From positions 62,001-126,000 of the forward strand of contig NZ_JAAXMS010000008.1 in the NCBI RefSeq assembly GCF_012290005.1: a stretch of DNA of 64,000 nucleotides, written 5' to 3'. Shown here piece after piece: positions 1 to 64,000 of the stretch. The stretch's first letter is position 1; each line of letters starts with the position of its first letter. This DNA comes from Crateriforma spongiae (GTDB taxonomy: Bacteria > Planctomycetota > Planctomycetia > Pirellulales > Pirellulaceae). Made by a program: the position numbers and the translations under genes. Under the pieces are notes generated by a model. The model was not told where the DNA came from and searched no databases. It saw only the letters and a program-made list of their open reading frames with translations.

Positions 1-52
1 ACGGACAGCGAAAGACCAACCCGCACAACGCTCGCTCCATTGGAAGGCAAGC

Positions 53-1462
53 ATGAACATGAAGTTCTTTGCCAGGATCCTGCCGGCACTGGCCGTCTTT
101 GGCCTCGGTAGCCTGGCTTGCAGCGCGAACCATCCCGCCGCGCCCTCGGACTGGCAAACCTTTCTTGCCAACAGTCGCTCCGGATGCGGATGCAACACCG
201 GGCCGTCGGTGATGACCTACGGCCCAAACTATTCCCAGCCATCACCCTACGTCACGTCACCACACGTGGTGTCGCCGGGGCCAGGCTGTTCGACCGGCGA
301 TTCGTCGATCGGTGCCTATGGTGGCAGCATCACCGCCACGCCGGGCATGATCAGCGGCGGCGCGTCGGCCGGCGTCGGCCCCACGGTGACCGGATCTGCC
401 ATGGCCGGAAGCGTCATGACCGGGTCTGGGGCGTGCGGATCGGCCGGAGTCGGCGTCGGCGGACCATACGGTGGCGGTGTCTATGGCGGCGGGTATGGCG
501 GTTCCATCATCGCGGGCAACGCATATCCGACCGGCGGTTATGGTTACGGAGCCGCGTGCGCCCCGGCCCCCCAACCGATTTATCGCCCGCGGTTTTCGCT
601 GTCCGGCTTTTACGGCGGCTTTGAATTTTTGTGGCTTCGCGCCCACTTCGACCAAAACGTGGCAATGATCATCGACCCGCCGGTGGGCAACCGCCTGGTC
701 CCGTTTGATTACAGCTATGACTTTTCACCCCGCGTCTGGCTCGGATGGGAAAACTGCCGCGGCAATGGATTTCGCGCCACGTATTTCCGCTACGAGGACG
801 AAGCAGACATCGAGCAATTCACCGCCGCCGCCGGACAGGTTCCAGTTTACGTGGAAGTCTATGGTGCCGGCGGCAACTTGGCCCGCAACGCCTACGCCGA
901 CGCGATCGGCGAAACGTTGACGTCGTCACACCGCTTGGAACTGCAGTCGTTGGACTTGGAAGCGACACACCTGTTTGAATGGTGTGCGATGCGTGCACGC
1001 ATGGGCTTCGGTTTGCGATTGGCGGAGATGGAACAAAACCTTCACGCCCGCGTTTACCTGCCCGATGGCACGCTGGAAGAAATCGTCACCAACGATTTGT
1101 CGTTCCGCGGCGTCGGACCGACCGTTTCGATGATGTTCACACAACCGTTGTGGAAGTCACGATTCTCGCTTTACGGCAACTTGCGTGGTTCGCTGCTAAT
1201 GGCAGAAACCGAGCAGTACATCTACGAGATGAAAGGCGCTTACACGACCGAGTTGGTCGACATCGCCGAACAACGCGAAATCCTGACGAACTTGGAAATG
1301 GGCCTCGGCATCCAGTTCGGCCAATCGATTGGTCGCCGTGCAGGCATGTTCGTGCGTGCCGGGTATGAAACCCAAGTGTGGTTCGACGCTGGCGGACCGG
1401 TTGATTCGCACAGCACCATCGGATTGGACGGCATCACGCTGGGCGCCGGACTTAGCTTCTGA
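53..1462 (+). CDS. BBP7-family outer-membrane beta-barrel protein
   Basis: A 469-residue secreted protein. Residues 1-25 form a signal peptide (Lys, hydrophobic core, Ala-Cys-Ser-Ala). A Cys pair follows near residues 45-47. Residues about 75-165 are very rich in Gly, Ser and Ala. From about 180 onward alternating aromatic and polar strands suggest a beta-barrel, and the protein ends in Phe, as outer-membrane barrels usually do. The WLRAHFDQN-type stretch resembles the planctomycete BBP7 (DUF1551) family; that assignment is from memory of the family. A purine-rich GGAAGG lies just before the first ATG; a second in-frame ATG at 59 is also possible. It is probably monocistronic because a strong hairpin follows. 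Its role (porin or structural) is unknown. Confidence 0.7.
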   Translation: MNMKFFARILPALAVFGLGSLACSANHPAAPSDWQTFLANSRSGCGCNTGPSVMTYGPNYSQPSPYVTSPHVVSPGPGCSTGDSSIGAYGGSITATPGMISGGASAGVGPTVTGSAMAGSVMTGSGACGSAGVGVGGPYGGGVYGGGYGGSIIAGNAYPTGGYGYGAACAPAPQPIYRPRFSLSGFYGGFEFLWLRAHFDQNVAMIIDPPVGNRLVPFDYSYDFSPRVWLGWENCRGNGFRATYFRYEDEADIEQFTAAAGQVPVYVEVYGAGGNLARNAYADAIGETLTSSHRLELQSLDLEATHLFEWCAMRARMGFGLRLAEMEQNLHARVYLPDGTLEEIVTNDLSFRGVGPTVSMMFTQPLWKSRFSLYGNLRGSLLMAETEQYIYEMKGAYTTELVDIAEQREILTNLEMGLGIQFGQSIGRRAGMFVRAGYETQVWFDAGGPVDSHSTIGLDGITLGAGLSF

Positions 1463-1533
1463 TGCCCCCGGATGATTGCAAGATCGGCAACGCGACGAAT
1501 CACCGTCACATTGCCGATCAAAGATGACGTTCA

Positions 1534-1570
1534 AAAACGGCTCGGCGGCGGAACCCGCCCGAGCCGTTTT
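1534..1570. terminator. Bidirectional hairpin terminator
   Basis: Perfect 12-bp inverted repeat: AAAACGGCTCGG at 1534-1545 pairs with CCGAGCCGTTTT at 1559-1570, around a 13-nt loop. It has T residues on both strands. It sits between the end of the plus-strand barrel gene and the end of the minus-strand GH57 gene, so it can serve both converging transcripts. Confidence 0.8.
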
Positions 1571-3736
1571 CTACATTTGGGCAACGGCTTTTTCGGCGGG
1601 CTGATTCGCCGCTTGTTCGCACGTGGCGGCCAATTCGAACTGAACCGCCCAACGCCCATCAGCATCGCCGGTCACGATCCAGTGCGGCTGAACACAGACG
1701 CTTTGGTGAACCAGTTCGAAACCACCTTCGCTTAGGCTGACCGTCTCGATCGGGAAGGCCCAAATGCCGGATTCACGACCAATCGCCAAATCGACATCCA
1801 GCCCCAACCAGCGGTCGGACAACTTCAAACCGCGGACGTTTTTCAGGTCCAGCATTTCACCAAGTTGCCCCAGGCGATTGCCGTCAACATCGCTGAAATA
1901 CCGATCATCCGCACCGGCGGGCATCCCGGCGAAATTCAATTCGATTGCGAAGTGCAGCGGGCGTCCCGGCGGCAAGTTTTCCAGCAAGTACGTCACCTGC
2001 ATTCGGTCGCTGTTTTCCGACAGCGTCACCGCCTTGGTCATCGTGATCGGAATGCCCCAGGCGTTGCCGTCGCGACGCATTTGAATCTGAACGCGATCCG
2101 ATCCGCGTCGCAACTTGGCTTCGAATGGCAGTTCCACGAAATCCCCACGCTCGGTCGCTTCGCCACGCATGACGGCTTCCAACGTTGCGTCTTCGTCATA
2201 GAAGTGATCCATCAGACTCTTGCGAGCATATCGATCGTACTGCAAGCGTTTGTCCAAATCGGCTTGCTTGAAAACAACCCGATCATGAATGCTGGCGGCT
2301 TCATCGTCGCCGCTGGTGCTGGGGCCCGCCAAAACTTGACGGTGATAACTTTCGGGACGCCGCTGAAGCGTGGCCAATAGGTTGTGGCAGATGTCGCGGA
2401 CGTCCAACTCGTACATTCGCCCGCCGCGCCCCGGTGCAACCCAAGCACACAGTCGGTTGTTGCTCAGGCGTACTTCCTGTTGACCGTCAAAGTTGTAATC
2501 GGCCGCGTCGGCTTGAACGGCACCACCACCGACAATGCGATCCAATTCGTTGTCTGCCGCAATCAAGTGTTGGAAGATCGCATTGCGGAGGTGTGGCAGG
2601 TAAACACCGCCAAAAGCACCGTGCCAGTACGGGCAATTGCACTGGCCGCGATACAAGTCATCGCGGACGGTCGCCAATTCACCGCTGTCACGACCGGCGG
2701 CTTCGGCATCGGCCAAACGACCGCTGACGTGCATCATCCGCGAATACATCTCATTGGTTTCGTCGTACTTGACTTTAAAGTTTCGCCAGTAGCCACCACG
2801 AATGAATTGCTGAAGCGATTTCCAGTGCGGGTCATTCTCCATCTCGTGCTGCAGATCATGCAGCGTGTCCTGTGCGGCCACCGGCAGCGACCATTCGGTC
2901 ATTTCGCGATAGCTGCAATCGGGCAGATAAGCTCGACCGGCCGGCGGTGTGCTCTGAACCGCTTCCTGCAGCGTGACGGTGTGCAGCCAGTGCGAATTTT
3001 CGGTCAACGCGTCAAAGAAGGACCGCAACCAACCCCGGTCGTACACGTGGACCTTGGTATCGGGCCAAGTCCCAAACTTTTCGCCGTCATCGCCAAACGT
3101 CAGCACGGCACCCGGGTGACGTGCGGCCACTTCGCGGCAATAGTCGATGGTTTCGGACGGCGGCCGGAACGGGATCGTGTAACGCAGTCGTTCCGAACCC
3201 GGGAAGATTCGCAGCACACGCCCTTGGTCTTCGACCAAGAAGTAGCTGGTCAGTTCGTCATCGGCCAGTCCGGCCGCTTTGAAGTGATAGTCGTCCAGCA
3301 CGGTGTACTGAATACCGGCATCGACCACGTCGCTGGTCAGCGTCGATTCCCAGACTCGCTCGGGCGTCCACATCCCCATCGGCGTCGCGCCAAGATTCCG
3401 CTGCAGCCAGTGCGCGTAGGCCTGAATTTGGCCCACGCGGTCTCGCGACGGCAACATCGTCAGGATCGGTTCGTACTGGGGACCGCCGACGATTTCGACC
3501 CGCCCGGCTTCGACCAACAAACGCAAACGATCCAAGTACTCCGGATGATGCTCCGCCAACCACAACATCAACGGGCCGGATGTGTGCAGGGAAATGTTCA
3601 GCCGATCATAGGGCTCGAACACATCCAAAAACGGCAGGTAACTGTCCTGATACGCCTGTTCAAAGACGCCGTCAAAATTCCCGATCGGCTGGTGATTGTG
3701 CAGGACGAGGCAAAGAGATGCGTTCGGTGTCGACAT
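1571..3736 (-). CDS. GH57 4-alpha-glucanotransferase / alpha-amylase family enzyme
   Basis: A 721-residue glycoside hydrolase family 57 enzyme acting on alpha-1,4-glucans such as glycogen. From the ATG at 3736 the GH57 signature appears at once: HNHQP at residues 13-17. The likely nucleophile is Glu126 in WTPERVW and the likely acid/base is Asp216 or Asp217 in FGDDGEKFG; these are assigned by analogy with the Thermococcus litoralis enzyme. The C-terminal third (about 430-700) matches the beta-rich DUF1925/DUF1926 region of 4-alpha-glucanotransferases. The frame stays open 63 codons further upstream, but that extension lacks family similarity. No signal peptide is visible, so it is cytoplasmic. 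The nearby minus-strand galT-like gene and glgA point to glycogen turnover. Amylase versus transferase activity cannot be told from the sequence. Confidence 0.88.
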   Translation of the reverse strand: MSTPNASLCLVLHNHQPIGNFDGVFEQAYQDSYLPFLDVFEPYDRLNISLHTSGPLMLWLAEHHPEYLDRLRLLVEAGRVEIVGGPQYEPILTMLPSRDRVGQIQAYAHWLQRNLGATPMGMWTPERVWESTLTSDVVDAGIQYTVLDDYHFKAAGLADDELTSYFLVEDQGRVLRIFPGSERLRYTIPFRPPSETIDYCREVAARHPGAVLTFGDDGEKFGTWPDTKVHVYDRGWLRSFFDALTENSHWLHTVTLQEAVQSTPPAGRAYLPDCSYREMTEWSLPVAAQDTLHDLQHEMENDPHWKSLQQFIRGGYWRNFKVKYDETNEMYSRMMHVSGRLADAEAAGRDSGELATVRDDLYRGQCNCPYWHGAFGGVYLPHLRNAIFQHLIAADNELDRIVGGGAVQADAADYNFDGQQEVRLSNNRLCAWVAPGRGGRMYELDVRDICHNLLATLQRRPESYHRQVLAGPSTSGDDEAASIHDRVVFKQADLDKRLQYDRYARKSLMDHFYDEDATLEAVMRGEATERGDFVELPFEAKLRRGSDRVQIQMRRDGNAWGIPITMTKAVTLSENSDRMQVTYLLENLPPGRPLHFAIELNFAGMPAGADDRYFSDVDGNRLGQLGEMLDLKNVRGLKLSDRWLGLDVDLAIGRESGIWAFPIETVSLSEGGFELVHQSVCVQPHWIVTGDADGRWAVQFELAATCEQAANQPAEKAVAQM

Positions 3737-4304
3737 GGCGTCAGGCAAGCACGGGTTGGAACGGGCCGGATCAAAATGCCGACCAGAAGTTTCACGATGG
3801 ACGGATCTGGGATGAACAAAGTCACCGCAACAGAACGAACGAATTGTAGGGTCCCAGCCGGCTGTATCGAACGGTCCAAATGTGGAAATCGATCGGATGA
3901 GACGGGTTTTTCCGCTGTCCGACACGACGCATCCGTTACCGACACGACGATCTACTTAACCGGCAAAGACGAACATCGAAGCTATCGGCCGGTGAAGGGG
4001 GGAAAATTCAACCTTTTGCCCCGGACCGATGACGATCGTCCGTCGCTAAGACCCTGAATCGATCGCCGGTTCGATTTTTTGCCAGTCACGTTTTCGGTCG
4101 GCTGTCCGCCACAGCAGGCCGGTAATCGAACAACGCGAATTTCAGCGACCCGAACCGGACAAACACAGGGACGGACAGACAGTCGACTTCAAAAACGGCC
4201 GAAGACATGCACTCCGATTTTTCTGCGACACCTCTAAGAACCGCTAACCAGGCCTACCTAAGCCTCCCAAACCAGCGGGCTTTCATGGCCGATAGTGCGG
4301 CGGG
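3737..4304. other. Intergenic region upstream of the GH57 gene
   Basis: 568 bp between the end of galT and the start of the GH57 gene. Open frames here are short and show no family similarity. The only structure seen is a weak 6-bp inverted repeat with six Ts (4057-4080), which faces away from both genes. The region must carry the GH57 promoter unless galT reads through, but no convincing -35/-10 pair was found. Confidence 0.5.
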
Positions 4305-5516
4305 CTAGACCGACCGCAGGCTGTCGCGTTTGGCCAGACGCTGATAAACGCTGGCCGCTTCTTCGGGCAACATGGTGTTCATCATCGTGCCACAGCCCAG
4401 TTCCAAGCCGGCAATGAAACTGGTGCGGGGAATGATGTCCAACGCCCAGTGGAATGCTTCTTCGGCGCCATCCCAGTGGGGTGGGCGAGTGTGCAGCAGG
4501 TAGTTGTAAGCGATGCCGGGCCGCCACCGTTCCAGCCAGCTGGTGACACGCCGCGTCAGACGACCGACTTCCATCACCAACGCATCGCTCAAGTTTTCGA
4601 AACGGTCGGCATGCTGGGTGGTGGTGATCCGCACCTGCATCGCAAATGCACTGGCGAAGGGACAGTAGGCGACCAAGTGATCGGTGCGTGCAATCACACG
4701 CTCCATTGATTTCATTTCGCTGCGGATCATGTCGCACTGAAGACAGCATCCGGTCTTCGCGTAGTGCGTCATCTTACGCCGCAAGGTGCGTGCGGTTTCG
4801 GTAGGCACCTGATTGAAGGCGATCAGCTGGCTGTGGCTGTGGTGCAACGATGCGCCGGCTTGGCGGCCGACGTTCTTGAAAACCAACATGTACCGGATCG
4901 CCGGATCCGCCCGCCAAGCCAAGAACCGCTGCTTGAACGCTAAAAAGATCTGTCCGGCGTGCTCGGAATCCAGTTGGGTGATTGATTCGATGTGTCGCGG
5001 CGATTCGATGATGACTTCATGGCCACCGGCAATGGACACACCACAGGCAGGCCAACTGACATCCGCTGCGGGCAACAAGTGTCGAACCTGGACCGAACTT
5101 TGATGACGCCCAACCGCAGGGTATTTGTTCGGCACGACGCGCACGGCCCAATCCGCGGTGGGATCAGTATCCAACACATCACCATCCACCGGAGAATCCA
5201 GTGGACCGTCGATCCCCAAGTCAATGTCCGCCGCGGGGATCGAAAAAACAGACGGCGGTGTGGTCGATTCATTGCCCGCACAAAACGGGCACCCCGATGC
5301 ATCGGCTAGTTCGTGCGGACGCTCGACAAAATCACAGGGCCGGTTCTGTCGGTCCGGTGCGAACAGGACCCATTGTCCCGACAACGCATCAAATCGCGAA
5401 TGCGTGTCGACGCCACGAAAGGCGTAAGAGGTCGACGAAGAAGGGGGCACAGGAACGGCATCAACAACATCACCAACGGAAGTATCCAAAAGATCTGGTG
5501 ATTGTTGCCGGCCCAT
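4305..5516 (-). CDS. galT: Galactose-1-phosphate uridylyltransferase family protein
   Basis: A 403-residue protein of the HIT-superfamily GalT family, which exchanges UMP or NMP between hexose-1-phosphate and UDP-sugar. From the ATG at 5516 it shows the N-terminal WVLFAPDRQNRP stretch, a zinc-type Cys76-x-x-Cys79 (CPFC), and the active-site HSHSQ at residues 226-230, where His228 would carry the UMP. A GTG at 5525 gives a three-residue longer alternative; neither start has an obvious ribosome site. It lies between GH57 and glgA on the same strand, with 159 to 168 bp to glgA. The setting suggests supply or recycling of sugar nucleotides for glycogen. Bacterial relatives include ADP/UDP-glucose phosphorylase-type enzymes, so galactose specificity is not certain. 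Confidence 0.85.
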   Translation of the reverse strand: MGRQQSPDLLDTSVGDVVDAVPVPPSSSTSYAFRGVDTHSRFDALSGQWVLFAPDRQNRPCDFVERPHELADASGCPFCAGNESTTPPSVFSIPAADIDLGIDGPLDSPVDGDVLDTDPTADWAVRVVPNKYPAVGRHQSSVQVRHLLPAADVSWPACGVSIAGGHEVIIESPRHIESITQLDSEHAGQIFLAFKQRFLAWRADPAIRYMLVFKNVGRQAGASLHHSHSQLIAFNQVPTETARTLRRKMTHYAKTGCCLQCDMIRSEMKSMERVIARTDHLVAYCPFASAFAMQVRITTTQHADRFENLSDALVMEVGRLTRRVTSWLERWRPGIAYNYLLHTRPPHWDGAEEAFHWALDIIPRTSFIAGLELGCGTMMNTMLPEEAASVYQRLAKRDSLRSV

Positions 5517-5683
5517 GCCAAGCACCTCAATTAATTGCAGGTCCCCATTGTCTGTGCACCGCGACTGGGGGACTACGCCGCATCATTCCCCCCGCCGGAC
5601 CCCGATCGTATCACACAATCTCGCCGCGAAAACCTTAAAAAAACCCCATGAATTGTTGACAGACCGACCTGGCAATCCCGTTT

Positions 5684-7204
5684 TCACTGGCCTTTGCGGT
5701 TTAGGGAAATTAGGCGTTCGTAAAGCTCGACGTACCGGTCGGCACTCTTCCTCCAGGACCAATCCTGTTTCATCCCGGTCTCGACAATATTTTTCCAATT
5801 TTCTGGTTCGTGATAGCGCATGTGCAGCGCGCGTCCGATCGCCTGATCAAGCGCCCAGGGTTCAAACTCGCCGACATGAAAGCCCGTTGCGGTGCCATCG
5901 CGCAGCGTTGCTTCACTGGCATCGACCACCGTGTCGGCCAGTCCGCCGGTCGGCGTAACGATGGGAACCGTGCCATAACGCAGACTGTAAAGCTGATTCA
6001 AACCACATGGTTCATAGTGACTGGGCATCAAAAACAAATCCGAACCCGCTTCGATCCGGTGTGCCAATTCATTGCTGAACCCGATGTGCAGTGCAAAACG
6101 GCCGGGGTAAGCCGCGTGCAGTCGCTGCAGTTCGACTTCGATCGCCGGATCTCCGCTGCCCAAGACAATCCACTGGGTCGGTCGGTCTTCGGCCAAGTGT
6201 TGCTTCAACACCGGCAAGATCAGATCCCAACCTTTCTGATCGGCCAAGCGTCCGACCAAGCCGATCAGCGGCAGATCGCGGTCTTCGAACAGCCCGAACT
6301 GCTGCTGCAACGACCATTTGTTCTGCCACTTGCCTTCGGCCCAATCTTCGACGCCATAGTTGTGCGGAATCATCGGATCGGTCGTCGGTTCCCAGACACG
6401 ACCGTCGATGCCGTTGATGATTCCCGAAACACGATCGTCGATCCCACGCAGAACCTCATCCAACCCGCGACCATGCTCGGGCGTGCGAATCTCTTTCGCG
6501 TACCGGGGGCTGACCGTGGTCACAGCGTCGGCGGTCACGATCCCGGCTTTCATAAAATTCAGCCGCCCAAAGAATTCGAACGACTCGGGCTGGAACTGGG
6601 CCCAATCCAAACCGGTGAACGGATACGCGTCGGCGTCAAAGCTGCCTTGGTAGGCCAGATTGTGAATCGTAAAAACGGTGGCGGTGCGCGACGTCCAGGG
6701 CATCGGCTCATGGCCGGCGGAGCCTTGTCCCGCCCGCATCAACGCGGGAACCAACCCGGTTTGCCAGTCGTTGCAGTGCACCACATCCAACGACCAGCCG
6801 ATGCGAGAGAGTGCCGCGAGTGCCGCGCGGCAAAAGAACGCGAACCGTTCGGCGTTGTCCGGATAATCACCGGCCGCCGTTCCGTACAGAGATTCGCGGT
6901 CGAAATACTTGGGCTGGTCGATGAACCAGACCGGGACGTCGGCGCCAGCGATTCCCGATCCAGGCAACTGGCTTTTCAGCAGACGTCCCCCCACCAGCGA
7001 CTTTGGCCCCATCGGCAAGGCAAAGCTGATGTCGGTCGTTTCGATCGGCAATCCGCACTGACGGATGGATCGAAAAGCAGGCATCACGATCGCACAGCGG
7101 TGGCCTTTGGCGGCAACGCGGGAAGGCAGGGCACCACACACGTCGGCCAGACCGCCGGTCTTGGCAAACGGCACGGCTTCGGTGGTCAGGTAGACAATGT
7201 TCAA
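5684..7204 (-). CDS. glgA: Glycogen synthase (GT5)
   Basis: A 506-residue starch/glycogen synthase that transfers glucose from ADP- or UDP-glucose to a growing alpha-1,4-glucan. The N-terminal catalytic domain opens with MNIVYLTTEAVPFAKTGGL, whose KTGGL (15-19) binds the sugar nucleotide and glucan. The C-terminal domain has the HYEPCGLNQLYSLRYG and PTGGLADTV motifs typical of GlgA. Length is near the bacterial norm of about 480-500. The start is the ATG at 7204. It is first in a minus-strand row with galT and the GH57 gene, giving a compact glycogen synthesis and remodelling block; gaps over 150 bp leave open whether they share a transcript. Confidence 0.94.
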   Translation of the reverse strand: MNIVYLTTEAVPFAKTGGLADVCGALPSRVAAKGHRCAIVMPAFRSIRQCGLPIETTDISFALPMGPKSLVGGRLLKSQLPGSGIAGADVPVWFIDQPKYFDRESLYGTAAGDYPDNAERFAFFCRAALAALSRIGWSLDVVHCNDWQTGLVPALMRAGQGSAGHEPMPWTSRTATVFTIHNLAYQGSFDADAYPFTGLDWAQFQPESFEFFGRLNFMKAGIVTADAVTTVSPRYAKEIRTPEHGRGLDEVLRGIDDRVSGIINGIDGRVWEPTTDPMIPHNYGVEDWAEGKWQNKWSLQQQFGLFEDRDLPLIGLVGRLADQKGWDLILPVLKQHLAEDRPTQWIVLGSGDPAIEVELQRLHAAYPGRFALHIGFSNELAHRIEAGSDLFLMPSHYEPCGLNQLYSLRYGTVPIVTPTGGLADTVVDASEATLRDGTATGFHVGEFEPWALDQAIGRALHMRYHEPENWKNIVETGMKQDWSWRKSADRYVELYERLISLNRKGQ

Positions 7205-7607
7205 CTTGGATGTCCGTCAGTGATGTTGCGTCGGCGCCGCGTCGGCCCTAATCCTCTTGATCGACTCTGGGTCGAAAATACTTCCGTGACACTGATTTTA
7301 GGCTCCAGACGCCCATGCCCGACTGTCAGTGTGATCGGATGGGTCAAGCCAGAACACCGGCACCGGTTGTAACGACCGACCCTGCAGACAACATAGTCGC
7401 CAAAGTTTGCCGCCACCAACCGCGGAACACCTTGGAAATTGGCGACCCACGTCGCCGAAGCCTGGCGGTCGGAAGAACCGGCGGACCGACGCCCCGTCGC
7501 CAGGCAAGCTAAATTGACAGGACGTGACCGCCGACACTGCGAACCGTGTTCCGGCCGTCTCGGCGAATGTCCCCTTCCATCGCCCATCGAACGGTTGCCG
7601 ACTCGGA
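7205..7607. other. Divergent intergenic region between glgA and the pseudokinase gene
   Basis: About 400 bp between two divergent genes, so promoters in both directions are expected here. The pseudokinase frame is open from a GTG at 7524, so 7524-7607 could be coding. No operator-like dyad or clear promoter pair was found. Confidence 0.45.
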
Positions 7608-10151
7608 ATGCCGAATGATCTGACCCAGTTTTGGACCGACCGTGCCAGGCTGTACGCGCTGCGCAGCGGGTCCAAGGATGCGGACGCCGAACCGCTGGTC
7701 CGCCAGGTCCCCGATGGTCGCGTGCTGGCGGATGCCTTGGATCAACCCGATCGTTCGTTTGATCGAAAGACCCTGCTGCGACTGGCCCACACGGTCGCCC
7801 GGGGCTTACAAACCATCCACCGTTGGAATCGTCCCCATGGCGGAATCACTGCCCGCCGCGTGTGGATGACTTCTGATGGCCGGTTTGCATTGCTGGTCGA
7901 TGTCCGGTCGGACGATGACCTGTCGATGCCGGACCGTTCGGTCGATATTGGTTCGACTGCGGTCGACACGGCAGCGGCACCCACTGACGCTTTGCCGCGG
8001 GATCTAAGGGACGCGTCGGCCTCGCGAGATTTTCTGGAGCTCGGCCGTTTGATCGTCCGCCTCCGGTACCCCCAGTCGTGGCCCGGACTTGTCGACGGAC
8101 GCGACATCCCGGAAATCGCGAAAGCCGTCCGGCTTGGTGAAAAGGGCGATCCGCTGGACCGAATTGTCGCCCATTTGCTGGCACCCAATCCAGATGCACG
8201 ATTCACTTCCGCCGACGCTTTGGTTCAAGCGATTCGTGCCGCCGCCAAAACAAGTTCCGAAGGTTCCAGCGACGTAGCACCGAAGCCGCCAAAGACGGTC
8301 GCCCCATCGCCACAGGTGGTGCCGCAAACGGAAGCAACACCGATCTCGGCACCCGAAAGACCCGCCGTCGTCGATGCCATTCGCGATGAACCCGAACCGA
8401 CAAACCAAGATCAAGCGGCGCCGGTCGCTGTGGATCCAAAAGAGACGGTCATCCCGACGACCCGCCGGTCCCCCACATCCTCCACTCGTCGTCGCGGCCA
8501 ATCACGACGCCGATCACCAGTCCCGATTCTGTTGGGCATGTTGGCCATTCCACTGTTGTGCCTGTGCATCGTCCTGGTTTGGCAATCATCCCAGCCAGAT
8601 CCTGGCGACCGCTCGGCCGCACGTCCACGCGTTTCGCCGGATTTCGTTCCGCCGGTCATCAATCGTTCGACGGCACGATCCGGGAACAACTCCGATGCAA
8701 CACCTGGAAACGAAGGTGCAGATTCGGAATTGTTTGCACCACCGCGACCGACCGAAACCGCTTTCCGCTTGGATGGCCTGCCACCAGGACCGGGAATGTT
8801 GATCCATCTTCGCCCGGCCGATTGGATGTCCGACCCGGACGGCCAAGCGGTCATCAAGGCTTTGTCACCGGAATTGTCCGGTGCGGTGGACGATTTGGCT
8901 GCGCGCACCGGTCGTGCGGCGCAGGAAATTGCTTCGTTGACGATCGCGCTTCATCCAGGCGATTCCGGTCGCCCGGAAATGACTTGGGCGGTCGACTTGG
9001 CCACACCGGTGAACCGGCAAACTTGGATCGAGCAACTCGGACTTTCGCTGTCGATGACCGCGACAGGCAAGAAGATTTACAGCGGGGACGATCCTGATTC
9101 GGACGCCTATTACATCCCGGAACATGACGATGTGTCGATGTTGTCACAGTTCACCGTGGGTTCGGTCCCGATGGTCAGCGAAGTCGCGGAGATCGACGGA
9201 CTGGCGATCTCGTTGCCACGCAACCTTCAATCGGTGTGGCAACACTGCGATCAAACGCAGAGCCTGTCCGTCGTGTTGACGCCAAACTTCTTGTTCACCG
9301 ACGCACGTCAGTGGGTCCGTCGCGTTGCACCGTCAGGGCTGACGGAACTGGCACGCTGGATGGTGCCATCGGTTAGCGGCGTCGCGGTTACCATCGATCT
9401 GCGTGGTGACGACGTTTACTGGGTCACGCGTTGGTCGCCCGCCGGAGGCACGAACGAAGCGACTTTGCTGTCGCAGGTTCGTCGCCGAATGGATCAGTTA
9501 CCCGCAACCGCGGAAGACTTTTTGATTCGATCACAACCGGAAGTGTCGTGGAAGGCGCTGGCCATTCGGCTGCCACGCATGTGGGATTTTGTTTTGCGAC
9601 ACACTCGTTTTGGTTTGAAGGATCGACAGGCGGTGGCCGGCGGCTATCTTCCCAAGCACACGCTGGACCAGATCGTCCTGGGCAATTTACTGGCGCTACG
9701 CACCCCGGATTCGGTGCCCGCTATCGACACCGCTTCGCCACCGACGGAATCGCTTTCGCTGAGCGAGCTGCTACAGCGTCCGATGTCGATCTCTTTCGAC
9801 CAAGAGTCATTGGAGTCGGCGATCGATGTGATCCGAGAGGAATTTGCGCGGGATCTTCCTGCGGGGACGGATGCGCCGGTGATCGAAATCAAAGGTAACG
9901 ATCTACGGTTGATGGGCATCACCCAGAATCAACAGATTCGCGATTTCCAAATCGACCGTTTGCCGCTGGCCGACGTCCTGACACGGCTCGTGTTGTCAGC
10001 CAATCCGGATCGAACGGCGACCGGGCCGACCGATCCGAAACAGACGTTGATCTGGATCGCCACTTCGGATTCTCAAAAGATTTTGATCACGACACGGGAA
10101 TCAGCGGGGAATTACCAGCGTATTCCCGACCCAACGTTCGGCGATCTGTAG
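7608..10151 (+). CDS. Membrane pseudokinase with large extracytoplasmic domain
   Basis: About 847 residues from the ATG at 7608 (a GTG at 7524 would add 28). Residues about 1-210 resemble only the C-lobe of a Ser/Thr kinase. The catalytic-loop equivalent reads HGGITARRVW (residues 77-86) instead of HRDxKxxN, and the DFG position reads VDV. No glycine loop and no VAIK-type lysine precede it, so catalysis is unlikely. A Pro/Ala/Thr-rich linker and an Arg cluster (RRRGQSRRR) lead into one membrane helix at about 305-325. The remaining 520 residues would lie outside the cytoplasm and are not recognised. The Arg cluster before the helix supports an N-in orientation. It converges on the moaB-like gene with a 60-bp gap. 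A sensor or scaffold role is an inference. Confidence 0.7.
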   Translation: MPNDLTQFWTDRARLYALRSGSKDADAEPLVRQVPDGRVLADALDQPDRSFDRKTLLRLAHTVARGLQTIHRWNRPHGGITARRVWMTSDGRFALLVDVRSDDDLSMPDRSVDIGSTAVDTAAAPTDALPRDLRDASASRDFLELGRLIVRLRYPQSWPGLVDGRDIPEIAKAVRLGEKGDPLDRIVAHLLAPNPDARFTSADALVQAIRAAAKTSSEGSSDVAPKPPKTVAPSPQVVPQTEATPISAPERPAVVDAIRDEPEPTNQDQAAPVAVDPKETVIPTTRRSPTSSTRRRGQSRRRSPVPILLGMLAIPLLCLCIVLVWQSSQPDPGDRSAARPRVSPDFVPPVINRSTARSGNNSDATPGNEGADSELFAPPRPTETAFRLDGLPPGPGMLIHLRPADWMSDPDGQAVIKALSPELSGAVDDLAARTGRAAQEIASLTIALHPGDSGRPEMTWAVDLATPVNRQTWIEQLGLSLSMTATGKKIYSGDDPDSDAYYIPEHDDVSMLSQFTVGSVPMVSEVAEIDGLAISLPRNLQSVWQHCDQTQSLSVVLTPNFLFTDARQWVRRVAPSGLTELARWMVPSVSGVAVTIDLRGDDVYWVTRWSPAGGTNEATLLSQVRRRMDQLPATAEDFLIRSQPEVSWKALAIRLPRMWDFVLRHTRFGLKDRQAVAGGYLPKHTLDQIVLGNLLALRTPDSVPAIDTASPPTESLSLSELLQRPMSISFDQESLESAIDVIREEFARDLPAGTDAPVIEIKGNDLRLMGITQNQQIRDFQIDRLPLADVLTRLVLSANPDRTATGPTDPKQTLIWIATSDSQKILITTRESAGNYQRIPDPTFGDL

Positions 10152-10211
10152 ACGACTTCTCGGGGTGTCCGATGCGGCGTCGCCGTTTTGGATGCCGGCG
10201 TCTGCCATTGG

Positions 10212-10790
10212 TTACCGACGGGACGAAATGTCTTTGCGATCCGACTCGCTCTTGGCGTCATCCCAAACCAGTCCGACGGTGTGACGCAAAATCGGCAGAA
10301 TGCACTGCTGTACACCCGTTTGTACCGCGCCGGTTGACCCCGGCAAACAAAAGATCATTGTCCGTCCGATGCGGCCAGCCGTGGCGCGGCTGAGCATTGC
10401 CGAGGGGCCGATCTCGTCGATCGAGAGCCGACGAAAGTGCTCGCCAAAACCGGGCAATTCCGCGTCCAGTATTCGCTGAATTGCGTCGATCGTCTGGTCG
10501 CGTGCGGCCAATCCCGTCCCGCCAGTGGTGACCACCGCCTGGGCATCGCCTTGGGCGATGATCGCGTCTAACAATTCGATCAACTGTTGCGGTTCATCGC
10601 GAATCAATTCGCGTTGCACCAACTGATGGCCCGCTGATTTCAGCAAATCGACGATTCGATCCCCGCTGCGATCATTGTCGCGACTACGAGTGTCGCTCAG
10701 CGTGATGACCGCGACGCGAATCGGGCCATCGACCGGGACACAACCACAATTTTCGTCGGCCGACCGTTTTTTGTTACCGGACTCATTCAT
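10212..10790 (-). CDS. moaB: MoaB/MogA-family molybdenum cofactor biosynthesis protein
   Basis: A 192-residue protein of the MoCF family, which adenylylates molybdopterin or acts in that step. From the ATG at 10790 it shows LSDTRSRDNDRSG (about 31-43), TTGGTGLAARDQT (88-100) with the phosphate-binding GGTG, and LPGSTGAVQTG near the C-terminus. The N-terminal 22 residues are polar and extra relative to MoaB. A GTG at 10832 would add 14 unrelated residues. No other cofactor genes lie nearby. MoaB and MogA cannot be told apart on length and motifs alone. Confidence 0.88.
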   Translation of the reverse strand: MNESGNKKRSADENCGCVPVDGPIRVAVITLSDTRSRDNDRSGDRIVDLLKSAGHQLVQRELIRDEPQQLIELLDAIIAQGDAQAVVTTGGTGLAARDQTIDAIQRILDAELPGFGEHFRRLSIDEIGPSAMLSRATAGRIGRTMIFCLPGSTGAVQTGVQQCILPILRHTVGLVWDDAKSESDRKDISSRR

Positions 10791-11031
10791 TCGATTTTTC
10801 CCTACCAGTTGGTTTAAGCTGCGTGAACCCACCTAAGCCGATGCATCGGTACAGGTTTCCTGCACGGGGGACTCGGACGACCGGGTCGGGGAACTAGAAT
10901 CCGTGTTTGATCGGTCCATTGCCACCGATCAACTTCATGCACCTTGCCGGTCGGTTCAACCATGGGTTTTGTTGACGATCGGCTCATTCGAAGAACCGGG
11001 CGGTCTTGCCCAAGCACAGGAATCGAAACTT

Positions 11032-12366
11032 ATGAAAATCGCGATGATCGGCACCGGCTATGTGGGGCTGGTAACGGGGACCTGTTTCGCCGACAGCGGC
11101 AATGATGTGATCTGCGTCGACATCGACGAGGCAAAGATTCAGGGTCTTCGGGAAGGCAAAATTCCGATCTACGAACCGGGCCTGAGTGACTTGGTTCTGC
11201 GAAGCAGCGAAGAAGGCTTGCTGACATTCACCACTGATTTGGCGGCAGCGGTGCAAGCCAGCCGGATCGTCTATTTGGCCGTCGGTACGCCACCGGCAGC
11301 GGACGGCTCGGCCGACTTGACCGCGCTCAAAACGGTCGTCGATACCATGGCCCCGCATTTGACCGATGACGCCATCGTGGTCACCAAGAGCACCGTCCCG
11401 GTGGGCACCAACGAATATATCTTTCGGCGACTCAAGGAATTGCTGGGTCGCGAGGTCGATGTGGCCAGCAACCCCGAGTTCTTGAAAGAGGGTGCTGCGA
11501 TCGAAGACTTCATGAAACCCGATCGCGTCGTCGTTGGTGTGCGGCGGCCAGAGGTCGGCGAAGTCTTGCATGAACTGTACCGACCGTTCCTGCGAACCGA
11601 CAAACCGTTCCTGACGATGAGCCCCCAGTCGGCTGAACTGACCAAGTACGTCGCCAACGCATTGTTGTCGACCAAGATTTCATTCATCAACGAAATGGCC
11701 AATTTGTGCGAAAAGATGGGTGGCGACATCAACGATGTCCGACGCGGCATCGGCCACGACCAACGCATCGGATTTGCGTTTCTGTTCCCCGGTGTGGGCT
11801 ATGGCGGCAGCTGTTTCCCGAAAGACGTTCGCGCCTTGGCCAGCATGGCCCGCGACCACGGCTTGAATCCTCGCATCATGGATGCCGTCGATGAAGTCAA
11901 TTCGGAACAGAAGAAGGTTTTGAAAGACAAGATCGATCAACACTACGGTGGCAATCTGTCCGGAAAACGGGTCGCCGTTTGGGGTCTGGCATTCAAGCCG
12001 CGGACCGATGATATCCGCGAAGCTCCCGCACTTACCCTGCTAGATTACCTGCTGGAACAAGGTGCAACACCTCAAGTCCACGACCCCGAAGCATCCGAAA
12101 ACATTCGGGCGATCTATGGCGACAAACTGATCTATTGCGAATCGGCAATGGACGCGTTGAACGGTGCGGACGCGTTGGCGATCAACACCGAGTGGAAGAA
12201 TTACCACAACCCGAACTTTTCAGAGATGCGGACCCGCATGAACGGTCACGTCATCTTCGACGGCCGAAATTTGTACGAGCCTGACCAGATGGTCGAACAA
12301 GGTTTCACCTATCACAGCATCGGACGAACCGTCGGCGTCGCTGAAAGCGAACCGCTATCGGCATAA
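11032..12366 (+). CDS. ugd: UDP-glucose 6-dehydrogenase
   Basis: A 444-residue NAD-dependent sugar-nucleotide dehydrogenase that makes UDP-glucuronate. The ATG at 11032 is followed directly by the Rossmann motif GTGYVG (7-12). Other family marks are TKSTVPVGT (118-126), SNPEFLKEG (147-155) and the catalytic Cys261 in GGSCFPKD. The frame is open 43 codons further upstream without similarity, so the start at 11032 is favoured. The downstream epimerase is on the same strand 144 bp away, and together they suggest nucleotide-sugar supply for an envelope polysaccharide. GDP-mannose dehydrogenase is the main alternative; the overall pattern fits UDP-glucose better. Confidence 0.93.
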
Positions 12367-12510
12367 AGCCAGTCGACCAGCCCATCATGGCGGCGGCAGT
12401 TTCCGCCGCCGCGACCGCGGGCACATTGGTTGAATCCTTTCACCTTTGTGAAATCACTGTGCGACGCCATCGGTCGCTGTTCTTCTCTTCACCTTTCGAG
12501 TTTATTTGCA

Positions 12511-13578
12511 ATGCGTGTCATCGTTACGGGGTCCAGTGGATTGATCGGTTCGGCGGCGGTGCGGCACTGGGATGCCGCCGGCGACGAAGTGATCGGCATC
12601 GACAACGATATGCGTTCGACTTTCTTCGGTCCCGATGGCAGCACGCGATGGAATCAGGAACGTTTGGAATCGGAAACGTCGAACTTCCGTACCGCAGTGT
12701 TGGACATTCGTGATCGTGACGGCGTGATGGACCTGTTCAAAAACAGTCCGCCCGACTTGGTCATTCACTGCGCCGCACAACCGTCCCACGATAAAGCAGC
12801 GGCGATTCCATTTTTGGATTTCGAAGTCAACGCGGTCGGCACATTGAATCTGCTGGAAGCAACGCGCCAACATGCACCGGAGGCCGTGTTCTGTCACATG
12901 AGCACGAATAAGGTCTATGGAGATGCACCCAACGAATTGCCGCTGAAAGAACTGGACACTCGTTGGGAATACGCCGACGAAAAAGACTACGACGGGATCG
13001 ACGAATTCTGTCGGATCGACCAAACGATGCACAGCCTGTTCGGCGCCTCCAAAACCGCCGCCGATGTGCTGGCGCAGGAATACGGCCGATATTTTGGTCT
13101 GAAAACGGGCACCTTCCGTGGCGGTTGCCTGACCGGTGCCAGCCACAGTGGCGTCGAATTGCACGGGTTTCTCAGTTACCTGGTGCACGTCGCGGTCACC
13201 GGAAAGCCCTACACGATTTTCGGGTACAAGGGCAAACAGGTTCGCGATCAGATCGAATGCAGCGATGTGGTCAAAGCCTTCGAAGCATTCGCAAAGAACC
13301 CGCGCCCGGGCGAGGTCTACAACATCGGCGGTGGTCGCGACAACGCCGCCAGTGTGCTGGAATGCATCGCCATGATCCAGGAAATCAGCGGCCACAAGGT
13401 CAATTACACCTTGGGAGACGAGAACCGAAAGGGCGACCACATTTGTTACATCAGTAATCTTGCCAAGCTACGCCGTGACTATCCGGACTGGGATATTCGC
13501 GTCTCGCTGAAGGACATCATCAGCCAAATGATCGCTGCCGAAGAAGCGAAGGCGTCGGCGGCAAACGCGACCAGCTGA
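12511..13578 (+). CDS. Extended SDR NAD-dependent epimerase, CDP-paratose 2-epimerase-like
   Basis: A 355-residue extended short-chain dehydrogenase. The NAD site GSSGLIG is at residues 7-13, the acidic residue after beta-2 at Asp31, and HCAAQPSHD at 87-94 fits the family. STNKVYGD (131-138) and GKQVRDQIECSDVVKAF resemble CDP-paratose/tyvelose 2-epimerases. At the catalytic YxxxK position the sequence reads Phe177-Gly-Ala-Ser-Lys181, so the usual Tyr is missing. The start is the ATG at 12511; 27 upstream in-frame codons look unrelated. It follows ugd and ends in a hairpin terminator, so the two may form a small nucleotide-sugar operon. Its substrate is unknown. Confidence 0.82.
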   Translation: MRVIVTGSSGLIGSAAVRHWDAAGDEVIGIDNDMRSTFFGPDGSTRWNQERLESETSNFRTAVLDIRDRDGVMDLFKNSPPDLVIHCAAQPSHDKAAAIPFLDFEVNAVGTLNLLEATRQHAPEAVFCHMSTNKVYGDAPNELPLKELDTRWEYADEKDYDGIDEFCRIDQTMHSLFGASKTAADVLAQEYGRYFGLKTGTFRGGCLTGASHSGVELHGFLSYLVHVAVTGKPYTIFGYKGKQVRDQIECSDVVKAFEAFAKNPRPGEVYNIGGGRDNAASVLECIAMIQEISGHKVNYTLGDENRKGDHICYISNLAKLRRDYPDWDIRVSLKDIISQMIAAEEAKASAANATS

Positions 13579-13609
13579 TCGCTGCTTTCCATCGATATTC
13601 GGTTTCCAC

Positions 13610-13647
13610 CGCTTCGCGAGCCACGGTGCCGCGAAGCGTTTTCTTTT
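13610..13647 (+). terminator. Rho-independent terminator after the epimerase gene
   Basis: Perfect 9-bp stem, CGCTTCGCG at 13610-13618 with CGCGAAGCG at 13630-13638, an 11-nt loop and a T-rich tail (TTTTCTTTT). It starts 31 bp after the epimerase stop codon. Confidence 0.8.
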
Positions 13648-14042
13648 GCACTTCCCGTCCATCAATCCGATCTTTCGCCATGTGCCCGTCGAACCTGAGG
13701 CGGCCCCCGCAGGCGAATCGGAATCGCCCGGATCTTCCCCGCTGGCCTCCCCGGCATCGGCATGCCGGAGGCGATACTGCATTCCCGGGACCCCGGCCGA
13801 TCAAACCGCCGATTCTGCGTTCATCATGATCACAACGGCCCGATAACCGGCACAACCGCGCCGGTCGGCCACCCTGATACGGGCCATGATCTGCGGGTCA
13901 TGCCGGTCGCAACGCTGTGTCAGAAGGCGATCGAAATCCGGCTGGCGATTCGGCCGACATCTGTAGAGGGGCTAGATCTTCTGCAACCTAGTCTTGTCCA
14001 GTCGTTCGGGTGTTGGAAGTTCCTTTGTCGCCGTCGTAGCCG
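13648..14042. other. Intergenic region upstream of the HD-GYP gene
   Basis: About 395 bp with only short open frames of skewed composition and no recognisable product. It should hold the promoter for the HD-GYP/PilZ pair. No clear promoter or operator was identified. Confidence 0.45.
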
Positions 14043-14999
14043 ATGCTTTCCGCTGACAGCCTTATTCCGATTAGCGTCGCCACGCTGGTTCCATCGACCA
14101 CGATGGGTCTGGACCTATTTCAGCGTGATGATGCGGATCGTTGTGTGCTGTACCGTGGTGCGGAATACCCACTGCAGCCCGATGACCTACAGAGGCTACG
14201 GGACAAGGGCATACACCAGCTGTTCATCACCCGCGATTCGCGTAGCCAGTATCAGGAATACTTGCGCGAAGTTGCCGCTGGTGCTGATGGCGACCCCGAA
14301 CAGATTCAGGCCCGCACGTGTGCGATGAACGAGGTCGTTCTCGACGTTCTTGAAAACTCGTTTGCCGCTGGCGATACCAACGAAACCGTATCGGTCGTCC
14401 AACAACTCGGTGACATCACGGCCCAAGTCGTTTCAAGCGATGGATTCAAAGCCAGTGATCTGTTTGCCGTGCTGCATCACGACTACGCCACCTTCACCCA
14501 TTCGGCCAACGTCGCCTTTTACGCTGCGATGCTGGGTTCCAAGCTGGGCTATGGCGAAGAAGCAGTGTCACAGATCGTTGTCGGCGGGCTGCTGCATGAC
14601 TTGGGCAAGCTGGACATTGACGAAAAGATCCTGTGCAAACCCGGTCGTTTGGATGATGACGAATTTCGCATCATCAAACAGCACCCAACCGTGGGCTTTC
14701 GCAAATTGGCTCGTCGCGGTGATCTGTCCGAAGGCCAGCTGATGATGGTGTACCAACATCATGAACGAAACGATGGTCGCGGGTACCCGGTCGGCGTGAT
14801 GGGTAAAGAGATCCATCCGTGGTCGAAGATCTGTGCCGTGGTCGATGTGTTCGAAGCGCTGACCAGTCAGCGACCCTATCGAACGCCAATGCCTCGGGCG
14901 AAAGCGTTCGAACTGATCGAACGTGATTCCGGAACCGCTTTTGAAGAGGAGATGGTGAGATGCTGGAAAGCGATTATCTCGCACGGTTCCGACAGCTGA
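14043..14999 (+). CDS. HD-GYP domain protein, putative c-di-GMP phosphodiesterase
   Basis: A 318-residue soluble protein. The N-terminal 130 residues are not recognised and may be sensory. The HD-GYP domain runs from about 145 to 315 and contains HSANVAFYA, the metal-binding His185-Asp186 in LLHDLGKLD, and HHERNDGRGYP at 239-249, which is the defining HHExxDGxGYP motif. Proteins with these residues hydrolyse cyclic di-GMP. The ATG at 14043 is used. Its last 40 bp overlap the start of the PilZ gene, indicating translational coupling between a c-di-GMP hydrolase and a probable c-di-GMP receptor. Confidence 0.9.
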   Translation: MLSADSLIPISVATLVPSTTMGLDLFQRDDADRCVLYRGAEYPLQPDDLQRLRDKGIHQLFITRDSRSQYQEYLREVAAGADGDPEQIQARTCAMNEVVLDVLENSFAAGDTNETVSVVQQLGDITAQVVSSDGFKASDLFAVLHHDYATFTHSANVAFYAAMLGSKLGYGEEAVSQIVVGGLLHDLGKLDIDEKILCKPGRLDDDEFRIIKQHPTVGFRKLARRGDLSEGQLMMVYQHHERNDGRGYPVGVMGKEIHPWSKICAVVDVFEALTSQRPYRTPMPRAKAFELIERDSGTAFEEEMVRCWKAIISHGSDS

Positions 15000-15448
15000 C
15001 TCGATCGGTTTCCTGGGGAATCGAACTGCCAAGTTCTTGGAAGAACTACTTCCAAGAAAAGGGGCCATCCCCTTCCTATCCGGGTGACGGACGAATGCAC
15101 CCGAGAATCCGTCTGCGCACGCATGGTGTCGTCTTCTTCGATAATCCGTTGCCTTCGGTCCCGCGGTCCAGTCGTCCGATGGGCGTCTATACCAAAGATT
15201 TCTCGCGACAGGGTTGTGGATTCCTGATCAACGAACAACTGTTTCCGGAAGAAGAAATCCGCTTGGTGTTGCCTTCGTTCTGGACCAGGTTGACGGTCGT
15301 CCGCGCCCGTCGAATCACGTCGCACTGCTACGAGATCGGTGCGACATTGAATCAGCGGTTTGATCCGGAAGAACGAGCCTTTCAACCCTGTGCGGTTCAC
15401 GGCCCGTCGTCGCTTCCATCATCGGAAGCGTCGACGGCATCGGTCTGA
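14960..15448 (+). CDS. PilZ-domain protein, putative c-di-GMP receptor
   Basis: A 162-residue protein. It carries RIRLR at 49-53, matching RxxxR, and DFSRQG at 80-85, matching DxSxxG; together these are the c-di-GMP-binding signature of PilZ domains. The rest of the beta-barrel (FPEEEIRLVLP, VVRARRI, YEIGATLNQRF) fits the fold. The N-terminal 40 residues and the Ser-rich tail are not recognised. It starts inside the HD-GYP gene (40-bp overlap, different frame), and its 3' end overlaps the convergent MMPL gene by 52 bp. No enzyme domain is attached, so it probably acts by binding a partner. Confidence 0.8.
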   Translation: MLESDYLARFRQLTRSVSWGIELPSSWKNYFQEKGPSPSYPGDGRMHPRIRLRTHGVVFFDNPLPSVPRSSRPMGVYTKDFSRQGCGFLINEQLFPEEEIRLVLPSFWTRLTVVRARRITSHCYEIGATLNQRFDPEERAFQPCAVHGPSSLPSSEASTASV

Positions 15449-17763
15449 TCTTTCGCCCACCCCACGATCGCCGCCGGTAACACCGTCAAGTTCACCAGAG
15501 TTCCCAGAACCAAAGTCGCCGCGACCAACACCCCAAAGGTCGCCGTGGGCACAAATCGGCTGTTGGCCATCACGCCGAATCCGACCACCAAAGCAACGGT
15601 CGCCAGCAACATCGCGGCCCCCACCGCCGATCCCGCTGATTCGGATGCGAGTGGTGCATTCATGCCCATGCGTCGACAGCGTCGGTAATGATGCAAGAAA
15701 TGCACCGACCCGTCGATCGACATGCCGATGGATACCGCCGCGATCATCGCGGCCCCCAAGTTCACCCGACCACCAAGCCATCCCAAGGTCGCAAGCACCA
15801 GCGTCGCCGGCAATGCATTGGCAATCACGGCGGTAAGCGACAACCGAACGCTGGCCGTCATCACGGCCAGCAGTAGCCACACCAACGCAAACGACACGGC
15901 AAAGCAGATCCATTGGTCCGCAACCAGTCGGCGCACCAGTGCCGACAGCATCACATAGTATCCGGTGACCGCGGCCGATTTGTCGGGACGTCTCGACCCT
16001 TTGGATGGCGATGAATCGGAATCCAACCCGCCGACCATCCCCTGCCATTGCTGCGTTGCAGTGTGCCGCCGGACAACGTCTTGGACACGACCGATCAGAC
16101 GCAGCTTGGTGTCGGCCGGCAATTGCTCGCGACTGCGAAGCATGATTCGCAATCGTCGCTGCGATTGAGTCGGTGGAACCAACAAAGCATCGGAAAAAGC
16201 GGGAAAGGCCGCTCGCATCGCTGCCAGACGTATTTCCGGCGTGCCCAGAGACAAAAGCGGCACCGCCATCGCAACACGTTCCGCATCGGCCATGCTGATC
16301 ACCTTGGTCAACGATTGGTCGGCAACACGAATGGCACGTAAATCCGTCTGTAGCGTACGGACGGATTCCAGATAGTCATCGGTGATGATCGCGGGCGCCG
16401 GCAATGTGATGTCCCAAACACCGGCACCGCCCAGATCTCGTTCAACTTTGTGGTACGCCTGGACCAGCGGACTGTCGTCACGAAAGTTCTTCAAAAAACT
16501 CGTTTCCGTCTCCGTCCGTCTTAACCCGACCAGCGCGATGATTCCCAAAAAGACGGCCGTGGCGACAACGACGCGACGATACCCGATCGCCCAAGCGACC
16601 AACCGGGTTGCCACGTTGGCGACCGCGCCGGGGCGATGCACCGGAGTGATGCTGTTGCGTCGATGGTCACGCGGCCACAACGTCAATACGATCGGCGTGA
16701 ACATCGCCAAAGCGATCAGGGCCATCAAAGCGGCCACCGCGATCAACCAACCAAAGTCGCGGACCGGACGAATCCCAGACGCCGCCAGCGATGCAAACCC
16801 CGCCGCATCGGTCAGGCACGTCCAGACAACCGGAATCCACAGCCGATTGATCACCGAAGCCCCTGTCCACGTCGGATCGTCATCCTTTGCTGTCGGCCCC
16901 CTGTCAATCTGCAGCTTCCAAAGGATCCCGACATGTAGAACGGCAGCTACGACGACCACGGTCACGATGGCGGTCAAGATGGTCGACACCATCGACAACT
17001 CGATCCCGGCCAACACTGCCAAAGCACGAGTCATCACCACCGACCAAGCAATGCATGTCACCGAAAGCAGCATGAACCGCAGGTTGCGAAGCGTGACCAC
17101 CATGACCAGCGATAACAAAGCGATCGTCCACGTCGCCAAACGATCTCCATCCCGCTGCAGCAGATCGAATCCCTCGTTCAACAAAACCGGTTCGCCCACC
17201 AGCACAGGACGCCCCTGGGTCGATTCCGCGTCTTTGACCACCGACCGCAGTAAGTGGACCGCTTGGTCGGCGCGTTCGGGATCCAGAATCGCGACGACCG
17301 CCGCCTGGTCACGATCGGCCGAATGCGTGTAACCGCTGAACAAGTCCAAAAACCCCGTCGCTAGTGCATCATCGGGATCGGCCAACGCGGGTCCCGGCGA
17401 CTCGCCACCCGAAAACAGGGCCGGTGGCCGCATTGATTGGACCACTCGATCCAATTCGGCAGGCGACAGCACGCCGACGACGCCTGGCACATCGGACACC
17501 TTTTCGGTCCAAAAACGGTTACGTCGCAGCCCCACATCCGACAGCAACTCGGGATCGTGATAGACCAGCATCACAATCGCATTGCCGCCAAAATCACGCT
17601 GCAATCGCTGGTACTGGACCAGCAACGGATCGTCCGCGGCGAACATCGACGCCAATTGGCGATCCATCGTCAAACGCCGCGAGACCGGATAGGCGGCTGC
17701 GAAGAAAACCAATCCGATCACCGCCAGCGCGATGCGAAGACGAAGCAGCGTCTTACCTATCAT
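15397..17763 (-). CDS. MMPL/RND-superfamily exporter
   Basis: A 788-residue integral membrane protein with two repeats, each one membrane helix, a large periplasmic loop and a bundle of about five helices, as in MmpL and HpnN-like transporters. Helix 1 is at about 8-28. The second half has GMSIDGSVHFLHHY, the transmembrane Asp-His signature of RND proton coupling. The matching stretch in the first half (TVVVVAAVLHVGILW) lacks the Asp. It probably moves a lipid or hydrophobic compound, but the substrate is unknown. It lies 143 bp downstream of the STAS-TM gene on the same strand. Its final 52 bp are antisense to the PilZ gene. Confidence 0.85.
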   Translation of the reverse strand: MIGKTLLRLRIALAVIGLVFFAAAYPVSRRLTMDRQLASMFAADDPLLVQYQRLQRDFGGNAIVMLVYHDPELLSDVGLRRNRFWTEKVSDVPGVVGVLSPAELDRVVQSMRPPALFSGGESPGPALADPDDALATGFLDLFSGYTHSADRDQAAVVAILDPERADQAVHLLRSVVKDAESTQGRPVLVGEPVLLNEGFDLLQRDGDRLATWTIALLSLVMVVTLRNLRFMLLSVTCIAWSVVMTRALAVLAGIELSMVSTILTAIVTVVVVAAVLHVGILWKLQIDRGPTAKDDDPTWTGASVINRLWIPVVWTCLTDAAGFASLAASGIRPVRDFGWLIAVAALMALIALAMFTPIVLTLWPRDHRRNSITPVHRPGAVANVATRLVAWAIGYRRVVVATAVFLGIIALVGLRRTETETSFLKNFRDDSPLVQAYHKVERDLGGAGVWDITLPAPAIITDDYLESVRTLQTDLRAIRVADQSLTKVISMADAERVAMAVPLLSLGTPEIRLAAMRAAFPAFSDALLVPPTQSQRRLRIMLRSREQLPADTKLRLIGRVQDVVRRHTATQQWQGMVGGLDSDSSPSKGSRRPDKSAAVTGYYVMLSALVRRLVADQWICFAVSFALVWLLLAVMTASVRLSLTAVIANALPATLVLATLGWLGGRVNLGAAMIAAVSIGMSIDGSVHFLHHYRRCRRMGMNAPLASESAGSAVGAAMLLATVALVVGFGVMANSRFVPTATFGVLVAATLVLGTLVNLTVLPAAIVGWAKDQTDAVDASDDGSDDGP

Positions 17764-17906
17764 CCGCCGTCGCGTCTCCGATTCAGGGCCAACGATTCGT
17801 CAGCGCATCAGCCCGGACGAAACCAATCTTCACGGCTGGGATGATAGATCGCTTGCCCCAGACGACAAGCCCGAGCGGTCGTGGCGGGTACGGATCGCTC
17901 GTGCCG

Positions 17907-18719
17907 CTATCGGGTCGAATCGATGATCCACGACACGCGAATCGGTCGGCCGTTGGCGATTTGATGCGATGTTGTCTGGGCACGATTGCCATCGACGATG
18001 GTGACGTCCACGCTCATCTGATTCAATGTCTGGCGAACGGGCAGGGCGATTTCGAACGTTCCATCGGCTTGGACCTGGGTCGTCCACGTCAATTCGTTCA
18101 AACCCTGCGTATCGGTCTGACGGACGAACACGGTCGCGGTATCGACCGATCGTGTCTGCTGGTCCGTCTGTTCCATGATCACCCCACGGACCAGAAACGC
18201 GTCGCCAATCTCAAATGACTTGCGGACGACAAAGGCATCAGCGGTATCGCCCTTGATGACATAGAAATACTCCACCGCCGCCACGATGGGAAACAAAATC
18301 AGAATCGGCAAACCAATCCTCAGCAACCGTCCCCGAGCGACGTCGGATAGCCAAGTCGTCTTTCGTTTCTTTTTGCCTGCGGCAACTTCGCTGCGAGGTC
18401 GTTGTCCAAAGACCTGAAATGAAAACGTGTGTTCGTATCGTCTCAGCAACCGATCAAACGCGGGCTGAATGCCGTACAGCAGAAACCGCTTGCCTTCGCT
18501 TTCGGCATACAGCTTTGCCATGTTTAAACAGGCGACCACGTCGACGGTGGTTTCACCGATCGCCGTACAGTCGACCACGACGCCCCGTGCGGAATCGCGA
18601 ATCCGGTGATAGATCGTTTCGCGGGCTCGTTCTAAATCCAAGGCCGATGGCTGATCCGAGAAATCAACAACGACTCTGGGCAGCTTTGCAATTTCATTGC
18701 GGTTCTTGACGGTGACCAT
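17907..18719 (-). CDS. STAS-domain protein with membrane helix and extracytoplasmic beta domain
   Basis: A 270-residue protein of unusual layout. Residues about 13-105 look like a STAS domain (VVVDCTAIGETTVDVVACLNMAK, then KRFLLYGIQPAFDRLLRRY), normally a cytoplasmic anti-sigma-antagonist or transporter regulatory fold. A Lys/Arg-rich stretch (GKKKRK, 115-120) precedes one membrane helix at about 132-154. The last 110 residues read as beta strands and would be periplasmic. The Ser normally phosphorylated in STAS switches is not obvious; Thr57 and Thr58 are nearby. It is upstream of the MMPL exporter on the same strand and may be cotranscribed. Function is unknown; coupling to the exporter is a guess. 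Confidence 0.65.
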   Translation of the reverse strand: MVTVKNRNEIAKLPRVVVDFSDQPSALDLERARETIYHRIRDSARGVVVDCTAIGETTVDVVACLNMAKLYAESEGKRFLLYGIQPAFDRLLRRYEHTFSFQVFGQRPRSEVAAGKKKRKTTWLSDVARGRLLRIGLPILILFPIVAAVEYFYVIKGDTADAFVVRKSFEIGDAFLVRGVIMEQTDQQTRSVDTATVFVRQTDTQGLNELTWTTQVQADGTFEIALPVRQTLNQMSVDVTIVDGNRAQTTSHQIANGRPIRVSWIIDSTR

Positions 18720-19039
18720 TGTTCAAGCTGCGTTTGGGGTGCTGGACTCAAGGGCCCCCCAATATCAAAGGACTCGGCTGAATTTGATGTGCCTGACGTT
18801 CCTTTGGCGTTAACATTTTGTGAAATTCAGCATCCGGATTCGCTGCCAATGGTCGAACGTCGAAAAATCCACGTCGTTTTCACTGGCGGCAAACACCTTT
18901 GGGCACGGTTCCCCAGTGGCCTTTGGCGTGACACATTGTTGGATCGTCGCCACGTGCCATTGGTCGGATCACCCGTCACCACCTCCGAATCAAACCCCAG
19001 CCAGCCAAACACCGCTGGCTTCATTGGTCCGACACTGCA
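18720..19039. other. Divergent intergenic region, STAS gene / GT39-like gene
   Basis: 320 bp between divergent genes. It contains two copies of the 10-mer CCTTTGGCGT (18801-18810 and 18920-18929) followed by loosely similar bases, about 120 bp apart. No clear promoter pair was seen. Part of the right edge could belong to the next gene if its TTG start is wrong. Confidence 0.4.
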
Positions 19040-20419
19040 TTGAGTTTCTCCAGCGATTGCCCGCCACGAACGCCGCATGGTCAGATTGGGTCACGATCTA
19101 AAGCGCCCCTGGCTTTGGCCGTCTGGATTGGTGGAATCCTGATGGCCCAGGCCGGCGTGATGTGGGTCAATCCGTCCAGCTTCGTCGATGATCCGGACGC
19201 CTACCGGCGGATCGCCTGGACGCTGGATCAATCCGGCGTTTTTGGTGTGATGTGGCCGGAAAGTGAAGCCAAACCGACCGCCTTCCGACCGCCGCTTTAT
19301 CCGATCTTGCTATCGACGATCACGACCGAAGCAAGCGATGCAACGATCGCCGCGTTACCACAATGGCGAATCGGAATACTGCACCTCTTGCTAAACGCAG
19401 TCACCCTGATCTGTGTCGCTGCAATCTCCGCCGAGCATTTTGGACGTGCATCCGCCGGACTTGCCTGCCTGATGATCGGCGTTGACCCGATTCTGATTCG
19501 TCAATCAACGCTAGTCATGACCGAACCCTTGGCAACGGCACTGACCGCTTGGACGCTTTGGTGGTGGATGCGTCACCGGGACGAAACCACCGGATCACGA
19601 TGGGTCCGATCTCTGATCATCGCTTCTACATTAGGACTGGCTTTTCTGTGTCGCCCCACTTTTTTGGTGTGGGCGTTCTTGTTGGCATTACTTGCATGGA
19701 TCGAACTGCCTCGCCGCACAGCGATGATTCGCTTCGGCGTTATCGCGTCGGTGATGCTCGTGACCGTGGGTGCATGGACCTATCGAAACTTTCGTGTGAT
19801 GGGCCATCCCGTTTGGGCGACGACGCACGGCGGATACACGATCTTGCTTGGCAACAATCGGTTCTTTTACGACTATCTATCGGAACCGTTCTCATGGACC
19901 GCGTGGGATGCGACACCCTTTTTGAATGCGTACGAGGATCGCCATGACGCAAGTGTTTCGATGGCTGACCTTTGGCAGATCCCACCGGAATCCGTCGCAA
20001 CATTACCAAAGAACGCATCGGAGATCGACGAGGACCGCTGGGCGGGCGATGTTGCCAAAGCCACCATCACATCACGGCCGGCGATGTTCGTCTGGGCATG
20101 TGGCGTCCGGCTGATGCGGCTATGGAGTCCCGTTCCCCTGTCGACCGGCGAACGATCGACACTCGGGTTGGCGGTCATCAGCGTGTATTACGTTTTGTTC
20201 GGGGTACTGTTTCTGGTTTCGATGCTGCGGCACAAGAGCCGACTGCTAGGTGCCCCCTGGCTGGCCATTTGGGCGATGGTGTTGGCTCTGTCGGCGGTGC
20301 ATTCGGTGTACTGGAGCAACCTGCGCATGCGAACGCCTGCCATGCCGGGACTTGCGGTCATCGCCGCCGGTTCGATCGCTCGTTCGACCGCTCTGGCGCG
20401 GCGAGAGGACGACCGCTGA
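19040..20419 (+). CDS. GT39/PMT_2-like membrane glycosyltransferase
   Basis: A 459-residue protein with about ten membrane helices. After helix 1 (about 23-43) it has Asp50-Asp51 in FVDDPDAYRRIAW and FRPPLYP at 82-88. Both are typical of the ArnT/PMT superfamily, where an acidic residue in the first periplasmic loop is catalytic and a lipid-phosphate sugar is the donor. The annotated TTG start is uncertain: no ATG precedes helix 1 in frame. The stop overlaps the next gene (TGATG), so the pair is translationally coupled. Acceptor and sugar are unknown. Confidence 0.68.
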   Translation: MSFSSDCPPRTPHGQIGSRSKAPLALAVWIGGILMAQAGVMWVNPSSFVDDPDAYRRIAWTLDQSGVFGVMWPESEAKPTAFRPPLYPILLSTITTEASDATIAALPQWRIGILHLLLNAVTLICVAAISAEHFGRASAGLACLMIGVDPILIRQSTLVMTEPLATALTAWTLWWWMRHRDETTGSRWVRSLIIASTLGLAFLCRPTFLVWAFLLALLAWIELPRRTAMIRFGVIASVMLVTVGAWTYRNFRVMGHPVWATTHGGYTILLGNNRFFYDYLSEPFSWTAWDATPFLNAYEDRHDASVSMADLWQIPPESVATLPKNASEIDEDRWAGDVAKATITSRPAMFVWACGVRLMRLWSPVPLSTGERSTLGLAVISVYYVLFGVLFLVSMLRHKSRLLGAPWLAIWAMVLALSAVHSVYWSNLRMRTPAMPGLAVIAAGSIARSTALARREDDR

Positions 20420-21039
20420 TGTGGCCCACCACCGAGGGCGTGCGAACGCTGGTCGATGCCGAACATGATCTGATTCGCGGCCTTGCCGGGATGATGGTCG
20501 ATCAATTGGTCGCCGAAGGCCAGCAACGCTCCGCTCCTTACGAATACGACATTCCGTTGTTTGACCAATGGGATTGGCGACAACGACTGTGGATTCTGGA
20601 CCAAGTCGTTCGGCCGATGCTTGGTTCCGATCCCGCACCGGACGCGGCGGCAATCTGGGAAGCCGCCATCGAAGCGATTTTTGCTGAGGCCGGGGACTTG
20701 ATCGGCATGGAGATCGGCGACGATGACACGCCCCAACGTTGGCGTCAGTCGGTGGTCTCACTGGCCCGCCAAAAAGGAATCGATATTCCTGCCGTGGACG
20801 AGAATGACGTCGGCCGCTGGAATGATGATCTGGCACGGATTCGCGAATGCATCTTTGGACCGCCCAATTACTGGCGGGCCGAACGATTCCGCGACGGTGC
20901 CTTCGAAGACACGCAACGATTTCTTTGCCAACGCGGATTGCCGCCCGACTTCCTGGCCCGGATCCCGCCGCTACTGACCATCGAAGAAACTCAAGACACC
21001 ATCGATCGTCTGCAGTCGATCATCTTTCGCGACCGATGA
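20419..21039 (+). CDS. Hypothetical protein coupled to GT39-like gene
   Basis: A 206-residue soluble, acidic protein that I do not recognise. It has no signal peptide or membrane helix and is rich in Asp, Glu, Trp and Arg, largely helical in appearance. It contains no known catalytic motif. The ATG at 20419 overlaps the previous stop codon by one base. The alternative long frame starting at 19972 lies mostly inside the upstream gene and was not used. Its 3' end faces the minus-strand genes after 13 bp. Confidence 0.65.
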   Translation: MWPTTEGVRTLVDAEHDLIRGLAGMMVDQLVAEGQQRSAPYEYDIPLFDQWDWRQRLWILDQVVRPMLGSDPAPDAAAIWEAAIEAIFAEAGDLIGMEIGDDDTPQRWRQSVVSLARQKGIDIPAVDENDVGRWNDDLARIRECIFGPPNYWRAERFRDGAFEDTQRFLCQRGLPPDFLARIPPLLTIEETQDTIDRLQSIIFRDR

Positions 21040-21052
21040 AGGTCGCCCGACA

Positions 21053-21469
21053 CTAACGTTGTTTGTCGCCATCTGGTCCACAATTCCGATCCAACCAGAA
21101 CAGGCACAAGCCACCGGCCACCGTCGACATCGATTCGCCCCATGTCCACCAACTTGGCAAGCCAGCCAGCCAATCGATCAACAGCTGCAGCACCCCCAAT
21201 ATCACCGTTCCCGCTGCGGCAAGCGCGATCAGTGGTCGATATCGCGTCAGATCCGAAGCCACGACCAACAAGACGGCACCCACAAATCCATACATCAGTG
21301 ACAGATGACGGGCCAAGTAGAACGTCAACGGCGAATCGGGGAACGGATCAAACCCGAGGGAAAGCGAGATCTGGGTGATCCAGTGTGCCGGCATCACGGC
21401 GGCGCCGAATGCGAACAGGCTGACACCTCCGACCGCTTGCAAAAACCATTTCAGCGGCTTGTCACTCAT
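21053..21469 (-). CDS. Small four-helix membrane protein
   Basis: A 138-residue protein with about four hydrophobic helices (around 9-28, 52-70, 77-97 and 106-124) separated by short loops. The family is not recognised. Its ATG overlaps the stop of the upstream thioesterase gene by four bases (ATGA), so the two are translationally coupled. A small integral membrane role is all that can be said. Confidence 0.65.
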   Translation of the reverse strand: MSDKPLKWFLQAVGGVSLFAFGAAVMPAHWITQISLSLGFDPFPDSPLTFYLARHLSLMYGFVGAVLLVVASDLTRYRPLIALAAAGTVILGVLQLLIDWLAGLPSWWTWGESMSTVAGGLCLFWLDRNCGPDGDKQR

Positions 21470-21900
21470 GACCAGGGCGGTGTGGGGGTGGAATCCGGGA
21501 TGACCATGCGGTCGTAAACTTCATCAGGCAACGAGACGGCCTTGCGGACACGCAAATCGGCCAGCACCCAACGGGTTTGCACACGGGCCAAAATCATGCG
21601 ATCCGCCGGACGGCAAATCAAGTACTTTCGACGAATTGCCATTCGCATCTTTTCGCTGATCCAGGTGCGAATCACCAACTGGTCGCCTGCCAGCGCGGCG
21701 GCGCGATAGGTCACCTCGTGCTGACGAACCACCCATCCGAATCCGCGTTTCAGTTCCGCCGAGGCATCCCAACCGGTCGACGCCGAATGGTCCCTCGCCG
21801 CCCACAGTGTCCACTGCAGATACCGCAAATTGTGGACGTGTTCCTGTGCATCAATTTCATCCTGTTCGACGACGTGTTGCAGATCAAAAACCGACGGCAT
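21466..21900 (-). CDS. Hotdog-fold acyl-CoA thioesterase
   Basis: A 144-residue protein of the 4-hydroxybenzoyl-CoA thioesterase (YbgC/FadM-like) type. From the ATG at 21900 it shows EQDEIDAQEHVHNLRYLQWTL-like sequence (about 11-31), matching the D-x-x-G-H-V-N-x-x-Y pattern with variation, then the beta-sheet of the hotdog fold (VTYRAAALAGDQLVIRTWI). It would hydrolyse an acyl-CoA thioester in the cytoplasm; the substrate is unknown. An in-frame upstream extension of 28 codons has no similarity. It is the first gene of a pair with the small membrane protein. Confidence 0.75.
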   Translation of the reverse strand: MPSVFDLQHVVEQDEIDAQEHVHNLRYLQWTLWAARDHSASTGWDASAELKRGFGWVVRQHEVTYRAAALAGDQLVIRTWISEKMRMAIRRKYLICRPADRMILARVQTRWVLADLRVRKAVSLPDEVYDRMVIPDSTPTPPWS

Positions 21901-22014
21901 ACCTCTGGTCCGTTTGCGGTAAACTGGCAAAATCCCCCCTAGCGCGAATTCCCCTGTGCGGAATCCTCCCGATGCGTGCCCCAATCGAACGCGCCCGACG
22001 TCTTTCGCCCAGGG

Positions 22015-22030
22015 GGCCGATCGATCGGCC
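22015..22030. repeat. Perfect 16-bp palindrome
   Basis: GGCCGATCGATCGGCC is its own reverse complement. It lies 115 bp upstream of the thioesterase ATG and 195 bp upstream of msrA, in their shared divergent region. It could be a protein-binding site, but CGATCG-type strings are frequent in this DNA, so chance is possible. Confidence 0.45.
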
Positions 22031-22178
22031 TGTCACGCCCGGTTTGGCCGGAAAGACGGCTGTTCAAACGACTAAACTGTTGGCAACGGGTCAGCCCACG
22101 ATGGGTGTGACAGCTTGCCGAAGGCGGGAATCCATCCTGTCCCGACATTGACATATTCGCGAAACGTTCGCCCCATTT

Positions 22179-22196
22179 CGTTTAGGACCCTAAACG
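22179..22196. promoter_or_regulatory. Dyad upstream of msrA, possible operator
   Basis: An 8-bp inverted repeat with a 2-bp centre: CGTTTAGG at 22179-22186, AC, then CCTAAACG at 22189-22196. It ends 28 bp before the msrA ATG. A TTGACA hexamer lies at 22148-22153 but no good -10 follows at the usual spacing. The position fits a repressor site or a small 5' hairpin. The rest of the 324-bp region 21901-22224 holds no gene. Confidence 0.45.
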
Positions 22197-22224
22197 CAAT
22201 CCACCGGATCCCACGGAGCCATCA

Positions 22225-22950
22225 ATGACATTCGCCCCGTCCAATCGATCAATCGGCGTCGCGCTGTTGGTGCTGCTTGCCGCCGGGGGTTGTGACTCCT
22301 ATGCCCAATCGTCTCGTTCAGGATCGGCACGAGTGAATCAATCGCAAATCAAATCCGACGGAAACTTTTCCGAAGTCGTCACGCTGGCCGGCGGCTGTTT
22401 CTGGTGCACCGAGGCGGTCTACGAACAGTTTCAACAGTCAGGAAAAGTCGGCGAAGTTGTTTCCGGCTACATCGGCGGCACTAAGGCGGAAGCCAATTAC
22501 GAAGCCGTGTGCAGTTACAAGCGTCCGATCCCCGGCAAACCGCTGCACGCCGAGGCCGTCCAGGTCCACTATGACCCAGACAAGATCAGTTTCGAAGAAA
22601 TCTTGGAAGTCTTTTTCAAGACGCATGACCCGACCAGTCTGTACCAACAAGGCGCCGACAAGGGACCGCAATATCGGACCAGCATCTTTTATCACAACGA
22701 TGAACAGAAAGCTGCGGCCAAGGCCTACATCGACAAACTGAATAAGGAAAAGGTGTATCGCAGAGAGGTCGTCACATTGCTGGAAGACGGCACCGGAAAA
22801 TCCGAAACCAGCACGTTTTATCCGGCCGAGGAGTACCACCAAGATTACTTTCGGCGAAATCCCTACCAAGGCTACTGCCAAATGGTCGTCAGCCAAAAGG
22901 TTCGCAAGACTCGCAACTTGTTCGAAGACAAGTTGAAGCTGGATCCTTGA
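22225..22950 (+). CDS. msrA: Peptide methionine-S-sulfoxide reductase, exported
   Basis: A 241-residue MsrA that reduces methionine-S-sulfoxide in proteins. The catalytic motif GCFWCTE is at 57-63 with Cys58 as the nucleophile. Downstream GYIGGTKAEANYEAVCS, HAEAVQVHYDP and EYHQDYF are all canonical. The N-terminus is a signal sequence ending in LAAGGC (18-23), so the enzyme is probably a lipoprotein or otherwise exported to repair envelope proteins. The C-terminal part contains GYCQ, which carries a Cys that could resolve the disulfide. It is followed after 3 bp by a small secreted protein gene. Confidence 0.95.
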   Translation: MTFAPSNRSIGVALLVLLAAGGCDSYAQSSRSGSARVNQSQIKSDGNFSEVVTLAGGCFWCTEAVYEQFQQSGKVGEVVSGYIGGTKAEANYEAVCSYKRPIPGKPLHAEAVQVHYDPDKISFEEILEVFFKTHDPTSLYQQGADKGPQYRTSIFYHNDEQKAAAKAYIDKLNKEKVYRREVVTLLEDGTGKSETSTFYPAEEYHQDYFRRNPYQGYCQMVVSQKVRKTRNLFEDKLKLDP

Positions 22951-22953
22951 TTC

Positions 22954-23469
22954 GTGAAGACGTCTCTGCTATCTCCGGTGCGATCCCTTGTTTTCTTTGC
23001 CGTCGGACTTTCGGTGGCCTCGGCAGGCCTCGTCGCCCAAGGTCAAGTCGTTCAGCTGCCGACGTTCCGTACATTCAGCTACAGCGGCAGCGTTCTGGTG
23101 CCCGATGGCGGGACAGCGGTTTTGGGTGGCAATTCATCCGCGTTCCGGTCACGATCACTACGAGGCAACGGGCAATCGTCGGCACGATCCTTCGGCGGCG
23201 GTTCGGTGACGGCGACGATCATCGATTTAGACGCGATGGATCGAAAAATGCGTGGACTCGATTCGACCGCTCGTCGAACTGACGTGACACCGGCGGATCA
23301 CGTCGAACGAATCGAGGAGGGAAAATCGCTGGTCCGTTACGCCCGAAAGATGGCGTCGATGGGCAAGCTTAGCCAAGCCCGCATGGCCTATAAAATGGCC
23401 ATCGGCAAACTGGACGGCCGGCTGGCCGAATTGGCCGCCGCCGAATCGCGGCGTCTTCTGCGACCGTGA
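22954..23469 (+). CDS. Small secreted protein of unknown function
   Basis: A 171-residue protein with a clear signal peptide (about 1-28, ending VASAGLVAQG). The middle is rich in Ser and Gly and looks beta-stranded. The C-terminal 60 residues are helical and charged, with a TPR-like stretch (YARKMASMGKLSQARMAYKMAIGKL). It starts with GTG, 3 bp after the msrA stop, so it is almost certainly cotranscribed with msrA. The family is not recognised. It may be an envelope partner of the exported MsrA, which is inference from position only. Confidence 0.7.
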   Translation: MKTSLLSPVRSLVFFAVGLSVASAGLVAQGQVVQLPTFRTFSYSGSVLVPDGGTAVLGGNSSAFRSRSLRGNGQSSARSFGGGSVTATIIDLDAMDRKMRGLDSTARRTDVTPADHVERIEEGKSLVRYARKMASMGKLSQARMAYKMAIGKLDGRLAELAAAESRRLLRP

Positions 23470-23622
23470 CGTGATCGGTCACCATTTCTTGACGTTTTTT
23501 GCCACGGCGAATCCTGATCGATGGCGAATTCTGACGTCGACATTGGTTCGCTGTATCCTAGGCGATTCCATCAAAGATCCAGCTGCGATCGAATCTTTCC
23601 CACCTTGGATGAACCGCCTGCC

Positions 23623-24621
23623 ATGAGAACCCACCGACGCCGATTGATCACGCTGGCCGCATCGGGCGGTCTGCTGGCAACGATGGCCGACTTGATTCCC
23701 ACTTCAATTGCATCGGCCGAACCAAAATCGCCAAAAGGTCCGGAAACGGCAGGCATCGGGATCGCGCTGAACACCAGTACCATCCGCGGACAAAAACTGG
23801 ACATTCGCCGACAGATCGACGTCACCGCCGCGGCCGGCTACGACGGAATCGAACCTTGGATTCGTGATCTTCGGAAATACGTCGATGATGGTGGCGATTT
23901 GGATTCACTGAAACGTCAGATCGATGACGCGGGGCTGAAGGTCGTCAGCGCGATCGGGTTTGCACAATGGATCGTCAACGATCCCGAACAACGCGCCGCC
24001 GGTTTGGCCGAAGCCCGTCGTGACATGGAATTGGTCCGTGCGATTGGCGGGACCCACATGGCGGCACCACCGGTCGGCGTTCATCGTCCCAAACCCGGTG
24101 ATGCGATCCCCAGCTTGAAAACCATTGCCCAACGGTATCACGATTTGCTGGACGTCGGCGCGGATGTCGGCGTGATCCCGATGCTGGAATTATGGGGTTT
24201 CTCGCCTGTCCTGGGATCGCTGGGTGATTTGGCGTATGTGTCGGCCGGCGCGATGCATCCGGACGCGTGTGTGCTGCCCGATTTCTATCACATTTACAAA
24301 GGCGGCAATGACTTTGCCGGCCTGGGAATGATCGAAGCGTCTCGGATGCCGGTTTTTCACATCAATGATTATCCCGACCAACCGGGTATCAGTCAGATTG
24401 CCGACAAGGACCGTGTCTTTCCAGGTGATGGCGTCTGTCCATTGGTGTCGATCATCGCCGGTCTGATCGATCGCGGCTTTTGTGGGACTTTTTCACTGGA
24501 GCTTTTCAATCCAGACTACTGGAAACAAGACGCCGCCGATGTTGCCCGTGAAGGTTACGAAAAGTCACGAAAGGTTGTGGCGGCGGCCGTTGCCGAAAGC
24601 AAACTTTCCAAGGAGTCCTGA
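23623..24621 (+). CDS. Tat-exported sugar phosphate isomerase/epimerase family protein
   Basis: A 332-residue xylose-isomerase-like TIM-barrel protein. The N-terminus has an Arg-rich Tat-type signal (HRRRLITLAASGG) followed by Ala residues. The body shows GYDGIEPWI, LEL/MLELWGF, HINDYPDQPG and GTFSLELFN, the metal-ligand and substrate strands of the AP endonuclease 2/sugar isomerase family. Planctomycetes carry many exported members acting on sugars or inositols. The ATG at 23623 is chosen because the 34 upstream in-frame codons lack signal character. The DinB-like gene follows after 4 bp with an AAGGAG site inside the end of this gene. Confidence 0.82.
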   Translation: MRTHRRRLITLAASGGLLATMADLIPTSIASAEPKSPKGPETAGIGIALNTSTIRGQKLDIRRQIDVTAAAGYDGIEPWIRDLRKYVDDGGDLDSLKRQIDDAGLKVVSAIGFAQWIVNDPEQRAAGLAEARRDMELVRAIGGTHMAAPPVGVHRPKPGDAIPSLKTIAQRYHDLLDVGADVGVIPMLELWGFSPVLGSLGDLAYVSAGAMHPDACVLPDFYHIYKGGNDFAGLGMIEASRMPVFHINDYPDQPGISQIADKDRVFPGDGVCPLVSIIAGLIDRGFCGTFSLELFNPDYWKQDAADVAREGYEKSRKVVAAAVAESKLSKES

Positions 24622-24625
24622 TCGA

Positions 24626-25183
24626 ATGTCAATGATGGCCAAAGCAATCGCCGAAAGCGGCCAGCACTGTATGAATTACGCTCGACAGCTGCTGCAAGAT
24701 ATTCCTGCCTCGCAGTTTGCACGATTCGCACGGTTGGGTGACACCGTGGTGGCGTCCAATCATCCGGCGTTCATTTTCGGTCACCTAAGTTTGTACGGAT
24801 CGCGCGTGGTGGATGAACTGGGGGGCGACGCGTCGGCCGTCATGCCAACCGATCGATACAACGAACTGTTTTCGCCCGCGGCGGAATGCGTCGACGATCC
24901 CGACGGAACAATTTATCCGCCCATGGATGAAATCACCGAACGGTTCTTTGCCAGTTACACTTCCGCGGTCGATGCGCTTCGCCAGGCCGATGACGCAACC
25001 CTGTCGGCGGTCAATCCGAACGAACGTGGTCGCGCCAAGTTTGCGACAATGGGATCCATGCACGCGTTCTATTTGGGCGGGCACTTGATGATCCACTTGG
25101 GCCAGCTAAGTGCTTGGCGGCGGATGCAGGGCCTGGGTCAGGCCAGCAAACCCGCTTTTGCCGCCGGTTCGCCAAAGAGTTGA
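24626..25183 (+). CDS. DinB-like four-helix protein
   Basis: A 185-residue cytoplasmic protein. It resembles the DinB/YfiT-like metal-binding four-helix bundle: an early SNHPAFIFGHLSLYG stretch (His about 40 and 46) and a late FYLGGHLMIHLGQLSAWRRM stretch carry the usual His ligands. Such proteins are often thiol-dependent transferases or hydrolases, but most are uncharacterised. The ATG at 24626 is preceded by AAGGAG at 24610-24615. It starts 4 bp after the isomerase stop, so the two are one transcription unit. Confidence 0.7.
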   Translation: MSMMAKAIAESGQHCMNYARQLLQDIPASQFARFARLGDTVVASNHPAFIFGHLSLYGSRVVDELGGDASAVMPTDRYNELFSPAAECVDDPDGTIYPPMDEITERFFASYTSAVDALRQADDATLSAVNPNERGRAKFATMGSMHAFYLGGHLMIHLGQLSAWRRMQGLGQASKPAFAAGSPKS

Positions 25184-25229
25184 TGTCCGCGGGCAATGGA
25201 ACTTTCCTTTCAACACTGAAGTCCAAACG

Positions 25230-26534
25230 ATGCTACGAGTCCCCTTTGTCGCCCTGTGTGCCATGTTCCTCGGTGTGACCGCGGCCCGGTCGTTTGAACC
25301 GAACTATGATGAAGCCAAGGTTCCGCAGTACCAACTGCCGGACCCATTGGCGGTATCCGACGGTGCGCCAATCACGTCGTCGCAGCAATGGGAAAGTGTC
25401 GGACGCCCGGCAACGTTGAAGCTTTTCCAAGATCACGTCTATGGCGTGTCACCCGACCCGGTGCAACAAAACGTGACGGTGCGGGGCAAAGTCGTCAGCC
25501 GCAAAGATGATGCGTTGGGTGGCCGGGCGATCCGTCGTGACATCGATGTGACGGTGAGTCACAACAACGCATCGCTGACGATGCAAATGCTGGTCTACAC
25601 CCCGGCATCGTCTCAGGGCCCCGTGCCAACATTCTTGGGTTTGAATTTTCAAGGCAATCATTCGGTGGATCCGGATCCGGCGATTCGTATCCCCAACAGT
25701 TGGATGCGTAATCGCAAAAACGGCACGACCGACGGCCACCGTGCAACCGAAGCCGGTCGCGGCGTCGCCGCCGACCGCTGGCCGATCGAAACTATTGTCG
25801 GCCGAGGTTACGGCTTGGCGACGATCTATTACGGCGACATCGATCCCGATCAAGACGACAATTTTAAAAACGGCATTCACGGTCTGTTCGCCGATTGGAA
25901 TGCATCGGCTGATCCGCTAACACGCTGGGGCAGCATCGCCGGATGGGCGTTCGGCCTTAGTCGGGCTTTGGACTTCTTGGAAACCGACGCACAAGTGGAT
26001 GCCCGAAACGTGATCGTGATCGGGCACTCGCGACTGGGTAAGACCGCGCTTTGGGCCGGGGCGACCGATCCACGTTTTGCGATGGTGATCAGCAATGATT
26101 CCGGATGCGGCGGCGCAGCTTTGTCGCGTCGTGCATTCGGTGAAACCGTTGGGCGGATCAATCAGTCGTTTCCGCATTGGTTCAACGATCGCTTTCAAGA
26201 CTACAACGAAAACGAATCCGCATTGCCGGTGGACCAACATCAATTGCTGGCGTTGATCGCCCCAAGACCATTGTGCGTGGCCAGCGCGACCGAAGACCGC
26301 TGGGCGGACCCCCATGGCGAATTTTTGTCCTGCGTCCATGCCAGTCCGGTTTATCGACTTTACGGCGTCAACGGCATCGGCTTGGCCAGCGATTCGGTGG
26401 AGATGCCAAGTCCCGAACAACCTTTGCAAAACGGACACATCAGCTATCACCTGCGTATCGGCAAACACGACTTGGCCGAATATGATTGGCTGCGATATCT
26501 GGACTTCGCGGACAAGCATCTGTTGAAACGTTAA
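25230..26534 (+). CDS. Secreted glucuronoyl esterase-like protein (CE15)
   Basis: A 434-residue exported alpha/beta hydrolase. The signal peptide is residues 1-20. GHSRLGK at 265-271 supplies the nucleophile Ser267 and matches the family 15 carbohydrate esterase motif; NDSGCGGAALSRR follows as in bacterial CE15. The C-terminal YHLRIGKHDLAEYDW gives the catalytic His. Family members cleave esters of 4-O-methylglucuronic acid in plant or algal cell walls. The ATG at 25230 is chosen because the signal peptide begins there. The stop codon overlaps the hrpB ATG (TAATG). Confidence 0.85.
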   Translation: MLRVPFVALCAMFLGVTAARSFEPNYDEAKVPQYQLPDPLAVSDGAPITSSQQWESVGRPATLKLFQDHVYGVSPDPVQQNVTVRGKVVSRKDDALGGRAIRRDIDVTVSHNNASLTMQMLVYTPASSQGPVPTFLGLNFQGNHSVDPDPAIRIPNSWMRNRKNGTTDGHRATEAGRGVAADRWPIETIVGRGYGLATIYYGDIDPDQDDNFKNGIHGLFADWNASADPLTRWGSIAGWAFGLSRALDFLETDAQVDARNVIVIGHSRLGKTALWAGATDPRFAMVISNDSGCGGAALSRRAFGETVGRINQSFPHWFNDRFQDYNENESALPVDQHQLLALIAPRPLCVASATEDRWADPHGEFLSCVHASPVYRLYGVNGIGLASDSVEMPSPEQPLQNGHISYHLRIGKHDLAEYDWLRYLDFADKHLLKR

Positions 26535-29086
26535 TGCCACTGCCGATCGATGAAGTGCTGCCCAGGATCCTTTCATCGATCCAAGCGGCAAGGCCTGTGG
26601 TTCTGAAAGCCCCGCCGGGCGCCGGCAAAACGACCGGCATACCGCCGGTGTTGCTGAAAGAAGGGATTCAACAGTTCGGTCAAATCTTGTTGATCCAGCC
26701 ACGGCGTTTGGCAGCGCGGAGCGCGGCCAGGCGGATCGCATCGACGTTGGGTGAAATCGTCGGTGATCGCATTGGTTACCACGTGCGTTTTGACCGTCGC
26801 ACCGGGACGCGCAACGAACTGGTTGCGATGACGCCGGGCATGCTTCTGCGGCGACTCAACGACGATCCGCTTTTAGATTCGGTCGGCTGCGTCTTGCTGG
26901 ATGAATTTCACGAGCGGTCGTTGGAATTGGATCTATGTCTGGGCATGCTGCACCGAATTCGAACCACGCTGCGGGATGACCTGCGGTTGGTCGTCATGTC
27001 GGCGACCTTGGATCCCGATCCCATCGTTGACTTTTTGGGCGAGGGTGACGCGGTGGTCAGCCAGGGTCGATCGTATCCGGTGGATATTCGCTATCGGCCG
27101 ATGCAATCGCGTCAGCGAACCGAAGATGCCGTGGCCGATTTGTTGCCCGAGGTCCGCGATGCCACCGATGGCGATGTTCTGGTATTCCTTCCCGGCGTGG
27201 GCGAAATCAAACGTGCATCCCGACGCTTGGCTCACCTGGCATCATCCTTGGGTTACGAGGTCGCAGAACTGTACGGCGATCTGTCGCCGGAGCAACAGGA
27301 CCGTGTGCTTCGGCCGGCCGATCGTCGCAAAGTAGTGTTGTCGACCAATGTCGCTGAAACTTCCGTAACGATACCGGGCGTCACCGCGGTCATCGACGGA
27401 GGTCAAGCCAAAGTCATGACGTTTCATGCAGCGGTAGGATTGCCGCGACTGCAGCGACAGCCGATATCGGTTGCTTCGGCCGATCAACGTGCCGGCCGAG
27501 CAGGGCGCACCCAACCGGGAATCGCCTATCGACTGTGGCCCGAAGCGATGAACCGGTCCCGTCCCGCCTACGATGTCCCCGAGAGTCGGCGAAGCGATCT
27601 TTGTCAGACCGTCTTGATCTTATCGCGTTGGGGAGAAATCGACGTTGCGTCGTTTCCATGGATCGACCCGCCACCGTCGAAATCGGTCGATCAAGCAAAA
27701 GCGCTGCTTCGCCAGTTGGGTGCAATCGATCAAGGCAGCAAAATGACGTCCGATGGCTATCGCATGTCGAACATGCCATTGCACCCGAGGCTGTCGAAAC
27801 TGATCGCATCCGCGAATCGTTGGAATGTGTTATGGCCCGCTTGCCTGACCGCCGCAATGCTAAGCGAACGCCCATCGCTGGCGAATGCGGATTCCGGATC
27901 TGATTCACCAAACAGATCGGCTTCCGGGGATGCATCCGTATCCAGCGGTTGGGCCGAAAACGATTTGGCCGATGCCGTCGATCGCTTGCAAACACTGTCG
28001 AACCAGAAAACACAACGCTCCGGCGTCGAAGCCCAGATCATTCGCGTCGCACGGCGATTGGAAAAGATCGCTCGAAGCAATCGTGATGCGGCCCCCGCCC
28101 ACGACGAATCAGCAGCCAAGCTGCCGGTGGGTCAACGTTTGGCCCGGGCTTTGTTGTCGGCGTTTCCCGACCGGATCGCCCGGCGTCGTGACACGGCAAG
28201 TGCCCAAGGTGTGATGATCGGAGGTAGCGGCGTGCGGCTGACGCCGTCCAGCACCGTCGCGAATTCCGCGTTGTTCCTGTGCATCGACGTTGACAGTGGC
28301 GATACAGAAGCCAAAGTTCGTTCGGCGGTCGGCATCCAACTGGATTGGCTGGACGACGAACGGGTTTCGCAAGTCGACGAAGCCGAATTCGATCCATCGA
28401 CCGAATCGCTAGTGATGCGGCGAAGAATCTATGTCCAAGACCTGTTGATCAGCGAAACCCCTATCAAGTGCGTTCCCAATGAATCCACGGCCGAGGTTTT
28501 GCTAGGTGAGTACCTGAAGCGATACGGCTGGTGCCCACCCGATTGCCACGACAGCGTCAACGAATTTGTTGCACGTGTTGAGTTCCTGCGGAGCAACACT
28601 CCGGAACTTGAACTGCCGCCGATCGGCCGTGAACAGATCGAACCAACCCTACGAATGCTATGTGCACAACACATTCGACTTTCATCGGTTGTCGATGCTT
28701 CATGGATCGATTTTCTGCGAGCGGTCTATACCTACGAACAACTGCGACAGATTGACCACAATGCTCCTGACAGCCTGACAGTTCCCGGCGGATCACAACG
28801 CAAAATCGACTATTCCGAAGCGGATCGACCCACCATGTCCGTCAAGCCGCAGGAATTGTTCGGCTGGACCGAATCGCCCCGATTGGCAATGTCACGTGTG
28901 GCGTTACGATTTCAGCTTCTCGCCCCCAACGGCCGACCACAGCAATTGACCGACGACTTGGCCAGCTTTTGGAAGAACACCTATCCGCAAGTCCGCAAAG
29001 ACCTGCGAGGGCGATATCCCAAACATCATTGGCCCGAGGACCCGTTGACGGCAGCGGCCACACGAAACGGATTGAAGCCACGCTGA
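26534..29086 (+). CDS. hrpB: ATP-dependent helicase HrpB
   Basis: An 850-residue DEAH-box helicase. It shows Walker A APPGAGKTT (26-34), DEFH with ERS (LLDEFHERSLELDL), SAT (VVMSATLD), STNVAETSVTIPGV and QRAGRAGR, then the long HrpB-specific C-terminal region. The length fits HrpB (about 810-850). The cellular role of bacterial HrpB is poorly defined; an RNA-related role is usually assumed. Its ATG overlaps the esterase stop codon, an odd partnership without a clear functional reason. The frame is open 16 codons upstream, but those lie inside the esterase gene. Confidence 0.93.
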   Translation: MPLPIDEVLPRILSSIQAARPVVLKAPPGAGKTTGIPPVLLKEGIQQFGQILLIQPRRLAARSAARRIASTLGEIVGDRIGYHVRFDRRTGTRNELVAMTPGMLLRRLNDDPLLDSVGCVLLDEFHERSLELDLCLGMLHRIRTTLRDDLRLVVMSATLDPDPIVDFLGEGDAVVSQGRSYPVDIRYRPMQSRQRTEDAVADLLPEVRDATDGDVLVFLPGVGEIKRASRRLAHLASSLGYEVAELYGDLSPEQQDRVLRPADRRKVVLSTNVAETSVTIPGVTAVIDGGQAKVMTFHAAVGLPRLQRQPISVASADQRAGRAGRTQPGIAYRLWPEAMNRSRPAYDVPESRRSDLCQTVLILSRWGEIDVASFPWIDPPPSKSVDQAKALLRQLGAIDQGSKMTSDGYRMSNMPLHPRLSKLIASANRWNVLWPACLTAAMLSERPSLANADSGSDSPNRSASGDASVSSGWAENDLADAVDRLQTLSNQKTQRSGVEAQIIRVARRLEKIARSNRDAAPAHDESAAKLPVGQRLARALLSAFPDRIARRRDTASAQGVMIGGSGVRLTPSSTVANSALFLCIDVDSGDTEAKVRSAVGIQLDWLDDERVSQVDEAEFDPSTESLVMRRRIYVQDLLISETPIKCVPNESTAEVLLGEYLKRYGWCPPDCHDSVNEFVARVEFLRSNTPELELPPIGREQIEPTLRMLCAQHIRLSSVVDASWIDFLRAVYTYEQLRQIDHNAPDSLTVPGGSQRKIDYSEADRPTMSVKPQELFGWTESPRLAMSRVALRFQLLAPNGRPQQLTDDLASFWKNTYPQVRKDLRGRYPKHHWPEDPLTAAATRNGLKPR

Positions 29087-29129
29087 TACCTGTGGCGTTC
29101 ATCGTCACGGCGTTATCGGAGGCATCACG

Positions 29130-29804
29130 TTGACCGAACTGATCGCACGAAAGTTACGGCACGTCGCCCCGGACACGAATCGGGTTTTGCTGGACGATCT
29201 GGAAATCCAGGTCAGCGGTTCGGATCGAATCGGATTGGCCGGTCCCAGTGGCAGTGGAAAGTCCACGCTACTTCGCAGCCTTGCCTTTCTGGAATGCCGC
29301 ACGATAGGGTCGATCGATCTGGACGGAACCCGAATCCAACAAGGTGACGTACCGCGATATCGACGTGACGTCGCCTACTTGGCTCAGCGACCAGGGTTTG
29401 TGGCCGGCACCGTCGAAGACAACCTACGACTGCCGTTTCAATTCCATGCGGCCAGCCAGGATCATTCCGCCAACCCAGAGTTTGACCGATCTGCGGCGGT
29501 GGATCGCTTGAAGGCGTTCGGTCGTTCCAACGCTTTTCTGGATCAGGATGTCGCAACCCTGAGCGGCGGCGAACGTCAAATTGCTTCATTGATTCGAAGC
29601 ATGCTGATCAATCCAAGAATTTTGTTATTGGATGAACCGACATCGGCGCTAGACGCCGACGCGACCGCCGTCGTGGAAAACGTGATGCAAGATTGGCTGC
29701 AGGCATCCGGTGACCGCGCATGGGTCTGGATCAGTCACGACGCGAACCAATTGAACCGGATTGCGAACCGGACTTGGACGATGAATGAAGGTAAGCTGCG
29801 ATGA
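29130..29804 (+). CDS. fetA: ABC transporter ATP-binding protein, FetA-like
   Basis: A 224-residue ATPase subunit. It has Walker A GPSGSGKST, signature LSGGERQ, Walker B LLLDEPTSALD and the switch His in WISHDANQ. It starts with TTG at 29130; no closer ATG precedes the first beta strand. Its stop overlaps the ATG of the next gene (ATGA), which encodes a FetB/UPF0014 permease, so the pair matches the FetAB system linked to iron export and oxidative-stress resistance in E. coli. The name rests mainly on that partner. Confidence 0.85.
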   Translation: MTELIARKLRHVAPDTNRVLLDDLEIQVSGSDRIGLAGPSGSGKSTLLRSLAFLECRTIGSIDLDGTRIQQGDVPRYRRDVAYLAQRPGFVAGTVEDNLRLPFQFHAASQDHSANPEFDRSAAVDRLKAFGRSNAFLDQDVATLSGGERQIASLIRSMLINPRILLLDEPTSALDADATAVVENVMQDWLQASGDRAWVWISHDANQLNRIANRTWTMNEGKLR

Positions 29805-30652
29805 CCGGTTTGTTTTTATTGTCCGATGCAACATCGACGGCACCGACGTTGGACTGGTGGCAGGTCGCGATCGCCGCTTTGCTGTTGGCGGTCAACGGTC
29901 TGATTTCTTGGTGGCTGCGTTTGAAACTGGAACGCAAGATCTTGATCGGAGCCGTTCGGCTGTGCGTTCAACTAGGTTTGTTGGGGCTGATCCTTCACCA
30001 GATTTTCAGTCTGACTCATCTGTTGCCCGTTTTGGCATTGGCGTCGGCAATGACTGTGATTGCGGGGGTGTCCGCGGTGGGACGAGTCACCGATCGGTTT
30101 CGTGGCATCTATCCAACAGCCATCTTTTCGGTTTGGGCCAGCAGTTGGCTGATCACGGCGATCACGGTGTTGCTGATCGTACGACCACAACCATGGTTCA
30201 GTCCCGCCGTGTTGATACCGCTGCTGGGCATGGTCCTGGGCAATTCGCTGACGGGCATTTCTTTAGGGATGGACCGATTCCTATCGGAACTGAATCATCG
30301 TCGTGATGAAATTGAAATGCGATTGGCATTGGGCGCCGATCGGTATGAGGCGACTCAGGCCGTCATGGCACACGCAACAGGCGCATCAATGATCCCGATC
30401 TTGAACACCATGTCGGTTGCCGGAATCGTCAGCATCCCCGGCATGATGACCGGACAATTACTGGCCGGTGCACCACCGCTTCAGGCGGTCGCCTATCAGA
30501 TCACCATCATGTTCGTGATCGCATCAACAATTGCCTTGGGCGTCATCACCGCACTCAGCCTTACCGTTCGCCGCTTGACCACACCTTGGCATCAAATCGA
30601 CTGGCACGCACGAAAATCGGCAACATCGGCACGTCGACGGTCCAAGTCTTAA
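29801..30652 (+). CDS. fetB: ABC transporter permease, FetB/UPF0014 family
   Basis: A 283-residue membrane protein with about seven helices. VRLCVQLGLLGLILHQIF, LLGMVLGNSLTGISLGMDRF, EIEMRLALGADRYEA and NTMSVAGIVSIPGMMTGQLLAGAPPLQA-type sequence are hallmarks of the UPF0014/FetB permeases. It is translationally coupled to the ATPase through a 4-bp overlap. In E. coli the FetAB pair exports iron; the substrate here is assumed from family membership. It converges on the MBOAT gene with a 10-bp gap and no obvious terminator. Confidence 0.88.
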   Translation: MTGLFLLSDATSTAPTLDWWQVAIAALLLAVNGLISWWLRLKLERKILIGAVRLCVQLGLLGLILHQIFSLTHLLPVLALASAMTVIAGVSAVGRVTDRFRGIYPTAIFSVWASSWLITAITVLLIVRPQPWFSPAVLIPLLGMVLGNSLTGISLGMDRFLSELNHRRDEIEMRLALGADRYEATQAVMAHATGASMIPILNTMSVAGIVSIPGMMTGQLLAGAPPLQAVAYQITIMFVIASTIALGVITALSLTVRRLTTPWHQIDWHARKSATSARRRSKS

Positions 30653-30662
30653 GAATCGGCAT

Positions 30663-32039
30663 TCAGAACTGGAAATAGACAAAGGGCCGGAATCCTTGGG
30701 GCGCGTACAAAACCAAACTCCATAGTAAGATCGCCGTCACCACCGGCGAATACCAACGATCCGCCGGCAACCTTCGCGGACGTCGCCATCCCGCGGCCCA
30801 ACACGCGTGCTCAATCACCATGACGCCGATCATTAGCAGGGGTAACGGTGGGAACCAGTAAATCCCTTCGGTCGGCCATGACATTCGTCCCAAGATGCTC
30901 ATGGCGCTGGCCAAGTCGGGACTGCGGAATAGGACCCAACCAGCCAGAACGACCATCGTGGTCAGCCCCCACCCGACGCCGCGAGACAATCGAATTCGTG
31001 TGGTGGACATCCGGTGAACGGCCAGTCCCAAACCATGCCAGATCCCCCACAAAACGAATGTCCAGGCCGCACCGTGCCACAACCCACCCAATGTCATCGT
31101 GATCATCAAATTCACATAGGTCCGGCTGCGTCCCAGTCGGTTTCCACCCAGCGGAATGTAGAGATAGTCCCGCAACCAACGTGACAATGTCATATGCCAA
31201 CGTCGCCAAAATTGAGCCATGTTTGACGACAGGTACGGGTGTCGAAAGTTAGGCGGAAACCGGTATCCCATCATCTTCGCGGCTCCGGTCGCCATGTCGG
31301 TGTAGCCTAAGAAGTCATAATAGATCTGACCGGCATACGCCACGACGGCGATCCATAGGGTCACCGTGCTGTACAGATCCGGTCCTGCAAAGACGACATC
31401 GACCGCTTCCCCCATCCGATCAGCGATCAAGATCTTTTTCACTGCGCCGCGCAACAGTTGCTGAAATCCGCCGTACATTCGGCGTTTCGAAAACGTCGGA
31501 CGCACCGCCAACTGTGGCAACAGTTCCTTTGCACGAACAATCGGCCCGGCGACTAATTGCGGAAAGAAAGCGACGTACAACGCAAAGTTCAAAAAATTGG
31601 ATGTCGCCCTCAACTTTCGCCGATAAACGTCGATCGTGTAGCTGAGAGTTTGAAATGTATAGAACGAAATCCCGACCGGCAGAATGATCTGCAACGTCTG
31701 GGATCCCCATCCCCAGTGCCCCCATACCTCGGCCAGTGATTCAATGAAGAAGTTGTAGTATTTGAAAAACCCCAGCACCCCCAAGTTGACACACAAACTG
31801 GTCAACAGAAACAAGCGGCGTATGCCTTGTGATTGGGAACGATCGATCTGCCGGGCGGCGATGAAGTCGACCACCGTGGACAAAATCAAAAGGCCACAGA
31901 ACCGATAATCCCAATAGGCATAAAAGTAATAGCTGGCCGCAAGCAGAATCGCATTGCGCAGTGTGACGCGACGTGTCGCCCAGACCAGTGCGATCACCAA
32001 TGCCAGAAAGATCGGAAATTCCAGTCGCGTGAATCCCAC
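30663..32039 (-). CDS. MBOAT O-acyltransferase, AlgI-like
   Basis: A 458-residue polytopic membrane protein (about ten helices) of the MBOAT family that moves acyl groups across the membrane for polysaccharide O-acetylation. Typical stretches are FYAYWDYRF, PVGISFYTFQTLSYTIDVYR, FFPQLVAGPIVRAKELLPQL, FWRRWHMTLSRWLRDYLYIPLGG and LGGLWHGAAWTFVLWG, whose His is the conserved catalytic residue. It lies 15 bp downstream of a single-pass SGNH-like gene; MBOAT plus AlgX/AlgJ-like pairs acetylate exopolysaccharides. The target polymer here is unknown. Confidence 0.92.
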   Translation of the reverse strand: MGFTRLEFPIFLALVIALVWATRRVTLRNAILLAASYYFYAYWDYRFCGLLILSTVVDFIAARQIDRSQSQGIRRLFLLTSLCVNLGVLGFFKYYNFFIESLAEVWGHWGWGSQTLQIILPVGISFYTFQTLSYTIDVYRRKLRATSNFLNFALYVAFFPQLVAGPIVRAKELLPQLAVRPTFSKRRMYGGFQQLLRGAVKKILIADRMGEAVDVVFAGPDLYSTVTLWIAVVAYAGQIYYDFLGYTDMATGAAKMMGYRFPPNFRHPYLSSNMAQFWRRWHMTLSRWLRDYLYIPLGGNRLGRSRTYVNLMITMTLGGLWHGAAWTFVLWGIWHGLGLAVHRMSTTRIRLSRGVGWGLTTMVVLAGWVLFRSPDLASAMSILGRMSWPTEGIYWFPPLPLLMIGVMVIEHACWAAGWRRPRRLPADRWYSPVVTAILLWSLVLYAPQGFRPFVYFQF

Positions 32040-32054
32040 CGAAGACCGTGCTCC

Positions 32055-33137
32055 CTATCGTTCCGGTGTCGCAATCACGTCTTGTGTCAACGCAACATGC
32101 TGGGCGATACGCCGGGCGATCAACTGATACCCGTGGGCGTTGAGATGTCCCACTCCGATTTGTCCGTTGTGAAAACCATGCGGCCATTCACCCGAATCGG
32201 CTGCGGCAATTAAATCGTTCGTCACGTCCAACCAGTACAGCCCGGTATCGGAAGCCGCGGCGCGCAACAGACGAATCTGGTCCGGATGATCCAGCGAACG
32301 CACCACGCGACCATTGACAATCTCGGGACGTCGAGGCGCGTGAACGATCAAAATCGGGCGATTGGTGGAATCGGCCAAAGTCTGCATGGCTTTCTGCCAA
32401 TCGACACGTTCGTTTTCCGAGGCGACCGACCCAGAATGAACCGGAACGTCACCTTTCACGACGGGGCCTACCGTCCATCGCAAACGTCGAATGTTGGCCC
32501 CATCGTCCTGCGTTAGAACGTGTCTGGCCGCTTGAATGACGAAAGCGGGAAGCAGGGCGGCCCAAGCATTTTTTGACGCCGGGGCGGCACCATCGGTTTC
32601 GGCATCATTCTGACCGATTTCAGTCGGGGTTGCGGTGTGCTGTTGCAGCACGGCCAAGTCTTCCCAGTCGACCATCAGAATGACATGCGCGTCGATTCCA
32701 AGTGATGCTTCGGCCCGCGAAATCTGTTCGATCCAGACGGCGGCGTCTTCGCCGCTGCGGGCCAGCGGATAAACGGCCACCGAGCCATCAGGATCGATCG
32801 CCCGTTCGATGGCCGCAAACAATTTGTCCGGATCGTCGACCGCGACACCTTCGGCCTGGCTGTCGCCCCACAGTGCGATACGACGACGCACCGACGGACC
32901 ATCGGCCAATCGTGTTCGACCGGGCATGCCGTGGGGCCCGATGTGCGTGTCCGCATAGCCTTCGCTTCGCCAGCGATAGACCGCGCCCTCGGGCAGGGTC
33001 CAGGTCTTGCGCACCGGATCCATGGTCAGCGGAACATAGCTGCGGACGAACCACGGTGAGGTCACCGCGACGATCAGAGTGCCGAAAAAAAGGCCGATCA
33101 ACCAACGGCTGATCAGCCTTTTCGAAAACGCAATCAT
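32055..33137 (-). CDS. Membrane-anchored SGNH-hydrolase-like protein, AlgJ/AlgX-like partner
   Basis: A 360-residue protein with an N-terminal membrane anchor (about 11-30) and a periplasmic SGNH-type domain. The block I motif is ALWGDSQAEG with the catalytic Ser, and the C-terminal GHLNAHGYQLIARRI carries the catalytic His. The usual Asp two residues before this His is not obvious. It precedes the MBOAT gene by 15 bp on the same strand, which strongly suggests they form one O-acetylation unit: MBOAT delivers the acetyl group and this protein transfers it. The pairing is inference. Confidence 0.75.
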   Translation of the reverse strand: MIAFSKRLISRWLIGLFFGTLIVAVTSPWFVRSYVPLTMDPVRKTWTLPEGAVYRWRSEGYADTHIGPHGMPGRTRLADGPSVRRRIALWGDSQAEGVAVDDPDKLFAAIERAIDPDGSVAVYPLARSGEDAAVWIEQISRAEASLGIDAHVILMVDWEDLAVLQQHTATPTEIGQNDAETDGAAPASKNAWAALLPAFVIQAARHVLTQDDGANIRRLRWTVGPVVKGDVPVHSGSVASENERVDWQKAMQTLADSTNRPILIVHAPRRPEIVNGRVVRSLDHPDQIRLLRAAASDTGLYWLDVTNDLIAAADSGEWPHGFHNGQIGVGHLNAHGYQLIARRIAQHVALTQDVIATPER

Positions 33138-33170
33138 GGCTTACCAACAAGCATCGGCAGGCAATGACGA

Positions 33171-33605
33171 TCAGCCTTCGTCAGACACGCTGACCTTGGT
33201 CATCTTGTCACCCTGTTCGATGGCATCGACGACGTCTTGGCCTTCGATGACCTTGCCGAACACGCTGTGACGATTGTCCAAGTGCGGTTGGGCTTCGTGG
33301 GTGATGAAGAACTGCGATCCGTTGGTGTTGGGACCCGCATTGGCCATCGACAAAACGCCGGGTCCGTCGTGCTTCAATTCAGGATGAAATTCGTCTTCGA
33401 ATTGATAGCCGGGTCCGCCCGTGCCGGTGCCTTGGGGACACCCGCCTTGGATCATGAAGTTCGGAATCACGCGGTGAAACGTCAGACCGTCGTAGAAGTT
33501 CTTGGCACACAAGTCCTCGAAATTCTTCACCGTCTTGGGAGTCTTGTCGGCGAACAATTCGATCTTGATGGTGCCTTTATCGGTTTCGAAGGTGGCAACT
33601 TTCAT
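33171..33605 (-). CDS. ppiB: Cyclophilin-type peptidyl-prolyl isomerase
   Basis: A 144-residue cytoplasmic cyclophilin. It has [32 protein letters not shown]-type sequence, including the catalytic Arg in FHRVIP, then [17 protein letters not shown] and [15 protein letters not shown], all standard. The ATG at 33605 matches the usual family start; the 48-codon upstream extension of the frame is unrelated. No signal peptide. It accelerates cis-trans isomerisation of Xaa-Pro bonds during folding. Confidence 0.95.
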
Positions 33606-33755
33606 GGTGTCAGTTCGTGTTGTTGGAGATGGAGTATGTCGGAGAACAATATTCGTATTGCGTCGTCGCGGCCGGGTGAACGCGATCACCTGGCCACGCT
33701 TTGATGTTGGACGTTCCGCACAGTGCAGTGCAGAGCAGAAAGGATTCAACAGCGA

Positions 33756-34292
33756 CTATGGGGCATCCGTTTCGACTTCGATGCTGAAGTCGTCTTCGCC
33801 CATTTCCAGATCGCCGGCATCAATGTCGCCCATATCGGTGTCGAACCCGGTGCCTTCCAACGGAACATCGTAGGTGGTTCCGTCGGGCATGATCAATTCG
33901 GCCGAAGCGACGTCTTCACCCTGTTGTTCGATTGCCAACTGGGCATCCGACTTGGAGCCGACGATGTCGACGATCATTCGGTTTTCGCCGGGATTGTCTT
34001 GGGCGTATTGGGCCGTTTCCTGCAGATTGATTGACGCCGATTCGATGTCGCCAACGTTGTCCTGGATGACCGGGTTGTCGCTCAACTGTTCGACGATCGC
34101 CATGCCGGCAAATTCGGTGAACTTGGACGCAAAGAAGTAGCCGCCGCCACAGCATGCGAGGGCACCCACCAATAGCAGCGCCGCCAGGATGCCCAAGACC
34201 CACAGCCAGGTGTTGGATTTCTTGGCCGGCGGTTGCTGATAACCGGCGCCTGGGTTCTGGTTTCCGAACGGATCATTGGGCGCGTTGGACAT
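33756..34292 (-). CDS. Single-pass membrane protein of unknown function
   Basis: A 178-residue protein. The N-terminal 26 residues are Pro/Gln/Asn-rich and cytoplasmic. One membrane helix (about 27-49) ends in a CCGGGYFF stretch. The remainder is acidic, ending in an Asp/Glu-rich tail (DMGDIDAGDLEMGEDD). The family is not recognised; similar short planctomycete proteins exist but I cannot name a function. The ATG at 34292 is chosen because the upstream in-frame codons are unlike the rest. Confidence 0.6.
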   Translation of the reverse strand: MSNAPNDPFGNQNPGAGYQQPPAKKSNTWLWVLGILAALLLVGALACCGGGYFFASKFTEFAGMAIVEQLSDNPVIQDNVGDIESASINLQETAQYAQDNPGENRMIVDIVGSKSDAQLAIEQQGEDVASAELIMPDGTTYDVPLEGTGFDTDMGDIDAGDLEMGEDDFSIEVETDAP

Positions 34293-34737
34293 AACGTGAC
34301 AATCCTTGCGTGTTTGCCTTGACCGAAAAAGAAAAGGCCGTGCGTAAAACTGATTCTGATCGAAGGGCAACGTTGACAGCAGACGCCGCCACCGGCGCTA
34401 CATCCGGTCACGATCGCATTTGACCGTTGCCCCGATCGTCATGCGACCGTTCGTTGTTGTCCTTCACCGTAGCGGTCATTAGAACGGAACGGTTCGACCA
34501 GGAACAGTCGATGCGGCGCTGCGAATTGTCCCCGAAATTAGCGTCATTCGGCGGCATTGAACATGACTTTGGGCAATTCCGATAAAATGCGTCAGCGTTG
34601 TTTTTGTGACGGCCCATCGCTCGCACCCGCCACGGCCGAATCGGCCGATCCCGCTTGGCCGGGACGACGGCCCCTGTTTTCGGCCGCACCCGCACGGACT
34701 TGGCTTCGGTGGCCGAGCACCAACATTCCCCAAGACC
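34293..34737. other. Divergent intergenic region upstream of the HEAT/sulfatase operon
   Basis: 445 bp between divergent genes. Open frames on both strands look like non-coding GC-rich sequence. It contains one candidate promoter, listed separately. No operator-like palindrome of note. Confidence 0.45.
34557..34588 (+). promoter_or_regulatory. Candidate promoter for the HEAT/sulfatase operon
   Basis: TTGAAC at 34557-34562 and GATAAA at 34581-34586 are separated by 18 bp. They resemble -35 and -10 hexamers with one mismatch or two each. The site is 150 bp upstream of the HEAT-protein ATG. Planctomycete promoters are poorly defined, so this is only suggestive. Confidence 0.3.
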
Positions 34738-35424
34738 ATGAAATCACACCTCTCCTTCCGCTGGCCGCGGGACCGCCGACATCGGCACCGTCCGCGACGT
34801 CAGTCACCATTGTTGTTTGTCCTGAGTCTTTTGTGCCTTGCCTGTCCTTGGGTATCAGCCGACGACGCGAATTCGGCGAAGCCGGATGATCGATTGACCG
34901 TCGATGTCGTGGCCGGTCGCACCGCCGATGACTGGGTGGGCGAATTGGATTCAACCGATCGAACCGATCGACTGCGGGCGTTGCGATCCCTGGCTCCCAT
35001 GGGCGTCTCCGTCGCGCCGCAGGTTGGCCGATGCCTGGAACACGATGATGCTGCGATGCGATACCTGGCGTGCAGCATTCTGGGCGACCTGGGCCCCGAA
35101 GCGGTCAAGCCGTTCAGCAACACTCTGAAACGCATGGTCAAAACGGACCCGATGAAGTCGACGCAGATGGCTGCGGCCTACGCGCTGTGCCGTGGTGGAG
35201 AGATGGAGCAGTACTTGGCAACACTGACCGATCGCTTGGAATATCCCGAACGTGGCATGGCGTGCTGTGCGGCGGAACTGATCGGCCGGTTGGGTCCCGA
35301 TGCCAAAGACGCCGTGCCCGCGTTGCAGAAGGCTTACCGAACACACAAGCCGGGTGGTGGCGGTGACTATCACATTGGCGGTGCCGCCAAGAACGCACTT
35401 CGCAAATTGGGAGCGGTGGACTGA
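34738..35424 (+). CDS. Secreted HEAT-repeat protein
   Basis: A 228-residue exported protein. An Arg-rich N-terminus (about 8-22) and a hydrophobic core ending CPWVSADD form a long signal peptide. The mature part carries about four HEAT-like helical repeats (DRLRALRSLAPMG, AAMRYLACSILGDLGPEAV, STQMAAAYALCRGG, GMACCAAELIGRLGPDAKDAVPAL). Such repeats bind proteins. The stop overlaps the sulfatase ATG (TGATG), so the two are coupled and may interact. The ATG at 34738 is chosen because the signal begins there. Confidence 0.75.
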   Translation: MKSHLSFRWPRDRRHRHRPRRQSPLLFVLSLLCLACPWVSADDANSAKPDDRLTVDVVAGRTADDWVGELDSTDRTDRLRALRSLAPMGVSVAPQVGRCLEHDDAAMRYLACSILGDLGPEAVKPFSNTLKRMVKTDPMKSTQMAAAYALCRGGEMEQYLATLTDRLEYPERGMACCAAELIGRLGPDAKDAVPALQKAYRTHKPGGGGDYHIGGAAKNALRKLGAVD

Positions 35425-37055
35425 TGAAGCCAACACCTATCATTCAACGGTTCGTCATCGCCTGTTTGTTTCTGTCGGGCGCAGGACAAGTAGCCATCGC
35501 CGACGACCGCCCCAACATTGTTTGGATCAGTTGCGAAGACATCTCACCGAACCTCGGTTGCTATGGCGATCCGCACGCGATCACACCCAACTTGGATCGT
35601 TTGGCGGCCGAAGGCGTCCGGTTCGATCGTGCGTTCACGACCGCGGGTGTCTGCGCGGTCGTCCGCAGCAGCATCATTTCGGGAATGTACCCGCCGGCAA
35701 TCGGTTCCCAACACATGCGCAGCCGGATCATTTTGCCGCCGGGCGTACGACCATTTCCAGAACTGATGCGGGCCGCAGGTTACTTCACGACCAATCGTGA
35801 CAAGACCGATTATCAATTCGAACCCACACCAGCGATCTGGGACCGCCAAGGCAAAAAACATCTGGACTGGCGGGAACGCCCCGATCCGGATCAGCCGTTC
35901 TTTTCAGTGATCAACTTCACCGTGTCGCACGAGAGCCAAGTGCGTCATGGCGAAAAACGTCATGCCGAAGTCATCAACGAAATCGGCGAAGCCAACCGTC
36001 ATGATCCCATCGAATGCGCCGACACGATGCCCGATTACATGCCCAACACGCCGGCGGCGCGAAAGAACTGGGCTTGGTATCACGACAACATCACGTTGAT
36101 GGACAAAATGGCCGGCGAGGTGCTGGACCGATTGGAACAAGACGGCTTGGCGGACAACACCCTGGTGTTCTTTTGGAGCGACCACGGCATGGGGCTGCCG
36201 CGTGGAAAACGTTGGATCTATGACACCGGAACGCTGGTGCCCGTGATCGCCCGCTGGCCGGATCATTTGGACGCCGGCGGCCGTCGTCCTGATTTGGTCA
36301 CACTGATGGACTTGGTACCGACCACGTTGCAGGCCGCCGGAGTGGAAGTCCCCGATTACATGCACGGACGCACGTTGTTCACGGCGGACCAAAGTGACGA
36401 TGTCAGCAAGGAACCGCCGTACATCTTTTTGCACCGTGACCGGATGGACGAAGTCTACGAGCTTCAACGAGGCGCCCGCGATCGACGCTGGAAGTACATC
36501 CGCAACTATCATCCGGATCGCCCGTATTCCCAGCGTTTGGATTACATGGACGAAATGCCCATGATGCAAGATTGGCGTCGGCTGAATGCCGCCGGTCGGT
36601 TGTCTGGCGGCCAAGCCAACTGGTTCCAACTGCCCAAGCCGATCGAGGAACTGTACGACACCGAAAAAGACCCGTGGGAACTGAACAACTTGGCGGAACT
36701 GCCTCAATATGCGGATCGGTTGGCGCGGATGCGACTGGCCACCGAGCGATGGCAAACACGCATCGGCGATACCGGAATGATCCCCGAAGCGGTGTTGATG
36801 GAGGAAATGAAGCCGGGGGGCAAAAAGCCGCGAACGCTTCCGCCGGAAATCGAGTTCACCGATGGAAAAGTCCATTTGCGAAGCCCCACTGAGGGCGGCT
36901 CGCTGGTCTATCGCATCCGCACGGGGGATCAGTGGTCCGGCTGGCGGCTGTACGTCGGACCGTTCGATGCGCCGGCGGTACCGCTGCAGGCGATGGCATG
37001 TCGCGCGGGTCTGCGCGACAGCAAACTGTCCGACTGGCGACCAACGGATCGCTAG
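35424..37055 (+). CDS. Secreted sulfatase with non-canonical active-site motif
   Basis: A 543-residue exported sulfatase of the heparan N-sulfatase-like group. The signal peptide is about 1-26. RPNIVWISCEDISPNLGCYG (29-48) gives the metal site and WSDHGMGLPRGKRWIYDTG the second metal and substrate site. The formylglycine motif C-x-(P/A/S)-x-R reads Cys77-Ala-Val-Val-Arg81, with Val at the third position. A calcium- and formylglycine-dependent enzyme normally needs the FGE or anaerobic SME maturase to recognise that motif. No maturase is in the window. It may cleave sulfate from algal polysaccharides. The HEAT-protein gene upstream is coupled to it. Confidence 0.88.
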   Translation: MKPTPIIQRFVIACLFLSGAGQVAIADDRPNIVWISCEDISPNLGCYGDPHAITPNLDRLAAEGVRFDRAFTTAGVCAVVRSSIISGMYPPAIGSQHMRSRIILPPGVRPFPELMRAAGYFTTNRDKTDYQFEPTPAIWDRQGKKHLDWRERPDPDQPFFSVINFTVSHESQVRHGEKRHAEVINEIGEANRHDPIECADTMPDYMPNTPAARKNWAWYHDNITLMDKMAGEVLDRLEQDGLADNTLVFFWSDHGMGLPRGKRWIYDTGTLVPVIARWPDHLDAGGRRPDLVTLMDLVPTTLQAAGVEVPDYMHGRTLFTADQSDDVSKEPPYIFLHRDRMDEVYELQRGARDRRWKYIRNYHPDRPYSQRLDYMDEMPMMQDWRRLNAAGRLSGGQANWFQLPKPIEELYDTEKDPWELNNLAELPQYADRLARMRLATERWQTRIGDTGMIPEAVLMEEMKPGGKKPRTLPPEIEFTDGKVHLRSPTEGGSLVYRIRTGDQWSGWRLYVGPFDAPAVPLQAMACRAGLRDSKLSDWRPTDR

Positions 37056-37102
37056 GGCTGGGACCAGACCGCCACGTGGTAACGGACCCGCTTTCACGTT
37101 AC

Positions 37103-37140
37103 CCGGCAGCCTAGGGGAGACCATGTTCCCTAGGCGCCGG
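37103..37140. other. Long hairpin between the sulfatase and glutamine synthetase genes
   Basis: The left arm CCGGC (37103-37107), a bulged A, then GCCTAGGG (37109-37116) pairs with CCCTAGGC (37128-37135) and GCCGG (37136-37140). That is 13 Watson-Crick pairs with one bulge, extendable by a G-T and an A-T pair to a 7-nt loop. No T-tract follows on either strand. It lies 48 bp after the sulfatase stop and 213 bp before the glutamine synthetase ATG. It could stabilise or end the sulfatase mRNA or act in the glutamine synthetase leader. The rest of 37056-37353 has no gene. Confidence 0.6.
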
Positions 37141-37353
37141 TCATGGGGACCAGACTACCCACGCTTGAAATTTCGGCTATTTTATGGTTCCGCTTGGAAG
37201 TATGGCCCCGCTGGTCGATTCTGAGCCACACCGGGCATCGGTTGGGTAGAACCGTGTTCATATTGAGTGTGCTTCATTTGTGTCGGGTTTGACGACATAA
37301 GGCGGCACAGACAGGTCAAACTCGTTCTGATTCACCAAGGGGGAATCAATCTT

Positions 37354-38373
37354 ATGACCAAGTGCAAGTTGGAATACATCTGGCTGGATGGCTATCAGCC
37401 GACCCAAACGCTTCGCAGCAAGACCAAGATCGAAGACGATTTCAGTGGCAAGCTGGAAGACGCGAAGGTTTGGAGCTTCGACGGAAGCAGCACCGAACAA
37501 GCCGATGGTGGCTCGTCGGACTTGTTGCTCAAACCCGTTTACATCGTTCCCGATCCGGGCCGCATCGGCACCGGTTTCCTGGTGATGTGCGAAGTCTTGA
37601 ACTCCGACGGAACCCCGCACCGCACCAACGGCCGCAGCACGATCCACGACGACGACAACGATTTCTGGTTCGGTTTCGAACAGGAATACACGCTGTGGAA
37701 TCCGGAAACGGACAAGCCGCTGGGCTTCCCCTCCGAAGGTTATCCCGGCCCTCAAGGCCCGTACTACTGCAGCGTCGGTGGCGGTCGTGCTGTCGGACGT
37801 GAAGTCGTCGAAGAACACTTGGAACTGTGCTTGCAAGCCGGCCTGAACGTCGAAGGCATCAACGCCGAAGTGATGATGGGTCAGTGGGAGTTCCAAATCT
37901 TTGCCAAGGGTGCCAAGGAAGCCGGCGACCAAATCTGGATCGCCCGTTACCTGTTGGACCGCACCGCCGAGAATCACGGCCTGTCGATCAATTACGAGCC
38001 CAAGCCGGTCAAGGGTGACTGGAACGGCAGCGGCATGCACGCGAACTTCAGCAACACGACCCTGCGGACCTGCGGCAGCCAAGACGTGTACGAAGCGATC
38101 TGTCAAGCTTTCGAGCCGCGGATCAAGGAACACATCGACGTTTACGGTGCCGACAACGATCAACGTTTGACCGGTCTGCACGAAACCCAGTCGATCGACA
38201 AGTTCAGCTACGGCGTTTCGGACCGTGGTGCTTCGATCCGAATCCCGATCGGAACCGTCGAAAGCGGCTGGAAGGGCTGGTTGGAAGACCGTCGCCCGGC
38301 ATCCAACGCCGACCCGTACATGGTCGCCAGCGCGATCATCGCGACCGTCAAGAGCGCCGCGGTTCCCGCGTAA
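37354..38373 (+). CDS. Glutamine synthetase, type II (eukaryotic-like)
   Basis: A 339-residue GSII enzyme that joins ammonia to glutamate using ATP. LEYIWLDGYQPTQTLRSKTK, WSFDGSSTEQADGGSSD, FGFEQEYTLW, GINAEVMMGQWEFQIF, NGSGMHANFS and GVSDRGASIRIP all match the short type II form rather than the 470-residue GlnA. The ATG at 37354 is preceded at 9 bp by a strong AAGGGGGA ribosome site (37337-37344), which settles the start. It is monocistronic, with a strong terminator after it. Neighbouring genes downstream use glutamine or amide chemistry (asnB, ATP-grasp, transglutaminases), which may be coincidence. Confidence 0.95.
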   Translation: MTKCKLEYIWLDGYQPTQTLRSKTKIEDDFSGKLEDAKVWSFDGSSTEQADGGSSDLLLKPVYIVPDPGRIGTGFLVMCEVLNSDGTPHRTNGRSTIHDDDNDFWFGFEQEYTLWNPETDKPLGFPSEGYPGPQGPYYCSVGGGRAVGREVVEEHLELCLQAGLNVEGINAEVMMGQWEFQIFAKGAKEAGDQIWIARYLLDRTAENHGLSINYEPKPVKGDWNGSGMHANFSNTTLRTCGSQDVYEAICQAFEPRIKEHIDVYGADNDQRLTGLHETQSIDKFSYGVSDRGASIRIPIGTVESGWKGWLEDRRPASNADPYMVASAIIATVKSAAVPA

Positions 38374-38405
38374 GCGACTGCGTTTGACGACGTCGAACAT
38401 CTCTC

Positions 38406-38446
38406 AGGCCCGATCGCGTGATGACAACGCGATCGGGCCTTTTTTT
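38406..38446 (+). terminator. Rho-independent terminator after glutamine synthetase
   Basis: Perfect 13-bp stem: AGGCCCGATCGCG at 38406-38418 and CGCGATCGGGCCT at 38428-38440, a 9-nt loop, then a run of seven Ts. It lies 33 bp after the stop codon and is the strongest terminator in the window. Confidence 0.95.
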
Positions 38447-38661
38447 GTTGACCGACCACGCCATCATGACCGCTGCGTGAATCACCCCGTTGCACGATAC
38501 AATGAAGCAGACACGGCCGACCCGGCAGACATGCCGGCCCCGGCCGACAAGACCGGCCCGGCGTTTCGGGATGTAACGCGATACGGCAAAAACCGCCGAC
38601 GTCGCTTCGAAACACCGTCGCGCACCCCACGTCGCTCAATCGATCTGCTGAACTTCACGCC

Positions 38662-39660
38662 ATGACCGTCGAACCGTCGATCATCTTGTCGGGAACCGAT
38701 CCCGATCTGCCGACCAAATTGCCGTCGGGACTGCAGCGCTACACGGGCCTGAAAGAAATGGCGCGGGGCGGCAGTGCCATTCTCCGCAGCGGCTTTGACC
38801 GTATCGTCGGTCGTACCGTGGCCATCAAAACACTGCTGCCGGAAACCAAGAACAACCGCAAGGAACGGCGACGGTTCTTGCGAGAAGCCCGTGTGACCGC
38901 CCAACTGCAGCACCCCAACACCGTGCCCGTCTACGAGATCGGTAACGATCTGATGTACGGCATTTTCTTCGTAATGAAACGAATCTCGGGGGAAAACTTT
39001 TTCGAAATCCTGAAGCGAATCGCCCGCAAGGACGAAGCCACGATCAAAGCGTTCCCGTTGCGTCGGCGACTGGAGGTCGTCGCCGACACCTGCCAGGCGC
39101 TTGCCTATGCACACGCACGTGGCGTCATTCACCGTGACGTCAAACCGGAAAACATCTGGGTCGGAAACTTCGGCGAAGTCATCCTGCTGGACTGGGGGAC
39201 CGCCAAGGTCTGGGGCCACGCCGACGACAACGAACCGATCCGGCAAAGCACACTGGCGCAGAAACCCGACCAAGCAGACCAACAACTAACCACCCTGACC
39301 GGTGGCGGCCAGCGTCCCGGTACGCCGCTGTACATGTCACCGGAGCAGGTGTCCGGTAATCGTGGCATTGATGAACGATCGGACATCTTCAGCGTCGGCG
39401 TGGTCCTTTACGAAATGCTGGCCCTGCGGGAACCTTTCCGAGGCCGAAACATTGACGAAACATTCAACAACATTCGCAGCAAGGACGTTCCCCCGCCCAG
39501 CGAAACCGCGCCGGACCGTCAGATTCCGGCCTTGGCGGATCAGGTCGTCATGAAAGCTATCCAAAAGCGACCGGGCGACCGATATCAATCGATGCGGGAT
39601 TTGATCGCAGCGATCGGCGAAATCCGCGACCAGGAAATCCACGAGCCCCAGGACCCATAG
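38662..39660 (+). CDS. Soluble serine/threonine protein kinase
   Basis: A 332-residue Hanks-type kinase without membrane helix. A degenerate glycine loop (MARGGSA, 33-39) is followed by VAIK with Lys56, HRDVKPEN at 158-165, DWG at 177-179 in place of DFG, and MSPE at 225-228 for APE. The catalytic Lys, Asp and Asn are all present, so it should be active. The DWG variant is common among planctomycete kinases. About 30 extra residues follow DWG before the activation segment ends. It ends 4 bp before asnB, so they are likely cotranscribed. Its substrate is unknown. Confidence 0.88.
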   Translation: MTVEPSIILSGTDPDLPTKLPSGLQRYTGLKEMARGGSAILRSGFDRIVGRTVAIKTLLPETKNNRKERRRFLREARVTAQLQHPNTVPVYEIGNDLMYGIFFVMKRISGENFFEILKRIARKDEATIKAFPLRRRLEVVADTCQALAYAHARGVIHRDVKPENIWVGNFGEVILLDWGTAKVWGHADDNEPIRQSTLAQKPDQADQQLTTLTGGGQRPGTPLYMSPEQVSGNRGIDERSDIFSVGVVLYEMLALREPFRGRNIDETFNNIRSKDVPPPSETAPDRQIPALADQVVMKAIQKRPGDRYQSMRDLIAAIGEIRDQEIHEPQDP

Positions 39661-39664
39661 TCAG

Positions 39665-41572
39665 TTGTGCGGAATCACCGGAGCGGTTTGGACGGATCCG
39701 AACCAGCGAATTGACCCAGACCAGCTGTTGCGAATGACGCAGCAGATCGCGCATCGCGGGCCGGACGATTCGCAGACCTGGCGTGACGATCATCACATCG
39801 ACGCACGTGGACAAGCGTTGGGCGTTGGCCTGGGCTTTCGACGGTTGTCCATCATCGATTTGGCGGGCGCCCGGCAACCGATGGCTTGCGAAGACCAATC
39901 GATCCACATGGTCTTCAACGGTGAAATCTATAACTACCAAACGTTGCGATTGCGGTTGGAAGGTGCGGGACACCGCTTTGCCACCAACGGCGATGGTGAG
40001 AGCATTCTGCACCTGTTCGAAGATCTGGGGCCCGACTGCTTTGCCCAGCTGAACGGGATGTTCGCGATCGCGTTGTGGGATGCGCGACAACACCGCTTGG
40101 TTCTGGCTCGCGACCGCATCGGTCAAAAACCGCTGTACTACGCCGTCAAAGACGGACGCTTGGTGTTCGGCAGCGAATTGAAATGCCTGGCCGCGGTCGA
40201 CGGTGTCTGTGACGAACTGGACTTAGGGTCGATCGACCAGTACCTGACGTATCAGTACGTTCCCCACCCGAACACAATCTGGAAAGGCGTTCGGAAATTG
40301 CCACCGGGTCATTACGCGGTGTTTCAGAACGGACGTTTAAGCGTTCACCCCTACTGGACGTACGACCCGTCGACGCAGGCCGACATCAGTCGCACCGATG
40401 CAATCGATCGCTTACGGGAATTGCTGTCCGATTCGGTACGACTGCGAATGCGTAGCGATGTACCGTTTGGTTCGTTCTTGTCCGGCGGTATCGATTCGTC
40501 ATTGATCACGGCAATCGCTCAACAGCATTCCGACCAACCGTTGCGGACGTTCAGCATCGGTTTCCCGGTCGCCGACTTTGACGAAACGCATTATGCCGAC
40601 ATGGTCGCCCGCCACCTGGGAACCCGGCACGAAAAGTTCGTGGTCCAGCCCAGCGGCGTTGATGTGCTGGACAAATTGGTTTGGCACTACGATGAACCCT
40701 TTGGTGATTCCAGCGCCGTCCCGACGTGGTATCTGTCCGAATTGACCAAACAACACGTGACCGTGGCGCTGTCGGGCGACGGCGGGGATGAATTGTTTGC
40801 CGGATACGAACGTTACCATGCGTTGCACCTGAGCGAACGTCTGCCGCGAGTGTTTCCTGTCCATCGGTTGCCGGGCTTTTCGTTGATCCAACGGTTGCCC
40901 GACTCCGGACGCCGCCGCAGCTTGATTCGGCGGGCCAAACGGTTCGCCGAAGCGTTGGGACAATCGTCCCCACAGCGGTACATGAATTGGCTGCAAATCT
41001 TTTCATTCACCATGCGGGCCGAACTGTACAACGATGCCTTTGTGCAGCAGTTGCCGGCGGACGATCCCATCGAATTCCTGCTGGCCGCTTGGGATCGCAG
41101 CGAAGGTCGCGACCTGATGACCCGGGCATCGACCAGCGATGTGGTGACCTATTTACCCTGCGATTTGATGACCAAAGTGGACATCGCGGCGATGGCACAC
41201 GGATTGGAAGTCCGCCAACCCATGCTGGATTACCGACTGGTCGAATTTGCCGCAACGCTGCCGATCGAACTGAAACGCCGGGGCAGTCGCGGCAAGCTCT
41301 TGTTGCAGGACGCGTTCGGATCGTTGATCCCGGGCGAGATCTTCACCCGCAAGAAGATGGGGTTTGGGGTGCCGATCGCGACGTGGTTCCGCAACGAATT
41401 GAAACCCATGGTCCACGACACCCTGTTGGCCGACGACGCCCGGGTATCCCAGTTTCTGCGGCCTGATTCGGTCGCCGATCTGGTCGCCGCGCACGAAAAC
41501 CACCAGCAAAACCACTGCTATCGGCTGTGGAACCTGTTGTTCTTGGAATTGTGGCTGCGACGCTGGACCTGA
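39665..41572 (+). CDS. asnB: Glutamine-hydrolysing asparagine synthetase-type amidotransferase
   Basis: A 635-residue AsnB-family enzyme. The N-terminal class II glutaminase starts with Met1-Cys2-Gly-Ile (Cys2 is the nucleophile) and has NGEIYN at 85-90. The C-terminal synthetase domain has the PP-loop SGGIDSS at 273-279, then SGDGGDELFAGYERY and DLMTKVDIAAMAHGLEVRQPMLD. Since Cys must follow the start, the TTG at 39665 is the start. Besides asparagine, members amidate sugars, peptides or antibiotics in polysaccharide loci, so the acceptor is uncertain. The gene is 4 bp after a Ser/Thr kinase and 299 bp before the ATP-grasp/transglutaminase locus. Confidence 0.92.
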   Translation: MCGITGAVWTDPNQRIDPDQLLRMTQQIAHRGPDDSQTWRDDHHIDARGQALGVGLGFRRLSIIDLAGARQPMACEDQSIHMVFNGEIYNYQTLRLRLEGAGHRFATNGDGESILHLFEDLGPDCFAQLNGMFAIALWDARQHRLVLARDRIGQKPLYYAVKDGRLVFGSELKCLAAVDGVCDELDLGSIDQYLTYQYVPHPNTIWKGVRKLPPGHYAVFQNGRLSVHPYWTYDPSTQADISRTDAIDRLRELLSDSVRLRMRSDVPFGSFLSGGIDSSLITAIAQQHSDQPLRTFSIGFPVADFDETHYADMVARHLGTRHEKFVVQPSGVDVLDKLVWHYDEPFGDSSAVPTWYLSELTKQHVTVALSGDGGDELFAGYERYHALHLSERLPRVFPVHRLPGFSLIQRLPDSGRRRSLIRRAKRFAEALGQSSPQRYMNWLQIFSFTMRAELYNDAFVQQLPADDPIEFLLAAWDRSEGRDLMTRASTSDVVTYLPCDLMTKVDIAAMAHGLEVRQPMLDYRLVEFAATLPIELKRRGSRGKLLLQDAFGSLIPGEIFTRKKMGFGVPIATWFRNELKPMVHDTLLADDARVSQFLRPDSVADLVAAHENHQQNHCYRLWNLLFLELWLRRWT

Positions 41573-41644
41573 GACACAAGCCACCGGTCCACGTGCGAGG
41601 CGCAACCTGGGTGCCGTTTCGGGGTGACTTTTCGTTCCGGGACG

Positions 41645-41697
41645 ATCCGGGTCTGCAGCCGGATTTGCTAACGCGGGGCAATCCGCCATCACGGCGG
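41645..41697 (+). other. Two small hairpins downstream of asnB
   Basis: ATCCGG (41645-41650) pairs with CCGGAT (41659-41664), and CCGCC (41683-41687) pairs with GGCGG (41693-41697). Neither has a convincing T-run. They may end or attenuate the asnB transcript before the ATP-grasp locus. The remainder of 41573-41871 holds no gene; the AT-richer part near 41700-41770 is the likeliest promoter area. Confidence 0.35.
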
Positions 41698-41871
41698 TAC
41701 AAGCGTTATTTACCGTACATCTAAATTTCTGGGCAATCTATGTTCGCTCCAGTGGGGTTGGGCATACTAGACTCTCGGCCTAGGCGGATCTGAATTCAAA
41801 AACTATTTAGCAAACGTGGGCCGCGTGTTTCCGTCCATGCGTCGATCGGCGTGTGGACCAAGCACCGGCGG

Positions 41872-43473
41872 ATGTCCGCGTCCCAATCGACTCCTGTCAC
41901 CGTCTCTATGTCCACCGATCCATCTTCCTCGTGGCAGTCACAATCTCAATCTCAGGCGTCCGGCACGGCATCAGCGGATGCATCGGAAAAACCGTCTGCG
42001 CAGCCTCTTCCGCGATTGATTGATTACGACCCTGGCGGATTTTTCGACGAACTGGTCAACGATCAATCGATCGCGAGGCCCGATACCGAAGTCCTGGTCG
42101 ACATGATCAATCGCATTTCGGGGGAAACATTGGCGCGGCGCCAGCGGGCCATCGAACGGGCGATGTACCGGATGGGAATCACGTTCACGGTTTACAGTGA
42201 TTCCCGTGGGACGGAAAAGATCATGCCGTTCGACATCATTCCGCGTGTGGTTCCGGCGATCCTGTGGCATCATATTGAAGCCGGACTGAAGCAGCGGATC
42301 GGCGCGCTCAATCGATTCCTGTCGGACATCTATGGTCCCCAGAACATCATCAACGATGGGGTGATCCCGCGCGAATTGGTCGACACGTCGAAAGACTTTC
42401 GGCCACAGTGCATCGGATTGACGCCGCCCAACGGCGTGTGGTGTCACATCACGGGCACCGATTTGATTCGCGATTCCAGCGGCACGGTCTATGTCTTGGA
42501 AGACAACCTGAGGTGCCCATCGGGTGTCTCGTACGTGCTGCAAAACCGCGCGGTGATGAAGAAGAACTTTCCCCAGTTGTTCGACGCCAGTCGAGTCCGA
42601 CCGGTCAATGATTACCCGGCACGACTGTACAACACGCTGGTGTCGATGGCCCCCGAAGGCGTTCGCAACCCGGTCGTCGCCGTCTTGACCCCGGGTGTTT
42701 ACAACAGCGCCTATTACGAGCATTCGTTCTTGGCCCAACAAATGGGTGTCGAATTGGTCGAAGGCCGCGATCTGATGGTCAAAGACGATCGCGTTTACAT
42801 GCGGACCACCGAAGGGTTGCAGCAAGTCCACGTCCTTTATCGGCGTGTGGACGACATGTTTTTGGACCCGGAAGTTTTTCGCGAAGATTCGGTGCTGGGC
42901 GTTGCCGGTTTGATGCGAGCCTATCGTGCGGGCAACATTGCTTTGGCCAACGCACCGGGAACGGGCATCGCCGACGACAAGGTGATCTACGCCTATGTGC
43001 CCAAAATGATCGACTACTACTTGGGCGAAACACCGATTCTGGAAAACGTTCCCACTTACGTTTGCTTGGACGAAGACGATCGCCGCCACGTGCTGGAAAA
43101 CTTAGACACGCTGGTGGTCAAAGCGGCGAACGAATCGGGAGGCTATGGCATCTTGATCGGCCCGCACGCGACGCCCGCCGAGCGTGAAAAATTCGGCGAA
43201 CTGATTCGCGAGAACCCTCGAAACTACATCGCCCAGCCGACGCTTTCGCTGTCGCGGGTGCCGACCTTGGTGGGTGAATCGTTGGAAGGACGCCACGTGG
43301 ATTTGCGTCCGTACATTTTGTGCCGATCGCCGACCGATGTGGATGTGATTCCCGGCGGGCTGACCCGCGTGGCACTGAAGCGTGGATCGCTGGTCGTCAA
43401 TTCATCGCAGGGCGGCGGCAGTAAAGACACGTGGGTCGTTGCCAATCCCGGCGAAGAAACCGCAAGCACCTGA
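41872..43473 (+). CDS. Circularly permuted ATP-grasp type 2 protein (DUF404/DUF407)
   Basis: About 533 residues. After a low-complexity start with a Ser-Gln repeat (QSQSQSQ), the body matches the circularly permuted ATP-grasp family: FFDELV, RIGALNRFLSDIYGPQNIINDGVIPRELV-like, HITGTDLIRDSSGTVYVLEDNLRCPSGVSYVLQNR, TPGVYNSAYYEHSFLAQQMGVELVEGRDL and PGGLTRVALKRGSLVVNSSQGG. These enzymes are predicted ATP-dependent amide ligases. The EDN form marks the stand-alone subfamily. Start codons at 41851 (GTG), 41872 and 41908 are all possible. The alpha-E gene follows. It begins the first of two ATP-grasp/alpha-E/transglutaminase sets. Confidence 0.88.
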   Translation: MSASQSTPVTVSMSTDPSSSWQSQSQSQASGTASADASEKPSAQPLPRLIDYDPGGFFDELVNDQSIARPDTEVLVDMINRISGETLARRQRAIERAMYRMGITFTVYSDSRGTEKIMPFDIIPRVVPAILWHHIEAGLKQRIGALNRFLSDIYGPQNIINDGVIPRELVDTSKDFRPQCIGLTPPNGVWCHITGTDLIRDSSGTVYVLEDNLRCPSGVSYVLQNRAVMKKNFPQLFDASRVRPVNDYPARLYNTLVSMAPEGVRNPVVAVLTPGVYNSAYYEHSFLAQQMGVELVEGRDLMVKDDRVYMRTTEGLQQVHVLYRRVDDMFLDPEVFREDSVLGVAGLMRAYRAGNIALANAPGTGIADDKVIYAYVPKMIDYYLGETPILENVPTYVCLDEDDRRHVLENLDTLVVKAANESGGYGILIGPHATPAEREKFGELIRENPRNYIAQPTLSLSRVPTLVGESLEGRHVDLRPYILCRSPTDVDVIPGGLTRVALKRGSLVVNSSQGGGSKDTWVVANPGEETAST

Positions 43474-43556
43474 TCCATTCGCCCAGCACCGTGGCGTCCG
43501 ACACGGTCGCCTTTTTGTTTGCCCCGAAAACAGCAAGTACAGATACCGACGGGTCC

Positions 43557-44504
43557 ATGCTCGCACGCGTTGCCGAATCGATTTACTGGATGTCCCGTCA
43601 AATGGAACGGGCCGAAAACCTCTCACGGTTTTTGGAAGTCACGTTGAACTTCATCTTGGACCAACCGGAAAACCTGGTGGATCCTTGGGAACCCTTGATC
43701 CAAGTGACCGGAGACACGCAATGGTATTCCGAACACTATTCGCGTTTTGATCGACCGTCGGTGATCCACTTCCTGGCCTTCGACGATCGCTATCCCAATT
43801 CGATGCTTTCATCGTTGCGGTATGCCCGGGAGAACGCCCGTGGCGTTCGCGAGACGTTGTCCAGCGAGACGTTCGAACAGATCAACGACTTTTACCATTT
43901 CGTCAACGACGCGGCATTGCAAAAGGTCGAACCGACCGCCGACTTTTTCGACCAGGTCCGCCAGCAAGCGTTGCTTTGGAATGGCATTTTGGATGGAACG
44001 ATGTCCCACGACATCGGTTGGCACTTTGCCAATTTCGGACGGCTGATCGAACGCGCCGACAAAACGTCACGAATCTTGGACGTCAAGTATTTCAATCTGC
44101 TGCCACGCGTCGACGATGTCGGCACGGCGGTCGATGACATCCAGTGGTCTGCATTGCTGTTGGCGATCAGCGGTTTCGAAGCCTATCGCCGCGAACATCA
44201 TTTGATCGACATCGAAAAAGTCGTCGACTTCTTCATCTTCAACCGTCGGTTTCCGCGATCCATTCTTTCCTGTGTCGCGGGGGCCGATTGGTCGCTTTCC
44301 CAAATCGAAGACGCCTGTTCGTCGGCTCAACCGCGATCGGCCAAACAAGCATCATTGGGGCTGCGTCACCGGTTGGCCAACACCAACGTCAAAGAAGTTT
44401 TGGCCGGCGGCATGCACCAATTCATCGACACATTGCAAGTTGAACTGAACGACATCGGCGAAGCTCTCAACCAAGACTACTTTCAGGTAACGTTAAACGC
44501 ATGA
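43557..44504 (+). CDS. Alpha-E domain protein (DUF403)
   Basis: A 315-residue all-helical protein starting MLARVAESIYWMSRQMERAENLSRFLEV, the typical alpha-E opening. Further conserved features are WNGILDGTMSHDIGWHFANFGRLIERADKTSRILDVKY-like sequence and RRFPRSILSCV. Alpha-E proteins nearly always accompany permuted ATP-grasp and transglutaminase genes; no reaction is proven. The ATG at 43557 is chosen as the upstream 42 codons are unrelated. The stop overlaps the next gene's ATG (ATGA). The gap to the ATP-grasp gene is 83 bp. Confidence 0.88.
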   Translation: MLARVAESIYWMSRQMERAENLSRFLEVTLNFILDQPENLVDPWEPLIQVTGDTQWYSEHYSRFDRPSVIHFLAFDDRYPNSMLSSLRYARENARGVRETLSSETFEQINDFYHFVNDAALQKVEPTADFFDQVRQQALLWNGILDGTMSHDIGWHFANFGRLIERADKTSRILDVKYFNLLPRVDDVGTAVDDIQWSALLLAISGFEAYRREHHLIDIEKVVDFFIFNRRFPRSILSCVAGADWSLSQIEDACSSAQPRSAKQASLGLRHRLANTNVKEVLAGGMHQFIDTLQVELNDIGEALNQDYFQVTLNA

Positions 44505-47500
44505 CCATCCGCGTCGCTCTGCACCACCAGACCAAGTACCAGTATGACCGATCGATCGGTCTGGGCCCGCAATTGGTTCGGTTGAAGCCCGCCTATCATG
44601 CGCGGACCCCGATCATCGCGTACAGCCAGCGGGTGTCCCCGGCGGATCATTTCGTCAACTGGCAACAAGATCCGTTCGGCAACCCGATCGGCCGCTACGT
44701 CTTTGAAAAGCCGGCCGATCACTTGGAAGTCACGGTCGATTTCATCGCCGACATGACGGTGATCAACCCGTTCGACTTTTTTGTCGAAGAAGAATTCGAA
44801 GCATGGCCCTTTGAATACGATGAAGTGCGACGCAAACAGCTGTTGCCATACTTGGAAAAGCCACCGATGACGCCACTGTTTTCACAGTGGGTTGGTGAAC
44901 TGCCGACGTCGGCCGACCGCGTCATCGACTACTTGGTCGACGTGAATCAGCGACTGGAACGTCGCATCGATTACACGGTGCGAATGGAACCAGGCGTCCA
45001 ATCGGCCGAAGAAACACTGGAACTTGCCCGTGGTTCGTGTCGTGATTCCGCTTGGCTGTTGGTCCAAACGTTGCGACACGTCGGTCTGGCGGCTCGGTTC
45101 GTCTCCGGCTATCTGATCCAATTGGCGTCGGACCTGCCGTCGCTGGACGGACCGTCTGGACCCACCGAAGACTTTTGTGACCTGCACGCATGGACCGAAG
45201 TTTATCTGCCCGGCGCCGGTTGGGTCGGGATGGATCCGACCAGTGGGTTGTTTGCCGGGGAAGGGCATATTCCGCTGGCCTGCACGCCTTTCTTCAGTGA
45301 CGCCGCTCCCATCACCGGTGCACACGAACCATGCGAGGTCGAATTTTCATTTGACATGTCGGTTCGTCGTGTCCACGAAGACCCACGCGTCACCAAGCCG
45401 TACAGCGAACAGCAGTGGCAACAGATCATGGCGACCGGCGATCGCTTTGATGAAATCATGCAAGAAAGCGATCTGCGTTTGACCATGGGCGGCGAACCCA
45501 CGTTCGTGTCCATCGACGACATGGACGACCCGCAGTGGAACACCGATGCGGTGGGCGAAGACAAACGCGTGCTTAGCAACGTGCTGTTGCGACGATTGCA
45601 GAAGCACTTTGGCAACGGATCGCTACTGCACTATGGCCAGGGCAAATGGTACCCCGGTGAATCATTGCCGCGGTGGGCGTTGACTTGCATGTGGCGCAAG
45701 GACGGCCATCCGATTTGGAAAGATCAACAGTGGTTGGCCGACGAAGGCGTCGACTACGGACACACCGTTCAAGATGCCAAGCGATTCATTTACACCCTGG
45801 CGCGAGAATTAAATATCAGCGCCAAGATGACGTTCCCAGTCTTCGAAGACACGTTTCACTACCTGTGGCGTGAAAACCGATTGCCGGTGGATGTCGACAC
45901 GACTGAACCCAAGCTGAAGGACCCCAACGAACGGGCGATGATGATTCGCACGTTCCAACACGGGCTTGGCAAACCGATCGGCTTTACGTTGCCACTGCGT
46001 CGCGCTTGGTGGCAGGCACGCCCGGGTTGGATGGGTGGACGCTGGCCGGTTCGGTCGGAAAAGGTGTATTTGATTCCGGGCGATTCACCGATCGGTCTGC
46101 GTTTGCCGTTGGACACACTGCCGGTCAGCAGTTTCAGCACGAACGCATTCTATTCCGCACCGTATGATCCCACCGCCATCAACGGGCCACTGCCGACGAT
46201 GCAGCGTGGCATGAAAGGAGTCTCCGCAGATCCGCTGCGCGAGATCCGTCAAGAAATGCCAGCCCGAAGTGGCGAAAACGGATTCGGCGGTGGTGGTGGA
46301 CCACTGGGACCCGGCAGCGGTGGACCAGGCGGCCAACCGATCAATGAACAGGTCATCGACGAAATCGACGAAGACGATGATTTGCCGACCAGCGAAGACG
46401 TCGTTCACACCGCGCTGTGTATTGAATGTCGACACGGCCGATTGCACGTCTTCATGCCGCCGGTCAATCGCATGGAAGACTACTTGGATTTGATCAACGC
46501 GATCGAACAAACGTGCGAGCGGCTGCAGTTGCCCGTGATCATCGAAGGCTATCTGCCCCCACCGGACAGTCGTGTGGAGTACTACAAGATCACGCCGGAT
46601 CCCGGGGTGATCGAAGTCAACACCCAGCCGACAAAGACATGGCGTGAATTGGCCCATTTGACCGAAACGCTTTACGAAGAAGCACGGTTGAGCCGTCTGG
46701 GCACCGAGAAGTTTGATTTGGACGGTCTGCACACCGGCACCGGTGGCGGCAACCACATCGTCATGGGCGGATCGAATCCGTCGGAAAGTCCGTTCCTGCG
46801 ACGTCCCGACGTGCTGTCCAGCATGATCGCGTTTTGGAACAATCACCCCAGCTTGTCATATCTGTTCAGCGGTCGATTCATCGGACCGACTAGCCAGGCG
46901 CCGCGGGCGGACGAAGGTCGAATCGACGCGGCCTATCAATTGGAGATGGCGTTGGCCCAGGTGCCCCAACGCTGGGAAAGCACACCACCATGGTTGACCG
47001 ACCGCTTGTTCCGTGACTTGTTGACCGATTTGACGGGCAACACCCACCGCGCGGAAATCTGTATCGACAAGCTGTATTCACCCGACAGTGTGACCGGCCG
47101 TTTGGGCCTGATCGAACTGCGTGGGTTTGAAATGCCGCCACATGCACGGATGAGCCTTGCCCAGCAATTGCTGATTCGGGGTTTGGTTTTGGCGTTCTGG
47201 CAACAACCGTATCGCGAAAAACTGTCGCACTGGGGCACGTCGCTGCACGACCGATTCATGTTGCCGCACTTTGTCTGGAGCGATTTCCTGGACGTGCTGC
47301 GTTTCATGAAGCACCGCGGCTTGGGCTTGGAACCGGATTGGTTCGGAACGCATTACGAGTTTCGATTCCCCCGGATCGGCGAAGTCACCTACGAAAATGT
47401 ATCGCTGACCTTACGCAACGCGATCGAACCCTGGTACGTGATGGGCGAAGAACCGGGAGCCAGCGGCACGACACGATTCGTCGACAGCAGCGTGGAACGC

Positions 47501-47935
47501 ATGGAAGTCAGAGCGGAAAACTTTGACCCCAGCCGCCATGCGCTGTTGTGCAACGGTTTGCGAGTCCCCATGCATGCGACGGGGATCAAAGGCACCTACG
47601 TCACCGGTATTCGATACCGGGCGTGGCAGCCGCCGCGGTGTTTGCACCCCACGATCGGGATCCATTCACCCCTGCGGTTCGAAGTGGTCAACATCAATAC
47701 CGCCGCATCGATCGGGGGATGTACCTACCACGTCGTTCATCCGGGCGGTCGCGGCACCGACAGTTTCCCGGTCAACAGTGTGGAAGCGGAATCACGACGC
47801 GCATCGCGATTCGATACCGAGTCGCTGACCGGCGGCCTGATCCAGTTGCCACCGATGCCGCCGATCGGCAGCGATGAAGCCTATCCGGTGACGTTTGATC
47901 TGTTACGGGCCAGTTGTGGGTTGGGCTTGGCCTAG
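44501..47935 (+). CDS. Large transglutaminase-like protein with DUF2126
   Basis: A 1144-residue cytoplasmic protein. Residues about 1-85 are the bacterial transglutaminase N-domain, and about 140-260 the papain-like core with Cys180 (RGSCRDSAWLL), His229 (DLHAWTEVY) and Asp245 (VGMDPTSG), so the triad is complete. Residues about 320-1140 form DUF2126, starting near MGGEPTFVSIDDMDDPQWN and containing HTGTGGGNHIVMGG. A Gly-rich insert (about 588-612) interrupts it. DUF2126 resembles ligase or glutamine synthetase-like folds in published analysis, as far as I recall. It is coupled by a 4-bp overlap to the alpha-E gene. Hydrolysis or transfer at amide bonds is predicted. Confidence 0.88.
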   Translation: MTIRVALHHQTKYQYDRSIGLGPQLVRLKPAYHARTPIIAYSQRVSPADHFVNWQQDPFGNPIGRYVFEKPADHLEVTVDFIADMTVINPFDFFVEEEFEAWPFEYDEVRRKQLLPYLEKPPMTPLFSQWVGELPTSADRVIDYLVDVNQRLERRIDYTVRMEPGVQSAEETLELARGSCRDSAWLLVQTLRHVGLAARFVSGYLIQLASDLPSLDGPSGPTEDFCDLHAWTEVYLPGAGWVGMDPTSGLFAGEGHIPLACTPFFSDAAPITGAHEPCEVEFSFDMSVRRVHEDPRVTKPYSEQQWQQIMATGDRFDEIMQESDLRLTMGGEPTFVSIDDMDDPQWNTDAVGEDKRVLSNVLLRRLQKHFGNGSLLHYGQGKWYPGESLPRWALTCMWRKDGHPIWKDQQWLADEGVDYGHTVQDAKRFIYTLARELNISAKMTFPVFEDTFHYLWRENRLPVDVDTTEPKLKDPNERAMMIRTFQHGLGKPIGFTLPLRRAWWQARPGWMGGRWPVRSEKVYLIPGDSPIGLRLPLDTLPVSSFSTNAFYSAPYDPTAINGPLPTMQRGMKGVSADPLREIRQEMPARSGENGFGGGGGPLGPGSGGPGGQPINEQVIDEIDEDDDLPTSEDVVHTALCIECRHGRLHVFMPPVNRMEDYLDLINAIEQTCERLQLPVIIEGYLPPPDSRVEYYKITPDPGVIEVNTQPTKTWRELAHLTETLYEEARLSRLGTEKFDLDGLHTGTGGGNHIVMGGSNPSESPFLRRPDVLSSMIAFWNNHPSLSYLFSGRFIGPTSQAPRADEGRIDAAYQLEMALAQVPQRWESTPPWLTDRLFRDLLTDLTGNTHRAEICIDKLYSPDSVTGRLGLIELRGFEMPPHARMSLAQQLLIRGLVLAFWQQPYREKLSHWGTSLHDRFMLPHFVWSDFLDVLRFMKHRGLGLEPDWFGTHYEFRFPRIGEVTYENVSLTLRNAIEPWYVMGEEPGASGTTRFVDSSVERMEVRAENFDPSRHALLCNGLRVPMHATGIKGTYVTGIRYRAWQPPRCLHPTIGIHSPLRFEVVNINTAASIGGCTYHVVHPGGRGTDSFPVNSVEAESRRASRFDTESLTGGLIQLPPMPPIGSDEAYPVTFDLLRASCGLGLA

Positions 47936-47960
47936 GACCAAAAAAGTGTTCGACAAGTCC

Positions 47961-47991
47961 TGACGACGTGAAATCCTGGTTCGCTATAGTG
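47961..47991 (+). promoter_or_regulatory. Candidate promoter before the second ATP-grasp set
   Basis: CTGACG at 47961-47966 and TATAGT at 47986-47991 are separated by 19 bp, in the 116-bp gap before the fused ATP-grasp gene. The -10 is good and the -35 weak. It would allow the second set to be expressed separately from the first. Confidence 0.3.
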
Positions 47992-48051
47992 CGACTTTTA
48001 GGAAGGCGATCCCAGATCGCATCCCGATGACTCGTTCCAGGCGGACCCTTC

Positions 48052-50778
48052 GTGGAACTACAGGCGACCGGACCCTTGAATCTTGCCGACTATCTTCCCG
48101 GCGGTGCGCTTTTTGACGGCTGCAAATCGGCCGACGGAAGCGTCCGTCGCGGCTGGCAGCCGATCGTCGATTGGTCCACCCAGATCGGCCCGGCAGGCTT
48201 GGACAAGCGGACCAACCAGCTGGAAATGATGATCCGCGACAGCGGGGCGACGTTCCGTTCGGCCGCCGAAACCGCCAGCGTCGCGACCGACGGCGAACGC
48301 AGCCCCGGCCGACCCTGGAAATTGGCGACCGTCCCCCACGCGATCGATGCGTCGTCCTGGTCATTCGTCGAAGTCGGGCTGCAGCAACGTGCCCGGTTGT
48401 TGGAAGCCGTTTTGGATGACCTTTTGGGGCCGCAAACCTTGATCCGCCAGCGGATCTTGCCCCCCGAACTGCTTTGGAAAAACCCGTCCTTTCGCCGGGT
48501 CTATCACGGATTGCCGGTCGCAGTCGACGACACGGGCCAAGCCCAGCGTCTGATCGTCACGGGAACCGATCTGGCACGCGGTGTGGACGGATCCTGGTGG
48601 GTGGTCGGTGATCGCACTCGGGCCCCCAGCGGTCTGGGCTATCTGTTGGAAAACCGTGTCGTCACGTCACAGACCTTGTCCAATCTGATTCGGCAATGCA
48701 ACGTCCGTCGGGTGGCCGCGTTCTTCGTCAAGTTGCGGTCGCGGTTGCAATCGTTGGCCCCGCGGATGCATGAGAATCCCCGGATCGCTTTGTTGACCCC
48801 GGGGGAAAAGAGCTATCGATATTTCGAGGACGCTTATCTGGCCCGCTACTTGGGGTACATGCTGGTCCAGGGCAGCGATTTGGCGGTCCGCGGCGACCGG
48901 TTAAATTTTCGCACCTTGGGCGGACTGGTTCCGATCGAAGTCGTTTGGCGGCACGTTTCGGATCGACAGTGTGATCCGCTGGAATTGGATCCGCATTCGG
49001 CGCAGGGCGTCACCGGTTTATTGCGGATGGTGCGACGCGGCAGTGTGGCGATCGGAAATGCCATCGGAAGTGCCCTGGTCCAGATGCCGGCGTTGTTGCC
49101 ATTCTTGCCGGCCGCGTGCAAACACCTGTTGGGTGAAGACCTAAAACTGCCCAGCATCGACACGTATTGGTGCGGCGGTTTGAAAGAACGCGAACACGTT
49201 TTGGCAAACTTGGACCAGTTCATGATTCGTCCGGCATTTGTCATCGATCGTGAACCGCCCCAGTTTGCCGGCAGTCTGTCATCGGATCAAAAAGCGGAAC
49301 TGGCCAGTCGCATCCGGGCTAACCCGGCCGCCTTCGTCGCCCAACAGACAATGAACCATGCGACGACGCCGGTTTGGCACGAAGGCAAATTTCGTTCGTG
49401 GCATTTTTCGTTGCGTTCGTTTCAGATTTTGGACGGGGATCAGGTCGAAGTTCTGCCGGGCGGTTTGGCGCGTGCCGATCCGGAAGAAAACCGCATGTTC
49501 CGATCGCCCACCTCGGGCCAACTGACGATGGATTGTTGGGTCGTCGACGAACAGCCCGCCGCGTGGGACGTATCGTTGTTGCCCGATCCGAATTCGCCGC
49601 TTGAACTTCAGCGGGGCGGCAGCGATCTATCCAGCCGCGTTGCGGAACACCTGTTTTGGCTCGGTCGTTATGTCGAACGCTGCGAATCGATCGCTCGTCT
49701 GTTGCGAACCACTTTGCGTCGTCTGGCGGGCGAAGGCAGTACGTCACGGCAAAGCGAGATCCCGCAATTGATCGCTGCGTTGGCGGGCATCGGCCAAATC
49801 GAACCCGATTATGCGATCGACGAATTGGGCGGATCATTTCCATCGTTGGAAACCGTGTTGCCCGAAAGCGTGTTCGACACGATCCAACCCGAAGGCCTTC
49901 AGTCCGCCGCCAAGCTGGTCGTGTCCAACGCCACGGCGGTTCGCGACCGATTGTCGACCGATGCCTATCGCGTTCTCAAACGTGTCGCCGAAGAACTCAG
50001 CCGTCGTCCGTCTCGGGCCACCAGCGACATCGGCTTTGTGATCGAAAAGCTGAATCGATTGTTGGTCGACCTGTTGGCGTTCGCCGGCCTGTCTAGCGAC
50101 AGCATGACCCGGACCCACGCATGGCGGTTCTTGCAATTGGGCCGTCGCATTGAACGAACCAACCAGACCATCGAATTGATTTCCGCGGGACTCGTTTCGA
50201 CGATCAAGAATGAACGCAATGTGTTCGAAGCCGTGTTGGAAGCCAGCGACAGCCTGATGACCTATCACGCCAGGTACATGAACCTGGTACGTCCGATCCC
50301 CGTGATCGATTTGCTGGTTACCGACGACAGTAACCCACGTTCCTTGGCGTTCCAACTGAAGGACATCGACCGTTTCGTCAGCGAATTGCCACGCGACCCA
50401 AATTCGACCAGCCTGCGTGACGACCAGTTGCAGGCCAAGTCGTTATTGCACGAAGTCGAAATGGCGAATCCCAAAGCGTTGGGAGTCAGCAACGGCCAGC
50501 GTCGCGAGCAATTGGAGATCTTACTTCAGCGGATCAGCGAAGGACTGCCGCGATTGTCCGACGCGATTGCCGCACAGTACTTCTTCCACACCGCCACAAC
50601 CCAAGAACTGACGGGGATTCGCTATCGCGATCGCCCTGATGCGTCAGAGGGAACCACCGAAAGTGGATCCGCCGACGCGTCGGCAACCGATTCACAACCG
50701 GACCCGACAACCGATCAGGCGTCACAGTCCCAATCTCAATCCCAGTCATCAACGACACGTGGGACGTCGCAACCATGA
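48052..50778 (+). CDS. Circularly permuted ATP-grasp and alpha-E fusion protein
   Basis: A 908-residue fusion. Residues about 1-520 are a permuted ATP-grasp domain with HxxxVTGTDLAR, VVGDRTRAPSGLGYLLENR and TPGEKSYRYFEDAYLARYLGYMLVQGSDLAV. The GDR in place of EDN marks the fused subfamily, different from the stand-alone protein upstream. Residues about 535-850 are alpha-E, opening with RVAEHLFWLGRYVERCESIARLLR. The C-terminal 60 residues are disordered, ending in a (Ser-Gln)n tract. The start is GTG at 48052. The stop overlaps the transglutaminase gene start (ATGA). Predicted to form amide bonds on an unknown substrate. Confidence 0.88.
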   Translation: MELQATGPLNLADYLPGGALFDGCKSADGSVRRGWQPIVDWSTQIGPAGLDKRTNQLEMMIRDSGATFRSAAETASVATDGERSPGRPWKLATVPHAIDASSWSFVEVGLQQRARLLEAVLDDLLGPQTLIRQRILPPELLWKNPSFRRVYHGLPVAVDDTGQAQRLIVTGTDLARGVDGSWWVVGDRTRAPSGLGYLLENRVVTSQTLSNLIRQCNVRRVAAFFVKLRSRLQSLAPRMHENPRIALLTPGEKSYRYFEDAYLARYLGYMLVQGSDLAVRGDRLNFRTLGGLVPIEVVWRHVSDRQCDPLELDPHSAQGVTGLLRMVRRGSVAIGNAIGSALVQMPALLPFLPAACKHLLGEDLKLPSIDTYWCGGLKEREHVLANLDQFMIRPAFVIDREPPQFAGSLSSDQKAELASRIRANPAAFVAQQTMNHATTPVWHEGKFRSWHFSLRSFQILDGDQVEVLPGGLARADPEENRMFRSPTSGQLTMDCWVVDEQPAAWDVSLLPDPNSPLELQRGGSDLSSRVAEHLFWLGRYVERCESIARLLRTTLRRLAGEGSTSRQSEIPQLIAALAGIGQIEPDYAIDELGGSFPSLETVLPESVFDTIQPEGLQSAAKLVVSNATAVRDRLSTDAYRVLKRVAEELSRRPSRATSDIGFVIEKLNRLLVDLLAFAGLSSDSMTRTHAWRFLQLGRRIERTNQTIELISAGLVSTIKNERNVFEAVLEASDSLMTYHARYMNLVRPIPVIDLLVTDDSNPRSLAFQLKDIDRFVSELPRDPNSTSLRDDQLQAKSLLHEVEMANPKALGVSNGQRREQLEILLQRISEGLPRLSDAIAAQYFFHTATTQELTGIRYRDRPDASEGTTESGSADASATDSQPDPTTDQASQSQSQSQSSTTRGTSQP

Positions 50779-51857
50779 TGCAGTCATCCGATCCGCCACC
50801 AGAAAACCCTGACTCGTCGGCCCAGGCCCCTGTTCCGGATCCTGCCAAACCGGTTCTGCCAGAGAACGTTCCGGCATTGGGCAACGGCCAGGCGACATCC
50901 GCGACAACGCCGCCTTTGGCCACACCGCCCGTGGCGGCCGATCCATCGCCTGCCGATCAGACCGACGCCGGGGAAACCTCGGTGCGGTATCGCATTCGTC
51001 ACCAGACGCGGTACAGCTATGCCGGGCCTGTCGCGGTGTGCCAAAACCAACTTCGGATGCGACCGCGTCCGTTGCCGACAGTCCAAGTGTTGCGCAGCGG
51101 CACCACGATTTCGCCAAACCCAGATTCCCAGGAAACGCATATCGATTACTTCGGCAACGAAGTCGAAACGTTTTCGATCGAAGCATTGCATGACGTCTTG
51201 GTGGTCGACGTGGACAGCGAAGTCCAAGTGACCAGTCTGGTTTGGAACGATCAAGCGCGCGGCATTCGGTGGAAACAAGTCTGTGACGACTTGGCCACAC
51301 CAATCGATCTGGCCCTCTTTGACGTCGCGGAGTTTCGTTTCGCATCACCCGTGATTCCGATCGGTGCACGGTACCGCCAGTACGCCCAGCCGTCATTTGA
51401 TGCGCACGAATCGTTGTACGACGCGGTGGAAGATCTGACGCGTCGCATTCACGCCGATTTCCGGTACGACACCACGGCAACCAACGTGGACACGCCGGTC
51501 CACCAGTCATTTGATTTGAAGGCGGGTGTCTGCCAAGACTTCGCCCAAGTCCAAATCGCATGCTTGCGATCGATGGGGCTGGCGGCACGATACGTCAGCG
51601 GTTACCTGCGGACGCTGCCACCACCGGGGAAAGAAAAACTGGTCGGTGCCGATGAATCGCATGCTTGGCTCAGTGTCTTCATGGGCCTGGATCATGGTTG
51701 GTTGGATTTGGATCCGACCAACGGATGCATCGCGGGTCGTGACCATATACCGATTTGTCTGGGGCGAGACTACCGCGACGTCAGCCCCATGCGTGGCGTC
51801 GCGATCGGCGGCGGAACCGCCGATTTATATGTCAGCGTGGATGTCGCAGTAGTCTAA
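50775..51857 (+). CDS. Transglutaminase-like cysteine protease-fold protein
   Basis: A 360-residue protein. The first 68 residues are a Pro/Ala/Ser-rich disordered tail with no signal peptide. The bacterial transglutaminase N-domain spans about 70-160 (VRYRIRHQTRYSYAGPV). The core has Cys253 (GVCQDFAQVQ), His296 (DESHAWLSV) and Asp313 (LDLDPTNG), a complete triad. It starts by overlapping the fusion gene's stop by 4 bp. It is the transglutaminase partner of the second set and lacks DUF2126. It probably cleaves or transfers amide bonds made by the ATP-grasp ligase. The next gene is 19 bp downstream. Confidence 0.88.
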   Translation: MMQSSDPPPENPDSSAQAPVPDPAKPVLPENVPALGNGQATSATTPPLATPPVAADPSPADQTDAGETSVRYRIRHQTRYSYAGPVAVCQNQLRMRPRPLPTVQVLRSGTTISPNPDSQETHIDYFGNEVETFSIEALHDVLVVDVDSEVQVTSLVWNDQARGIRWKQVCDDLATPIDLALFDVAEFRFASPVIPIGARYRQYAQPSFDAHESLYDAVEDLTRRIHADFRYDTTATNVDTPVHQSFDLKAGVCQDFAQVQIACLRSMGLAARYVSGYLRTLPPPGKEKLVGADESHAWLSVFMGLDHGWLDLDPTNGCIAGRDHIPICLGRDYRDVSPMRGVAIGGGTADLYVSVDVAVV

Positions 51858-51876
51858 CACGTAACCGACACCATCG

Positions 51877-52776
51877 ATGATGATGTTGAAAGATTGGTTG
51901 CCCCGGCACGTTCCGCAAATCCGCCGGATCGATTCAGTCGACTCGGTGGGTGGCGGTTGCATCAGCGACGCCGTCTGTGTCCGAGGCATTAGCGATCAAG
52001 ACAAACCGGAAACCTGGTTCGTCAAAACCAACACGGTCGACTTCGCGGAGAACTTTGCCTGCGAATTGGACGGTTTGAACGCGCTACGATCGACGGGTGT
52101 GATCCACATCCCGGAACCAATCGCGACCGGTATCGATGCATCCCACAGCTTTCTGGTCACCCGTTGGATCCCATCAGAACCTCCGACGGCCGATTTCTTT
52201 TCCGGGTTTGGCCGTCGCCTGGCCGAACATCACGTCGCATCGGAGATGACCGATGACCGGCACGGTTGGCACCGGGACAATTTCTTGGGTGCCACGGTCC
52301 AGCCGAACCAACCGTGCGAAAGCTGGGTGGCCTTTGTCGCCCAACAACGCATCGGGCACCAATTAAGTCTTGCGATCGAAAACGGATGGTCAGATTCGCG
52401 ACTGATATCGGACGTCCAAAAAATCATTGACCACATGGATGATTTGTTATCCGGACGTCATTCGACCGTCAGTCTGTTGCACGGCGATTTGTGGAGCGGC
52501 AATTACTTGTGCACCGACGGCGGGCGGGTCGCGCTGATCGACCCCGCGGTGTACCGCGGGTGTGCCGAAGCGGAGTTTGGGATGATCCAACTGTTCGGAT
52601 CATGTCCACCCGAGTTTTATGATGCTTATCAAGACGTTCGCCCCTTGGCCGACGGATGGCGGCGCCGCGTTCAGGTGTATGTGCTTTATCATCTGCTGAA
52701 CCATTTGAATTTGTTCGGCGGTGGATACCTTTCCCAGTGCCAGCGGACGGCAGCGATGGTGCTGCGAGGTCGATAG
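51877..52776 (+). CDS. Fructosamine kinase family protein
   Basis: A 299-residue kinase of the FN3K/ketosamine-3-kinase family with the aminoglycoside-phosphotransferase fold. It has WFVKTN (Lys50, ATP), the acidic residue in FACELDGLNAL, the family motif HGWHRDNFLG (about 129-138), HGDLWSGN at 202-209 with the catalytic Asp, and IDPAVYRG for metal. Family members phosphorylate sugars attached to lysine so that the glycation falls off. Several close ATGs (51877, 51880, 51883) make the exact start uncertain. It lies 19 bp after the transglutaminase gene on the same strand, so it probably shares its transcript; a functional link is conjecture. Confidence 0.88.
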   Translation: MMMLKDWLPRHVPQIRRIDSVDSVGGGCISDAVCVRGISDQDKPETWFVKTNTVDFAENFACELDGLNALRSTGVIHIPEPIATGIDASHSFLVTRWIPSEPPTADFFSGFGRRLAEHHVASEMTDDRHGWHRDNFLGATVQPNQPCESWVAFVAQQRIGHQLSLAIENGWSDSRLISDVQKIIDHMDDLLSGRHSTVSLLHGDLWSGNYLCTDGGRVALIDPAVYRGCAEAEFGMIQLFGSCPPEFYDAYQDVRPLADGWRRRVQVYVLYHLLNHLNLFGGGYLSQCQRTAAMVLRGR

Positions 52777-52978
52777 CCCGGCGATTTCCCGTTCGGGGGC
52801 CACGCATCGGCACCGAATCGCGGGATCTGGGATCCGACCGATTTTCGCGGTACGTTGTCCGAACCTGCGGGCCGACTTTTGATTCAGATCCACTGGGATC
52901 AATTTGGATCCACCGGCCCGTTGATGTTTCCGAATTTCGTTTTTTGATTCCAGCGCCGCTGCCGATTACGACCCTGCC

Positions 52979-53746
<768 letters not shown>

Positions 53747-53844
53747 TACTTTGCCCGAACAAAACCCCACGGTCGTCGGTCATTCCCACTTGTCCGTCTC
53801 TCTCCAGCCGTCGTCGAACCGATCGGTGCACCCCACGATCCCCC

Positions 53845-54657
53845 ATGTCTGACAACCCGGATTCGACTTTGAAAGCGTACCAACCAAGGTTCCGGCAGAT
53901 CGACACGGGCGGTTCGGATCCCACGGTCGATTGCGTTTGGTTTCATCATGCCGGTGGTGGATCCAATACGCTGGCCCATCGCGTTCGCCAGTCGGTCGAT
54001 AGGATCGAGGCGGCGGGTTTGCCCGATATCCGACTGCTGACGCCGGTCACACCGCTGCGTGAAGACGCGATCGACGAACGCTTTGATGGTGAACTTCACA
54101 CCCTGGCCGATCAGTACGCGGCGATCCTTCAGCAGGACTTTGGAATTGGTCAGCTTCCCTTCGTCGTACTAGGCCACAGCTTTGGGTCGGTGTTGGCCTA
54201 CGAAGTCACACGACGATTGATCGACGGGGGCCATTCGCCGGCGCGGCTGGTCGTGATGTCGTTTCCGGCCCCCGATCGATTGACGCACCAAACCGAGTTG
54301 CACACGTTGGATGACCGATCGTTGATGCAACAAGTGGACGAGCTGTTCGGTGGCGTACCGCCGGAGATTTTGGACAACGACGAAACGTGGTCGCATTTCG
54401 TGCCAGGGTTGCGAAGCGATCTAGGGTTGCTGGAACGCTATCGACCAGACTTGGACGCGGCCGCATTGCCCGTTCCGGTCACGGCGATGGTCGGTACCGA
54501 TGACCGAGCGGTCAGTCTGGCGGATGTCCAACGGTGGGACTTGTTCACCGAGCCCCCGGTGCGGCTGCAGACTTTGCCGGGTGACCACTTTTTCCCGTTG
54601 CAGCGGATCGCGGAAGTCTTCACCGCGGCCGCCTGGGATTTGCCCGAACCGCGTTGA
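53845..54657 (+). CDS. Type II thioesterase-like alpha/beta hydrolase
   Basis: A 270-residue protein of the GrsT/LgrE-type thioesterase II family, which frees misloaded or finished acyl chains from carrier proteins. FHHAGGGSNTL (33-43) is the oxyanion-hole region, GHSFGSVLAYE (110-120) carries nucleophile Ser112, and GDHFFP near the C-terminus the catalytic His. No polyketide or non-ribosomal peptide synthetase is in the window, so the partner is unknown. It lies 98 bp after hisF and 110 bp before purH. Confidence 0.82.
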   Translation: MSDNPDSTLKAYQPRFRQIDTGGSDPTVDCVWFHHAGGGSNTLAHRVRQSVDRIEAAGLPDIRLLTPVTPLREDAIDERFDGELHTLADQYAAILQQDFGIGQLPFVVLGHSFGSVLAYEVTRRLIDGGHSPARLVVMSFPAPDRLTHQTELHTLDDRSLMQQVDELFGGVPPEILDNDETWSHFVPGLRSDLGLLERYRPDLDAAALPVPVTAMVGTDDRAVSLADVQRWDLFTEPPVRLQTLPGDHFFPLQRIAEVFTAAAWDLPEPR

Positions 54658-54767
54658 ATTTCGCTGCCCCGATCCACCGGACAGCTTGCCGATTCCCGCG
54701 CCTTCGGTCACAGTGGGCGGCGCGCCGCAAACGTTTTGGCCGTTTTTGTTTACCCCAACACCGCAGT

Positions 54768-56348
54768 ATGAATCCAGTGTCGGACGTCGTCCCCATTCAA
54801 AGTGCCTTGATCAGTGTCAGCGACAAAATGGGGTTGGCTGATCTGGCGACCGGGCTGCAACGGGCCGGTGTAACGATTTACAGCACCGGCGGCACACGGC
54901 GTCACTTGGAAGAGTGCGGTGTGGAGGTCTTGGACGTCGCCGAATACACCGGTTTTCCCGAGATGTTGGACGGCCGCGTCAAAACGCTGCACCCCAAGAT
55001 TTTCGGCGGCATCTTGGCGATTCGCGACAACGATGAACACGTCGATGCGATCCAGGAACATGACATCGAGCCGATCGATTTGGTCGTCGTCAACCTTTAT
55101 CCCTTCGAGGCGACCGCATCGCGCGTCGGTGCGACCCGCGAAGAATGCATCGAACAAATCGACATCGGCGGTCCCAGCTTGGTGCGGGCGGCGGCCAAGA
55201 ATCATCGCGACGTTGCGGTGGCCACCAGCAGTGAACAGTACGGCGACATCCTGGACCAACTGCAAGAACACGGCGGAACGACCGTCGATTTGCGAAAGCA
55301 GCTTGCCGCCGAGGCTTTTGATCACACCGCGACCTATGATCGCGCGATCGCCGATTACATGCTGGGCGAATCGATCAGCGGTGATTTCCCGGCATCGATG
55401 CACCTGACCCTGCGACGCAAATCACAGTTGCGATACGGGGAAAACCCACACCAACGTGCGGCGCTTTACTTGGACCCGTCGGTCCGTTCGGCCAACCTGG
55501 TCGCAGCGCGTCAAATCAGCGGCAAAGAACTTTCGTACAACAACCTGTTGGATCTGGATTCGGCCCTGGAGATCGTTCGCGGTTTCGCCCAACCAGCCGT
55601 TTCGGTGATCAAGCACAATAATCCTTGCGGTGCGGCAACGGACGCGAAACTCGCCAATGCCTGTCAAAAGGCTTTGGACGGTGATCCGCTTTCGGCCTTC
55701 GGCAGCGTGCTGGGTTTCAACCGCACCGTCGACGTGGAAACCGCTGAACTGCTTTGCCAACCGGGGCTGTTCATCGAAGCGATCGTCGCGCCCGATTTCC
55801 AGGCCGGCGCGGTCGGCTTGCTGACGTCCAAACCGCGCTGGAAAGACAACGTCCGCTTGATGCAAGTCGGTCGTTTGGATGATCAACCCAGCGGGCTGGC
55901 GAAACGATTCATCAGCGGTGGCATGCTGGTTCAAGATGCCGACCGCATGACCAGCGCACCACTGCAATGGAAGACGGCCACCGAGGCACAAGTCCCCAGT
56001 GAAATGTGGGACGACATCTCCTTCGCTTGGGAAATGGTCCGTCACGTCAAAAGCAACGCGATCGTGCTGGCCCGCGACACGTCATTGGTCGGCGTCGGGG
56101 CGGGGCAGATGAGCCGCGTGGACAGCGTGGAAATCAGCATCAAAAAGGCTGGCGATCGCGTCGCCGGTTCGGTGCTGGCCAGCGATGCGTTCTTTCCATT
56201 TCCCGATTCGATCGAAGCCGCCGCCGATGCCGGTGTGGTTGCCATCGTCCAGCCCGGGGGTTCACGTCGCGACGATGAAGTGATCGAAGCGTGCGATGAA
56301 CATGATTTGCCGATGGTGCTGACCGGTCGGCGTCACTTTAAACACTGA
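54768..56348 (+). CDS. purH: Bifunctional AICAR transformylase / IMP cyclohydrolase
   Basis: A 526-residue enzyme for the last two steps of IMP synthesis. The N-terminal cyclohydrolase (MGS-like) domain has ALISVSDKMGLADLA, STGGTRRHLEECG and GFPEMLDGRVKTLHP. The C-terminal transformylase has RYGENPHQRAALY, KHNNPCGAA with its catalytic Lys-His, and GAGQMSRVDS. Length and order are standard. The ATG at 54768 is chosen because 38 upstream in-frame codons have no similarity. Confidence 0.97.
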   Translation: MNPVSDVVPIQSALISVSDKMGLADLATGLQRAGVTIYSTGGTRRHLEECGVEVLDVAEYTGFPEMLDGRVKTLHPKIFGGILAIRDNDEHVDAIQEHDIEPIDLVVVNLYPFEATASRVGATREECIEQIDIGGPSLVRAAAKNHRDVAVATSSEQYGDILDQLQEHGGTTVDLRKQLAAEAFDHTATYDRAIADYMLGESISGDFPASMHLTLRRKSQLRYGENPHQRAALYLDPSVRSANLVAARQISGKELSYNNLLDLDSALEIVRGFAQPAVSVIKHNNPCGAATDAKLANACQKALDGDPLSAFGSVLGFNRTVDVETAELLCQPGLFIEAIVAPDFQAGAVGLLTSKPRWKDNVRLMQVGRLDDQPSGLAKRFISGGMLVQDADRMTSAPLQWKTATEAQVPSEMWDDISFAWEMVRHVKSNAIVLARDTSLVGVGAGQMSRVDSVEISIKKAGDRVAGSVLASDAFFPFPDSIEAAADAGVVAIVQPGGSRRDDEVIEACDEHDLPMVLTGRRHFKH

Positions 56349-56419
56349 TTCAGCAAATGTGCCGGCGGGGCACCACGGCAAGCCAATCGCATCGGTCCGC
56401 ATCCCCAGCCAACCTCACG

Positions 56420-57199
56420 ATGAACATTCTTGAAACGATCGTCGCCCGGACGCGTGAAACCATTGAGCGCGATCGTTCCAAAGTCTCCGAGTCGCAACTC
56501 CGCGATGCCATCGACCGGCGGGGTCCCTGTCTGGATTTCTATGCCGCATTGGCAGCCGGACCCGACGTGAACTTGATCGCCGAAGTCAAACGGGCCAGTC
56601 CGTCGGCGGGAATGATTCGTGAAGACTTTGATCCCATTGAAATCGCGCGTGCCTATCAAAGCGGCGGTGCCAGTTGCCTGAGCGTTCTGACCGACGAACC
56701 GTTCTTTCAAGGATCGTTGGACTACCTGCACCAGGTCGCCGATGTCGTCCAGTTGCCTGTGCTGCGTAAGGATTTCATTGTTGATACCTACCAGCTTCTT
56801 CAGGCCCGCGCCGCCGGTGCGTCCTGCGTGTTGCTGATCGCCGAATGTTTGGATCCAAGCCAGCTGAAGGATCTGCACGATCATGCGGCTGAATTGGGGA
56901 TGCACACCCTGATCGAATTGTTCGACCCCGAAAACGTGGATTCCGTGCTGGATACCGGTACCAAGCTGGTGGGCGTGAACAACCGCGACTTGAAGACTTT
57001 CAAAACAGACCTGCATCACACCCTGCGAATGCGACAGGTCATCCCCGAGGACCGGTTGCTGGTGGCCGAAAGCGGTATTCGCACCCATGATGACGTCCAG
57101 ATGCTGGGCCAGGGCGGTGTCAAAGCGGTCTTGGTCGGCGAATCGTTGATGCGACAAGCCGACATCCGTGCCGCAACCGAAGCCCTGCTGGGTCGCTGA
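56420..57199 (+). CDS. trpC: Indole-3-glycerol phosphate synthase
   Basis: A 259-residue TIM barrel of tryptophan synthesis. It has IAEVKRASPSAG (53-64) with Lys57, VLRKDFIVD with the catalytic Lys, EVH/ELFD region (HTLIELFDPENVD), GVNNRDLKTF and AESGI. The start at 56420 aligns with the usual MNILETIVART-type opening. It follows purH by 71 bp; no other trp gene is nearby. A 28-bp imperfect hairpin without T-run lies after it (about 57211-57238). Confidence 0.96.
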   Translation: MNILETIVARTRETIERDRSKVSESQLRDAIDRRGPCLDFYAALAAGPDVNLIAEVKRASPSAGMIREDFDPIEIARAYQSGGASCLSVLTDEPFFQGSLDYLHQVADVVQLPVLRKDFIVDTYQLLQARAAGASCVLLIAECLDPSQLKDLHDHAAELGMHTLIELFDPENVDSVLDTGTKLVGVNNRDLKTFKTDLHHTLRMRQVIPEDRLLVAESGIRTHDDVQMLGQGGVKAVLVGESLMRQADIRAATEALLGR

Positions 57200-57405
57200 A
57201 TCGGATCTCGGCCCGTGACGGACGCGCGTCCCGTCGGGTGGCACTTCAAACAATCGCGGCAACGCCGTGACCATCACGTGACGCTACGGTGGTAGCGGTT
57301 TTATCGATTGCAGCACGCGAATCACTGGAACCTCGCTAGGTTTCAGGGTGGAGTCCGCCGGCGGCGGCAACGACACTAGACGCCGACGACAGCATTCCCC
57401 TCGCG

Positions 57406-58914
57406 ATGCTAGGGTGCCGCCTCAGCGGCCGGTTGCCCCTGCTTGGTTTTTTGTCGTCAGCCCCCTGTCTTGGCACATCCCCCGCGCATCCAAAGGCTTC
57501 CACTTTGGCCTGGTCGTCGACCGTCAGCGAATCCGCCTCGCCACCGGACCGAATCCAGCACAACGCAGAAACCGCGAATTGGTGCATCGGTCGACCGACC
57601 GTCGCACTCGCTGCGGGGTTGATGTTGTCGTTGACGTTCGCGCTGACCGTTGTTCGCATCGTCGTTCAATACCAAACGCCCGGACCGTTTGACGCCAGCA
57701 AGCAAGGCCTGTGTGACTTCCATAACGGTGTCTATTTCCCGGCGATGTCGCTGATGTCAGGCATCAGTCCTTACGGGCAAGACTATGTCGCACGGTTCCC
57801 GGTGGAACGTCCGATCCCGTTCTTTTCGCCCGGCATTCTGGTGTTGCATGCACCGCTGACTTGGCTGCCCTTGCACGCGGCCGAAGCCGTCTTCACCGGG
57901 ATCAACTTGCTGTTGTTGTTGTGGATCGCCGGGGTGATCGCAGCCCAGGCCGGTCGGCCGCATCGTTTGGATGCGCTGTTGGTGATCGCTTTTGCGATGA
58001 GCGTGACGCGCAGCGGACACGTCACGATCTTCAACGGCTACTTCACTTTGGAACTGATTTTGGCGACGTTTCTTGCGATCCATTGGGGCGACCGTTCGCC
58101 CTGGAAAGCGGCGTTGGCGTTGGCCGTCGTCAGTGCCAAGCCGACCTATATCCTTCCCATCGGATTTTTGCTTCTGGCCCGTGGTAACCGAAAATCACTG
58201 ATCTATGGTGCCGCGATCAGCGTCGTCATGGCCGTGTTGCCGTTGCTGTGGTTGGCATCACACCAAGGTGGTGGCGACATCGCCGCAGGATTTCAGAACT
58301 TGTTGGATCAGATCGCTGAAACACAGGCGACCCATCGGGGCCAAGTCGACGAATCCCCGTTCTTCTCCTGGACGCGTCTGGACCTGCTTGCGGTCATCGC
58401 CAAGTGGGGAAACTTGAATCCCGGTGATGCGACTCATTTGGGTGTCATGGGGCTCTTGCTGGCCGGGCCGATGTGGGTGTTACACCGACGCCGACAAAGC
58501 GGGATTGACGACGGCCTTGGGGGGCTGACCGGTGCTCTGATTCTGGTGACATCGTTGGTTTCGGTGTACCACCAGTCTTATGACGCCCTGTTGCTGGTCC
58601 TGCCGGCGACCGCCGTCATCGCGGCGCTGCGCCGCCCCTGGTCGTTGATGTCGCCGGCGGCCCGCGGTTTTCTTGTGACGTTGATGTTCATTCCACTTTT
58701 CAACGTTCTTTCCACACGTTGGTTTTTGATGAAGTTTGATGGATTCAGTGGCCCGGCCTTCGGAGTGGTCACTGGCGTCAGCGGTGTCGGTCTGACGGTG
58801 TTAATGGTTGCTCTCTCGGTCTTAGGTTGGCCTCGTCGCCCGATTGCCAAGCCATCGTTGCCGTCCGAAACGGCCGGACACTCAGAACCAGCACAGTCGG
58901 GCGATTCCCTATAA
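57406..58914 (+). CDS. GT87-like (DUF2029) polytopic membrane glycosyltransferase
   Basis: A 502-residue protein with about ten membrane helices. After helix 1 (about 65-86) there is DFHNGVYFPAMSLMSGISPYGQDY, the loop typical of DUF2029/GT87 proteins, where polyprenol-phosphate mannose is the donor in known mycobacterial members. Pairs of long hydrophobic helices follow to about 480. The N-terminal 60 residues are atypical, so a later start is possible, but no in-frame ATG fits well before helix 1. The target glycan is unknown. A GT2 gene of the polyprenol-phosphate type follows after 197 bp. Confidence 0.72.
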   Translation: MLGCRLSGRLPLLGFLSSAPCLGTSPAHPKASTLAWSSTVSESASPPDRIQHNAETANWCIGRPTVALAAGLMLSLTFALTVVRIVVQYQTPGPFDASKQGLCDFHNGVYFPAMSLMSGISPYGQDYVARFPVERPIPFFSPGILVLHAPLTWLPLHAAEAVFTGINLLLLLWIAGVIAAQAGRPHRLDALLVIAFAMSVTRSGHVTIFNGYFTLELILATFLAIHWGDRSPWKAALALAVVSAKPTYILPIGFLLLARGNRKSLIYGAAISVVMAVLPLLWLASHQGGGDIAAGFQNLLDQIAETQATHRGQVDESPFFSWTRLDLLAVIAKWGNLNPGDATHLGVMGLLLAGPMWVLHRRRQSGIDDGLGGLTGALILVTSLVSVYHQSYDALLLVLPATAVIAALRRPWSLMSPAARGFLVTLMFIPLFNVLSTRWFLMKFDGFSGPAFGVVTGVSGVGLTVLMVALSVLGWPRRPIAKPSLPSETAGHSEPAQSGDSL

Positions 58915-59111
58915 CTTGTGATGCGGAAAACCGCAGTTAGACTGGGCACCCACAGCGGCACCACCTCCGTCCGGAAAGCGGTCGGAAATCAGTCAAATCG
59001 GGGCATTTGTGCGGACAGAGGTGACACTGACTACGGACGGCGTGGCGGAATTACGCGACTGTAGATTGCCCGCAGCTTTGTTGTGACACACCTTGTTTAG
59101 CCAATTGTCAG

Positions 59112-59963
59112 ATGCCCAAGCCGTTGCCTCCAGATCCATCCGATTCAGTCGTCGGAATGCCGACCACGTCGCCCCGCGCCGCGACGGATTCTCACCAGTC
59201 GATCCGTTTCCGACCTTCCAAAGTGTTTCTGGCTCTGCCGGCGTATAACGAAGAAGAAGCGTTGCCGGAACTGTTGGAGCGTGTGGGCGAAGCGTTCGCC
59301 GACAGCGGCCTGCCGTACGAAGTCGTCATAGTCGACGATGGTAGCGCCGATGACACCGCCCGCATCGCGGCGCAGATGTCTTATCAAATGCCGGTCCACG
59401 TGGTCCAACACAAAGTCAATCAAGGCTTGGGCATCACGTTGCGTGATGGATTACGCGAGGCTGTCGATCGCGCCGGCGAACGCGACATCATCATCACGAT
59501 GGACGCGGACAATACGCATCCACCGGGCCTGATCGATCGAATGGTCCGCATGATCCACGAAGGATGTGATGTCGTCATCGCATCACGTTTCCAGCCTGGT
59601 GCCCGAGTCGTGGGAGTTCCGATCGAACGGCATTTCTTAAGCGTCGGCGCACGAGTGCTGTTCACGATGCTGTTTCCCACACGCGGCGTCCGCGATTACA
59701 CATCCGGTTTCCGTGCCTATCGTGCCGGTGTGATCCGTGATGCTTTCGCCAGGTACGGTGATGACTTTGTCGGCGAAACAGGATTCTCTTGCATGGCCGA
59801 TGTGCTGTTGAAGCTTCGCAAGCAAGGTTGTTTGTTCGGCGAAGCACCGCTGCGTTTACGTTATGACCAAAAGGGTGGTGACAGCAAAATGCGCGTGTTC
59901 CGCACCATTTGGTTGACGCTGAAAATGCTGGGGCGTCACCGCTTTGGCGGCGCGTCAAAGTAA
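59112..59963 (+). CDS. GT2 polyprenol-phosphate sugar transferase-like protein
   Basis: A 283-residue family 2 glycosyltransferase. PAYNEEEALPELLERV, VIVDDGSADDTA and ITMDADNTHPPGL give the nucleotide-sugar and metal sites (Asp-x-Asp-like DAD), followed by VIASRFQPGARVVG and RDYTSGFRAYR, as in dolichol-phosphate mannosyltransferases. There is no C-terminal membrane helix. Such enzymes load a sugar on a lipid phosphate for GT87, GT39 or PMT-type transferases, and both kinds are present in the window. The first 35 residues are probably a flexible extension. Confidence 0.88.
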   Translation: MPKPLPPDPSDSVVGMPTTSPRAATDSHQSIRFRPSKVFLALPAYNEEEALPELLERVGEAFADSGLPYEVVIVDDGSADDTARIAAQMSYQMPVHVVQHKVNQGLGITLRDGLREAVDRAGERDIIITMDADNTHPPGLIDRMVRMIHEGCDVVIASRFQPGARVVGVPIERHFLSVGARVLFTMLFPTRGVRDYTSGFRAYRAGVIRDAFARYGDDFVGETGFSCMADVLLKLRKQGCLFGEAPLRLRYDQKGGDSKMRVFRTIWLTLKMLGRHRFGGASK

Positions 59964-60013
59964 GTGTTGCGTCGGAAGCCAGACGTTCATTCACACGCGT
60001 ACTCCATCAGCCG

Positions 60014-61444
60014 ATGAATCGCATCAACGACGTTGACCCCTCTACGTCCCGTCCATCACAACAACACTGGCTGGTGGTCGGCGGCGGTGTGATGGGATTG
60101 AAATTGGCACTGGACTTGGTCAAGCGTGGCCAGAAGGTAACGGTCGCCGAGGCGGCACCACAGTTCGGTGGTCTGACCAGTGCTTGGCAGCTGGGCGACG
60201 TGGTCTGGGATCGCTTCTATCACGTCACGCTGCTTAGCGACACCAAGTTGCGTGATCTGCTTTCTGAAATCGGTTTGGAAAGTGAAATGCAATGGGTGGA
60301 AACCAAAACCGGTTTCTACACCGATGGCGCACTGCTTTCGATGAGCAACACCGCGGAATTTCTGCGGTTCCCCCCGCTAAATTTGATTCAAAAGCTGCGG
60401 CTGGGCGGAACGATTTTTTATGCGTCAAAAATCAGAAACTGGCGACGGTTGGAAAAGCTGACCGTTGAACGATGGCTGCGTCGTTGGTCGGGGAACCGAG
60501 TCTTTGAAAAGATCTGGCTACCGTTGCTGAAGGCCAAGCTGGGCGAAGCCTATCCGCAAACTTCCGCCGCGTTCATTTGGGCTCACACCGCACGAATGTA
60601 CAAAGCCCGCCGCAGCGGCATGAAAACCGAGATGTTCGGATATGTCCCCGGCGGCTATGCACGGGTCTTGGATCGCTTGGCGGAAACGTTGACCGAGCGT
60701 GGCGTACGACTGCTTTCCGGCCACCCGGTGGGCGAAATCCGTTCGACCGATGGGGGTGGTTTGGACGTGACGTTTGCCAACGGCACCCAAGAACACTTTG
60801 ACAACGTGGTGTCGACCATCGCGTCGCCCCTGATCGCGAAGACGTGTCCCGGTCTGACCGCGGAAGAAAAATCGCGGCATGCGAACATCCGATACTTGGG
60901 TGTCGTGTGTGCATCGATGCTGCTAAAAAAACCGATCAGCCAGTACTACGTCACGAACATCACCGACACTTGGGTCCCGCTGACCGCGGTGATCGAAATG
61001 TCCACCATCGTGGACCCACAGCAGGAACTAGGTGGCCACCATTTGGTTTACCTGCCCAAGTACTTGCCCGACGATCATCCGGGGCTCAACGAGTCGGACG
61101 AAGATTACCGGGAAAAGTGTTTGTCGACATTGGAAAAGATGTACGATCACTTCAGCCGCGACGACGTCGTTGACTTCAAAGTCAGCCGTGCGAAATACGT
61201 TGCCGCGTTGTCGACCGTCGACTACAGCACTCGATTACCGCCGGTGGTCACGTCGGTTCCAGGTTTCTACGCACTCAACTCGGCTCACATCGTCAAAGGA
61301 AATCTGAACGTCAACGAGACGATCACCCTTGGCGAAGAATTGCTGGACGAATCGGTGTGGCCAGATTTCCAGCGGCGTTGTGGTCTGGGCAGCAATCCCA
61401 AACCCGTGGTCGACGAACGACCGCTCGCCGAATCGGCGGTGTAG
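60014..61444 (+). CDS. FAD-dependent amine oxidase-like oxidoreductase
   Basis: A 476-residue flavoprotein. The dinucleotide motif is VVGGGVMGLKLALDLVKRGQKVTVAEAA (about 23-50), followed by GGLTSAWQLGDVVWDRFYHV. It resembles UDP-galactopyranose mutase-like and desaturase-like proteins found in glycan or lipid loci. A C-terminal GNLNVNETITLGEELL stretch completes the FAD site. The ATG at 60014 is used; the earlier frame overlaps the GT2 gene. It follows the GT2 gene by 50 bp, so they are likely cotranscribed. The reaction is unknown. Confidence 0.8.
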   Translation: MNRINDVDPSTSRPSQQHWLVVGGGVMGLKLALDLVKRGQKVTVAEAAPQFGGLTSAWQLGDVVWDRFYHVTLLSDTKLRDLLSEIGLESEMQWVETKTGFYTDGALLSMSNTAEFLRFPPLNLIQKLRLGGTIFYASKIRNWRRLEKLTVERWLRRWSGNRVFEKIWLPLLKAKLGEAYPQTSAAFIWAHTARMYKARRSGMKTEMFGYVPGGYARVLDRLAETLTERGVRLLSGHPVGEIRSTDGGGLDVTFANGTQEHFDNVVSTIASPLIAKTCPGLTAEEKSRHANIRYLGVVCASMLLKKPISQYYVTNITDTWVPLTAVIEMSTIVDPQQELGGHHLVYLPKYLPDDHPGLNESDEDYREKCLSTLEKMYDHFSRDDVVDFKVSRAKYVAALSTVDYSTRLPPVVTSVPGFYALNSAHIVKGNLNVNETITLGEELLDESVWPDFQRRCGLGSNPKPVVDERPLAESAV

Positions 61445-61545
61445 CGACCACCGCAAGCCGTGGTGAAGTCTTGCCGCAGCGTGATACAGACGGATCCGCA
61501 AGCGGTCGGACCGAAGCGTGAAACCGATCGCGGTGAAACACGCCG

Positions 61546-61559
61546 CGGCAAGCTTGCCG
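61546..61559. repeat. Perfect 14-bp palindrome upstream of the ABC exporter
   Basis: CGGCAAGCTTGCCG is its own reverse complement. It lies in the 298-bp gap 61445-61742, about 184 bp before the ABC exporter start. No gene or clear promoter is seen in the rest of the gap. Confidence 0.35.
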
Positions 61560-61742
61560 AGTCCAGTCAATTTCTTTCCGCCCGGTTTTTCCGCTCCCCT
61601 ACGTGGTGGGCGACGCCGGAGTTTCTTGGCTTGATATCCCCCGACCGGAATCCGACTGGTCCTGGGTGGTCGACTTCGCTACAAGCCATGGGTCATTGAA
61701 CCAACGGACCCGTCGGGTGCGCGTCGACTGCCACCCATTCCA

Positions 61743-63782
61743 ATGCAACCTGCGTCAAGGACGACACGAACCGCGATGAAAGACTTCGGCCGCGTCTTGC
61801 TGATTGCCGCCCGCCATCACTCGGCGATGATCATGATTGTGATCACCGCCGGGATCATCGCATCGCTGTGGGGCGCGAACATTGCCACCTTGGGCCCCCT
61901 GATCAAAGTGGTTTTCGAAGGCCACACGCTGTCGCAGTACGCCGAGATCGAAATGGCGGCGACCACCGAGAAAATCGACGAATTGGACGCCAAAATTGCC
62001 GACACGCGGCAGCAATTGGCGGCCACGGAAGCCGAAGACGATGTCAAACGGTTGACCCGATCATTGCAAAATGACATCGGCGTCCGTGATGCGTACGCCC
62101 AGACGATCGATTGGCTCAACAACATTCGACCCTACATCGATCGCTACGCGCCGACGGATCCCTATTCCACGCTAATCTGGCTGATCGGTTTGTTGATGAT
62201 CGGGACGTGCATCAAGCTGGCCGCCTTGATGTCCAATCTGTTGCTCGTGCAGTATGTGACCGAACAGACATCGATGAAACTGCGGGCCATCTTTTTCCGT
62301 AAATCGCTTCATCTGGATTTGGATCAGTTCGGCGAACACGGTTCGGCCAGTTTGACCTCTCGATTGACCAACGATATCTCCGTGGCCGCTGGCGGTATCG
62401 GTGTGATTCTCGGCCGGTTGCTGCGTGAACCGTTGAAGCTGATCGCTTGTTTGGCCGGTGCCGCTTGGGTTTGCTGGCGTCTGCTGTTGGTCGTCATGAT
62501 CATCACGCCTCTGGTGGCTCTGGTCATCCACTACCTAAGCCGGGCCATCCGTCGAGCCAGCCGCCGAACGATGGAAGAAATGAGCCAACTTTATGGCGTG
62601 CTAAACGATTCATTCGCCGGCATCCGGATCATTCGCGCGTTCAATACGCAAGCCAAGGAACGTGCAAAGTTCCAACATCGCATCTCATCCTACTTCCGCA
62701 AGTCGCTGAAAGTCGGCTTCTACAATTCGCTGGCCCGTAGCGTCACCGAGTTGATCGGCATGGCAGTGATCACCGTTGCCGTGCTTGCCGGTGGTTACTT
62801 GGCGATCAATCAACAGACACACCTGTTCGGGATCCGGATGAGCATGTTGCCGCTGGATCGGACCGAAATCATCTTGTTCTTTGGATTCTTGATCGGTGCC
62901 ACCGACCCGGCGAAAAAGTTGGCGGACGTCTGGAGTTCACTGCAGTCGGGAATCGCCGCATCGACGCGGGTGTTCGACATCATCGATCAGCCGACTCGCG
63001 TTCACGATGTGGCCGAACCCAAGTCCGCGCCACGCCCCCATCACACGCTGACCTTCGAGAAAATTCGCTATCAGTATCCGTCCGGTCCCATGGTTCTGCG
63101 TGGGCTGGACTTGACGGTACGTCACGGAGAAACGATCGCGATTGTTGGTCCCAACGGTTGCGGAAAAAGCACGTTGATCAGCCTGCTGTGCCGATTTGAT
63201 GACCCGCAATCCGGTCGGGTCTTGTTGAATGATGTACCGATCACCGAAATGCGGTGTCGCGATGTGCGTCGTCGCTTGGCCTTGGTCACCCAGCGAACCA
63301 TCCTGTTCGACGACACGATTGAAAATAATATCCGCTATGGCACGCCCTCGGCGACCAAAGACGAAGTCGTCTGTGCCGCCAAGCTGGCATTTGCCGACGA
63401 ATTCATTCGTGAAAAGACACCGTTTGGTTATCAGACACGATTGGGTGTCGGCAGCAATGCCAGCCGATTGTCGGGCGGCCAGATGCAACGCATCGCGTTG
63501 GCCCGAGCTTTCCTGCGTGACCCCGATATTCTGATCCTGGACGAAGCCACCAGCCAGATCGACACCGAAAGCGAACAACTGATCCATAAGGCATTGGAAC
63601 AATTCTTGAACGGACGTACCGGCGTCATGATCACGCACCGTCCGTCAACGTTGGCGTTGGCCGACCGGGTGATCGTCATGGAATCTGGAAAGATTTCCGG
63701 CGATGGCGAACACCAGGAATTGATCCGATCCAACCGCTTCTATCAAAGCCTTTGCGGCGGCGAGATTGAACGAGCCGCATGA
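61743..63782 (+). CDS. ABC exporter (fused membrane and ATPase domains) with coiled-coil insertion
   Basis: A 679-residue MsbA-like half-transporter. Helix 1 is about 27-55 and helix 2 about 142-165. Between them, where such exporters normally have a short periplasmic loop, lie about 80 charged residues with heptad-like spacing (EKIDELDAKIADTRQQLAAT). Helices 3-6 follow. The ATPase has Walker A GPNGCGKST (about 469-477), signature LSGGQ (about 576-580), LILDEATSQ and ITHRPSTL, so it should be active. The start may be 61743 or the ATG at 61776. It probably moves a lipid or lipid-linked glycan. The NUDIX gene overlaps its end by 4 bp. Confidence 0.92.
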   Translation: MQPASRTTRTAMKDFGRVLLIAARHHSAMIMIVITAGIIASLWGANIATLGPLIKVVFEGHTLSQYAEIEMAATTEKIDELDAKIADTRQQLAATEAEDDVKRLTRSLQNDIGVRDAYAQTIDWLNNIRPYIDRYAPTDPYSTLIWLIGLLMIGTCIKLAALMSNLLLVQYVTEQTSMKLRAIFFRKSLHLDLDQFGEHGSASLTSRLTNDISVAAGGIGVILGRLLREPLKLIACLAGAAWVCWRLLLVVMIITPLVALVIHYLSRAIRRASRRTMEEMSQLYGVLNDSFAGIRIIRAFNTQAKERAKFQHRISSYFRKSLKVGFYNSLARSVTELIGMAVITVAVLAGGYLAINQQTHLFGIRMSMLPLDRTEIILFFGFLIGATDPAKKLADVWSSLQSGIAASTRVFDIIDQPTRVHDVAEPKSAPRPHHTLTFEKIRYQYPSGPMVLRGLDLTVRHGETIAIVGPNGCGKSTLISLLCRFDDPQSGRVLLNDVPITEMRCRDVRRRLALVTQRTILFDDTIENNIRYGTPSATKDEVVCAAKLAFADEFIREKTPFGYQTRLGVGSNASRLSGGQMQRIALARAFLRDPDILILDEATSQIDTESEQLIHKALEQFLNGRTGVMITHRPSTLALADRVIVMESGKISGDGEHQELIRSNRFYQSLCGGEIERAA

Positions 63783-64000
63783 GCCAATCGACCCCACGAC
63801 GGCACGGCCCTTGGACCATCAACCAATCCGCCACGGTCTATCAGGACCCATGGATTCGGGTTTGTCGTGATGAAGTCACACGCCCCGATGGAAAGCCGGG
63901 CACCCACAGTGTGGTGCATCTAAAGCACGGCGTGTCGGTTCTAGCGATCGATCAAAATCGGGACGTCTATCTGACCGAAGAGTTTCACTACGGCGTGGGA
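63779..64000 (+). CDS. NUDIX hydrolase, N-terminal part (cut by window end)
   Basis: The first 74 codons of a gene that runs off the window. The ATG overlaps the ABC exporter's stop (ATGA). The visible protein reads as the opening of an ADP-ribose-pyrophosphatase-like NUDIX protein: WIRVCRDEVTRPDGKPGTHSVVHLKHGVSVLAID, then VYLTEEFHYGVG. The Nudix box itself lies beyond position 64000, so the call rests on the N-terminal pattern. Such enzymes hydrolyse nucleoside-diphosphate linkages, often of sugar nucleotides. Confidence 0.72.
   Translation, partial: MSQSTPRRHGPWTINQSATVYQDPWIRVCRDEVTRPDGKPGTHSVVHLKHGVSVLAIDQNRDVYLTEEFHYGVG

Follow-up and report, generated by a model that had tools for sequence, protein, structure and literature searches.

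The window analysed here, a 64,000-nucleotide stretch of the Crateriforma spongiae genome, carries on its forward strand an open reading frame at 7524..10151 that ends in a stop at 10151 and encodes 875 amino acids from a GTG at 7524 or 847 from an ATG at 7608. The ATG, which a preliminary description of this DNA had taken as the start, is probably the true one and the GTG an alternative in-frame start, since the N-terminal sequence MPNDLTQFW matches the starts of relatives (e.g., MSVAIPEFW) in the alignment. Residue numbers given here are those of the 875-residue frame; those of the preliminary description are lower by 28. Near neighbours of the gene are GH57, galT-like, glgA, MoCF_biosynth and UDP-glucose dehydrogenase genes. 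As a side observation, 21 of 91 compared loci, all of a Rhodopirellula-like clade, have glgA as their divergently oriented neighbour (L134 and L033 being one place). The features of the gene are as follows:

7608..10151, forward strand: whole gene, encoding in order a pseudokinase C-lobe, a linker, a membrane helix, a predicted TP0453-like domain and a probable secretin N0/STN-type domain (open reading frame and alignment of starts)
7695..8261, forward strand: kinase C-lobe, residues 58-246 (family alignment, profile, predicted fold, dN/dS 0.26)
7836..7865, forward strand: degenerate catalytic loop HGGITARRVW, residues 105-114 (family alignment)
7896..7904, forward strand: VDV in the DFG position, residues 125-127 (register set by aligning the family profile with PknB)
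8028..8030, forward strand: F-helix aspartate D169 (conserved in 35 of 35 aligned members)
8262..8525, forward strand: basic, disordered, probably cytoplasmic linker, residues 247-334 (pLDDT below 50 at 247-343; dN/dS 0.80 over 247-335)
8526..8582, forward strand: membrane helix, residues 335-353, probably with its N terminus inside (19 residues at hydropathy 2.86; model helix at 341-354)
8763..9692, forward strand: predicted TP0453-like outer (probably periplasmic) domain, residues 414-723 (fold matches; dN/dS 0.10 over 404-730)
9750..10103, forward strand: most likely a secretin N0/STN-type domain, residues 743-860 (fold matches, hhalign)

The preliminary description had read the product as a pseudokinase with a single membrane helix and about 520 residues beyond it, and 522 residues do follow the helix, with a short linker preceding the outer domains. 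The arginine-rich stretch RRRGQSRRR upstream of the helix suggests that the N terminus is probably inside, which would place the C-lobe in the cytoplasm and the outer part in the periplasm.

Scanned alone, the window protein gave a Pfam kinase match below threshold (E 0.046) and no match in a PDB sequence search. In NCBIfam it matched the MADS6 antiphage kinase (E 3e-7; 29 bits, where the cut-off is 460), a match that we put down to the common kinase C-lobe, and an identity with MADS6 was dropped. The family C-lobe profile, built with the window protein and its sister left out, scored the window protein at 62.7 bits. Pfam's Pkinase domain was matched by four of six scanned relatives (E 3.8e-22 to 6e-13), the other two being without a kinase, and the 35-member profile matched M. 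tuberculosis PknB (E 3.8e-46), all three motifs aligning ungapped. An AlphaFold2 model of the whole protein from a 38-row alignment had a mean pLDDT of 71.8, with values below 50 at residues 1-52, 129-156, 247-343 and 354-401. Residues 35-246 of this model aligned with BRAF, PknB, PknA and other kinases at VIA-align Z scores of 15.1-16.4 (144-187 residues, rmsd 2.5-4.7, among the best 50 rows), and the window protein is thereby predicted to have a Hanks-type kinase C-lobe fold. The kinase fold that the preliminary description placed in its residues 1-210 is thus present in the model.

Within this predicted fold, HRDxKxxN is replaced by HGGITARR (residues 105-112) and DFG by V125-D126-V127, the same substitutions from which a pseudokinase had first been proposed. 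At the four catalytic positions the protein carries A, G, R and V, with G107 standing for the HRD aspartate and V125 for the DFG aspartate; the A at the beta-3 lysine position falls in a loosely aligned region, the N-lobe being absent. Extending the alignment of the degenerate loop to the family, as the preliminary description had suggested, revealed that in the PknB register the beta-3 lysine is kept in only 2 of 35 members, the HRD aspartate in 10, the HRDxKxxN asparagine in 13 and the DFG aspartate in none. HGx replaces HRD in 28 of the 35, and proline replaces the DFG glycine in 26. The structural residues were retained, the F-helix aspartate in all 35 members and the APE glutamate in 31. 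Because the catalytic motifs are lost across the 35 aligned members, the entire family, and not the window protein alone, is by its sequences a pseudokinase, and the motif residues indicate that none of the usual ATP-site elements remains in the window protein.

The window protein has neither an N-lobe nor the N-terminal domain of about 75 residues (FW...LTxYQA...GPFxYGDY) found in its relatives, a deletion of about 110 residues in total, and no remnant of an N-lobe was found in the six frames of positions 5001-12000. The genus has another genome, a single-contig assembly, whose locus L031 encodes a protein of equal length and architecture that is 91.5% identical. Of the 106 outer-domain loci, 80 have a C-lobe by profile, and the N-terminal domain precedes it in 79 of these 80; the exception is L031, which is without the N-terminal domain and the N-lobe, as in the window. 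Judged from these alignments, the deletion occurs, among the loci compared, in the window's genus alone. In 63 of the 79 loci with the N-terminal domain a degenerate N-lobe is recognisable, and in the other 16 the N-lobe is too decayed for the profile, so that the missing N-lobe of the preliminary description holds for the genus and not for the family. Relatives with a full kinase part are 947-1279 residues long, against 847 or 875 in the window.

The N-terminal domain also precedes three Ser/Thr kinases elsewhere in the same genome (C2:495746, C2:79904 and C5:647308), and the idea that it is an exclusive trait of the family was dropped. Inspected by eye, these three kinases have the lysine and HRD intact and, in the DFG position, D[VM]G with its aspartate; they retain both the domain and the motifs, which the window protein has lost. 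The genome has 59 kinase-domain matches, and a strict Lys+HRD+DFG motif was present in 19 of the 30 fetched, by a script that failed all three kinases carrying the FW...YQ domain. Since the N-terminal domain is common to both groups and the motifs are kept in these kinases, the family probably derives from kinases of this kind.

A Nei-Gojobori comparison of the window gene with L031, which is one species pair with few substitutions, gave a dN/dS of 0.26 over the C-lobe and 0.80 over the linker; the helix had 0.00, and the two outer regions, TP0453-like and N0, had 0.10 and 0.13. The value for the C-lobe suggests that it is still constrained, though less than the outer part.

That the outer part holds no recognised domain, as had been noted from the window sequence, is true of the sequence libraries: across 38 members, nothing in NCBIfam or Pfam exceeded its cut-off. 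A sub-cut-off match to DprA_WH at residues 436-471, in 1 of the 38 members only, was taken as chance. At the level of folds the claim does not hold. Kinases swamped the fold search when the full-length model was used, and residues 396-875 were therefore modelled separately (mean pLDDT 87.8, pTM 0.68) for the search of the outer part that the preliminary description had proposed. Foldseek against the PDB returned six matches at E <=0.001, all chains of TP0453 from Treponema pallidum, the best at E 1.4e-9 (prob 1.00) and the next entry at 0.013. Residues 414-723 aligned by VIA-align with the four TP0453 entries at Z 10.2-11.1 (210-228 residues, rmsd 4.6-5.3; top alignment Z 11.1, 222 residues, rmsd 5.0), and other rows reached Z 2.9 at most. 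Identity to TP0453 is 8-10%, and TP0453 was absent from the four hits (to E 10) of a 38-sequence profile against PDB sequences; the predicted relation is therefore one of fold and not of sequence. No match at E <=0.001 was found for the outer part in a viral fold library.

The second outer domain, residues 743-860, aligned with a Dot/Icm core protein (Z 7.3), the EscC secretin domain (7.2) and PilQ N0 (6.6), and also with Mu gp44 (7.5) and other phage or contractile injection tail hubs (6.0-6.9); these Z scores are all below 8 and middling, and do not by themselves separate an N0 domain from a tail hub. Pfam STN (PF07660) had no match in the 38 outer parts. The conserved motif of this domain is GITQNQ (residues 798-803). 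We read the region as most likely a secretin N0/STN-type domain because, by hhalign, it is homologous to the last N0-like domain of a partner protein (prob 95.3%, E 2.3e-8).

When defined by BLAST cluster, this partner is the gene immediately downstream at 27 of 40 loci; when defined by profile, it is the next gene in 29 of 40 relatives, always on the same strand (including L042, L054 and L062). It combines a zinc ribbon (CxxC...CPxC), a membrane segment within a linker, and STN/secretin-N-like domains in repeats. Pfam STN was sought in four partners, reaching 31.3 bits in that of L061 (cut-off 28.4), falling just under in L050, weak in L045 and absent in L048. For the partner's last (second) N0-N1 part the best solved-structure match is PilQ (E 0.004). 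The secretin pore domain PF00263 was found neither in the window protein nor in the four scanned partners and one further partner. The partner profile matches all 60 genomes searched, the STN repeats pulling in other proteins too. In the window's own genome the partner is unlinked and lies on contig 6 (L192:6669-8906, minus strand) with its zinc ribbon intact, and the genome has eight secretin-domain matches, the last of them weak.

Linkage to the partner was set on a tree of the outer domain (94 rows, quick method, SH-aLRT support only). L031 falls in a supported clade of 37 rows that are all unlinked and have N-lobe scores of 0-45 bits, three of them (L148, L174 and L175) being cut by contig starts. 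Outside this clade the tree has 41 rows from the order, 36 of them linked; L051 stops at a contig end, where linkage is not readable. N-lobe scores below 50 bits occur in 37 of 42 unlinked rows versus 7 of 36 linked rows, the zero scores of L148, L149, L162, L174 and L175 reflecting frames cut at a contig start. A test on independent pairs had three pairs to draw on, with the trait going, on average, the same way in 0.0 and the opposite way in 0.2. As one clade accounts for 37 of the 42 unlinked rows, a tie between loss of linkage and N-lobe decay is unsupported; this is a single event on the tree, from which dependence cannot be claimed.

A search with the single protein found a match in 52 of 60 genomes, its own included. 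The outer-domain profile matched 183 of the 246 genomes in the order (five of these weakly only, E 8e-8 to 2e-4), mostly once per genome and up to four times. In a phylum-wide draw the outer domain occurred in 20 of 294 genomes, 4 in the window's family and 16 in family f21 of the same class. Named records among 51 loci include Rhodopirellula, Rubripirellula, Roseiconus, Stieleria and Blastopirellula, genera that belong by NCBI taxonomy to Pirellulaceae, Pirellulales; their position in the outer-domain tree puts the window's family in Pirellulaceae too. A class-wide search with the kinase profile matched 196 of 198 genomes and was not used for distribution, since it also catches ordinary kinases.

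The kinase part is present in 35 of the 38 aligned rows. In family f21, a zinc ribbon stands ahead of the outer domain in 14 of 16 loci and a kinase in none of the 16. Family f7 includes two loci without a kinase (L054 and L058), and 29 of its matches, among those listed, sit in frames of 521-690 residues, too short for a kinase. In L048 the kinase is absent and the N-terminal domain survives as a faint trace; seven further kinase-free loci start at a contig edge and are uninformative. With a kinase, a zinc ribbon or nothing on the predicted cytoplasmic side, the comparison of sequences identifies the outer part as the constant core and the pseudokinase as an exchangeable module.

Building on the dead kinase, the architecture, the folds, the operon neighbour and the purifying selection, all of which the computation supports, we propose that the protein is a single-pass inner-membrane envelope scaffold whose dead kinase serves as a cytoplasmic docking module and not as an enzyme, a reading in which our confidence is about evenly balanced. 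The preliminary description had offered a signalling scaffold or ligand sensor; that non-enzymatic reading fits, and the evidence points to an envelope scaffold. The helix would anchor the protein in the inner membrane, and the Hanks-type C-lobe inside the cell would present a docking surface, by analogy with EssB/YukC and MviN. In the periplasm, the N0 domain would assemble with the N0-N1 repeats of the zinc-ribbon membrane partner, perhaps joined by a secretin, and the TP0453-like domain may contact lipid or membrane. By these analogies, a complex through N0 domains and docking at the C-lobe are the most likely roles of these two parts. More speculatively, and with considerable doubt, two inner-membrane proteins of the Pirellulales may form an envelope machine not yet described, the cytoplasmic part being a pseudokinase in the first and a zinc ribbon in the second. 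Their N0 and N0-N1 domains would build a periplasmic ring or stalk bearing a TP0453-like membrane-binding domain, and the machine would either move lipids or plug into a secretin; in the window's genus the pseudokinase would have been reduced to a bare C-lobe docking block.

Several observations count against a scaffold: the N0 Z scores are middling, tail hubs score equally and no Pfam STN match exists in the 38 outer parts; the partner is unlinked in the window's own genome and in all 37 rows of its genus' clade; and the kinase-free relatives indicate that the family can do without the pseudokinase. The last of these would also be expected if the periplasmic part worked alone and the C-lobe were a decaying remnant on its way to being lost, an explanation that we think unlikely while granting it appreciable weight. 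The deletion of the N-lobe and N-terminal domain in the genus, the N-lobe scores of 0-45 bits across the surrounding 37-row clade, the kinase-free loci L054 and L058 and the 29 short frames listed in f7, and the zinc ribbon of f21 are all consistent with such a vestige. However, the C-lobe dN/dS of 0.26 is three times below that of the adjoining linker (for one pair with few substitutions), and the C-lobe remains recognisable at 62.7 bits with the F-helix aspartate and fold core retained.

A different role, which we consider improbable, is that of a lipid or envelope-stress sensor, in which binding of a lipid or of the outer membrane by the TP0453-like domain would be relayed to a cytoplasmic partner, such as an active kinase, docked on the pseudokinase. 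The TP0453 fold and the 59 kinase-domain matches in the genome would suit a sensor, but the likeness to TP0453 is of fold only, at 8-10% identity, and with disordered linkers of such length a signal passing straight through the helix is less likely. That the protein is nonetheless an active atypical kinase or ATP-binding module despite its motif loss is highly improbable: the C-lobe fold is there and relatives are less degraded (HRD aspartate in 10 of 35, beta-3 lysine in 2 of 35), but the window protein is without an N-lobe, beta-3 lysine, HRD aspartate or DFG aspartate, and the last is gone from all 35 members. The shortness of the protein beside its full-kinase relatives could also suggest an error of gene model or assembly, with a frameshift concealing the N-lobe; the empty six flanking frames and the same layout in L031 argue against this, and we give it a negligible chance. 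The envelope scaffold stays our preferred reading.

Bacterial pseudokinases are little studied, and this conserved family of environmental planctomycetes is present in most sampled genomes of its order, where it couples a dead kinase with folds of envelope machinery and, in some lineages, has the kinase replaced by a zinc ribbon. It also offers a natural reduction series, from a full degenerate fold through a decayed N-lobe and a C-lobe only to no kinase at all. We found no description of the family in the literature searched, where the papers on planctomycetes and pseudokinases together appear to concern SelO-like kinases and chlamydial pangenomics. Seven pseudokinase families of bacteria are named in a 2025 review, where the string 'Planctomyc' is absent from the main text (PMC12599244). 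A survey of planctomycete kinases counts as functional only Lys-Asp-Asp domains, and its main text has no word starting with inactive, pseudo or degenerate (PMC11032199); by that criterion the family would fall outside the survey's functional set.

According to passages of the review, EssB/YukC of type VII secretion is a membrane pseudokinase with all three catalytic motifs degraded that recruits the apparatus on dimerisation (PMC12599244). The window protein is likewise a membrane-spanning protein with a pseudokinase degraded in three motifs, but its N-lobe is gone, its outer part is TP0453-like plus a probable N0 and it comes from another phylum. The same source describes MviN, of the mycobacterial ActPs3 family, as a peptidoglycan-synthesis protein whose pseudokinase recruits an inhibitor (PMC12599244). 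Common to both would be a membrane-protein pseudokinase acting as a recruitment platform and not as an enzyme, as proposed here; MviN has a carbohydrate-binding domain and a tail phosphorylated by PknB (PMC12599244). Like the GLW pseudokinases as outlined there, the family has HRD replaced and a membrane helix after the kinase (PMC12599244), and loses the beta-3 lysine within a leucine-rich strand (V-L-L-x-F-L in several members here). Unlike them, it has GLW for HRD in 0 of 35 members, with HGG in the window, and the GLW pseudokinases are given as mainly proteobacterial (PMC12599244).

For the outer part, TP0453 (PDB 3k8g, 3k8h, 3k8i and 3k8j) shares the predicted fold of residues 414-723, so that a fold known from a spirochaete outer-membrane lipoprotein is now predicted in another phylum. 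TP0453 itself sits in the outer membrane, as a lipoprotein of its inner leaflet, whereas here the domain lies between a probable inner-membrane helix and a probable N0-type domain. The secretin N0/STN domains (EscC, PilQ; PF07660) may share the predicted fold of residues 743-860, which have profile homology to the partner's N0-like domain; unlike secretins, neither the window protein nor the scanned partners carry a pore domain.

The pseudokinase gene is accompanied in the window by GH57 amylase, galT-like and glgA genes and by genes for a further kinase and a probable outer-membrane protein, the last matching Legionella_OMP (PF05150):

53-1462, + strand, Legionella_OMP (PF05150) protein gene (Pfam E 6.9e-16)
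1571-7204, - strand, GH57 amylase, galT-like and glgA genes
38662-39660, + strand, further protein kinase gene (Pfam match clearly above cut-off)

In 21 of the 91 loci compared, all of them within the Rhodopirellula-like clade, glgA lies next to the pseudokinase gene and is transcribed divergently from it.

Across the window's 6.9 Mb genome we found 59 protein-kinase matches, a figure that counts matches rather than genes, as some genes are counted twice, and eight secretin-domain matches, the last of which is weak. This genome also carries, on contig 6, a copy of the partner gene that is not linked to the pseudokinase gene and whose zinc ribbon is intact:

L192:6669-8906, - strand, zinc-ribbon / membrane / STN partner protein gene

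Other proteins, at three loci of family f21, another family of the same class (L092, L094 and L098), share the outer domain's first part; by Pfam, those at L092 and L094 carry a BlaR1-type M56 peptidase ahead of this part and DUF1559 behind it.
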